Source: Clostridia bacterium (lineage in GTDB: Bacteria > Bacillota > Clostridia > Oscillospirales > CAG-382). Taken from it: 36,177 bases of DNA. The stretch is from assembly GCA_017434845.1 (NCBI GenBank), contig JAFSGD010000038.1, forward strand, positions 1 to 36,177, in the 5' to 3' direction. How positions within the stretch are numbered: position 1 is the stretch's first letter; each line of letters opens with the position of its first letter. The notes below the pieces were generated by a model. That model was given only the letters and a program-made list of their open reading frames with translations, was not told the DNA's origin and searched no databases. Both the position numbers and the translations under genes were made by a program. Shown one piece after another: positions 1 through 36,177 of this stretch.

Positions 1-14
1 AAACTCTCTAATGA
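1..14 (-). rRNA. 16S ribosomal RNA, extreme 5' end (partial)
   Basis: Read on the minus strand, the first bases of the window end in TTAGAGAGTTT. This is the sequence that immediately precedes GATCCTGGCTCAG at the start of bacterial 16S rRNA (the 8F primer region). The gene therefore continues outside the window. The exact mature 5' end is inferred. An rRNA-type promoter and leader directly upstream support the call. Confidence 0.72.
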
Positions 15-194
15 GTTGTTTTATTTATCTATCTTTCGATAGAGTAAATTTCCTGTTTTGCTCTTTACTTTTTAAAGAATTAACGAGTCTCGTACTTCTT
101 AGTACTTCGTACTTTGTAGTACACTTGTTGTTCAATTTTCAATGTCCGTTCGCGCTACCCGCTCGCTCGCCTCATCGGCTCTCTCGCGGACAGC
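15..194 (-). other. 16S rRNA leader (pre-rRNA spacer) with boxA-like element
   Basis: This is the transcribed spacer between the rrn promoter and 16S. On the minus strand it contains ATTCTTTAAAAAG (69-82), similar to the antitermination boxA of Gram-positive rrn leaders. It also holds a 6-bp hairpin with a TTTC loop (28-43) and several GTACTT-type direct and inverted copies around 90-122. No protein gene is likely here; the open frame across it on the plus strand is a by-product of composition. Function as an antitermination and processing leader is inferred from position. Confidence 0.55.
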
Positions 195-200
195 TTGGCT

Positions 201-229
201 ATTCTACCACACCTTCGAGCCTTTGTCAA
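201..229 (-). promoter_or_regulatory. rRNA operon promoter (sigma-A)
   Basis: On the minus strand TTGACA (224-229) is followed after exactly 17 bases by TAGAAT (201-206). Immediately upstream (231-262) lie three A-tracts on the minus strand, resembling an UP element. Position just ahead of the 16S 5' end supports an rrn promoter. Confidence 0.88.
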
Positions 230-270
230 CCCCTTTTTTCAACTTTTTTTAATTTTTTTTGAAAAAGTCC

Positions 271-298
271 AAAAAGCCTTGAAAACAAAGGATTTTTT
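271..298 (-). terminator. Probable terminator after folC
   Basis: A short CCTT/AAGG stem is flanked by A-run and T-run arms (about 10 bp if A:T pairs are included). It lies between the folC stop and the rrn promoter on the minus strand, followed by a T-rich tract. The GC core is small, so strength is uncertain. Confidence 0.42.
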
Positions 299-318
299 GA
301 AGAAAATTTTTTCGAAGA

Positions 319-1608
319 TTATTGTTTTTTGCTTTTTTCGATGGTTTTAAATGCAGAAAACACCTCGTTATACATATAAAGCGAACCGAGCATTATCAAC
401 GGCGTTTTTTCGCCGAGCGAATCGTCATACGCCGCCTCAACGCCCTGCTCGACCGAGGGATAGCTCGTCGAATACGCACCCGCCTCAGCAAAGACGGCCG
501 CGAGCTCGGCGCTTGAAAGCGCGCGAGGCGAATTCGGGGTTACGGTGAACACTCTTTTCGCAAGCGGAGCAAGCAACGCCACCATATCGCGATAATCCTT
601 ATCGGCGAGAACGCCCATTAATATATTCACCTTTTCACCGCCGAAGAACTGCTTTATGCTGTTCGCGGCAGCGGTTACGCCCTGAATGTTATGTGAGCCA
701 TCGAAAATTACCGTCGGTTCTTCCGATAGAAGCTCGAAGCGCGCGCGCCATTTTGCCGAAGCGAGACCGCTTCTTAACGCCGATTCCGACACAGCGAGCC
801 CACAACGGTTAAGCTCGGCTGCCGTTTCGATAACGGTTGCTGCATTTTCGAGCTGATACCTGCCCGCAAGCGACAGCTTTATATCTTTATAATCGCAATA
901 ATCAAACACAGTTCCGCCGACCGACATATTTACGGGTGAAAGCTCGGAAAGACGCGTTCTTGTAAAACGCGAGTCCTTCTCGTTTGCAACGTTTTGGATA
1001 ACTTGACAAGCCTCATCGTCTCTGCCGCCATAGATAACAGGTCTGCCCTGCTTTATTATGCCCGCTTTTTGAAAAGCTATCTCGGGAACCGTGTTTCCGA
1101 GAACGGAGGTGTGATCAAGCGCGATGCCGGTTATGACCGAGACCACGGGCGATTCGATAACGTTGGTAGAATCGAGCATTCCGCCCATTCCGACCTCAAG
1201 CACAACGATATCGCAGGCATTTCTTTTAAAATACAGAAACGCGAGCGCGGTTATAAGCTCGAATTCGGTGGGTTTATCCTCCATTGCTTCGGCATGCGGC
1301 TTTACAAGCGCGGTAAGCTCGGCAAGCTCGCTATCGGAGATCGACTCACCGTTGATGCGCATTCTTTCGTTAAAACGCACGATATAAGGCGAGGTATAGA
1401 GCCCGACCTTATAGCCCGCGCTGCGAAGAACCGAATCGAGCATCGAGCAGGTGGAGCCTTTTCCGTTCGTTCCCGCAACGTGAACGAAGCGCATTTCCTT
1501 TTCGGGATTGCCCAAGCGCTTTAAAAGCTCGACGGTTCGCGAAAGGCCGGGGCGGCTTCCGCGCCACTCGACCGAATGGATATATTCAAGTGCCTCGGTA
1601 TAGTTCAT
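319..1608 (-). CDS. folC: Bifunctional folylpolyglutamate synthase / dihydrofolate synthase
   Basis: This Mur-ligase-fold cytoplasmic enzyme adds glutamate to folates and, in bifunctional forms, to dihydropteroate. The 429-aa length is normal for the family. The N-terminal P-loop HVAGTNGKGS is at about residues 43-52. A DHTSVLGNT segment and a C-terminal DGSHN motif (usually DGAHN) match the family. The ATG overlaps the folT stop as ATGA, so translation is probably coupled to folT. Both genes sit behind the tetrahydrofolate riboswitch at 2210-2310, which makes feedback by reduced folate likely. Whether it has dihydrofolate synthase activity as well cannot be told from sequence. Confidence 0.95.
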   Translation of the reverse strand: MNYTEALEYIHSVEWRGSRPGLSRTVELLKRLGNPEKEMRFVHVAGTNGKGSTCSMLDSVLRSAGYKVGLYTSPYIVRFNERMRINGESISDSELAELTALVKPHAEAMEDKPTEFELITALAFLYFKRNACDIVVLEVGMGGMLDSTNVIESPVVSVITGIALDHTSVLGNTVPEIAFQKAGIIKQGRPVIYGGRDDEACQVIQNVANEKDSRFTRTRLSELSPVNMSVGGTVFDYCDYKDIKLSLAGRYQLENAATVIETAAELNRCGLAVSESALRSGLASAKWRARFELLSEEPTVIFDGSHNIQGVTAAANSIKQFFGGEKVNILMGVLADKDYRDMVALLAPLAKRVFTVTPNSPRALSSAELAAVFAEAGAYSTSYPSVEQGVEAAYDDSLGEKTPLIMLGSLYMYNEVFSAFKTIEKSKKQ

Positions 1609-2123
1609 TTACGGACACCGTTCCTTTCGAATGCAGATGAGATCCTTTTGTTTTTAAGCAAAAGCCAAATAAGATAGCTTTCGGCAAGACCTATTCCGAG
1701 ATAAAGCGGCACGCGAGTTAACAGAATAGGAAGAGCATAGCCATAGAAATAGAGCCCGACAGACTTTATCAGCATCGAGCCGACGGCATGCGCTGTAAGC
1801 ACCGAAAGCGCGGTGGGCAAAAAGCCTTTCCTTTTTATTATATATATATGCAGTAAACCCGAAATGACGCCGACCGAAGCCGAGCCAAGTGTTATTATAG
1901 GATTAACGCCGAAGCCCGAAAGCATACAGCTTACTATATCAGAAGCAACACCCACCGCCGCGCCGAATGCGGGCCCGAGAAGCATTCCCGCAAGAAGAAT
2001 GGGAACGTTCTCAAAGGTTATTCTGATTGCTCCGAAGGTGAAATAGGTTTTGCAGAACCAGCCGATGATAACGCAAAGTGCGGTCATCAGCGCGGCAAAT
2101 ACAAGCTTTTTAATATTTTTCAA
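1605..2123 (-). CDS. folT: Folate ECF transporter S component
   Basis: This integral membrane substrate-binding subunit belongs to a group II ECF transporter that would share an EcfAA'T module encoded elsewhere. The 172-aa product has about six hydrophobic segments and the family-typical stretch around ITFENVPILLAGMLLGPAFG. I chose a TTG start at 2121-2123: AAGGAGG lies nine bases upstream and the product then begins MKNIKKLVF. An open frame continues upstream but runs through the riboswitch. The THF riboswitch and the folC overlap support a folate role. The start codon itself lies next to an SD region that can be masked (see 2130-2173). Confidence 0.93.
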   Translation of the reverse strand: MKNIKKLVFAALMTALCVIIGWFCKTYFTFGAIRITFENVPILLAGMLLGPAFGAAVGVASDIVSCMLSGFGVNPIITLGSASVGVISGLLHIYIIKRKGFLPTALSVLTAHAVGSMLIKSVGLYFYGYALPILLTRVPLYLGIGLAESYLIWLLLKNKRISSAFERNGVRK

Positions 2124-2129
2124 AAAAAC

Positions 2130-2173
2130 AAACCTCCTTATCCTGCATAACATATAGCAAGAAAAGAAGGTTT
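2130..2173 (-). promoter_or_regulatory. Hairpin masking the folT ribosome-binding site
   Basis: On the minus strand AAACCTTCTT (2164-2173) can pair over ten positions with the SD segment AAGGAGGTTT (2130-2139). One pair is G-U and the loop is 24 nt. It lies between the THF aptamer and the TTG start. A translational off-state in which the SD is sequestered is therefore plausible; the mechanism is inferred. Confidence 0.5.
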
Positions 2174-2209
2174 TGCCAAAAGGCAGAGCCCGTTTGTTTT
2201 TTGCCGTAT

Positions 2210-2310
2210 GAAGCGGGATGCAGGGTCCAGACCGCAAACGCTTTTGCGTTTTTCGTCCGACTGACAACTCCCCGTTCGGTCGGCACTTCACGAATAGACC
2301 CTTACTCTTC
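2210..2310 (-). ncRNA. Tetrahydrofolate (THF) riboswitch
   Basis: The minus-strand sequence follows the THF aptamer order: GAAGAGTAAG at the 5' side, CGTGAAGTG, GGGGAGTTGTC, GGACGAA, TTTGCGGTC and a closing CTGCATCCCGCTTC. The P1 arms GAAG/CTTC and the P2 arms AGGGTC/GGACCCT pair. It starts about a dozen bases after the -10 box and precedes folT, the classic target of this class (Rfam THF family). A covariance-model scan would settle the exact borders. Confidence 0.93.
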
Positions 2311-2322
2311 AATGTTTTCGCT

Positions 2323-2351
2323 ATTATATCACCGCACGCGCGCGGTGTCAA
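2323..2351 (-). promoter_or_regulatory. Promoter of the folT-folC operon
   Basis: A perfect consensus sigma-A promoter is present on the minus strand: TTGACA (2346-2351), 17-bp spacer, TATAAT (2323-2328). The transcript would start just before the THF riboswitch. Confidence 0.92.
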
Positions 2352-2366
2352 CGATTTTCGGCGATT

Positions 2367-2432
2367 TTATTTTGAAAACAGCTTAAAAAAGGGTTTTAAA
2401 AATCTCGGCGAACGAAAACAGTAAATTCTCAT
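2367..2432 (-). CDS. spoVM: SpoVM-like spore coat-anchoring peptide
   Basis: This 21-residue peptide reads MRIYCFRSPRFLKPFFKLF followed by SK. It aligns with Bacillus SpoVM (MKFYTIKLPKFLGGIV at its start): Met, basic residue, hydrophobic residue, Tyr4, basic 7, Pro9, basic 10, Phe-Leu 11-12. SpoVM is an amphipathic helix that sits on the convex forespore outer membrane and recruits SpoIVA to start coat assembly. An AGGGAG Shine-Dalgarno sequence lies eight bases before the ATG and overlaps the end of the 48-aa gene upstream. The sipL-like gene, whose product class binds SpoIVA, begins about 250 bp away on the other strand, and dpaA/dpaB follow it. Identification rests on motif and context only, and the C-terminus is shorter than the 26 residues of B. 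subtilis. Confidence 0.78.
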   Translation of the reverse strand: MRIYCFRSPRFLKPFFKLFSK

Positions 2433-2444
2433 AACAACAGCTCC

Positions 2445-2591
2445 CTATTTAATAAACAGTACTGCACCCGCGGAAATGATCAATGCCGCCTCGACGCAAA
2501 CGAGCGCGCTTGAGGGCAGGATCAGACAAAGCATAACGCCCGCGCCGAAGGTTAGCGCCGCCACACCGATAGTTTTTGCCAAACCGCACAT
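2445..2591 (-). CDS. Small hydrophobic membrane protein (48 aa), unknown
   Basis: The frame starts at ATG (2589-2591) with GAAAGG about eleven bases upstream and encodes 48 residues. Nearly the whole chain is hydrophobic, giving two likely membrane segments (about residues 4-24 and 28-46) and a short start MCGLAKTIGVAALTFGAG. The stop lies just upstream of the SpoVM-like gene and within its SD region, so the two genes are probably co-transcribed. I do not recognise a named family. Position between sipL-like and spoVM-like genes suggests, but does not prove, a sporulation role. Confidence 0.6.
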   Translation of the reverse strand: MCGLAKTIGVAALTFGAGVMLCLILPSSALVCVEAALIISAGAVLFIK

Positions 2592-2623
2592 TGATATCAC
2601 AGCCTTTCGATAGCAGTTTATTC

Positions 2624-2650
2624 ATATTCGGCGGTTTGCGTTCATATATA
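2624..2650 (+). promoter_or_regulatory. Sigma-E-like promoter match ahead of sipL-like gene
   Basis: ATA (2624-2626) is followed after 16 bases by CATATATA (2643-2650), resembling the mother-cell sigma-E pattern ATA-N16-18-CATACANT. It lies about 34 bp upstream of the likely start. The match is partial in an AT-rich stretch, so it is tentative; SipL is under sigma-E in C. difficile. Confidence 0.33.
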
Positions 2651-2683
2651 TAACTACATTCAATAAAAAAAAGAAAGGGCGCG

Positions 2684-4231
2684 ATCAAAATAGGAATCAC
2701 CACCAACGAAATACTTATTCCGAAAAAGATTTTCGGCGCGAAAACCGACAAAGAGCTGGAATTCGATTCACAGCTTCCCGAATATTGCCCCGACGTTGCA
2801 AGGATAGTTAAGGTCGATTGCACTCCGTTTGCGGAAAGCTGTGAAATAAGTGACGGCAAAGCAACGGTTACGGGCAAGGCGGTTTGCGATATTCTTTACG
2901 AAACCGATTACAAAAGCCGTTTAAGGTGCTGCAGCTTCACGCAGGAATTCAGCCATTCCATTCCCATTCCCCGAACCGACGCAGAGAGCATTTCGGCAAT
3001 TTGCTCGGTTAACTGCGAGCGCATAAGCGTTAAGCTTTTGTCGCCGCGGCGAATGATAATCAAATCATCGCTCGGCGCATTTTTCGAAATTGAGGGCGAG
3101 GCTTCGGTTAAAGCCTTGGCGGTAAACGAAGACAGCGAGACCTTTTTTCGCAAAAAGACGATCGGCTTTGAGGGGCGAACCCTGCTTCAAACCGGCGAAT
3201 ACCGATTCGGAGAAGCCCTTGCGCTTAATCAAAGCGAAAAAAGCATCGGCGAAATAGTTTGCGGAAGCGTTTGCCTTCAAGAGCCACAGCTTTCGCTTTC
3301 ACCCGGCAGAGCCGAGATAAGAACCACGGCATTGATAAAGGTGCTTTGCGAGGAAGAGGACGGCGAAGGCAGATATTATATGGCGATAAAAACTCTGCCC
3401 GTTGCCATCGATTATGCCAACGATGCGGTCGAAGAACACAAGCACGTTTCGGTTGAGCTCGAGCCGTTTGACAGCGAATTCATGCCCGAGCTTGACCAAT
3501 ACGGCGAAAACCGAGTTATAAAAACCGCGTTTTCGGTGAAAATGAAGCTTAAAATGAACGAACCAAAGGCATACACCGTTGCCGACGATATGTTTGAAAA
3601 GAACCATCTCGGTCAGCTTATCAAAACCACCGCGCCGATGCCGCGGCTTTTCGAAAAAACCGACAGAAGCTTTTCTGCCGAAGCAAAGCTTGCGCCGACC
3701 GAGCCCGCCGCCGAGCTTATTCTCGATTCGAGCGCAAAGAACGCAAGCTTAACGGTCGAAAAGGCAGAGGGCGGCATTAATATTAAAGGAAGCTTTATCG
3801 TTACCCTCGTTTACAACACAGCCGAAGGTATTTACAGCACCGACCACAGCCTGCCCTATGAGCAGTTTCTTGCAATCGAGCTTCCCGAAGGCGAAAGCAA
3901 CATCGTCGCCGACACTTATCCCATTGAGGTCATAACCACCCTGCATTCCGACGGAAGCGTTACCGCGCGCGTTATAGCGGGAACAAGGGTTTGCGTTTAC
4001 ACCGAAGCCGAGGAGACCTTTATTTCCGAGGTTTCGAAGCGAACCGAGCTTTCGCACGACGGCGAGCCCGATGCCTTGGTGTTCTGCTTTCCCGAAAAGA
4101 ACGAAAGCCTTTGGAGTATCGCAAAGCTTTACCGTGCCGATCCCGCCGCGATTGCCGAGCACAACCCCGCCGCATTCGATGAAAACGGAAACGTGCGCGA
4201 GCAGGGCAAGCCGATCTTGATAAAAGCATGA
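2684..4231 (+). CDS. sipL: SipL-like spore coat morphogenetic protein (DUF3794 repeats + LysM)
   Basis: The product of about 515 aa carries SPOCS/DUF3794 modules and a C-terminal LysM domain (around residues 460-512; SLWSIAKLYRADPAAIAEHN). This is the architecture and approximate length of C. difficile SipL, which binds SpoIVA through LysM during coat formation. The N-terminal hallmark LPEYCPDVARIVKV lies upstream of every canonical start codon: from the in-frame stop at 2651 the first TTG/ATG is not met until about 3035. I placed the start at ATC (2684), five bases after AAAGAAAGG; ATA (2690) or ATC (2696) are alternatives. Either a rare start is used, or one base differs from an ancestral ATG. 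The gene is followed directly by dpaA/dpaB. Confidence 0.82.
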   Translation: MKIGITTNEILIPKKIFGAKTDKELEFDSQLPEYCPDVARIVKVDCTPFAESCEISDGKATVTGKAVCDILYETDYKSRLRCCSFTQEFSHSIPIPRTDAESISAICSVNCERISVKLLSPRRMIIKSSLGAFFEIEGEASVKALAVNEDSETFFRKKTIGFEGRTLLQTGEYRFGEALALNQSEKSIGEIVCGSVCLQEPQLSLSPGRAEIRTTALIKVLCEEEDGEGRYYMAIKTLPVAIDYANDAVEEHKHVSVELEPFDSEFMPELDQYGENRVIKTAFSVKMKLKMNEPKAYTVADDMFEKNHLGQLIKTTAPMPRLFEKTDRSFSAEAKLAPTEPAAELILDSSAKNASLTVEKAEGGINIKGSFIVTLVYNTAEGIYSTDHSLPYEQFLAIELPEGESNIVADTYPIEVITTLHSDGSVTARVIAGTRVCVYTEAEETFISEVSKRTELSHDGEPDALVFCFPEKNESLWSIAKLYRADPAAIAEHNPAAFDENGNVREQGKPILIKA

Positions 4232-4259
4232 ACATTTTCGCTTCGGCAGGCATAATATA
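4232..4259 (+). promoter_or_regulatory. Sigma-K-like promoter for dpaA-dpaB
   Basis: AC (4232-4233), 17 bases, then CATAATATA (4251-4259) matches the late mother-cell sigma-K consensus AC-N16-17-CATANNNTA. It lies in the short gap between sipL-like and dpaA, 19 bp before the dpaA ATG. Dipicolinate synthase is a known sigma-K target in Bacillus. It was not tested here. Confidence 0.5.
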
Positions 4260-4278
4260 GCATCAGGAGGCTGATCGA

Positions 4279-5109
4279 ATGAGAATCGCTGTTGCGGGCG
4301 GAGACCTGCGAATGCTTACCGTTTGCAAGCTGCTTGCCGAGCATGGATTTGAATGCACGCTGTTTGGGTTCGGAAACCTTCTCGGAGCAAGCGAGCCCGA
4401 ATTCGGCGCCGCGGTTAATGAAGCGGCGGCTGTTATTTTGCCGTTGCCTTTTTCAAAGGGCGGCAACCTTTATGCACCGTTTTGCGAAAAAACGGTAGCC
4501 GCAGAGGAGGCGTTGGCGCTCTGCGGAAACAATTCGCTTATTCTTGCGGGCGGAACGGACAAAGAAGCAAGCAACACCGTTGACTATTCGCGTTGCGAAA
4601 CGCTTTTGCTGAAAAACGCGTTTATAACCGCAGAAGCGGCTCTTTCGATCGCCATGAACGAAATGAAAAGAACGGTTTTCGGCTCGCAAGCGGTTATTTT
4701 GGGCTATGGGCGCATAGGAAGCTTTCTTGCAAAAATGTGCCGTTCGCTCGGTGCGAGGGTTAGCGTCGTTGCAAGAAAAAGCGAAGCGCGCGCCCTCGCC
4801 GAAGCGTCGGGAATGAACGCTCTGCCCTTTTGCGAGGCGGAAAAAGCGCTTTCAACCGCCGACACCGTTTTCAATACGGTGCCGAGCCTTGTTCTCGACA
4901 GAAGGGCTCTTTCGGCGATCGGAAAGCAGGCTTGCGTTATCGAGCTCGCCTCGCTTCCCGGCGGCATCGACCGCGAAGAAGCGCGCAGACAGCACGTTAA
5001 GGTTATTGAGGCGTTAGGCCTGCCGGGGAAATACGCGCCCGCCTCGGCAGGCAGTGCGATCGCCGAAACCATTATTCCGATCTTGCTCGAAAGGGGGATA
5101 ACGCCTTGA
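4279..5109 (+). CDS. dpaA: Dipicolinate synthase subunit A
   Basis: DpaA (SpoVFA) acts with DpaB in the mother cell to oxidise a lysine-pathway intermediate to dipicolinic acid, which is loaded into the spore core for heat resistance. The 276-aa product has the family N-terminus MRIAVAGGDLRMLTVCKLL. A second Rossmann NAD(P) motif, GYGRIGSFLAK, lies around residues 142-152. Start: AGGAGG eight bases before ATG. The stop overlaps the TTG start of dpaB. Length is slightly below the roughly 297 aa of B. subtilis. Confidence 0.95.
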   Translation: MRIAVAGGDLRMLTVCKLLAEHGFECTLFGFGNLLGASEPEFGAAVNEAAAVILPLPFSKGGNLYAPFCEKTVAAEEALALCGNNSLILAGGTDKEASNTVDYSRCETLLLKNAFITAEAALSIAMNEMKRTVFGSQAVILGYGRIGSFLAKMCRSLGARVSVVARKSEARALAEASGMNALPFCEAEKALSTADTVFNTVPSLVLDRRALSAIGKQACVIELASLPGGIDREEARRQHVKVIEALGLPGKYAPASAGSAIAETIIPILLERGITP

Positions 5110-5669
5110 AGCTGTTATACGCGATCTGCGGTTCGTTCTGCACGCACAAATATTCGCTTGAAACGCTGAAACGGCTTTCCGACGGGAACGATATCACCCC
5201 TGCTTTATCGGAGGCGGTTGAAAGCACCGACACCCGATTCGGAACCGCCGCATCGCTGATATCTTCGGTTTCGGAAATAACCGGCAAAGTGCCGATAACA
5301 AGCATTAAAGCCGCCGAAGAAACGGTTACGGGCGGAAGCTTCGATTGCCTTATCGTTTCGCCCTGCACAGGCAACACGCTTGCAAAGATCGCCAACGGAA
5401 TAACCGATTCAACGGTTACAATGTGCGTTAAAGCACAGCTAAGGTGCCGCAAGCCGGTTCTTATCGCTCTTGCCACAAACGACGGCTTGGGGGCAAACCT
5501 TTTCAACATTGCGCTAACGCTCGAAAAGAAGAATATTTATTACGTTCCGTTCGGGCAGGATTCGCCAAGCGGAAAGCCGACCTCTCTCATATGCGATTTC
5601 GGGCTGGTTGACCTTTCGCTCGAGCACGCGGTTCGAGGCAGTCAGCTTCAACCTATTTTGTTGAAATAA
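5106..5669 (+). CDS. dpaB: Dipicolinate synthase subunit B
   Basis: DpaB (SpoVFB) is the flavoprotein-like second subunit of dipicolinate synthase. The 187-aa product resembles the family throughout, with the start MKLLYAICGSFCTHK and the segments IVSPCTGNTLAKIANGITD and IALATNDGLG. Start is a TTG that overlaps the dpaA TGA (TTGA), implying translational coupling. A strong terminator follows seven bases after the stop. The pair is consistent with a spore former that makes its own DPA rather than relying on EtfAB. Confidence 0.95.
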   Translation: MKLLYAICGSFCTHKYSLETLKRLSDGNDITPALSEAVESTDTRFGTAASLISSVSEITGKVPITSIKAAEETVTGGSFDCLIVSPCTGNTLAKIANGITDSTVTMCVKAQLRCRKPVLIALATNDGLGANLFNIALTLEKKNIYYVPFGQDSPSGKPTSLICDFGLVDLSLEHAVRGSQLQPILLK

Positions 5670-5675
5670 AAAAGA

Positions 5676-5709
5676 AATCAAGCTTCGTTTATTTGAAGCT
5701 TGATTTTTT
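5676..5709. terminator. Bidirectional terminator between dpaB and MGMT gene
   Basis: Perfect 11-bp stem AATCAAGCTTC/GAAGCTTGATT, 8-nt loop, T-run on the plus strand (5704-5709) and A-rich tract before it that gives a T-run on the minus strand. It serves convergent dpaB and the gene at 5756-6091. Confidence 0.88.
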
Positions 5710-5755
5710 ATTATTCTCTTTCAAGGGCACAAAAGCCGAAAGCACACACGGTTTG

Positions 5756-6091
5756 TTACAGCCTCATTCCGCATTTTTCCATATCAACGCGCCCGTCGGG
5801 AAGAAAGCTTACACCCTCTGCTTCAAGGCGTTTTCTTTGTTCGCACGGGCCGCCGAAGACAAAACCGGGCGCAAGGGCTCCGTTTTTCATAACGATGCGG
5901 TGGCAAGGGATATTTTCGGGGTCGGGGTTGGAATGAAGCGCATAGCCCACAACCCGCGATAAACGCAAATTGCCCAAGCGGCAGGCAATATAGCCGTAAG
6001 AAGCAACCTTGCCCGCGGGAATCATTTTTACCTCGGCGTATATTTGATCAAAGGTGCTTGAACCTTTCGGTTCAAAATCAAAGCGCGACAT
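5756..6091 (-). CDS. MGMT-family protein (O6-alkylguanine-DNA alkyltransferase-like, C-terminal domain only)
   Basis: This 111-aa protein consists only of the DNA-binding/active-site domain of O6-alkylguanine-DNA alkyltransferases. The helix-turn-helix region (about residues 28-50) and the active-site motif IPCHRIV with Cys63 are present. Alkyltransferase-like proteins of similar size often have Trp in place of this Cys, so the retained Cys allows true alkyl transfer. The N-terminal domain of Ada-C/Ogt is absent. A GAGGGAG sequence lies just upstream of the ATG. It converges with dpaB across a shared terminator. Assignment to repair of O6-alkylguanine is family knowledge. Confidence 0.85.
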   Translation of the reverse strand: MSRFDFEPKGSSTFDQIYAEVKMIPAGKVASYGYIACRLGNLRLSRVVGYALHSNPDPENIPCHRIVMKNGALAPGFVFGGPCEQRKRLEAEGVSFLPDGRVDMEKCGMRL

Positions 6092-6140
6092 AAGCTCCCT
6101 CGCAGCATAACGATAAAAATTTTGTGTAAGGCATCAAGCT

Positions 6141-6554
6141 TTAAAAATAGCTTTCGGAATAGGGGATAATGATTGCTTCAAGCTTATTTATCATAAATGG
6201 ATTCAGCTTAATCGGTATGTTGTCTCTTGCGGAAAGCGATACCCTTTCTAAGGTAACCACCGAAAACTCTTTATACTCATGTATATGAAAGCGAAACACT
6301 GTATTCAATAATATGATTTCAGACCGTTCAGAATCAAGCTTACAGCTCAGATCATCGGCATCGTTATTTACAGATAGCCGTTTTAATATCTCGTCGCTTG
6401 TAAGGTTTACCTTATATACGTATCTTCGCATCATGGGATCGTAATTAACAAAGGTTTCGACAATTTTCTTGTGTTCTTTATACATAGGAATCACATTTCC
6501 CAAAACAATAAATACCGCAAAAGCAAAAATGATTACGAAAACCCAAGCTCCCAT
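6141..6554 (-). CDS. Orphan membrane-anchored protein (137 aa), unknown
   Basis: I do not recognise this protein. Residues 3-23 (starting after MGA) form one clear membrane segment, followed by a soluble domain of about 110 residues with alternating hydrophobic strands and a conserved-looking end, LEAIIIPYSESYF. GGAGG lies ten bases before the ATG, and a good promoter is at 6620-6648, so it is probably expressed alone. It lies just downstream of a tRNA-linked repeat block, an arrangement mirrored by the unrelated protein at 34677-36011. Confidence 0.75.
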   Translation of the reverse strand: MGAWVFVIIFAFAVFIVLGNVIPMYKEHKKIVETFVNYDPMMRRYVYKVNLTSDEILKRLSVNNDADDLSCKLDSERSEIILLNTVFRFHIHEYKEFSVVTLERVSLSARDNIPIKLNPFMINKLEAIIIPYSESYF

Positions 6555-6619
6555 TACTTTATCGCCTCCGGTTCAATAACAATCGTTTTATTCCTCGCAA
6601 ACACTTATTATTTAAATTG

Positions 6620-6648
6620 ATTATATCATATTTCGCAAAGCGATTCAA
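6620..6648 (-). promoter_or_regulatory. Promoter of the 137-aa membrane protein gene
   Basis: Minus strand TTGAAT (6643-6648), 17 bp, TATAAT (6620-6625). The repeat block starts just upstream of the -35 box. Confidence 0.8.
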
Positions 6649-6664
6649 GAACATTTCGCCTTCT

Positions 6665-6835
6665 TGCTCTCAATCACGCCGTAAGGCGTGTATATCATCC
6701 GCAACTTGTAGCGGTATATCATCAATGCGAAGCATTGTATATCATTAAGCCGCAGGAGGTGTTATACACGGCTTTGCCGTGATGATATACCATCGCCCGT
6801 CGGGGCTGATGATATACCAAGCCTGCGGCTTGGAT
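6665..6835 (-). repeat. Hairpin cluster with TATATCATC/GATGATATA linkers
   Basis: A row of short perfect hairpins, for example CACGCCttacGGCGTG, CAATGCttcGCATTG, CACGGcaaaGCCGTG and CCAAGCCgcaGGCTTGG, is separated by linkers of 8-11 nt. On the minus strand the linkers read TATATCATC in the first half and GATGATATAC in the second half, so the two halves can also pair with each other. No coding potential is seen. It follows the terminator-like hairpin at 6836-6877 in the tRNA-Ala direction. Same design as the GATGAAATC elements but with another linker. Confidence 0.8.
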
Positions 6836-6877
6836 AAAAAAAGAAGTAACCTTTGTTTACAAAAGTTACTTCTTTTC
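6836..6877. terminator. Long A/T-flanked hairpin (terminator-like) between repeat units
   Basis: AAAAGAAGTAAC (6840-6851) pairs perfectly with GTTACTTCTTTT (6866-6877). An A-run precedes it, so each strand shows a stem followed by T's. It is the counterpart of the hairpin at 34375-34416 downstream of tRNA-Gln. Confidence 0.7.
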
Positions 6878-7113
6878 TGTCTATGAACTATGAAAAAGAT
6901 ATTTTTGCTGTTTTTGCGTATGAATTCGAACTCTTACAGAAAATGAAATCCTTGCTCACGCAAGGATGAAATCAGCTAACGCTGATGAAATCTTCGGCTT
7001 TGCCTCAGATGAAATTAAATCCACCCATCCGCCGTCGAGGCGGATTTCACCCAACGAAGTTGGATTTCATCGTCGAAGAAGATTTCACCCACCCGCAAGG
7101 GTGGATTTAGTTG
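6878..7113 (-). repeat. tRNA-linked hairpin element, copy A (GATGAAATC linkers) with conserved core
   Basis: On the minus strand this reads from the tRNA-Ala terminator outward. Outer arms AAATCCACC/GGTGGATTT (7018-7026 with 7101-7109) enclose several hairpins, including CCAACttcGTTGG and CCGCCtcgacGGCGG. Further hairpins joined by GATTTCATC follow, then a core (about 6878-6950) that is nearly identical to one at about 34301-34374. Linkers are GATGAAATC on one side and its complement on the other. It is not a gene-sized coding region. Confidence 0.85.
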
Positions 7114-7114
7114 A

Positions 7115-7148
7115 AAACGACAGATTCCTGTCGGAATCTGTCGTTTTC
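7115..7148 (-). terminator. tRNA-Ala terminator
   Basis: A perfect 15-bp stem (7115-7129 with 7134-7148) with a 4-base loop starts directly after the tRNA CCA end. Arms begin and end in AAAA/TTTT. Its AAACGACA/TGTCGTTT core is shared with the tRNA-Gln terminator. Confidence 0.85.
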
Positions 7149-7224
7149 TGGTGGAGCATAGGGGATTCGAACCCCTGACCCCAACACTGCCAGTGTTGTG
7201 CGCTCCCAGCTGCGCTAATGCCCC
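7149..7224 (-). tRNA. tRNA-Ala (anticodon GGC)
   Basis: Folds as a full cloverleaf on the minus strand. The acceptor GGGGCAT pairs with ATGCTCC with one G-U, the anticodon stem is CAACA/TGTTG with loop CTGGCAG (anticodon GGC), and the T arm is AGGGG-TTCGAAT-CCCCT. Discriminator A and an encoded CCA end the gene. Its own promoter lies a few bases upstream and a terminator immediately follows. Confidence 0.97.
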
Positions 7225-7233
7225 GTGGGCTTT

Positions 7234-7262
7234 ATAATAACATATATCAAGCCGCTTGTCAA
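7234..7262 (-). promoter_or_regulatory. Promoter of tRNA-Ala
   Basis: Minus strand TTGACA (7257-7262), 17 bp, TATTAT (7234-7239). The -10 box ends nine bases before the tRNA 5' end. Confidence 0.88.
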
Positions 7263-7270
7263 CATAAAAA

Positions 7271-7411
7271 TCATTCCTGCGAAAGCGATACCCTTAAAAT
7301 ATCGCCGCAGTTTTCTTGAAAGGTTTTTCCGTTGCCGTAGCCGCCCATGCCGAGATAAACGGCGTTTTGATCAACCGCAAGACTGAACACACCAACGGCA
7401 TATTCAAAGCT
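7271..7411 (-). pseudogene. Possible gene remnant in frame after the yuiD-like stop
   Basis: Directly after the TAA of the yuiD-like gene the same frame stays open for 46 codons to a TGA. It reads like protein, e.g. YAVGVFSLAVDQNAVYLGMG, with codon use like the neighbours. No start codon with a good SD is visible and the peptide is not part of the YuiD family length. It may be the C-terminal remnant of a lost gene or chance. I do not recognise the source. Confidence 0.3.
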
Positions 7412-7888
7412 TTAAATTGCACCGAAATTCCCGAATATAAAATATACCGCCACCGAAACGCCGACGCCGATTATTATTCCCGCGCCGACCTGAAGCGGTG
7501 TGTGGCCGACAAACTCCTTTAGCTTAATCGAGCTAAGCTTCTTTTCGGAATGCTTGCCGAACAGCTTAATAAACTCGTTAAGCACTATTGCCTGCTTGCC
7601 GGTTTCCATACGAACGCCCATGGCATCGCGGCAGACAACGGCGCAAAAGATCGCGCTAAGCGCAAATTCGACGCTGCCGAACCCTTGACCGAGACCGCAA
7701 ATGCAGGCTAGTGCCGAAACGGTTGCCGAATGGCAGCTCGGCATTCCGCCGTCGCCGAAAAATCGGTTGGGGTCGAATTTTTTATTGATCACCGTGTCGA
7801 TAATAACCTTTAAATTCTGAGCAACAAACCACGCCGCTATCGGCGCGATAAGATAGGGATTAGTTATAAACTCGAAAAACCAATTCAT
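7412..7888 (-). CDS. YuiD-like DUF212 membrane protein (PAP2-related)
   Basis: The 158-aa DUF212 protein is the same size as B. subtilis YuiD. The family is distantly related to PAP2/vanadium haloperoxidase phosphatases. The family signature GDGGMPSCHSATVSALA is at about residues 46-62, and several membrane segments are predicted, including a C-terminal one (about 137-154). I used the ATG at 7886-7888 (MNWFFEFITNPYL) because AAGGAAG precedes it; an open frame begins 14 codons earlier. It follows the flavoprotein gene by 19 bp and likely belongs to the glyS-rpiR-flavoprotein transcript. Substrate is unknown. Confidence 0.9.
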   Translation of the reverse strand: MNWFFEFITNPYLIAPIAAWFVAQNLKVIIDTVINKKFDPNRFFGDGGMPSCHSATVSALACICGLGQGFGSVEFALSAIFCAVVCRDAMGVRMETGKQAIVLNEFIKLFGKHSEKKLSSIKLKEFVGHTPLQVGAGIIIGVGVSVAVYFIFGNFGAI

Positions 7889-7907
7889 TAAGCAAAAGCT
7901 TCCTTTT

Positions 7908-9128
7908 TTACATCGCGTTGCCCGCAACAAATGCGGTTGAGAACGCTATTTGAAGATTAAATCCGCCGGTGTAGGCATCAATGTCGATAACCTCGCCCGC
8001 AAAATAAAGACCCGAAACAAGCTTTGATTGCATGGTTTTGGGGTCGATCTCGCGGCAATCAACGCCGCCGCCCGTAACGATCGCCTCGTCGATCGGACGG
8101 GTTCCGCTTATTTTGATCGGCAACGCCTTCATAAGCGAAAGAATGGTTGTGCGTTGTTCGCGCGTTAGGCTGTTAAGGCGGGTTTCGGGCGGAATGCCCG
8201 TCATTGCAACGAACGGGTCGATAAGCTTTGACGGCAAAAGCGCCGAGAAGCCGTTTTTGAGCTCGCGGTTGCTGTTTTCGGAAAAATCGCGCAAAAGCCT
8301 TTTATCAAGCGTTTTTTCGTCGAGCGCGGGCTTCAGGTCGATGAACATTTTAAAAGGAAAATCACCGCGAAGATAAGCCGAAGCCGAAAGAATAACCGGC
8401 CCCGTAACGCCGAAATGAGTGAACATCATTTCGCCCTGCTCTTCATAAAGCGGCTTTTTGCCCGAGCCGTAAAAGGAGATTCCGACGTTTCTTAGCGAAA
8501 GCCCCATGCAATCGCGGCAGAGCTTATCGGGCGAAACAAGCGGAACAAGCGAGGGACGGATGGGGGTTATATTATGCCCAACACTTTCGGCAAGGCGATG
8601 GCCGCTTCCGTCCGAGCCGGTTTTGGGATAAGAGCTTCCGCCGCAGGCAACAAGAACCGAATCCGAAAAGAACTCGGCTTTGCCGACGCGAACGCCCTTT
8701 ATTGCGCCGTTATCAACCAAAAGCGCCGAAACGTTACCGCGCTTTATAACAACGCCGACCGTTTCGCAAGCCGTAACGAGCGCCTTGGTTATATCGTTTG
8801 CGCGGTCGCTTTCGGGAAAAACGCGGTTGCCGCGCTCGACCTTGGTCTTAACGCCCCAAGCCTCGAAAAAGGCAACGGTATCTTCGGGAGAAAAACGCGA
8901 GATAGCGCTCATTAAAAAGCGGGGGTTTTGAGGAACGTTATTCAAAAACTCCTCGCGAGAGCACATATTGGTAACATTACATCTTCCCTTGCCTGTTATA
9001 TCGAGTTTTCTGCCGCAACGGTCGTTCTTTTCCAAAAGCAGAACGCTTTTTCCGTTTATTGCGGCGTTATATGCGCCGAACAGCCCTGCAGGGCCGCCGC
9101 CGACAACGATAACGTCATATTTCATCAT
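7908..9128 (-). CDS. HI0933-family FAD-dependent oxidoreductase
   Basis: This 406-aa flavoprotein belongs to the HI0933/YhiN (aminoacetone oxidase-type) family. The N-terminal Rossmann motif VVGGGPAGLFGA binds FAD (about residues 8-19). The family sequence GRKLDITGKGRCNVTN follows at about 39-54, and the C-terminal GGGVDCREIDPKTMQSK and GLYFAGEVIDIDAYTGGFN are typical. The physiological substrate of this family is not firmly known. The ATG overlaps the rpiR stop (ATGA), so expression is coupled to the regulator upstream. Confidence 0.93.
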   Translation of the reverse strand: MMKYDVIVVGGGPAGLFGAYNAAINGKSVLLLEKNDRCGRKLDITGKGRCNVTNMCSREEFLNNVPQNPRFLMSAISRFSPEDTVAFFEAWGVKTKVERGNRVFPESDRANDITKALVTACETVGVVIKRGNVSALLVDNGAIKGVRVGKAEFFSDSVLVACGGSSYPKTGSDGSGHRLAESVGHNITPIRPSLVPLVSPDKLCRDCMGLSLRNVGISFYGSGKKPLYEEQGEMMFTHFGVTGPVILSASAYLRGDFPFKMFIDLKPALDEKTLDKRLLRDFSENSNRELKNGFSALLPSKLIDPFVAMTGIPPETRLNSLTREQRTTILSLMKALPIKISGTRPIDEAIVTGGGVDCREIDPKTMQSKLVSGLYFAGEVIDIDAYTGGFNLQIAFSTAFVAGNAM

Positions 9129-9985
9129 AAATTATCATAAACATCGTTTTCCGCCCAGATGCGTTCAAGTATATCAAAACGGGTTGCGGTTCTTTCGGGG
9201 TCGCGCCTGCCTATTTCAACCAGCAATGCATTTATAAGAGTCAGCGGCGCGGCAAGCGAATCGACGAAGGTGTCGCTTTCGTTATCGGCAAAAAGGGTTA
9301 TGTCGGCGGTTTTCGCGATCGGGCTGTGAATGCTGTCGGTTATGCCGAGAACGGTTGCGCCCGCGCGCTTCGAAAATCCGAGAACGTCAACGGTGAGCTT
9401 GGAATAGCGCGGAAAGGTTATTCCGAGCACAACGTCGCCCTTTTTTACCTTGAACATCTGGTCGTATGCCTCGCTTCCGATAACGGTGTGAACTATTTGA
9501 ACGTTATCGAAAAGAATCGAAAGATAAAAATTCAAGAACATCGCAAGGCTTGCCGAGCTTCTTGCGCCGACGATATAGATACGCTCGGCGTTCATTATTT
9601 CGGTTACAAAGCCGTCGAAAGCCGCTTTGTCTGTCATCGCAAGCGTTTTTTTTATGCTTTCTATATCGGAATTAACGCTTTTTTGCAGAGTATCCTCGCC
9701 GATGCGCTCCTTTGAAAGCTTCATTCGCTCAACGGAAGTAAGCTTGCTTCTTGCGGCATATCTTAACGCCGATTGAAGCTCGGGATAGCCCTCGAAGCCA
9801 AGCTCGGTTGCATAGCGGACGATGGTCGATTCCGAAACACCTACCGTTTCAGAAAGCTTGGCGGCGGTCATATAAGCCGCCGCCGCATAGTTAACAAGCA
9901 GATATTCGCCGATTTTCTTTTGCCCCTTAGAGCAACGGTTGAGGCGCTCGGCGATCGCCTCGAGAACATTGATCCTGTTTTCCAT
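9125..9985 (-). CDS. MurR/RpiR-family transcriptional regulator
   Basis: The 286-aa protein has an N-terminal RpiR helix-turn-helix (about residues 1-77; MTAAKLSETVGVSESTIVRYATELGF) and a SIS sugar-phosphate-binding domain (about 125-260; ERIYIVGARSSASLA). Family members sense phosphorylated sugars or amino sugars. No sugar operon is next to it. Instead it overlaps a flavoprotein gene and follows glycyl-tRNA synthetase by 30 bp. GAGG lies seven bases before the ATG. The target is unknown; its operon partners are the flavoprotein and YuiD-like gene. Confidence 0.93.
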   Translation of the reverse strand: MENRINVLEAIAERLNRCSKGQKKIGEYLLVNYAAAAYMTAAKLSETVGVSESTIVRYATELGFEGYPELQSALRYAARSKLTSVERMKLSKERIGEDTLQKSVNSDIESIKKTLAMTDKAAFDGFVTEIMNAERIYIVGARSSASLAMFLNFYLSILFDNVQIVHTVIGSEAYDQMFKVKKGDVVLGITFPRYSKLTVDVLGFSKRAGATVLGITDSIHSPIAKTADITLFADNESDTFVDSLAAPLTLINALLVEIGRRDPERTATRFDILERIWAENDVYDNL

Positions 9986-10015
9986 TTTTATGCCTCGAAG
10001 GGCGTAAAAACCCTA

Positions 10016-11422
10016 TTAGAAATTGATCTTTTCTTCGATATAAGCGCGAACCTCGGAAATGGGCATTCTGATCTGCTCCATGGTATCGCGGTCGCGAACG
10101 GTAACGCAGTTATCCTCAAGCGAATCGAAATCGTAGGTTATGCAGAAGGGAGTTCCGATCTCGTCCTCGCGGCGATAGCGCTTGCCGATAGAGCCCGATT
10201 CATCGTAATCAACGGGGAAATATTTGCAAAGCTCGTTTTTGAGCTCGATTGCCTTTTCGCCAAGCTTTTTCGAAAGAGGAAGCACAGCCGCCTTAAAGGG
10301 AGCAAGCGCGGGATGGAAGCGAAGCACGGTTCTGATATCCTCGGCGCCGTCTTTGCCGATGTTTTCTTCATCGTAGGCATCGGCGAGGAAGGCGAGAACC
10401 GAACGCTCAACACCAAGCGAGGGCTCGATAACGTAGGGAATGTATCTTTCGTTCTTTTCCTGATCGAAATAGGTTAAATCGTTGCCCGAGGTGTTAATGT
10501 GCTGAGTAAGGTCATAGTCGGTTCTGTCGGCAACACCCCAAAGCTCGCCCCAGCCGAACGGGAAGAGGAATTCGAAGTCGGTTGTTGCCTTGGAATAAAA
10601 GCAAAGCTCTTCGGGATCATGGTCGCGAAGACGGAGGTTTTCTTCCTTCATGCCGAGCGAGAGAAGCCAATCGCGGCAGAACGAGCGCCAATATTCGAAC
10701 CACTCAAGGTCGGTTCCGGGCTGGCAGAAGAATTCAAGCTCCATCTGTTCGAACTCGCGAACGCGGAAAATGAAGTTGCCGGGGGTGATCTCGTTTCTGA
10801 AGCTCTTGCCTATCTGACCGATACCGAAGGGGAGCTTTTTGCGGGTTGTGCGCTGAACGTTTGCAAAGTTAACGAAAATACCCTGAGCGGTTTCGGGGCG
10901 GAGATAAACGGTGTTCTTCGCATCCTCGGTAACGCCCTGGAAGGTTTTGAACATAAGGTTGAATTGACGGATATCGGTGAAGTTGTGCTTACCGCAGGTG
11001 GGGCAAGGAATGTTGTTATCTTCAACAAACTGCTTCATTTCCTGCTGAGAGAATGCATCGATGGGCTTGGGGAGCTCGATTCCCTGCTCGGCGACCCAAT
11101 CTTCGATAAGCTTATCGGCACGGAAGCGCTCTTTACATTCGCGGCAATCCATCAAGGGATCGGAAAATCCGCCGAGGTGGCCCGAAGCAACCCAGGTTTG
11201 AGGGTTCATAAGAATAGCCGAATCGAGACCGACGTTATAGGGGTTTTCCTGAACGAACTTCTTCCACCAAGCTTTTTTTATGTTGTTTTTGAGCTCAACG
11301 CCCAAAGGACCGTAATCCCAAGTATTTGCGAGACCGCCATAGATCTCACTGCCCGCAAAGATAAAGCCTCTGCCCTTGCAGAGCGCAACGAGCTTTTCCA
11401 TTGTTTTTTCTGTGTTTTTCAT
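10016..11422 (-). CDS. glyS: Glycyl-tRNA synthetase (single-chain, alpha2 type)
   Basis: This class II aminoacyl-tRNA synthetase charges tRNA-Gly. At 468 aa with N-terminal [25 protein letters not shown] it is the eukaryote-like alpha2 form found in many Firmicutes, not the alpha2beta2 GlyQ/GlyS pair. A zinc-binding-like CxxC..CPTCG insert and the motif 2 region [21 protein letters not shown] are visible, as is the C-terminal anticodon-binding domain (about 360-460). GGAGG lies seven bases before the ATG. A consensus promoter gives a leader of only about 40 nt, so there is no room for a T-box. Confidence 0.97.
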
Positions 11423-11467
11423 ATTTCAACCTCCGAGATATAAGATCGTGATATAAATATTCATATT

Positions 11468-11496
11468 ATTATACTATATTCTTTCGGCATTTTCAA
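11468..11496 (-). promoter_or_regulatory. Promoter of glyS
   Basis: Minus strand TTGAAA (11491-11496), 17 bp, TATAAT (11468-11473), about 45 bp before the ATG. Confidence 0.85.
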
Positions 11497-11549
11497 GTGT
11501 TTTAGTCGTTTGCTTCCCGTTTTAAATCCTATTTTTCGCAAAAACCGCA

Positions 11550-11588
11550 AAAAATCGGAGCTTTCCTTGCAGGATAACTCCGATTTTT
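11550..11588 (-). terminator. Terminator of the ABC transporter operon
   Basis: AAAAATCGGAG (11550-11560) pairs with CTCCGATTTTT (11578-11588). On the minus strand the stem ends in a T-run, eight bases after the stop of the ABC gene at 11597. The A-rich left arm also allows termination in the other direction. Confidence 0.85.
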
Positions 11589-11596
11589 CTTGCATT

Positions 11597-13819
11597 TTAT
11601 TTTTGCATTTTATTAACCTGTCGCTGAGCCATTACCAAGCGGTAATATCTGCCTTGGTTTCGCATCAGCTCGTCATGCGAGCCCTCTTCCTCGATCATGC
11701 CCTTTTCGAAAACAACGATCTTGGTTGCATTTCGAAGGGTTGAAAGACGGTGGGCTATGGCGATGGTTGTTCTTCCGCCCGAAAGAAGCGCGATAGCCTC
11801 TTGGATCTGCTTTTCGGTTTCGGTATCGAGCGAGCTTGTTGCCTCGTCAAGAATTAAGATTCTCGGGTTGCGCAATATTGCGCGCGCAATCGCAATTCGC
11901 TGGCGCTCGCCGCCCGAAAGGGTGTGGCCCTTATCGCCGACATAGGTGTTATAGCCATCGGGCTGACGCATTATGAATTCATGCGCGTTGGCAAGCTTGG
12001 CGGCGCGAATGACCTCATCGCGCGTTGCGCCCGGCTTTGCATAGGCAATGTTGCTGTAAATTGTTCCGTTGAAAAGGAAGGTTTCCTGCAGAACAACGCC
12101 GATCTTCGAGCGATAGGAATGCTGATCGATGGTTTTTATTTCCTTGCCGTCAACGGTAAGCGAGCCCTCGGAAAGATCGTAAAGCCGCAAAACAAGGTTT
12201 GCTGCAGTTGTTTTTCCGACGCCGCTTCTGCCGACAAAGCCGACCATTTCGCCCTTGCCGATCTTCAGGTTGATGTTCTTTAAAACGTATTCGGCATCGG
12301 CATAGCCGAAGCTTGCGTTTTTGAACTCGATATCGCCGTTGATATCATCGAGGATTTCGCCCTCGAGGCACATTTCGTTCTTTTCGTCAAGAAGCTCAAC
12401 GATCTTCGAAAGCGAGGTGGTTGCTCTTGCGATCCTTCGCGGCAGAAACGACATCCAGCGTATCGGCTCATAGATCAAGCCAACGTAGGAAACGAACTGC
12501 ATAAGATCGCCGAGCGCGAAGTTTGCGTTGCCCGAGGTTATAACCGACGGATCGCCCACAAGCTCTCTGCCGAGGAAATAAAGCACCGCATATTCGCCGA
12601 TGCTCAGCAGGAACGACGCAAATGGCATTATCATGTTCCAGGTAAGCTCGTTTTTCTTGCTTATCTGCGCGATCTTCTTGGCGGCTTCGTCAAAGCGCTT
12701 TTCCTCGCGTTTTTCGGTGCCGTAGGTTTTAACAACGCGCATTCCCGAAAAAACGTCGTGCATCAGCGTTCCGGCATCACTTTCGACCTGCCATTGACGG
12801 TGATACATCTTGTGGGTGAACTTATGAAGCACTCTGAACATCAGCACAAGGAAGGGAACGGGAAGAATTACAAGAATCGTAAGCTTCCAGTTCATTATAA
12901 GAAGCAATACCGCAACCGTTCCGAGCGTTAACGCCTGCTGTATAAGGTTGGGAACGAGCCAGGTGATAAACTCTCGAAGCTCTTCGGTATCGTTGGCAAC
13001 GCGCTGAATAAGCTCGCCCGAGCTTCTGCGGTTAAGACCTGTCAGCGAGAGCTCTTGTATCTTGCGGTAAACGTCGCTTTGCAATCGGATAAGAATATCC
13101 TTTGCGGCACGCGCAACAAGAAGCCTTCGCGCCATTACGGCAACCGCCGAAAGCAAGCCGAGCGCCGCCATTCCGCCAATCAGCAGGAAGAAGCCGCTTT
13201 GGTCGGATGGCGCGGGACTTGCGGCGATATAATCGTTGATCACCGCCTTGTTAAGAATAGGCAGAACAACGCTTATTCCCGAAACGGCAATAAGAAATAA
13301 CGCCGCAAGAAGAAGATATTTTAAATTCGGTTTCATATAGGGGATAAGTCTGCCGAAAAGCTTGCGTTTATCGGTGCATTTTTGGCAGGTCGTTCTCCCC
13401 GGGGGATAGGGTTTTCCGCATTTCGGGCACCGCGGGATAACAGGGTCGGGAATATCTTTTTTCAAGCGTGCGGCTTCGAATTTTCTTGCCGCAGCTCTGA
13501 AAAAGTTAACAAATCTCATGTCGGCGCGGCAGAGCTCGAGCTCGCCGTTTTCGTTGCTTGTTTCAAGCGAAATACAGCCCCATTGCTGAACGAATTTTAT
13601 TTCGCCGAGCGTTGAAAGCTCGATTATTTTAAGCTCGCTGTTGCCCTCTCGGATATAAAGCTTATCCTCGCAGAGAGCGACGGCGCCGAAAACCTCTTTG
13701 TTATCGAACGAAAGGTTATAGCTTAAAATATACGGCTTTTCCAATCCCGTATCCTTGGTAACGAGCTCCCTTATCGGATTGAACTCGCGGAAATGCGGTC
13801 TTGAGGTCTTTTGTTTCAT
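11597..13819 (-). CDS. ABC exporter with N-terminal domain and zinc ribbon (second subunit)
   Basis: This 740-aa fused permease/ATPase has an unusual front end. Residues 1-120 form a beta-rich cytosolic domain, followed by a zinc ribbon CPKC-x10-CQKC (131-148). Six membrane helices (about 165-460) and a canonical ABC domain come next: Walker A GRSGVGKT (530-537), Q579, signature LSGGE (634-638), Walker B LILDEAT (655-661) and H690. The catalytic site is intact. It is the partner of the gene at 14447-16747, with a DUF1854 gene between them. NCBI families name similar trios cyanophycin-metabolism-associated, but no cyanophycin gene is present here. Substrate unknown. Confidence 0.93.
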   Translation of the reverse strand: MKQKTSRPHFREFNPIRELVTKDTGLEKPYILSYNLSFDNKEVFGAVALCEDKLYIREGNSELKIIELSTLGEIKFVQQWGCISLETSNENGELELCRADMRFVNFFRAAARKFEAARLKKDIPDPVIPRCPKCGKPYPPGRTTCQKCTDKRKLFGRLIPYMKPNLKYLLLAALFLIAVSGISVVLPILNKAVINDYIAASPAPSDQSGFFLLIGGMAALGLLSAVAVMARRLLVARAAKDILIRLQSDVYRKIQELSLTGLNRRSSGELIQRVANDTEELREFITWLVPNLIQQALTLGTVAVLLLIMNWKLTILVILPVPFLVLMFRVLHKFTHKMYHRQWQVESDAGTLMHDVFSGMRVVKTYGTEKREEKRFDEAAKKIAQISKKNELTWNMIMPFASFLLSIGEYAVLYFLGRELVGDPSVITSGNANFALGDLMQFVSYVGLIYEPIRWMSFLPRRIARATTSLSKIVELLDEKNEMCLEGEILDDINGDIEFKNASFGYADAEYVLKNINLKIGKGEMVGFVGRSGVGKTTAANLVLRLYDLSEGSLTVDGKEIKTIDQHSYRSKIGVVLQETFLFNGTIYSNIAYAKPGATRDEVIRAAKLANAHEFIMRQPDGYNTYVGDKGHTLSGGERQRIAIARAILRNPRILILDEATSSLDTETEKQIQEAIALLSGGRTTIAIAHRLSTLRNATKIVVFEKGMIEEEGSHDELMRNQGRYYRLVMAQRQVNKMQK

Positions 13820-13858
13820 AATTACCTTTAAGCTGCTTTTAAAAAGCTAAACGTTGAT

Positions 13859-14419
13859 TTAAAGATAAAGCTCGATTTTTTTAAAGCTTATGCGGTCGAG
13901 CAGTGCAACGTCGTTAATGCGATAGCGGTTGCCGTCAACGTCGTTGATAATAAGCATTCCGCCGCCGACGCGCGCGATGTTGCGATAGGTATCGTGCATT
14001 GAAAAGCTCATAACACCGCGATCGGTGTCGACCGTCCAATAAGAATACCCGAGCTTTTCCTTAAGCGAGGTTATCTTTTTTATGATCGGGCAGAGATATT
14101 TTCTGTCGAGCTCCGCGCGAATGATCTCCTGCGCCTGTTCGGGCATTTCGTTAAGGTTGCGGATCATTGCATATTCGCGGCCATCCTTATCGAGAACCGA
14201 GATATATTCATCGGGGGTTTCGAACGGGAAGCAGCGGTGGAAGAAAACTCTTCCGAAATCCTGCTTAACGGGCGTTTTATCTTGGTTCGCCTCGAGATCG
14301 TCGCTTCGCTTGGGAAGAACCGCCTCCATTGCCGGAAAGCCGTTTTCGGTGCGGTAAAAGCGCGAGTTTTCGGAGTTGAGATAGGTTATCTCGGCAAGAT
14401 CGAGAAAGTTATCATTCAT
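13859..14419 (-). CDS. DUF1854 protein between two ABC exporters
   Basis: This 186-aa soluble protein matches the DUF1854 family: it contains FFHRCFPFETPDEYISVLD and ARVGGGMLIINDVDGNRYRI, and no membrane segment is visible. DUF1854 genes are repeatedly found next to ABC exporters of this zinc-ribbon type, which suggests a subunit or regulator of the transporter. GAGG lies near the ATG, and gaps to both ABC genes are under 40 bp, so the three are co-transcribed. Molecular function is unknown. Confidence 0.85.
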   Translation of the reverse strand: MNDNFLDLAEITYLNSENSRFYRTENGFPAMEAVLPKRSDDLEANQDKTPVKQDFGRVFFHRCFPFETPDEYISVLDKDGREYAMIRNLNEMPEQAQEIIRAELDRKYLCPIIKKITSLKEKLGYSYWTVDTDRGVMSFSMHDTYRNIARVGGGMLIINDVDGNRYRINDVALLDRISFKKIELYL

Positions 14420-14446
14420 TTTAATTCCTCTTTTTTTAAAAGGGTT

Positions 14447-16747
14447 CTATTCGCCTATGCCAACCGTTTTAAGCGCCTCTGCCTGAAGCTTATAGAGCTT
14501 ATAATAAACACCCTTTTGCTTCAAAAGCTCGGTTGCGGTTCCGCTTTCGGCAACCTTGCCGTTTTCGATGGCGATAAGGTTATCGGCGTTGCGAAGCGTT
14601 GATAATCGGTGGGCGATAATAACGGTGGTTCGGTTTTCGGTGAGGCGGTCGAGCGCCGCTTGAATGTTGCGTTCGGTTTGAGTATCCATTGCGGCGGTAG
14701 CCTCGTCAAGAATTAATATCTTGGGATTGCGAAGCAATGCGCGCGCAATTGAAACGCGTTGCTTTTCACCGCCTGAAAGCTCCTTCTTTCCGAAGCCTAT
14801 TTCGGTATCGTAGCCATCGGGGTATTTAACGATAAAATCATGTGCGGAAGCGGTTTTTGCCGCGGCGATAACCTCTTCCTTGGTTGCATCGGGCTTAGCA
14901 TAGCGGATATTTTCGAGAATGCTTCCGCGGAACAGATAGGTCTCCTGCGAAACTATCGCGATATTATCACGCAGATATTCAAACGGAAGATCCTTTATGT
15001 TAACGCCGTCGATAAACACCGCGCCCTCGTTAACGTCATAAAGCCTGGTTAAAAGGTTTGCAAGCGTGCTCTTGCCTGCGCCGGTCTGACCGACTATGCC
15101 GAGCGTTTTGCCCGCCTTTATGCTGAAGCTTACGTCATCGATGACCTTGCGGTTTTCAACGTAAGAGAACGAAACGTTGCGGAATTCGACCTCGCCCTTT
15201 GCCTGCTCGGGCACGATCGGGCTTTCGCTTTCGCGAACGTCGGGCTGGGCATCGGATATTTCGAAAAGACGCTGGATCGCGTTAAGCGTTTCGCTCCACC
15301 AGTTCGAAACGTCGGCAAGCTGTTCGATAGGGCCGTAGATAAGCGCAAAGTAAGCGATAAACGACATCAGTCTGCCATAGCTCATATCGCCCACCGCGTT
15401 CATTACCTGCCAGCCGCCAACCGCCCAAACAACGTAAGAGCCGATGCGAAGCAGATAACCCAAAAACGGGAACACTCTTGCGGAAAAGGTTTGTATTTCG
15501 TTCGTTGCCTCGGCAGAATCGCGGCTTCGTTTATCGAAACGGCGAAGCTCTTCATCCTCGCGCGAGAAGGATTTAACCACGCGCATTCCGTTTAAAACGT
15601 CGGAAATAAGCGAGTTGAACGAGCGGCGCTTTGAATAACGCTTTGCATGAAGCTTATCGAAAACGTTGAACAAAAACTTAAAGCCGAGGAAAAACAGCGG
15701 AACGGTTATAAAGGTATAAAGCGCAAGAACAAGATTTTGGCTGAGCATAACGCCCATTATAACCGCAAGCTGAACGATGTTGAGAATAAGATAGGGGAAG
15801 CCGTCGCAGAAGAACCAATAAAGCGTTAAGCTGTCGCTGTTGACCTGTGTCATAAGTCCGCCGGTTTGGCGGTTTGTGAAAAAGGCAAGCGACAATCGGC
15901 TTATGGTGTTGAATATGGTCTTTTTAAGATCATAGGTTACGTTTGCGGCAACCGAAGAGCTTATTGCACCCGAAAGAAGATTGACGCAAAGGCTTGCAAG
16001 GCGCACGCCTACGATAAGCAAAACTATCTTCAAAACGTCGATAGCCGTTGAATCGGGGTTGCCGATAACGTCATCGTAAAGAAGCTCGTTGCTTATGTAA
16101 GGCGTTATAACACCCAAGCCCGCGATCATCGCGAATGCGAAAAGCACCATTGCAATAGAGCGCCAATAACGGAAAAACAGCACCGAAAGGCGTTTTACAA
16201 GGCGAACCTTATCCATGCAGTTGGGGCACACCTTAAGCTCTTCATCGGGATACCGCTTGCCGCATTTGGGACAAACGTGCTTTTCATAATCCTCGTCGGC
16301 ATATTCCGCCTCCTTGAGCTCGCCGTTCTTTTTAAGATCGGCAACGGCGCGGCAGAAAACGGCGGCGCCGTGCTTGCAGGCAGACGAGAAGTTGAAAAGA
16401 AGCTTATCCTCTCCGTTAACGCGGGCAACGACTCTGCCCGTTGAAATAAGCTGTTCTGCCTTGGGCTCTTCAACGTCCGAAAGCGAAAAACGCTCGAATC
16501 GCGAGACCTTGAACTCTTCGGAGCGAACGTTGGTGCCGTCGGCGCGTTTTCCGCCCGAAGAGAACACCAAAATTCCTTCGGCAACGGCAAAGCTTTCGTT
16601 GCAAAGGAAAACATAGCAATCTCCGAGGCTTCCGTCGACGCGAAGGTCGCTTCGCAGAGAAACGAGAGCATCATCGGGTGAGATCCCCTCGCTTGCAATG
16701 AATTGTGATACCGCTGAGGGTATTTTGTCAACAAAAATGTTTTTCAA
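14447..16747 (-). CDS. ABC exporter with N-terminal domain and zinc ribbon (first subunit)
   Basis: The 766-aa fused permease/ATPase has the same layout as its partner. A cytosolic N-terminal domain (1-155) is followed by a zinc ribbon CPKC-x11-CPNC (159-177), a six-helix exporter core (about 190-490) and an ABC domain with Walker A GQTGAGKS (553-560), LSGGE (657-661), LILDEAT and H713. Both subunits keep catalytic Glu and His, so neither is a degenerate half. The start is a TTG (16745-16747) with a weak AGGT upstream. A 200-nt leader with several hairpins precedes it. Probably a heterodimeric exporter; cargo unknown. Confidence 0.92.
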   Translation of the reverse strand: MKNIFVDKIPSAVSQFIASEGISPDDALVSLRSDLRVDGSLGDCYVFLCNESFAVAEGILVFSSGGKRADGTNVRSEEFKVSRFERFSLSDVEEPKAEQLISTGRVVARVNGEDKLLFNFSSACKHGAAVFCRAVADLKKNGELKEAEYADEDYEKHVCPKCGKRYPDEELKVCPNCMDKVRLVKRLSVLFFRYWRSIAMVLFAFAMIAGLGVITPYISNELLYDDVIGNPDSTAIDVLKIVLLIVGVRLASLCVNLLSGAISSSVAANVTYDLKKTIFNTISRLSLAFFTNRQTGGLMTQVNSDSLTLYWFFCDGFPYLILNIVQLAVIMGVMLSQNLVLALYTFITVPLFFLGFKFLFNVFDKLHAKRYSKRRSFNSLISDVLNGMRVVKSFSREDEELRRFDKRSRDSAEATNEIQTFSARVFPFLGYLLRIGSYVVWAVGGWQVMNAVGDMSYGRLMSFIAYFALIYGPIEQLADVSNWWSETLNAIQRLFEISDAQPDVRESESPIVPEQAKGEVEFRNVSFSYVENRKVIDDVSFSIKAGKTLGIVGQTGAGKSTLANLLTRLYDVNEGAVFIDGVNIKDLPFEYLRDNIAIVSQETYLFRGSILENIRYAKPDATKEEVIAAAKTASAHDFIVKYPDGYDTEIGFGKKELSGGEKQRVSIARALLRNPKILILDEATAAMDTQTERNIQAALDRLTENRTTVIIAHRLSTLRNADNLIAIENGKVAESGTATELLKQKGVYYKLYKLQAEALKTVGIGE

Positions 16748-16856
16748 GAGAATTTACCTGTGTTGATGGTGTTGGCGGAAAAAGCTCCGCCGTTGCGGAT
16801 GCCAAAGCATTGCGCTTTTTGCCTTTTTGCGGTTTAAGCCTCAATGCTTCTGATAT

Positions 16857-16928
16857 GCCTGACCGTGAGATGTCGGTTGTCCGATCGTGAGATAATCGAA
16901 CCTGTCGATCGTGAGATATCGGCGGCAT
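16857..16928 (-). repeat. Hairpin cluster with CGTGAGAT linkers in the ABC operon leader
   Basis: Three copies of CGTGAGAT are interleaved with short hairpins (TCGGttgtCCGA, TCGAacctgTCGA). The design is the same as the GATGAAATC and TATATCATC clusters: short perfect hairpins joined by a fixed linker. Here it sits between the promoter (16951-16979) and the first ABC gene, so it is transcribed as 5' leader on the minus strand. Other hairpins follow in the leader (AAGCATTG/CAATGCTT and GGCGGA/TCCGCC). A regulatory role is possible but not shown. Confidence 0.6.
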
Positions 16929-16950
16929 ACAGGGTTTTGCCCTATCTTTT

Positions 16951-16979
16951 ATGATACACCCGCAAACAACAAATTGCAA
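16951..16979 (-). promoter_or_regulatory. Promoter of the ABC-DUF1854-ABC operon
   Basis: Minus strand TTGCAA (16974-16979), 17 bp, TATCAT (16951-16956). It leaves a leader of about 200 nt. Between it and the CDF terminator (16980-17092) no gene is seen. Confidence 0.6.
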
Positions 16980-17092
16980 GTGTTTTGATTGCATAAAACC
17001 CTTTATTTACCAATGTTTTTTGAGTTTTTGAGTCGACCTTTAACCGTCGGTTGATTTCTTTTAAACCATAGGTTGCAAAAACGTCAAAAATC

Positions 17093-17158
17093 AAAAAGCG
17101 CTGTTCTTATCGGAGAGTTTTAGGGTTTCTCTTTTTCCGTTAAGAACAACGCGTTTTT
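17093..17158 (-). terminator. Terminator after the CDF transporter gene
   Basis: An imperfect long stem pairs the arm at 17093-17114 with 17136-17158: AAAAAGCG...GTTCTTA.CGGA with TCCG.TAAGAAC..CGC.TTTTTT. T-runs are present on both strands. It touches the stop codon of the CDF gene. Confidence 0.72.
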
Positions 17159-18330
17159 TATTCGCCTACGTAATCGATATCTATTTTAATAACGCAACGG
17201 TATTGCGGATCGATCGCCGCAACTGCGGTTGCAACCGAAAGCTTTATCGATTCGGGGTCGTTTTTCGAGGCGACAGGTATTGCGATGTCAAAAATAACGT
17301 TTGTGTGCGTATTGCCCGGAACCAATCGAAAATCATGGGCGTGCATTCCCTCGCCGAAACCGCAAAGAAGCTCGTGAACCGTTTTTTTGATACGGTTCAG
17401 CCTTTCATCGCGGGTGTCGACGGGGTCCATGTGGATAACCGTTTCTATTCCGAACTTTTTGAATATTTCAATTTCAACGTTATCTATAACGTCGTGAACG
17501 TAAAGAATATCCTCGTTCATCGGAACCTCGGCGTGAAGCGACATAAACTGTCTGCCGGGGCCGTAATCGTGCAGGATAAGATCGTGAACGCCGCAAATGG
17601 GCTCATAAGAAAGTATAAGCTTTTCGAGCTCGCCCACAAGCTCTTTATCGGGGCGCTCGCCGAGAAGCGGCGCAATGGTCTCTTTCGCCGCATTAAAGCC
17701 CGAATAGAGAATAAAGCCCGCAACAAGCAAGCCGACGTAGCCGTCGATAAGAAGCCCGAAATAATGAGAAACCGCAAGCGATATAAGAACGGCGGCGGTT
17801 GCGGCGGTGTCGCCGAGCGAATCGGCGGCGGTTGCACACATCGCGGCGGAGCCTATTTTTTTGCCGACAGAGCGATTATAAAAGAACATATAAAGCTTAA
17901 CGGCAATAGAAGCAGAAAGCAAAACCACGGTCAACACCGAAAGCTCGGTGGGCTCGGGCGAGCGTATTGCGTTCACGGAAGAAAGCATAAGCTCGAAGCC
18001 CATTACGAAAATAAGCATCGCAACAATAAGCCCCGAAATGTATTCCAGCCTGCCGTGGCCGAAGGGGTGCTCGGGATCGGGCTTTCTGCCCGCAAGGCGA
18101 AAGCCTATCATCGTAACAAGCGAGCTGCCCGCATCGGAAATATTATTAAACGCATCGGCAGTTACCGCAACCGAGCCCGATGCCGTTCCGGCAAACAGCT
18201 TCACCGCGAACAAAATAACGTTTAAAACTATTCCCACAGCGCCGCAAAGCGTTCCGTAGGCTCTGCGCGTTTTGGGGTCGCTTTTATCCGAGGAGTTTTT
18301 AATGAACAGCTTTGCAAGTAAAGATATCAT
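17158..18330 (-). CDS. Cation diffusion facilitator (CDF) metal transporter
   Basis: This 390-aa CDF antiporter likely exports divalent metal ions such as Mn, Fe or Zn across the membrane. The family signature GSVAVTADAFNNISDAGSS (about 52-70) has metal-site residues N62 and D66, and a DSLGD in a later helix gives a D-x3-D pair. EHPFGHGRLEYIS follows the second helix. The C-terminal cytosolic domain (about residues 205 on) contains several His and Asp residues, with a longer tail than usual. I chose the ATG at 18330 (MISLLAKLFIKN): GAGG is eight bases upstream, and the longer open frame would overlap ybaK. Metal specificity cannot be fixed from sequence. Confidence 0.93.
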   Translation of the reverse strand: MISLLAKLFIKNSSDKSDPKTRRAYGTLCGAVGIVLNVILFAVKLFAGTASGSVAVTADAFNNISDAGSSLVTMIGFRLAGRKPDPEHPFGHGRLEYISGLIVAMLIFVMGFELMLSSVNAIRSPEPTELSVLTVVLLSASIAVKLYMFFYNRSVGKKIGSAAMCATAADSLGDTAATAAVLISLAVSHYFGLLIDGYVGLLVAGFILYSGFNAAKETIAPLLGERPDKELVGELEKLILSYEPICGVHDLILHDYGPGRQFMSLHAEVPMNEDILYVHDVIDNVEIEIFKKFGIETVIHMDPVDTRDERLNRIKKTVHELLCGFGEGMHAHDFRLVPGNTHTNVIFDIAIPVASKNDPESIKLSVATAVAAIDPQYRCVIKIDIDYVGE

Positions 18331-18334
18331 AACA

Positions 18335-18820
18335 TCAACCTCTGTTAACGGCAATATCGGCAAGCGAAAACTCAACAACCTTCGAAAGCTCGGCAAGGCT
18401 TAACTTTACCTGCCTGCCTATCTTGCCCGCCGAAAAGATTATTTCGCTTTTATCCTGCGCGGTTATATGAACAACGGTTTTAAAAAGCTTTTTCATGCCT
18501 ATCGGCGAACAGCCGCCGTGAACGTAGCCCGTCAGCGGCAAAAGCTCGGCCTGCTTAAGCATCGAAACCGATTTTTCGCCAACGCTTGCCGCGGCGCGCT
18601 TCAGATCGAGCTCATAGCCCGCGGGAATGACGAAAACGTAGTTTTTCTTTGAAGCCGCAACCGTTACCAGCGTTTTAAAAACGCATTCGGGATCGGCGCT
18701 TAGCCTTTCGGCGATTTCCAAGCCGCTTAACGCTTTGTCGGTCGGATAGGAATATGCCTCGTATTTCGCGCCGACCGAATCGAGAACGCGCATAACGTTG
18801 GTTCTTTCTTCTTTTTTCAT
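18335..18820 (-). CDS. ybaK: Cys-tRNA(Pro)/Cys-tRNA(Cys) deacylase YbaK
   Basis: This 161-aa YbaK/EbsC-family trans-editing enzyme hydrolyses mischarged Cys-tRNA(Pro). Typical segments are present: CVFKTLVTV with the catalytic-region Lys (about 47-55), VIPAGYELDLKRAA, and GYVHGGCSPIG (about 98-108). Its stop lies four bases before the CDF start, so the two are co-transcribed. The ATG has only a weak purine-rich upstream stretch (AAGAAGAAAAAG). Confidence 0.94.
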   Translation of the reverse strand: MKKEERTNVMRVLDSVGAKYEAYSYPTDKALSGLEIAERLSADPECVFKTLVTVAASKKNYVFVIPAGYELDLKRAAASVGEKSVSMLKQAELLPLTGYVHGGCSPIGMKKLFKTVVHITAQDKSEIIFSAGKIGRQVKLSLAELSKVVEFSLADIAVNRG

Positions 18821-18845
18821 TTCTTTTTCTTCTTTTTCAACAGTT

Positions 18846-18926
18846 TTATAATTTCAAGATAAGCACAGCCAACGGCAAGATCATCGCAATAAAAGCCGAA
18901 GCAAACCGTTTTTTGCGCTTATTCAC
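18846..18926 (-). CDS. Candidate 26-aa membrane peptide upstream of ybaK
   Basis: A GTG at 18924-18926 opens a 26-codon frame ending at TAA (18846-18848). The product begins with a basic stretch (MNKRKKRF) followed by one hydrophobic helix (ASAFIAMILPLAVLILKL). This is the layout of a small single-pass membrane peptide. AAAGG lies about twelve bases upstream, inside the leader made from the promoter at 18952-18981, so it would be translated before ybaK. It could be a leader peptide, a real micro-protein or chance. I do not recognise it. Confidence 0.38.
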   Translation of the reverse strand: MNKRKKRFASAFIAMILPLAVLILKL

Positions 18927-18951
18927 GCTTTAAAATACCTTTGCATAGGGA

Positions 18952-18981
18952 ATTATACTTGAAAGCACGTTAATATGTCAA
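18952..18981 (-). promoter_or_regulatory. Promoter of ybaK-CDF operon
   Basis: Minus strand TTGACA (18976-18981), 18 bp, TATAAT (18952-18957). The leader to the ybaK ATG is about 125 nt and holds the candidate peptide. Confidence 0.83.
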
Positions 18982-19021
18982 GAAAATAACAAGAAAATAA
19001 GATAATTTTGCGCAAAGGCTC

Positions 19022-19050
19022 TTGCAATAAATAAAAAATGAATGTATAAT
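19022..19050 (+). promoter_or_regulatory. Promoter of the DUF4855-metF-metH operon
   Basis: TTGCAA (19022-19027), 17 bp, TATAAT (19045-19050), about 38 bp before the start. The leader is too short for a SAM or cobalamin riboswitch. Confidence 0.82.
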
Positions 19051-19088
19051 AAGTTAACGCATTAATGTGCAAAAGCAGGAGATGCCTT

Positions 19089-20714
19089 ATGAACACAAGA
19101 GTTGATTATTACGGTGATTTTTCCGTTAACACCTCGGCTTGCCCGAATTTTGTTGAAAGCTCAGAGCGAACAAACCTTTTGCTCGGCTTGCCGCAAAAGG
19201 TTAAAAACTTCGAAACGATCGATGAGCTTCACCGCACCGATTGGTTCAACAGCCCCGCATGCTCGCCCGAGCTAACCGACGGCAAATATGCCGAAAACGC
19301 AAACTGCCAAGACCCTGCATGGTTCCGCTTTACCGCAGGTGCGGCGAGAAGCATTCTTTTCGACCTCGGCGGCGTTTGCGCCGTTGATGCCGTTCGCGTA
19401 GGCGCACTGCGCGAGGTTTCAAGCGGCGTTTGGCTTCCCAACCGAGTTTGTCTGCTTCTTTCCGAAAACGGAAGCGATTGGCAAACCGTTTGCGAGCTGA
19501 CCTTCGGCTCGGAAAAGGATAACGATATCGTTCGCCTTGAAGCCGAGCTCGGCAAGAAATATAGGGCGCGCTATGCAAAGATCTCGTTCTCGGTAGTAAC
19601 CCACGTTTTCATCGACGAGATAGAGCTTTTTGGTTGCCGCAACGGCGAATATGCTGAAAGCATCGTGCCCGATTCGGTGCTCGATGCAGATTTTCCCGAC
19701 CGCTTCGCCTCGACCGAGCAGTTGGGCGCAAAGGACGTGCTGTTAGCTTATTTCAGCCCCGACGCAACGCCCATTTCAAAAGAAATATTCCTGCCCCACG
19801 TTGCTTATATGGAAGACGGCGCTATAAAAGACACGCTTTTCGACAGCTATCTTTTCCTTCCCTACGTTAGATTTCTTTACGAGGGCTATAAAAAGCGTCC
19901 GCTTCAAAAGGCGGATTGGAAGCGTTATATAGACGCGCAATATCAACAGGGCGTTAATATGGACGCGCTCGATGCCGCCGCAGAAGAGGTTGGCAGGGCA
20001 TTGGGCGATCCCGACTACAAGGTTTCGGTGTTCCTTTCGATTCTTTATCCCGTTACCGAGGTTGACGAATTCGGTGAAATAAACGGCAAAAACCTCAACT
20101 TTTCTAACCTTGAGGACCGCAAATCCGCACTTAAATGGCTTATCGACGAGCAGCTTGAGGGCTTCTTCGCCAAGAATTACAAGCACATTACCCTCAACGG
20201 CTTTTATTGGTTCACCGAAGAAATAAACTATTCCGACGAACAGCTTATGGCGCTTTTGCGCTACACCACCGATTACGTTCGCGAAAAAGGGCTTATAACC
20301 ACCTGGATTCCCTATTTCCATGCAACCGGCTTCAACGATTGGCGCCATCTCGGCTTTGACATTGCCTGCTATCAGCCCAACTATGCATTCAACCAAAACG
20401 TGCCCGACATTCGCCTCTTTGATGCGGCGGCAACGGCAAAGCTTTTGGGAATGTGCATTGAGCTTGAGGTTGGCGGAACAGAGCCTTGGCACATCGAGCG
20501 TATTAAAAAATATTATGCCGCCGGCGCAATAACCGGCTATATGAAGGATGCCGCACACATGTATTATCAAGGCGGCGTTCCCGGCGTTTATTATCAGGCA
20601 TATATTTCCGAAGACCCGATTCTTCATTCGGTTTACAACGATACCTACCGCTTTATAAAGGGTACCTTTAAGGCGGACGAAATAAAATTCAACGAGGAGG
20701 ATCTCCCCCAATGA
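19089..20714 (+). CDS. DUF4855 protein with N-terminal discoidin-like domain
   Basis: The 541-aa protein belongs to the DUF4855 family. An N-terminal discoidin (F5/8C)-like beta domain (about 60-195; ILFDLGGVCAVDAVRVGALR) precedes the DUF4855 body with HITLNGFYWFTEEINYSDEQ and TWIPYFHATGFNDW, which resembles a glycoside-hydrolase-type TIM barrel with acidic residues. No signal peptide is seen, odd for a carbohydrate-active protein, so it may act inside the cell. AGGAG lies seven bases before the ATG at 19089; an in-frame ATG 24 bases earlier has no SD. The stop overlaps the next gene (ATGA). Activity is unknown. Confidence 0.85.
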   Translation: MNTRVDYYGDFSVNTSACPNFVESSERTNLLLGLPQKVKNFETIDELHRTDWFNSPACSPELTDGKYAENANCQDPAWFRFTAGAARSILFDLGGVCAVDAVRVGALREVSSGVWLPNRVCLLLSENGSDWQTVCELTFGSEKDNDIVRLEAELGKKYRARYAKISFSVVTHVFIDEIELFGCRNGEYAESIVPDSVLDADFPDRFASTEQLGAKDVLLAYFSPDATPISKEIFLPHVAYMEDGAIKDTLFDSYLFLPYVRFLYEGYKKRPLQKADWKRYIDAQYQQGVNMDALDAAAEEVGRALGDPDYKVSVFLSILYPVTEVDEFGEINGKNLNFSNLEDRKSALKWLIDEQLEGFFAKNYKHITLNGFYWFTEEINYSDEQLMALLRYTTDYVREKGLITTWIPYFHATGFNDWRHLGFDIACYQPNYAFNQNVPDIRLFDAAATAKLLGMCIELEVGGTEPWHIERIKKYYAAGAITGYMKDAAHMYYQGGVPGVYYQAYISEDPILHSVYNDTYRFIKGTFKADEIKFNEEDLPQ

Positions 20715-20998
20715 TCGAAAAAGTTAAAGATTCAAACACCGATAAGCTCGCCGCCGCGATAGTCAGCGTGCGTTCGGTTGAAGAAGCCTACCGCTTCCTT
20801 TCCGACCTTTGCACTATCAGCGAGATAACCGAAATGAGCAAGCGCCTTACCGCCGCAGAAATGCTTCGCGAGGGCAACACCTATAACGAGATCGCAGAAA
20901 AAACTCATCTTTCCACCGCAACCATCACTCGCGTTAACCGCGCGCTTCGCTATGGAAGCGACGGATACGCAATGGTTCTCGACAGGATCTCGCAATGA
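20711..20998 (+). CDS. yerC: YerC/YecD (TrpR-related) DNA-binding protein
   Basis: The 95-aa protein of the TrpR superfamily, YerC/YecD type, is all helical with a C-terminal helix-turn-helix (NTYNEIAEKTHLSTATITRV, about residues 57-76). In this family the HTH is like that of the Trp repressor, but tryptophan binding is not assumed. GGAGG is ten bases before the ATG, which overlaps the DUF4855 stop. The next gene also overlaps. It may regulate this operon; its operator is not identified. Confidence 0.92.
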   Translation: MIEKVKDSNTDKLAAAIVSVRSVEEAYRFLSDLCTISEITEMSKRLTAAEMLREGNTYNEIAEKTHLSTATITRVNRALRYGSDGYAMVLDRISQ

Positions 20999-21720
20999 GC
21001 TTTTATTCGGTTGCCGAGCTTTATGACAGCATAAACGGAAGCGCCTATGAGCCCTATGCCGATTTTCTTGAGCAAAGCTTCAAGGAAGCAAGCATTAAAG
21101 TAACCGAGGTTCTCGACCTCGGTTGCGGAACGGGCGGCATAAGCGCGCTTCTTGCCGGCAAGGGCTTTGATATGGTCGCGCTCGACAACTCGCCCGAGAT
21201 GCTCAATATCGCAAGAGAACGAAACTACGGCAAAAACACGCTTCTGCTTTGTCAGGACATGCGCGAGTTCGAGCTTTTCGGCACCGTTCAGGCGGTGTAT
21301 TCATCGTTCGATTGCCTTAATTATATCATTGACCCCGCCGAATTGGTCGGGGTTTTTGCGCTTGTTAAAAACTATCTCGAGCCGGGCGGAGTTTTTATTT
21401 TCGACGTCAACACCGAATACCGCTATAAAGAAATTCTCGACGGAAAAAGCTATATTTATGAATTCGAAAACGATATGGCAATTTGGCGAAGCGCATATTC
21501 GGCAGAAACGCGTCTTTGCGAATTCGAGATCGATCTGTTTTCAAAGCAACGCTCGGGGCTTTATTCGAGAATGAGCGAGACCCAGCTTCAAAGGCTTCAT
21601 TCAAAAGAAGAAATTCTTGCCGCCGCAAAGGGATTTACGCTTTTGCGCACCGAGGCAGCAAAGGGTTTTGACGGCTGTTCCGAAAACGAAAAGACCTATT
21701 ATATTTTCAGAAGGGATTAA
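20995..21720 (+). CDS. Class I SAM-dependent methyltransferase
   Basis: The 241-aa Rossmann methyltransferase has motif I VLDLGCGTGGISALLA (about 40-55), acidic motif II ALDNSPEMLNIARER and post-motif FDCLNYIID. The substrate cannot be read from sequence; similar small methyltransferases act on small molecules, RNA or proteins. It sits between yerC and metF with ATGA and two-base gaps, so the SAM it uses may be linked to the methionine-cycle genes that follow. Confidence 0.88.
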   Translation: MSFYSVAELYDSINGSAYEPYADFLEQSFKEASIKVTEVLDLGCGTGGISALLAGKGFDMVALDNSPEMLNIARERNYGKNTLLLCQDMREFELFGTVQAVYSSFDCLNYIIDPAELVGVFALVKNYLEPGGVFIFDVNTEYRYKEILDGKSYIYEFENDMAIWRSAYSAETRLCEFEIDLFSKQRSGLYSRMSETQLQRLHSKEEILAAAKGFTLLRTEAAKGFDGCSENEKTYYIFRRD

Positions 21721-21722
21721 CC

Positions 21723-22580
21723 ATGAAGATCTCAGAAATTTTAAAATCCAAGGAAATAACCGTTTCCTGCGAGATATTCCCGCCAAAGCTCGGCTCGGAG
21801 CTTGAAAAAAGCAGACAGGTTGTTGCCGATATGGCGGCGTTAAAGCCCGATTTTATCAGCGTTACCTACGGCGCGGCGGGAACTACCGCCAAATTCACGA
21901 CCGAGCTTGCGGAAGAGGTCGAGCATTGCGGCGTCGCTTCGCTCGCGCACGTTACCTGCGTTTCCTCCGACGAGGAATCGCTCGATGCATATTTAAGCGA
22001 GCTTAAGGCAAACGGCATAGAAAACATTCTTGCCCTGCGCGGCGATATGCCGCAAGGCAGAGAGCCAAAGCGCGTTTATGCCCACGCAAGCGATCTTGCC
22101 GCGGCAATAAAGAAAAAGGGCGATTTCTGCATCGGCGGAGCCTGCTATCCCGAGGGGCATCCCGAGGCGGCAAGCGTCGGCGCGGATATAGATGCGCTTA
22201 AAATAAAAGCCGAAAGCGGTTGCGAGTTTTTCACAACGCAAATGTTTTTCGACAACGAAATCATGTATTCGTTCCTTTCGAAATTCCAACGAAAGGGCAT
22301 TAACATTCCGGTTATTGCAGGCATCATGCCCATAACCAACGCAAAACAGCTTTCGCGCAGTGTTTCGCTTTCGGGAACCACGGTTCCCCGCCGATTCCGC
22401 GAGATAGTCGAGCGATTCGGCGACAAGCCCGCCGCAATGCGCCAGGCGGGAATTGCCTTTGCAACCGAGCAGATAATCGATCTTATCGCAAACGGCGTAA
22501 ACAACATTCACATCTATGCAATGAACCGCCCCGATATTGCGGCGGAGATACTTTCGAACATTTCGGAGATACGCAAATGA
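21723..22580 (+). CDS. metF: 5,10-Methylenetetrahydrofolate reductase
   Basis: MetF reduces methylene-THF to methyl-THF, the methyl donor for MetH. The 285-aa TIM-barrel flavoenzyme shows EIFPPK (about 17-22; conserved Glu), SVTYGAAG (about 41-48), ILALRGDMP (about 102-110) and the C-terminal FTTQMFFD. The next gene, metH, overlaps by ATGA, a direct pathway pairing. The enzyme is cytoplasmic; the electron donor (NADH or ferredoxin) is not determinable. Confidence 0.96.
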   Translation: MKISEILKSKEITVSCEIFPPKLGSELEKSRQVVADMAALKPDFISVTYGAAGTTAKFTTELAEEVEHCGVASLAHVTCVSSDEESLDAYLSELKANGIENILALRGDMPQGREPKRVYAHASDLAAAIKKKGDFCIGGACYPEGHPEAASVGADIDALKIKAESGCEFFTTQMFFDNEIMYSFLSKFQRKGINIPVIAGIMPITNAKQLSRSVSLSGTTVPRRFREIVERFGDKPAAMRQAGIAFATEQIIDLIANGVNNIHIYAMNRPDIAAEILSNISEIRK

Positions 22581-24925
22581 GCTTTTTCGATATTTTCGGC
22601 GACAAACCGATAGTTTTCGACGGCGCAATGGGAACCATGCTCCAAGCCGCAGGGCTTGAGGCGGGAGCGCTTACCGAAACGATGAACACGAGCTCGCCCG
22701 AAGCGGTGCTTGCGGTTCACAAGGCTTATATCAACGCAGGCGCAAGCGTTATTACCACAAACAGCTTCAGCACCAATGCTTCGAAGCTTTCGCCGCGCGG
22801 AATGGACCCGTTTGAAGAAATGACAAAGGCGGTTTTACTTGCAAAGCAAGCAGCCGCCGAATCGGGAAAAACCGTTCTCGTTGCCGCCGACATAGGCCCT
22901 ACAGGAAAGCTGATGCACCCTCTCGGCGATTTCGGCTTTGAGGAAGCGGTAAACGCATTCGCCCCCTCCTGCGCCGCCGCCGAAAAGGCGGGCGCCGACT
23001 TTATATTTTTCGAAACGATGAGCGACCTTTACGAATGCAAAGCCGCTCTTATCGCCGCGCGCGAAAACAGCTCGCTTCCGGTTGCGATCTCTTTAACCTT
23101 TGATGAAAGCGGCAGGATCTTAACGGGTGCCGACGCAAAAACGGTTTCGATTTATCTTTCGTCGCTTGGCGTTGATGCTCTCGGCGTTAACTGCGGGCTC
23201 GGCCCCGACCTTATGGAGCCCATCGCAATAACGCTTGCCCGCGAAAGCGGTTTGCCGGTTATTGTTAACGCAAACGCGGGTCTGCCCCGTCTTAACGAGA
23301 ACGGTGAAACGGTTTTCGACGTTCCGCCGCAACGCTTTTATTCCTTTGCACGATCGCTTAATGAAAACGGCATTGCCGCAATAGGCGGTTGTTGCGGAAC
23401 CTCGCCCGAATATATCAAAAACGTTTCGGACGCACTCATCGGCAGAAAGCGCATTACCCTGCCCCGAAAATCCACCCCCGCGGTTTGCTCGGGCACAAAA
23501 TGCTTTGTTCTCGGAGAAAGCACCGCCGTTATCGGCGAAAGGCTAAACCCGACCGGCAAGCCCAAGCTTAAAGCGGCGCTTAAAGAGGGCAACATGGATT
23601 ACCTGTGCGCCGAAGCGGTTGCGCAGCAAAGCGCAGGCGCGGATATTCTCGATTTGAACGTGGGTCTGCCCGAAATCGACGAGACCGCCGTTCTTTCAAA
23701 GGCGTTGCTTGCGGTTCAAAAAACGACCGATCTTCCGCTTCAGCTTGATTCCGCCTCGCCCGAGGCGCTCGCCGCGGCGGCAAGGATATACAACGGCATT
23801 CCGATAATCAATTCAATAAGCGGCAAGGAAGAAATTCTCGATTCGGTTCTTCCGATAGTTAAAAAATACGGTGCGCTTTCGGTTGCGCTTCTGCTTGACG
23901 ACAACGGCATTCCCAACGAGCCTCAAGGCAGGCTTGCCATTGCCGAAAAGATATCTGCCCGCGCGGAAGCGGCGGGTGTTTCGCGCAACAGATTGCTTTT
24001 CGATGCGCTTACGATGACGGTTGCCACCGACAGCGAAAGCGGAAACAAAACGCTTGAATGCGTTAAAAATCTTACGGAAAACGGTTTGATGACCGCGCTC
24101 GGCGTTTCGAATATTTCGTTCGGAATGCCTGACAGAGAGCGCATAAACGCCTCGTTTCTCGGCGCGGCAATCAGCCGCGGGCTTACCGCCGCGATAATAA
24201 ACCCCTCTTCCGAAACGGCGCGAACCGTTCTTTCAGACCCCAACCCCGACCCTGTTTTCCGTTTCGACACGGCAAGCGATATTCCGCTTGAAATCAAAAC
24301 CGAGAAAAAAGAAACAACGCTTTTCGATGCGGTTTATTTCGGGCTTTCGGCAAAAGCCGCCGAATGCGCAAAAACGCTGCTCGAAACCGAAAAGCCGCTT
24401 GAAATAATAGAAAACCGCCTTATTCCCGCGCTTAACGCGCTTGGCGACGGCTATGAAAGCAAGCAGATTTTCCTGCCGCGTCTTCTCGGCGGTGCCGAGG
24501 CGGCAAAGGCGGCGTTTGCGGTTATTAACAACGCGCTTTCCGATTCAAGCCGCGAAAAAGGCATGAAGGTTATTATGGCAACGGTTAAGGGCGATATCCA
24601 CGATATCGGCAAAAACATCGTTTCTACCCTGCTTTCGAACTATGGCTTCGACGTTATCGACCTCGGAAAAGACGTTCCGCCCGAACGCGTGCTTGAAGCG
24701 GCACTTGCAGAGAACGCCAAGCTGGTCGGCTTAAGCGCGCTTATGACAACAACCGTTCCCGCAATGGCAGATACGGTTAAGCTGTTGAAGCAAAAAGCTC
24801 CCAACGTTAAAATCGTTGTCGGCGGCGCGGTGTTGACCGAGGAATACGCCAAAAACATGAACGCAGACCTCTATGCTCCCGATGCGATGACAACGGTTAA
24901 ATACGCACTTTCGATCAAAAATTAG
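22577..24925 (+). CDS. metH: Cobalamin-dependent methionine synthase lacking the activation domain
   Basis: MetH transfers the methyl group of methyl-THF through cobalamin to homocysteine. Domains in order are: homocysteine-binding (about 1-290) with zinc ligands Cys206 and Cys272-Cys273 (GGCCGT), pterin-binding (about 315-560), cobalamin cap (about 580-660) and B12-binding with DIHDIGKN, His675 being the lower ligand. At 782 aa it stops after the B12 domain, so the roughly 300-aa SAM/flavodoxin reactivation domain of the long form is absent. Reactivation would need a separate protein, not in this window. It overlaps metF and ends the operon. Confidence 0.96.
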   Translation: MSFFDIFGDKPIVFDGAMGTMLQAAGLEAGALTETMNTSSPEAVLAVHKAYINAGASVITTNSFSTNASKLSPRGMDPFEEMTKAVLLAKQAAAESGKTVLVAADIGPTGKLMHPLGDFGFEEAVNAFAPSCAAAEKAGADFIFFETMSDLYECKAALIAARENSSLPVAISLTFDESGRILTGADAKTVSIYLSSLGVDALGVNCGLGPDLMEPIAITLARESGLPVIVNANAGLPRLNENGETVFDVPPQRFYSFARSLNENGIAAIGGCCGTSPEYIKNVSDALIGRKRITLPRKSTPAVCSGTKCFVLGESTAVIGERLNPTGKPKLKAALKEGNMDYLCAEAVAQQSAGADILDLNVGLPEIDETAVLSKALLAVQKTTDLPLQLDSASPEALAAAARIYNGIPIINSISGKEEILDSVLPIVKKYGALSVALLLDDNGIPNEPQGRLAIAEKISARAEAAGVSRNRLLFDALTMTVATDSESGNKTLECVKNLTENGLMTALGVSNISFGMPDRERINASFLGAAISRGLTAAIINPSSETARTVLSDPNPDPVFRFDTASDIPLEIKTEKKETTLFDAVYFGLSAKAAECAKTLLETEKPLEIIENRLIPALNALGDGYESKQIFLPRLLGGAEAAKAAFAVINNALSDSSREKGMKVIMATVKGDIHDIGKNIVSTLLSNYGFDVIDLGKDVPPERVLEAALAENAKLVGLSALMTTTVPAMADTVKLLKQKAPNVKIVVGGAVLTEEYAKNMNADLYAPDAMTTVKYALSIKN

Positions 24926-24949
24926 TTTTGGTTTTTAGTTGGTTTGGTT

Positions 24950-24987
24950 GCGAGAGAAAAACTTCTTATAAAAAGTCTTTCTCTCGC
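24950..24987. terminator. Hairpin after metH
   Basis: GCGAGAGAAA (24950-24959) pairs perfectly with TTTCTCTCGC (24978-24987), with extra AACTT/AAGT pairing inside. No long T-run follows, so it may be a first, weak terminator or a stabilising 3' structure ahead of the stronger one at 25022. Confidence 0.5.
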
Positions 24988-25021
24988 GCTCTCTTTTCAA
25001 AAATTTTCTAATATATATTAA

Positions 25022-25066
25022 AAAGAGCAGATTGGATAGCTTTTCCAAACTGCTCTTTCTTTTTTA
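25022..25066. terminator. Bidirectional terminator between metH and mrp
   Basis: AAAGAGCAG plus TTGGA (25022-25036) pairs with TCCAA plus CTGCTCTTT (25044-25058), with a single A/A mismatch. A T-rich run follows on plus and A's precede it. It lies between convergent operons; 25067-25124 shows nothing further. Confidence 0.86.
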
Positions 25067-25124
25067 TTGTTTGCGAGGAAGAAGGTGTTGCCTAACTTCG
25101 CGCTTTAAAAGCAAAACCGAAGCC

Positions 25125-25934
25125 TTAAAGAATATTATCCAGCCAGTTTCCTTCAAAAAGCTCGATCATGCCCGCATCGCAAGCGGCGGCAAGCTTGGGA
25201 TCGATAGGAAGCTTTGCAACCTTTTCGATTCCGTTTTCGGCAGCAACCGCATCAACCTTGCTTTCGCCGTAAATGTGGTGCTCTTTGTCGCAATCGGGGC
25301 AACGGAAATAAGAAAAGTTTTCAACGATGCCGAGAATGGGAATATTCATAAGCTTCGCCATCTTAACAGCCTTGCCGACGATCATTGAAACAAGATCCTG
25401 AGGGCTGGTAACGATTATCATTCCGTCAACGGGAAGCGATTGGAATACGGTGAGAGGAACGTCGCCCGTTCCGGGAGGCATATCGATAAACATAACGTCA
25501 TTCTCGCCCCAAGCAACGTCAGTCCAGAACTGCTTTACACAGCCTGCGATTATCGGACCGCGCCATGCAACGGGATCGGTTTCGTCGGGAAGAAGAAGGT
25601 TTACCGACATTATTTTGATGCCGGTTTTGCTTTCGGGCGGGATCATAGCCTCGCCGTCGCTCATAACGCCGCCGTCAACGCCGAATATTTTGGGAATTGA
25701 AGGGCCGGTTATATCGGCATCGAGAATACAGGTTTTGTTGCCGTTTCTTTGAGAGTTGACCGCCAAAAGCGAGGTTACAAGCGATTTGCCTACGCCGCCC
25801 TTGCCGCTTACAACGGCAATAACCTTGCCGATCTTGCTTCCGTGGCCGAGCTTTTCGATCATGCTCTCTTTAGATTGCTCGCGGCTTGAACAGTTTGCGC
25901 TGCAGGTCGAGCAATCGTGTGTGCATTCACTCAT
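25125..25934 (-). CDS. mrp: Mrp/NBP35-family Fe-S cluster carrier ATPase
   Basis: The 269-aa P-loop protein binds and delivers iron-sulfur clusters (ApbC/Mrp family). An N-terminal Cys-rich stretch (CTHDCSTCSANC, about 4-15) is followed by the deviant Walker A GKGGVGKS (44-51), DADITGPSIPKIFG, the switch-like MPPGTGD and the C-terminal CPDC pair for cluster binding. AGGAG precedes the ATG. It is the last gene of a minus-strand run that ends at the terminator at 25022. Confidence 0.94.
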   Translation of the reverse strand: MSECTHDCSTCSANCSSREQSKESMIEKLGHGSKIGKVIAVVSGKGGVGKSLVTSLLAVNSQRNGNKTCILDADITGPSIPKIFGVDGGVMSDGEAMIPPESKTGIKIMSVNLLLPDETDPVAWRGPIIAGCVKQFWTDVAWGENDVMFIDMPPGTGDVPLTVFQSLPVDGMIIVTSPQDLVSMIVGKAVKMAKLMNIPILGIVENFSYFRCPDCDKEHHIYGESKVDAVAAENGIEKVAKLPIDPKLAAACDAGMIELFEGNWLDNIL

Positions 25935-25958
25935 TTTAAAATATCTCCTGAATTAATT

Positions 25959-26777
25959 TTAATATCCGATCGATTTCAAGAATTCGCGGCTCAGCTGAGC
26001 GCATTCCATTCTTGATTTGTTCATCGAGGGCTCATCCTGCTCTACGATAAGCCATTCGGTGCCCGCCTTTTCGGCGGCTTTGATTATTGCGTTCCAATCC
26101 TGAACGCCATAGCCCAACGGGCGAAGCTCGAAAGCATCGCTTTCTTCCGCTTTTTCGTTTTCGTTAACGCCGATGAGCTTATACATATTATTGCTCTTTT
26201 TGCCCGCATAATCCTTAAGATGCAAAAGCGGACATCTGCCCGAATATTTTTCAAGGTAAGCAACGGGGCTTTCGCCCGCAACCGACACCCAGCAGGTATC
26301 CATTTCAACCTTTAAAAGCGATTCGGGAACCGAAGAATAGATGCGATCGAATCCGAATTCATCGCCGATGCGCACGAACTCGAAATCGTGGTTGTGATAG
26401 CTTAGCGTTATGCCCGCATCGAGCAAAATTTCGCCAAAGCGGTTCAGATCCTTCAAAACGGCTTCAAAGCCGCTTGCGCCGGGGCGCTCTTCGTCGCCGA
26501 GCCAAGGCACCGCAACGTGCTTACAGCCAAGCGTTTTATAATCGTTTATAACTTTGTTTATATCGGCGCGCATATCGTTTATCGAAACGTGAGCCGAAAC
26601 CGGCTCTAAGCCGCTTGCGGCAACCAATTTTGCAAGCTCGGCAGGGGTTTTGCCGCAAAAGCCCGCAAACTCAACGCCATCGTAACCGAATTCTTTAAGC
26701 TGATTTAATACCGAAGCGGTATTTTCTTCGGCAACGTCGCGAACCGAATAAAGCTGAAGTGCAACGGGAAAAGACAT
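25959..26777 (-). CDS. Sugar phosphate isomerase/epimerase-like TIM-barrel protein
   Basis: This 272-aa protein of the xylose isomerase-like (AP endonuclease 2) superfamily begins MSFPVALQLYSVRDVAEEN and contains YHNHDFEF, EMDTCWVSVAG and the C-terminal LIVEQDEP. These positions carry the metal-binding Glu/His/Asp residues of the fold. Members isomerise or epimerise sugars or dehydrate inositols. The substrate is not recognisable, and neighbours (mrp, aminopeptidase) do not define a pathway. Confidence 0.87.
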   Translation of the reverse strand: MSFPVALQLYSVRDVAEENTASVLNQLKEFGYDGVEFAGFCGKTPAELAKLVAASGLEPVSAHVSINDMRADINKVINDYKTLGCKHVAVPWLGDEERPGASGFEAVLKDLNRFGEILLDAGITLSYHNHDFEFVRIGDEFGFDRIYSSVPESLLKVEMDTCWVSVAGESPVAYLEKYSGRCPLLHLKDYAGKKSNNMYKLIGVNENEKAEESDAFELRPLGYGVQDWNAIIKAAEKAGTEWLIVEQDEPSMNKSRMECAQLSREFLKSIGY

Positions 26778-26796
26778 TTTTATACCCTCTTTCGAA

Positions 26797-28011
26797 TCAT
26801 TCTGCCCATTTTCCGTTTACGAAAACGGGAATAGCTTTGCCGTCCTTATAGCCGGTGATGCAGAGATCGTCGGTGCCGATCATGAAATCAACGTGGATCA
26901 CAGAATCGTTCATGCCCATTTCCTTAAGCTCATCAAGGGTTTTATCCTCAAATCCCTTAATGCAACCGCTGAAGCCCGCACCGATAGCAACGTGGCAGGA
27001 AGCGTTTTCATCGAAAAGGGTGTTGTAATAAAGCAATCCGCTTTCGGCAATTCCCGAATTTTTGGGAACAAGCGCAAGCTCGCCGAGCATACAGCTTCCC
27101 TCATCGGTGGTTAAAAGCTTGCCGAGGGTCTCTTCGCCCTTTTCGGCGTGCCAGGAAACGGCCTTGCCGTCTTCGAAGTCGATATAGAAATTCTCGATAA
27201 GAGTTCCTCTTGCCGAAAGAGGCATTGAAGAAACGAGTCTGCCGCTGCACTTGCCCTTCATAGGCGAGGTGAAGATTTCTTCGGTGGGCATATTGGGGTT
27301 GAAATAAACGCCCGAAAGGGTGTTTTCACCGCCGCCGCACCAAACGCTTTCTTTCATAAGCTCGCATTTAAAATCGGTTCCGTTTTTCGAAACGTAGTGC
27401 AAATAATCGAAGTTCTGCGCATTGAGCCATTCGCATTTTTCGCGGAAATCCTCGTTCTTTTTGTCCCATGCCGCCAAAACGTCGTTATCCTCATCGCAGA
27501 GAACGGTGGAAAGAATGGCTTTCCAAAGCTTTTCGACCGCAACGCTCGTTCTGTCTTCGGGGAACATCTTTTTTGCCCAAGCCTTGCCGGGAACGGCACA
27601 AACAAGCCACTGATGCTTGTTATCCATCGCATCGCGATAGGGCTTCATAACCTTGGCGAAGGCGATGTTGGAGCGGCTTATTTTTTCTTGATTTGCCGAA
27701 GCGAGCGCGTTGGGATCCTGGCTCATAACGTGGATCTGTGCGGGAAGCTTTTCGGAAACGTATTTCATTTTGGAAACACGCCATTCGGGAACTTCGCAAA
27801 GAGTTTTCATGCTGCAATGGCGGTATGTCAGCTTGGAAAGCGGGGTACTCGACCATTCAACGCTTACCAAGCCCGCGCCTGCGCGGTAGCCCTCTTCGGC
27901 AAGAATCGCAACGAAATCGGCGATTTCAACGTCGGCAAAAATTGTGAGTTGCTGACCCTTTTGAATGTTTACACCCTTTTTAACGAGAAGCTTTGCATAT
28001 TTGCGAATCAA
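26797..28011 (-). CDS. M29-family aminopeptidase
   Basis: The 404-aa metalloaminopeptidase (AmpS/PepS, M29) removes N-terminal residues from peptides in the cytoplasm. The N-terminus IRKYAKLLVKKGVNIQKGQ is typical. Metal-ligand regions NMPTEEIFTSP, CMLGELALVP and HVDFMIGTDDL are present. The start is uncertain: TTG (28009-28011) is the only canonical codon but stands 18 bases from GAGG, whereas an ATA (28021-28023) stands six bases from it and would add MKKS. Transcribed after yajC, with an inverted repeat between them. Confidence 0.92.
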   Translation of the reverse strand: MIRKYAKLLVKKGVNIQKGQQLTIFADVEIADFVAILAEEGYRAGAGLVSVEWSSTPLSKLTYRHCSMKTLCEVPEWRVSKMKYVSEKLPAQIHVMSQDPNALASANQEKISRSNIAFAKVMKPYRDAMDNKHQWLVCAVPGKAWAKKMFPEDRTSVAVEKLWKAILSTVLCDEDNDVLAAWDKKNEDFREKCEWLNAQNFDYLHYVSKNGTDFKCELMKESVWCGGGENTLSGVYFNPNMPTEEIFTSPMKGKCSGRLVSSMPLSARGTLIENFYIDFEDGKAVSWHAEKGEETLGKLLTTDEGSCMLGELALVPKNSGIAESGLLYYNTLFDENASCHVAIGAGFSGCIKGFEDKTLDELKEMGMNDSVIHVDFMIGTDDLCITGYKDGKAIPVFVNGKWAE

Positions 28012-28050
28012 CGATTTTTTTATTTTTTACCTCTTTTATCAATGAATTGA

Positions 28051-28082
28051 GCTGTCGCAAGGTTTTTCCGCCATGCGACAGC
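28051..28082. other. Inverted repeat between yajC and the M29 aminopeptidase gene
   Basis: GCTGTCGCA (28051-28059) pairs with TGCGACAGC (28074-28082). No long T-run follows on the minus strand, while the plus strand has TTTT shortly after. It may be a partial terminator or mRNA-processing hairpin within the minus-strand operon. Confidence 0.4.
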
Positions 28083-28091
28083 CCGTTTTGC

Positions 28092-28478
28092 TTACTTCTT
28101 TTTAGATTCCTTTTTGGTCTCTTTGACCTCTTCGGGCTCGTTTGCCTTTTCGATAACGGAATGAACAGCCCATTTCTGAAGCTGAATCTTGGTTCTGTCG
28201 CCGCTGGTTTCGATAAGGATCATATCGTCCTTGATCTTAACCACCATGCCGACGATTCCGCCCGAAGAAACGATAACGTCGCCAAGCTCGATAGAGTTTC
28301 GCATATCTGCGGTTTCTTTTTCCTGTTTTTTCTGAGGACGGTAGATGAAGAAATAGAAGACAATGGCAAGCAGCGCCATGGGAATGATAAGCGAGAGCAT
28401 CTGGGTGATACCGCCGCCCTGTGCCGCAGCATCTGCACCTGCATTGTCGGAAAACAGCATTAATGTGTTAAGGTTCAT
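28092..28478 (-). CDS. yajC: Preprotein translocase subunit YajC
   Basis: The 128-aa accessory Sec protein associates with SecDF and YidC. One transmembrane segment (about residues 25-46; MLSLIIPMALLAIVFYFFIY) is followed by the signature RPQKKQEKE and IELGDVIVSSGGIVGMVVKI. The C-terminus is a charged Glu/Lys tail. It lies 12 bp after the ymdB-like gene. Confidence 0.95.
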   Translation of the reverse strand: MNLNTLMLFSDNAGADAAAQGGGITQMLSLIIPMALLAIVFYFFIYRPQKKQEKETADMRNSIELGDVIVSSGGIVGMVVKIKDDMILIETSGDRTKIQLQKWAVHSVIEKANEPEEVKETKKESKKK

Positions 28479-28490
28479 TTTCTTATTCCT

Positions 28491-29270
28491 TTAGTTATAT
28501 TTGATTCTTTTTACGTTCGTGCAATAAAGGGTCTGCTCATCGATGGTGAACACCGCACCGCAAAGTGCAACGGCGTTCTTTTCGGGAATGCCCTTCATTC
28601 TCACGTTTCGGGTATAGCGCGGTACCGCAGTTTCATAGCTTACGCCGATTATCGATTCCTCGCTGCCGCACATTCCGATATCGCTTATATATCCGCAGCC
28701 GCGCGGGGTCAAGCGCTCATCGGCGGTTTGAATATGGGTGTGGGTTCCGAAAACGATTTGGATTCTGCCATCGAAAACGTGCGAGAACGCAAGCTTTTCG
28801 CTGGTTGCCTCGGCATGAAAATCGCAAACCGCGAAATCATAATTGCCCTTTTCGGCTTCGAGCAGACGCTCAACGGCGGTAAAGGGGGAATCGGCAGGAT
28901 CCATAAAAATCTGACCGCAAACCGAAATTACCATCGCGCGCAACCCGTTTTTTACGGGAATGATGCAATAGCCGTTGCCGGGCGACCCTGCGGGAAAATT
29001 AAGCGGACGCAGGATAAACGGGTTATCCTCAAGCAGATCGAAAATCGCATAGCGGCGAAACGAATGGTTTCCTCCGGTTAAAACATCGGCACCGCTTTCG
29101 AAAAGAAGGCTTGCTTCCTTGCGGTCGAGTCCGCTTCCGTTGCAGGAATTTTCGGCGTTGACGATAACAAGATCAGCTTGCTCGGCTTGCTTGATCCTTC
29201 TCAGGTTTTTTCTTACGAACTCACAGCCCGGTTCGCCGAAAACGTCGCCGACAGCGAGAACTTTTATCAT
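28491..29270 (-). CDS. ymdB: YmdB-like metallophosphoesterase (TIGR00282 family)
   Basis: This 259-aa calcineurin-like phosphoesterase keeps the metal-site motifs GDVFGEPG (8-15), VNAENS, GGNHSF (usually a GNH triplet), CDFHAEATSEK and FGTHTHIQTADER. YmdB of B. subtilis is a 2',3'-cyclic-AMP phosphodiesterase affecting biofilm and motility. It lies directly after rny, as in the ymdA-ymdB pair of many Firmicutes, 27 bp downstream. Substrate in this organism is inferred only. Confidence 0.93.
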   Translation of the reverse strand: MIKVLAVGDVFGEPGCEFVRKNLRRIKQAEQADLVIVNAENSCNGSGLDRKEASLLFESGADVLTGGNHSFRRYAIFDLLEDNPFILRPLNFPAGSPGNGYCIIPVKNGLRAMVISVCGQIFMDPADSPFTAVERLLEAEKGNYDFAVCDFHAEATSEKLAFSHVFDGRIQIVFGTHTHIQTADERLTPRGCGYISDIGMCGSEESIIGVSYETAVPRYTRNVRMKGIPEKNAVALCGAVFTIDEQTLYCTNVKRIKYN

Positions 29271-29297
29271 TTTGAAAACTCCGTTTTGAATGCTTGT

Positions 29298-30842
29298 TTA
29301 TTTTGCGTAATCAACCTGACGCATTTCGCGGATGAGGTTGACCTTGATCTGACCCGGATATTCAAGCTCTTCTTCGATCTTGCGAGCGATATCGCGGGCG
29401 ATAAAGATCATTTCGTCATCATTTACCTCATCGGGCTTAACCATTATGCGAACCTCGCGGCCTGCCTGAATAGCGAAGGATTTCTCAACGCCCTTGAACG
29501 AGGTTGCGATCTCTTCAAGCTTTTGCAAGCGCTTAATATAGGTTTCGAGGTTTTCGCGGCGAGCGCCGGGTCTTGCGGCGGAAACAGCATCTGCCGCCTG
29601 AACTATCATCGCAACGAGAGTGTTGGGCTCAACGTCGCCATGGTGCGCCTCGATAGCGTGAACTATCTCGCGGCTTTCTTTATATTTACGGGCAAGGTCA
29701 ACACCGATCTGAACGTGCGAGCCGTCGATCTCGTGAGTCATGGCCTTACCGATATCATGAAGCAGACCTGCGCGCTTTGCCTGTGTTACGTCAACACCGA
29801 GCTCTGCGGCGATCATGCCCGCGATATGAGAAACTTCAATGGAATGCTTGAGAACGTTCTGACCGTAGCTTGTACGGTATTTAAGTCTGCCGAGCAGCTT
29901 GATAAGCTCGGGGTTGATGCCGTGAACGCCGGTCTCGTAGGTGGCCTGCTCTCCCTCTTTCTTAATAACGGCTTCAACTTCCTTGCGGCTCTTTTCAACG
30001 GTCTCTTCAATGCGCGAGGGATGGATTCTGCCATCGGAAATAAGCTTTTCAAGCGTCATTCTGGCAACCTCGCGGCGAACGGGGTCAAAGGTGGAAATGG
30101 CGATAGCCTCGGGGGTATCGTCGATGATAAGGTCAACACCCGTCAGAGTTTCGATTGCGCGGATGTTTCTTCCCTCTCTGCCGATGATTCTGCCCTTCAT
30201 TTCATCGTTGGGCAGGTCAACTACCGAAACGGTAGCCTCTGCAACGCTGTCGGCGGCACAGCGCTGAATGGCAAGCGCGATTATGTTCTTGGCGGATTCT
30301 TCTGCCTTGTCCTTGCATTCCTGCTCGACCTCAAGCAGCTTCATTGCCATTTCGTGTCTTGCTTCACTTTCAACACGCTCTATAAGCATGGCGCGCGCAT
30401 CCTCGACAGACATTCCCGAGATCTTCTGCAAAAGCTCTGCCTGTTCGGCAACAGCCTCTTCGATCTTAGCCTTAAGCTCATCGTTCTCGCGGATCTTTCC
30501 GTTAAGTATTTCTTCCTTCTTTTCGAGGTTTTCATACTTTTTGTCGAGATTTTCTTCTTTTTGCATGGTTCTGCGTTCAAGCCTCTGAAGATCGTTTCTG
30601 CGCTCTTTTAATTCGCGTTCAGCATCGTTCTTGATCTTAAGAGCCTCTTCTTTAGCTTCAACAAGCTTTTCTTTTTTTGCCGTTTCGGCGGCTTTGGTGG
30701 CATCCTCGATTATTCTTTTGGATTCTGCTTCTGCAGACTTTATTGCCTTTTCGGCAGTAGCCTTGCGAACGAGATATCCTATGATGAAAAACAGGACGGC
30801 AGCGACGGCGGCGCATATTACGCCAACTACGATAGGGTTCAT
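29298..30842 (-). CDS. rny: Ribonuclease Y
   Basis: RNase Y is the membrane-anchored endonuclease that starts mRNA decay in Firmicutes. The 514-aa protein has an N-terminal membrane helix (about 3-24), a long coiled coil (about 28-200), a KH domain with [13 protein letters not shown] (about 215-227) and an HD domain with [13 protein letters not shown] precedes the ATG. The long AT-rich leader and promoter at 31004-31032 are its own, so it probably heads the operon rny-ymdB-yajC. Confidence 0.97.
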
Positions 30843-31003
30843 TTTTGCCTCCTAAAATTTATTTTATCCCGAGGCAAACAACGAAAGCCGGCTTATAAGT
30901 TTTATATTTATTCAAACTTTATATTTATTAAAATTTATAAACAGCCCCAATAAATATATAGTTATTTCGCCGAAGCAAACGCCTTTGCATCGGTATTCAT
31001 TTT

Positions 31004-31032
31004 ATTATACATCTTTTATTGAAATATGTAAA
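31004..31032 (-). promoter_or_regulatory. Promoter of rny
   Basis: Minus strand TTTACA (31027-31032), 17 bp, TATAAT (31004-31009). The leader of about 155 nt is AT-rich with two near-copies of TTTATATTTATT (30900-30931). No gene is seen in 30843-31003. Confidence 0.78.
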
Positions 31033-31080
31033 GAGGAAATGTTGAGTTTGCGATAAAATTTAACAAAATAATATTAATAA

Positions 31081-31109
31081 TTGACTATTTGGGCTTATGA
31101 GGTTATAAT
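31081..31109 (+). promoter_or_regulatory. Promoter of nifS-thiI operon
   Basis: TTGACT (31081-31086), 17 bp, TATAAT (31104-31109), 24 bp before the ATG. It is back to back with the rny promoter. Confidence 0.87.
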
Positions 31110-31132
31110 GTATAAGATAGGAGATGCAAAAT

Positions 31133-32260
31133 ATGAGCACGCTTTATTTTGATTCCGCCGCAACGAGCATTCCCTGCAGGCAGGCTGTTGAGGCGGCAAG
31201 CGCCGCAATTGCGTTTTTCGGGAATCCCTCTTCGGTTCATTCCGAGGGGCTTGCGGCAAAAAAGATTATAGATTCGGCGCGAAAAAGCGTTGCTTCGGCT
31301 TTGTATTGCAAGCCCGAAGAGGTGGTTTTCACCGGTTGCGGAAGCGAAAGCAACAACCAAGCGCTTTTTGGGCTTTCCAAGCTCAGAGCAAGGCGCTCAA
31401 AGCGTATTATAACAACAAACAGCGAGCACCCTTCGGTTTCGGCTCCGCTTGCTTCGCTTGAAGCCGAGGGATTCGAAATCATAAGGCTTTCAACAAAGGG
31501 CGGTGCGATTGATATTTCCGAGCTTGAAAGCGAGCTTCAAAACGGCGCGGCGTTCGTTAGCATAATGCTTGCCAACAACGAAACCGGCGCAAAATACGAC
31601 CTCGCCTCGGTAAGACGCGCCATCGACCGAAGCGGTTGCGGTGCTTTATTGCATTGCGATGCCGTTCAGGGCTTTTTAAAGACAGACGACCGCCGCGAGA
31701 TTGCAAAGTATTGCGATTGCGCAAGCGTTTCGGCGCACAAAATAGGCGGTTTCAAGGGTGTTGGCGCGCTTTTTGTTAAAAACGGTTTGAAAATGCCGCC
31801 TTTTATTAAGGGCGGCGGACAAGAAAGCGGATTCCGCTCGGGCACCGAAAACACGGTCGGCATTGCCGCCTTCGGCGCGGCGGCGGAAGCGTTCAACGCC
31901 GAAAAGCTAAAGCATATTTCCGAACTTTATGAATATACAAAGCAACTCATTCTCGAAAGCGGCGCGGAAATCAAGCTTAATCTTCCCGAAAAGCACATAT
32001 GCACCATTCTTTCGGTTTCGGTGGCGGGCGTGCGAAGCGAGGTTATGCTAAACGCGCTCAGCGCCGAGGGTATTTGCATTTCGGCGGGAAGCGCCTGCTC
32101 GGCAAGAAAGGGCCCAAGCGGCGCGCTTGAGGCTTTTGGGCTTACAAAGCAAGAAATTGAGGGCACCGTCAGAATAAGCTTCGGTGCCGATAACACAAGA
32201 GAGGAATGCGTTATGCTTGCCGAAAGGCTTGCCGTAAACGCAAAAAGGCTTAAACGATGA
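31133..32260 (+). CDS. Cysteine desulfurase (NifS/IscS family)
   Basis: This 375-aa PLP enzyme takes sulfur from cysteine as a persulfide. HCDAVQGF and SAHKIGGFKGVGAL mark the cofactor site (Lys203). The sulfur-accepting Cys322 lies in SAGSACSARKG, with a short group-II-like loop. I chose the second ATG because AGGAG lies nine bases upstream; the first ATG abuts the SD. It overlaps thiI (ATGA), so it is very likely the dedicated sulfur donor for tRNA 4-thiouridine, equivalent to NifZ-ThiI in B. subtilis. Confidence 0.94.
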   Translation: MSTLYFDSAATSIPCRQAVEAASAAIAFFGNPSSVHSEGLAAKKIIDSARKSVASALYCKPEEVVFTGCGSESNNQALFGLSKLRARRSKRIITTNSEHPSVSAPLASLEAEGFEIIRLSTKGGAIDISELESELQNGAAFVSIMLANNETGAKYDLASVRRAIDRSGCGALLHCDAVQGFLKTDDRREIAKYCDCASVSAHKIGGFKGVGALFVKNGLKMPPFIKGGGQESGFRSGTENTVGIAAFGAAAEAFNAEKLKHISELYEYTKQLILESGAEIKLNLPEKHICTILSVSVAGVRSEVMLNALSAEGICISAGSACSARKGPSGALEAFGLTKQEIEGTVRISFGADNTREECVMLAERLAVNAKRLKR

Positions 32261-33426
32261 AGGAAGTTATTCTTTTAAAATACGGCGAGATCGTGCTGAA
32301 GGGTCTTAACCGCGGATATTTTAACTCGGTGCTCGAAAGCCGCGTTAAGCGTGCGCTGAAATCGGTTGAGGGCGAATTTTCTTTCGATTATGCCCAATCA
32401 ACGCTTTGCGTTTACGGCTCGGAAAACGCCGACATAGACGCCGCATACGAAAGGCTGAAAAAGGTTTTCGGTATTGCAACCGTTTGCCGCGGAATAGAAT
32501 GCGAAAAGGACATGGCGGATATTCAAAAAAAGCTTGCCGAAAACGTCGATTCGCTTCTCGGAAGCGCAAAAACCTTTAAATGCGACGCAAAACGAAGCGA
32601 CAAAAAGTTCCCCCTGAAATCGCCCGAGATATGCGCGATATGCGGCGGAACAGTGCTTGAAAACCGCCCCGATATGAAGGTTGACGTTATTGCCCCCGAG
32701 CGCGTTATAACCATTGAAATACGCGACCGCGCGGCGTTTATTCACGGCAACGGCGAAAAGGGCGCGGGCGGTGTTCCCGTAGGAAGCAGCGGCAGAGCAA
32801 TGCTTATGCTTTCGGGCGGCATCGACAGCCCCGTTGCAGGCCACATGATCGCCCGCCGCGGCGCCGCGATCGACGCGGTTTATTTTGAAACACCGCCCTA
32901 CACCGGCGAAGCCGCCGCAGAAAAGGTTAGAAAGCTTGCCGAGATTTTGACCGAATATTGCGGCGAGATATATTTGCATTCGGTTTCGCTCACCGAAATT
33001 CAGGAAACGCTCGTTTCCACCTGCAAGGAAAAGCTGTTTACGCTTCTGCTTCGCAGATTTATGGTGCGCTGTGCTTCGGCGCTTGCCGAGCGCTACGGTG
33101 CGGGTTGTATTATAACGGGCGAAAGCTTGGGGCAGGTTGCAAGCCAGACGATGGCGGCGCTTGCCGTTACCGATGCCGTCGCAACGCTTCCCGTTATGCG
33201 CCCCTGCGTTGGCTTGGACAAAGAAGAGATCGTCGTTCGTGCAAGAGAGATCGGTACGTTCGAGACCTCGATACTTCCCTACGAGGATTGCTGTACCGTT
33301 TTCACACCCAAGCATCCCGACACCCGACCCGATATGGCAGAGATTCTTGCCGAAGAAGAAAAGCTTGACGTTGAGGGCTTGGTCAAGCGCGCGCTTGCAA
33401 CCGACCATTTTGTTAAATTGGGGTAA
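32257..33426 (+). CDS. thiI: tRNA 4-thiouridine synthase ThiI
   Basis: ThiI adenylates U8 of tRNA and inserts sulfur. The 389-aa protein has an N-terminal ferredoxin-like/THUMP region (about 1-165; KYGEIVLKGLNR at the start) and a PP-loop ATPase with SGGIDSP (186-192). It stops without the rhodanese domain of the E. coli form, as is usual in Firmicutes. Overlap with the cysteine desulfurase supports a two-protein sulfur relay. The next gene starts six bases after the stop. Confidence 0.96.
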   Translation: MKEVILLKYGEIVLKGLNRGYFNSVLESRVKRALKSVEGEFSFDYAQSTLCVYGSENADIDAAYERLKKVFGIATVCRGIECEKDMADIQKKLAENVDSLLGSAKTFKCDAKRSDKKFPLKSPEICAICGGTVLENRPDMKVDVIAPERVITIEIRDRAAFIHGNGEKGAGGVPVGSSGRAMLMLSGGIDSPVAGHMIARRGAAIDAVYFETPPYTGEAAAEKVRKLAEILTEYCGEIYLHSVSLTEIQETLVSTCKEKLFTLLLRRFMVRCASALAERYGAGCIITGESLGQVASQTMAALAVTDAVATLPVMRPCVGLDKEEIVVRAREIGTFETSILPYEDCCTVFTPKHPDTRPDMAEILAEEEKLDVEGLVKRALATDHFVKLG

Positions 33427-33432
33427 TAAAAA

Positions 33433-33990
33433 ATGAGAAGACTTTTAAACAGATTAAAGGATTGCGGATATAAGATCGCCGTTGCCGAATCCTGCACGGG
33501 CGGTCTTATTTCGAAGATGATAACCGACCTGCCCGGCGCAAGCGAGGTTTTCGACCTTGCGGTAACGACCTATTCAAACGAGATGAAGACCAAGCTTTTG
33601 GGGGTTAAGCCCGAAACGCTTGCCGAATTCGGCGCGGTTTCGAACCAAACGGCGCAGGAAATGGCAAGCGGCGTTCTTGCCGTTGCAAACGCCGATATCG
33701 CGGTTGCGGTAACGGGAATTGCGGGTCCCTCGAACGCAGGCACCGAAAAGCCCGTCGGAACCGTTTGCATCGGTGTTGCAACCAAGGAAAAATGCTATGC
33801 GACAACCTTTGTTTTTGCGGGCAGCCGCAGACAGATAAGGCAGATGTCGGCTAAAATGGCGCTTCATATGGTGTTCGATGAGCTCGGCATAAGCGTTAAA
33901 AGAATAAAAAAAGAACGCGCAATTACAAAAAAAGCGGGTTCTGCAGTGAAAAAAACGAAAAAAGCTCTTGACAAGTTAAGAAATCGGTGA
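33433..33990 (+). CDS. CinA-family nicotinamide-nucleotide amidohydrolase with basic tail
   Basis: The 185-aa stand-alone CinA C-terminal domain (PncC-like, NMN deamidation) has AESCTGGLISKM (about 18-29) and AVTGIAGPSNAGTEKPVGTV (about 94-113). The last 30 or so residues are an added Lys/Arg-rich tail (RIKKERAITKKAGSAVKKTK). The last codons also contain the -35 box of the tRNA-Gln promoter, and the stop abuts its -10 box. It lies six bases after thiI with a weak SD, so it is likely co-transcribed. Confidence 0.92.
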   Translation: MRRLLNRLKDCGYKIAVAESCTGGLISKMITDLPGASEVFDLAVTTYSNEMKTKLLGVKPETLAEFGAVSNQTAQEMASGVLAVANADIAVAVTGIAGPSNAGTEKPVGTVCIGVATKEKCYATTFVFAGSRRQIRQMSAKMALHMVFDELGISVKRIKKERAITKKAGSAVKKTKKALDKLRNR

Positions 33991-33996
33991 TAGAAT
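33968..33996 (+). promoter_or_regulatory. Promoter of tRNA-Gln, inside the cinA-like gene end
   Basis: TTGACA (33968-33973), 17 bp, TAGAAT (33991-33996). The -35 box lies within coding sequence and the stop codon TGA (33988-33990) is in the spacer. Confidence 0.87.
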
Positions 33997-34032
33997 AATC
34001 TGCGCGCCGATGATAAGCGCGCAGATGAATAT

Positions 34033-34106
34033 TGCGGAATTGTGTAACGGCAGCACGGCAGACTCTGACTCTGTTTGTTGGGGTTCGAATCCCTATTCCG
34101 CAGCCA
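34033..34106 (+). tRNA. tRNA-Gln (anticodon CTG)
   Basis: A full cloverleaf. Acceptor TGCGGAA pairs with TTCCGCA, the D stem is GTG/CAC, the anticodon stem GCAGA/TCTGT has one G-U and loop CTCTGAC (anticodon CTG), and the T arm contains TTCGAAT. Discriminator G and encoded CCA follow. A promoter lies about 37 bases upstream and a perfect hairpin terminator follows. Confidence 0.95.
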
Positions 34107-34107
34107 G

Positions 34108-34139
34108 AAAAAACGACAAGTTTCGACTTGTCGTTTTTT
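34108..34139 (+). terminator. tRNA-Gln terminator
   Basis: A perfect 14-bp stem (34108-34121 with 34126-34139) closed by a TTCG tetraloop, arms ending in AAAAAA/TTTTTT. Its AAACGACA/TGTCGTTT core matches the tRNA-Ala terminator. Confidence 0.92.
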
Positions 34140-34140
34140 C

Positions 34141-34374
34141 AATTAAATCCGCCTCCTGCGGAATAAATCCACCTGTGGTGGATGAAATCGCTTTGCGATG
34201 AAATCTGCCTCACGGCAGAAGATGGGCGGATTTGATTTCATCTGAAGCCGAAGGCGGAAGATTTCATCAGCGTTAGCTGATTTCTCCCTTGCATCAGCAA
34301 GGATTTCATTTATGCGAGAGTTCGAATTCATACGCAAAACTGCCGAAAATATCTTTTTTGTAGCCCATAGACAG
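34141..34374 (+). repeat. tRNA-linked hairpin element, copy B (GATGAAATC linkers) with conserved core
   Basis: Outer arms AAATCCGCC (34145-34153) and GGCGGATTT (34225-34233) enclose four hairpins: CCGCctcctGCGG, ATCCACCtgtGGTGGAT, ATCGCtttGCGAT and TCTGCCtcacGGCAGA, joined by GATGAAATC. A second row with GATTTCATC linkers follows (ATCAGCgttaGCTGAT, CCTTGcatcaGCAAGG). It ends in the core (about 34301-34374) shared with 6878-6950. The orientation relative to the tRNA is the same as in copy A. Confidence 0.87.
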
Positions 34375-34416
34375 AAAAAGCACACATTTGTCTACCAAGA
34401 CAAGTGTGTGCTTTTT
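34375..34416. terminator. Long A/T-flanked hairpin (terminator-like) between repeat units
   Basis: AAAAAGCACACA plus TTGTCT pairs with AGACAA plus TGTGTGCTTTTT (34375-34393 with 34398-34416), one mismatch, loop ACCA. T's extend to 34418 on plus and A's precede it. It occupies the same place as 6836-6877 in copy A. Confidence 0.8.
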
Positions 34417-34600
34417 TTCAACTAAATCCGTCCTTGCGGACGGGATAAATCCCACTAATGTGGGATGAAATCACTTCGTGATGAAATCCGACTTCGTCGG
34501 GATAATGAGGACGGATTTAATTTCATCTGAGGCGTTGCGCCGAAGATTTCATCCGAACGAAGTGAGGATTTCATCGTGCGTAGCACGATTTCATTAAACA
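34417..34600 (+). repeat. Hairpin element, third copy (GATGAAATC linkers)
   Basis: Outer arms AAATCCGTCC (34424-34433) and GGACGGATTT (34509-34518) enclose GTCCttgcGGAC, ATCCCACtaatGTGGGAT, ATCACttcGTGAT and a further CCGACttcGTCGG. A right part follows with GATTTCATC linkers and CGTGCgtaGCACG. It begins with TTTTCAACTAAATCC, as the other copies begin after their terminators, but lacks the core. Confidence 0.85.
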
Positions 34601-34614
34601 TACAATGCTTCGCC

Positions 34615-34643
34615 TTGATTTATTTGACGAGGTGTGATAAAAT
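34615..34643 (+). promoter_or_regulatory. Promoter of the 444-aa membrane protein gene
   Basis: TTGATT (34615-34620), 17 bp, TAAAAT (34638-34643), about 33 bp before the ATG. The repeat ends just upstream of it. Confidence 0.68.
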
Positions 34644-34676
34644 CAGGATACTCCAACATGAAAAGGTGGGACAATA

Positions 34677-36011
34677 ATGGTCAAAAAACAAGCGTCAAGC
34701 ATCATTAAAAAATACAAAGCCTTTCAATACTCAACGTCAATGTTGATTTTTTTGGCTTGTATTGCGATAGCTTTTACGAATAATACCGTTTACAGTGCTA
34801 TCGCTTTGGTCGTTGCACTCTTTCTTTTGAGGTTTTCTTCCTCCTTTTATTTCCGAAAATTCATCCTTTCGTCTTTATTGGATAAGCTCGATGCACCGCT
34901 TTATAACGAGCTTGCCAAAGAATGCAAGCTATTTCACGAATCGGCGATATATCAGCTTCAGGGCGAATATTCCCTCGGCAATTATCAAAACGTTGTAAGT
35001 ATCTGCGAGCAACAACTTAAAAAGGAAAAAATCGGAAAGCAATTCCGTTTTCTTTACCTCAGCTATCTTGCCGGGATCTATTTTGACACCGACAACAAAG
35101 AAAAGCTTAAAGAAATCTGTTTCCGCTTCAATCTGGCGCTTGCATCCGAGAGCAACAAAGACAAGATCCTTAAAAGGCATCCGAGAATGGCGATCTACAC
35201 CGAGCTTCTCGATGGCGTTTGCAATATTCCGAGCCGCCCCGAAAAGCTCACCGACAGCGCCAAGATCAGCCGCGATTTTTTGGATGCGCGGATTTATCTT
35301 ATGAGAGGCGAAACCGATGAAGCAAAGCGCCGCTTCGAAAAGATAATCAACGATGCGCCAAAGCTTAATTATGCCAAACTCGCCGCACACGCGCTTGAAG
35401 CAATAGAGAACGGCGTTGACTACGGCGAAGGGCTCGAGCCGATCGTTGTTACCGAAGAATATGCAATACCAAAAGAAACGAAAGCTCAGAAATTCTTCAG
35501 AAAAACCAGACCTGCTTTTCGTATTTTTGCGGTTGTTATAGTTATCTCATGCATTGTCATCTATTTTATCGACAGCAAAGAACGCACCGAATACGAAGCC
35601 TATCTCGAAGAGGTTAGGGTGATGGTTGAAAAAGACCGCGACGGCGTTGAAGTGCTGACCGCATTTAATTTAGAAATCAGCGGTGAAACGGCAGATTCAA
35701 TGTTCATTTGCACCGCCGAAGACAGGCTTATCGTTGCCAGCTCGTTTTCTTACACGGGCGAAGACGATACTATGTTTTACGAAACGAAGGTCGATATTCC
35801 CATTTCGGCGCTTGACGGTTTGGAGGAACCGCTGATCTGCGATACCTTCAACTGCAGTACAACCTATTTTTCTGTTGAATCATGCTTTTTCAAAGACAAA
35901 AAGGATATGCCGTTGTTCGTGCATTTAACCGAATTTGAGGTTAACGGAAGCACCGTTTATTTTGCGGTAACGGAAATTAACGTAATACAAGGAACTCAAG
36001 CAGAAATATAA
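34677..36011 (+). CDS. Orphan membrane protein (444 aa) with helical repeat-like region, unknown
   Basis: I do not recognise this protein. Two membrane segments lie near the N-terminus (about 18-34 and 36-54) and a third at about 281-299. Between them is a cytosolic helical region (about 65-260) with TPR-like character (YQLQGEYSLGNYQNVVSICE; YLMRGETDEAKRRFEKIIND). The C-terminal part after the third helix is acidic and probably outside. AGGTGGG is six bases before the ATG. It has its own promoter and sits between repeat elements. Codon use in the first 60 codons is more AT-rich than neighbouring genes. Function unknown. Confidence 0.82.
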   Translation: MVKKQASSIIKKYKAFQYSTSMLIFLACIAIAFTNNTVYSAIALVVALFLLRFSSSFYFRKFILSSLLDKLDAPLYNELAKECKLFHESAIYQLQGEYSLGNYQNVVSICEQQLKKEKIGKQFRFLYLSYLAGIYFDTDNKEKLKEICFRFNLALASESNKDKILKRHPRMAIYTELLDGVCNIPSRPEKLTDSAKISRDFLDARIYLMRGETDEAKRRFEKIINDAPKLNYAKLAAHALEAIENGVDYGEGLEPIVVTEEYAIPKETKAQKFFRKTRPAFRIFAVVIVISCIVIYFIDSKERTEYEAYLEEVRVMVEKDRDGVEVLTAFNLEISGETADSMFICTAEDRLIVASSFSYTGEDDTMFYETKVDIPISALDGLEEPLICDTFNCSTTYFSVESCFFKDKKDMPLFVHLTEFEVNGSTVYFAVTEINVIQGTQAEI

Positions 36012-36019
36012 AAATAAAA

Positions 36020-36063
36020 AAGCCCGAACGGGCTTAGCGTGTTATCCTTAACGGAGAACACGC
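36020..36063 (+). terminator. Two hairpins after the 444-aa gene
   Basis: AGCCCgaacGGGCT-type stem (36020-36035) and GCGTGTT/AACACGC stem (36037-36043 with 36057-36063). Neither is followed by a T-run, so termination is uncertain. The second lies directly before another repeat copy. Confidence 0.4.
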
Positions 36064-36177
36064 AGTCAAATCCGTCTTCGACGGGTGAAATCCACCTCTG
36101 GTGGATGAAATCGCGTTTGCGATGAAATCCTGCTTCGCAGGGTTGTATTTAGACGGATTTGATTTCATCCGAGGACT
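36064..36177 (+). repeat. Hairpin element, fourth copy, cut by window end
   Basis: Outer arms AAATCCGTCT (36068-36077) and AGACGGATTT (36151-36160) enclose CCGTCttcGACGG, ATCCACCtctGGTGGAT, ATCGCgtttGCGAT and CCTGCttcGCAGG with GATGAAATC linkers. It is followed by GATTTCATCCGAGG, the start of the right half. The element continues past the window. Confidence 0.85.

Follow-up and report, generated by a model that had tools for sequence, protein, structure and literature searches.

The window, the whole 36,177-nt stretch of DNA analysed here, carries four copies of a hairpin-rich repeat, and our reading of the sequence bears out the places, outer stems, linkers and hairpins that a first-pass annotation had given for them. 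A tRNA-Gln (CTG) gene on the plus strand (34033–34106; ARAGORN and Rfam) ends in CCA and is the target of unit 1, which starts directly after the CCA with a terminator-like hairpin that we term P0 (GAAAAAACGACAAG...CTTGTCGTTTTTTC, 34107–34140, from sequence and fold). The left half follows at 34141–34233, where an outer stem of AAATCCGCC (34145–34153) and GGCGGATTT (34225–34233) surrounds hairpins joined by the linker GATGAAATC. The right half (34234–34309) consists of three hairpins with linkers of the GATTTCATC type, the hairpins between linkers being near-perfect throughout, and a tail ending in CATAGACA (34310–34373, located by its pattern) closes the unit. Unit 2 stands in tandem with unit 1 and has its own P0 (GAAAAAGCACACATTTG...CAAGTGTGTGCTTTTTTTC, 34374–34419), a left half with the outer stem AAATCCGTCC/GGACGGATTT (34420–34518) and a right half (34519–34594) after which there is no tail.

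On the minus strand, unit A follows a tRNA-Ala (GGC) gene found by ARAGORN at 7149–7224, its target, with a P0 directly after the CCA (GAAAACGACAGATTCC...GGAATCTGTCGTTTTC, 7113–7148), a left half (7018–7112), a right half (6941–7017) and a tail, located by the same pattern and again ending in CATAGACA (6878–6940). The unit, running from the P0 hairpin that adjoins the tRNA (from 34107 on plus and 7148 on minus) to the end of the tail (34373 and 6878, respectively), is larger than the element first described, the copies themselves lying where they had been placed. The single design proposed for all four copies holds for their pairing and not for their type, because the fourth is a different, terminator-type copy. 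It opens on the plus strand with a terminal hairpin (GCGTGTTATCCTTAACGGAGAACACGC, 36037–36063), recognised from sequence and by a terminal-sequence search, and continues into a left half and the start of a right half (36064–36177), where the contig end cuts it. A copy with an identical start is found where contig C33 of the same genome (G000) begins, with a different flank before it.

The window holds other features of note. A second hairpin array with the linkers GATGATATACC/GGTATATCATC occupies 6700–6877 on the minus strand directly behind the tail of unit A, a terminator-like hairpin ending in TTTTTTTATCC standing between the two, and arrays of this family also lie behind a tRNA-Gln in G004. 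Rfam places a THF riboswitch at 2209–2311 on the minus strand (80.7 bits). The gene at 34677–36011 encodes 444 aa with no Pfam match. We considered it as cargo of the element and rejected this, since its one homologue in the 23 other genomes of the genus (G007, 31% identity) directly neighbours cinA, immediately after which it lies, and the gene looks native.

Identity with Gut-1 and genomic distribution

The left half of each of the four copies matches the Rfam family Gut-1 (RF01706) over the full length of its covariance model (positions 1–77), so the supposition that no named family has this design does not stand as far as the sequence is concerned. The scores are 73.9 bits for unit A (7039–7113, minus) and 53.2 bits for the terminator-type copy (36063–36133, plus), and these two of the four reach the gathering score of 50; units 2 and 1 fall just below it, at 48.7 bits (34419–34492) and 40.1 bits (34140–34209). 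The right halves of units 2, 1 and A match the same model on the opposite strand, with 36.6 (minus), 33.7 (minus) and 42.2 bits (plus), respectively.

Searching with this model, as a check on whether copies occur elsewhere, returned many. In the source genome, left and right halves together give 51 matches at E ≤ 0.01, of which 9 exceed the gathering score. When its 59 relatives are added, 45 of the 60 genomes show a match at E ≤ 0.001, and in 37 the gathering score is exceeded, making this a repeat spread through the genomes of this group of gut Clostridia. One of 14 control genomes has a match, below the gathering score, and in a phylum-wide sample of 149 genomes there are two with matches, one of which is the source genome. 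Among GTDB genomes, 102 stretches contain an exact 30-base pattern, and the 80 of them that were listed belong to uncultured Clostridia, Oscillospiraceae and similar MAGs, many of them titled goat, sheep, deer, buffalo or yak gut. A blastn search with the 292-bp unit gave no match in phages or plasmids (E 1e-5), and one 29-base pattern had no exact match in the viral contigs of IMG/VR. Many contigs of the source genome (C5, C7, C27, C33, C51, C52, C54, C55, C57, C77 and the window) end in or near these elements, as expected of near-identical repeats.

Our literature search on Gut-1 found Weinberg 2010 alone, the accession RF01706 yielding no other paper, and the papers listed include none on comparable elements behind tRNA genes. 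The available text of that original paper describes Gut-1 as a short noncoding RNA of human gut sequence and does not state the nature or genomic placement of the element, and a 2021 survey of RNAs in the human microbiome (PMC8040213) does not name Gut-1 in the portion of its main text available. Here, in contrast, Gut-1 is one half of a DNA unit of 270–400 bp, and it is found also in MAGs whose titles refer to the guts of the animals named above.

Unit architecture and insertion sites

The noncoding unit is composed of a terminator-like hairpin, an array of hairpins with one linker, a second array with the complementary linker and a tail. It is 292 bp long in two species (G013 and G005) and ranges from 270 to 400 bp. 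A run of three equal linkers and then two in reverse complement is present 289 times in 1.28 Mb of loci, most of which were chosen for Gut-1, as against once after dinucleotide shuffling. By eye, six linker families were noted, and in every one the linkers of one half are complementary to those of the other, in agreement with the first-pass observation that the whole element can form one large nested palindrome. The same architecture recurs with other linkers, GTGATGC/GCATCAC, ATGATGC/GCATCAT and GCTAAAT/ATTTAGC, again complementary by eye between halves each time (L303 in G022, L323 in G021 and L335 on contig C40 of G000). In one copy of the source genome (L063, contig C41), two hairpins present in L057 are missing exactly between linkers, which by eye looks like a trace of recombination or slippage at the linkers.

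P0 has the form GAAAA...TTTTC and begins at the base after the CCA. With one preceding base allowed, GAAA follows the CCA of 96 of 101 tRNAs with Gut-1 and 4 of 102 without, one of the four being a Gut-1 variant overlooked by the pattern; a single CCA-less tRNA is excluded from these counts. Identical P0 variants recur behind different tRNAs and in different species, indicating that P0 travels with the element. A terminator scan flagged no P0 in the window (units 1, 2 and A) because the T run of P0 pairs with its A run, and P0 presumably acts as a terminator nonetheless. At the other end, the right half is followed by a conserved tail. Of 19 distinct tails, 16 end in CATAGACA or CATAGCCA; the pattern used to find them demanded a final CA. 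What lies downstream of the tail differs between copies and is often, by eye, a terminator hairpin, or else a further unit.

One pair of genomes provides an empty site. In G013, the CCA of a tRNA-Gly is followed by a 292-bp unit and then by AAAGGAAAAG; in G007, the CCA of the tRNA-Gly is followed directly by AAAGGAAAAA. The joined flanks of G013 align without a break to G007 at 90.5% identity over 137 nt, and the unit therefore sits, as a clean insertion, between the CCA and the native terminator. Upstream of the gene, the flank of G013 gives no alignment to G007, only the tRNA itself aligning. In G005, the flank on the upstream side can be aligned to G007 over 321 nt at 77%, and there too a 292-bp unit is present, followed by a different terminator. 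At this single empty site any target duplication is no longer than CA, and by eye the tRNA-type units have no inverted repeat of sequence.

Placement with respect to tRNA and tmRNA genes has one orientation. From the 150 matches listed in the 60-genome search we examined the flanks of 96, in loci mostly chosen for holding Gut-1: a tRNA or tmRNA ends at most 60 nt upstream on the same strand in 44, none has one on the opposite strand or within 120 nt downstream, 50 do not adjoin a tRNA and 2 have too little flank. The 81 pattern-selected sites in the 80 listed GTDB loci behave alike, 44 being tRNA-adjacent, 14 having a tRNA 61–600 nt upstream, 19 having none and 4 having too little flank. Some non-adjacent sites are preceded by a copy of a tRNA 3′ end. 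In 19 comparisons the upstream tRNA was in view: its last 24 bases are matched at 16–24 positions in 16 of them and not matched in 3. A further 21 have no such tRNA in view, and two of the 19, sites in G059, recur among these with shorter flanks. In the source genome, where 30 tRNAs were found, a tRNA adjoins 5 of the 30 best Gut-1 matches.

At 30 tmRNA loci, three of which have hardly any sequence behind the gene, Gut-1 lies directly after the CCA in two (G055 and G057) and behind a copied 3′ end in one (G028). In G059 (L330, contig C21, 1–9500), the tmRNA 3′ end is copied 2.0 and 6.4 kb downstream of the tmRNA, a Gut-1 unit stands behind both copies, and genes for a GDSL lipase and a DUF5677 protein lie between, giving island-like layers at the tmRNA; Pfam identified no integrase in the ten ORFs scanned in L330 and L331.

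Copies of the second site class, the terminator type, begin with a hairpin lacking a T run, such as GCGTGATACTCTTAACGGAG. Two of them in the source genome (L057 and L062; 396 and 398 bp) have inverted ends of about 20 bp (GCGTGATACTCTTAACGGAG ... CTCCGTTAAGGATAACACGC); a search allowing at most 4 mismatches in 17 located an inverted right end for 3 of 20 starts, several of them with short flanks. The left flank is often an A run and a GC-rich arm, with a matching arm and a T-rich tract at the far end, which places the element within the loop of an intrinsic terminator. Exact arms of 8–12 nt with a T-rich tract surround 5 of the 16 starts with enough flank, compared with 1 of 16 when flanks are swapped (a 7-nt arm); the rule for starts admitted at least two of the tRNA type (L104 and L024), and these are among the 11 starts without a matching right arm, as is L057, in which the arms agree by eye except at one position. 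The terminal sequence of this type is present in 16 of 60 genomes, and a reversed-pattern control matched once each in 3.

A few copies carry genes. A 1,128-bp copy in G008, one of the five with exact arms, lies within a terminator loop and holds a 212-aa ORF with no Pfam match, and a 1,174-bp copy in G047, for which no matching right arm was seen, holds a HAD-type hydrolase. We considered these copies of about 1.15 kb with terminal repeats as autonomous transposons and set this aside, as Pfam identifies no transposase in them. A pair of terminal repeats 3.1 kb apart in G034 encloses a 753-aa ORF.

Stem pairing and loop classes

The sequence from 34107 to 34385 folds, as DNA, with z = −8.6, none of 200 shuffles being as good, and a second unit folded with DNA parameters gave z = −8.5. 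The first-pass annotation had noted that stems vary between copies while pairing is kept, and this is confirmed by exchanging arms between copies of the same slot and length (slots L2, L3, R5, R6 and R7): outer stem positions are Watson–Crick in 0.79–0.91 of cases, compared with 0.50–0.57 with swapped arms, a value lowered by skipping swaps that recreate an existing hairpin. Under a strict rule, 313 of 349 distinct segments from 152 distinct elements form hairpins, 221 of them perfect, compared with 23% of trials for shuffled left-half segments and 29% for shuffled right-half ones.

The stems are almost strictly Watson–Crick. Of 1,905 pairs in these hairpins, 1,759 are Watson–Crick, 19 G-T, 19 A-C, 77 G-A, 15 C-T and 16 other, so the covariation including G-U that is expected of an RNA failed to appear. 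In the stems of 81 tRNAs from the same loci, 132 of 1,749 pairs are G-T (7.5%), as counted with a tool that marks only standard pairs and G-T. Because the hairpins are related by descent, neither these pair counts nor the loop counts below are independent events.

The loops differ between the halves in a strand-tied manner. Among tri- and tetraloops, the form C(GN(N)A)G accounts for 94 of 153 in the right half and TN(N)C for 1, about a third of the right-half loops not being GN(N)A; in the left half, C(TN(N)C)G accounts for 46 of 61 and GN(N)A for none. A further 73 right-half and 47 left-half segments have no stem of 4 under the strict rule of this census. The C(GN(N)A)G mini-hairpins are thus on the bottom strand in the left half and on the top strand in the right half. 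Loops of GNA and GNNA closed by G-C pairs form extraordinarily stable DNA mini-hairpins, according to the portion of a published account available (PMC4686876). In the C-G-closed loops listed, GNRA and GNYA are found 30 and 31 times, respectively, and the GNRA rule of RNA is not followed. The loop class tracks the orientation of the linker in other arrays as well, by 65 to 2 of 92 for ATATCA, 10 to 0 of 15 for ATATCATC and 158 to 2 of 242 for ATTTCA, the last overlapping the main census set; the hairpins with GCATCA and ATTTAGC were too few for a verdict, and GACTCA, meant as a negative control, gave 0 segments. Tandem G-A mismatches share the strand of the GNA loops, with 30 GA-AG and 1 TC-CT in the right half and 0 and 4, respectively, in the left.

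The rarity of G-T pairs, the strand-tied GN(N)A loops and the binding of loop class to linker together favour a fold of single-stranded DNA over one of RNA. The first-pass reading that covariation points to selection on structure, or to a mechanism tied to it, is upheld to this extent, with the amendment that the fold in question seems to be one of DNA and not of RNA. By its appearance, each half is made for folding on a single strand, and that strand is opposite for the two halves; this is what we mean by structural inverted repeats.

Proposed mobility and alternative explanations

From these features we consider it probable that the unit is a mobile DNA element, MITE-like and non-autonomous, and that its two ends form inverted repeats of structure and not of sequence, each half being an array of linkers and DNA mini-hairpins. 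A recombinase or transposase encoded elsewhere would recognise the folded single strands by their structure, leaving the stem sequences free to drift in pairs, and the terminator-like P0 at the 5′ end would let the element land right after a tRNA with transcription of the tRNA unspoiled. Our searches found no mobilising enzyme. The earlier comparison to REP or MITE elements is apt as regards behaviour: like MITEs, the element is short, noncoding and multicopy and inserts discretely, with one empty site, and two terminator-type copies (L057 and L062) have the inverted ends of about 20 bp. It differs in that its inverted repeats are mainly structural, with none of sequence seen in the tRNA type, and that its site shows no clear target duplication. 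The classification as MITE-like is one of behaviour, and the element is not a proven member, as neither a clear target duplication nor an autonomous partner was found.

Other known systems share single traits with the element. REP/BIME sequences, mobilised with RAYT proteins, are extragenic palindromes of folded DNA as it is, but the element has arrays of hairpins in place of single REPs. A Y1 transposase (PF01797) is found in 22 of the 60 genomes; among the 10 genomes with at least 25 Gut-1 matches it is found in G008 and G046 and not in the other eight (the source genome G000, G005, G012, G013, G020, G039, G047 and G059), several of which are incomplete drafts. We therefore rejected RAYT/REP as a general explanation, the Y1 transposase not being found in many carriers. 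The ends of IS200/IS605 elements and the attC sites of integrons would resemble the element in being recognised as single-strand folds of variable stem sequence; they differ in that no enzyme was found here and that the element has symmetric halves, placed on opposite strands. Group IIC introns and IS1397 target hairpins or terminators, as the element appears to, but the copies we read contain no intron or transposase gene.

An unlikely alternative follows the original proposal for Gut-1: the array would be a structured noncoding RNA and would lie behind tRNA genes because it is transcribed or processed with them. The Rfam listing, the strong covariation of the stems and the strand-specific tandem G-A mismatches of the right half would all suit such an RNA, but G-T is no commoner than A-C, unlike in tRNA stems, the third base of the GNNA loops shows no purine preference and the GNA loops of the two halves lie on opposite strands. 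Moreover, a terminator-like hairpin stands ahead of the array, and the unit inserts cleanly as a block (G013/G007). It also seems improbable to us that the covariation is purely mutational, with template switching during replication perfecting imperfect hairpins and no structure-dependent step. That mechanism is published, as far as the available part of the source goes (PMC8794818), and accounts for strict Watson–Crick stems without G-T intermediates; it leaves unexplained the loop class that goes with each linker orientation and the insertion sites. Loop inversion, which template switching may also bring about, was seen on stems that occur with several loops in 0 of 35 left-half and 0 of 99 right-half cases, a weak test given that reassigned loops yield just 0.0 and 1.2. 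Template switching may act alongside selection and help to keep the stems perfect.

We give little credence to an integron-like system of gene cassettes, in which the arrays would be attC-like folded recombination sites and single genes the cargo. The gene-bearing copies of G008, in its terminator loop, and G047 and the genes between tmRNA 3′-end copies in G059 speak for it, yet most copies read have no gene between their ends, and the 444-aa gene after unit 2 looks native, its G007 homologue lying directly after cinA. The chance is slighter still that these are host elements that insulate highly transcribed tRNA genes through termination or supercoiling and are spread by gene conversion. REP/BIME elements play such roles, and the one-orientation placement right behind tRNAs would agree with them, but of the 30 tRNAs found in the source genome only 5 have one of the 30 best Gut-1 matches beside them, the terminators of protein genes house the other type, and the empty site is clean.

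Building on the mobile-element reading, we tentatively put forward the possibility of a previously unrecognised DNA mobility system in gut Clostridia. Its enzyme would read arrays of GNA/GNNA mini-hairpins on single-stranded DNA, one array per strand, instead of sequence repeats, and would move empty units or single-gene cassettes into the safe 3′ ends of transcription units, with Gut-1 as a DNA recombination signal. If this is true, an Rfam RNA family is misassigned, and covariation alone is no proof of RNA and can be the signature of folded single-stranded DNA, which counts of G-T against A-C together with loop classes could separate from folded RNA. The element would then stand for an additional class, one that has inverted repeats of structure and selects sites where insertion does no harm, and its sequence would give a handle for finding the enzyme.

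A different element also occurs behind tRNA and tmRNA genes. One of its ends carries the cognate T-arm copied in inverted orientation, and the other a direct repeat of the 3′ end of the cognate tRNA (L088, L335, L336, L340–L342, L346, L347 and L349, and the tmRNA loci L305, L307, L313, L314 and L321), with a core such as GGGCGGGTAGTGAATGACAGTCCGGGGGACTGTCAGAGCCCGCC in several loci, and at least three of these elements stand in tandem behind a tRNA-Ser of G019.
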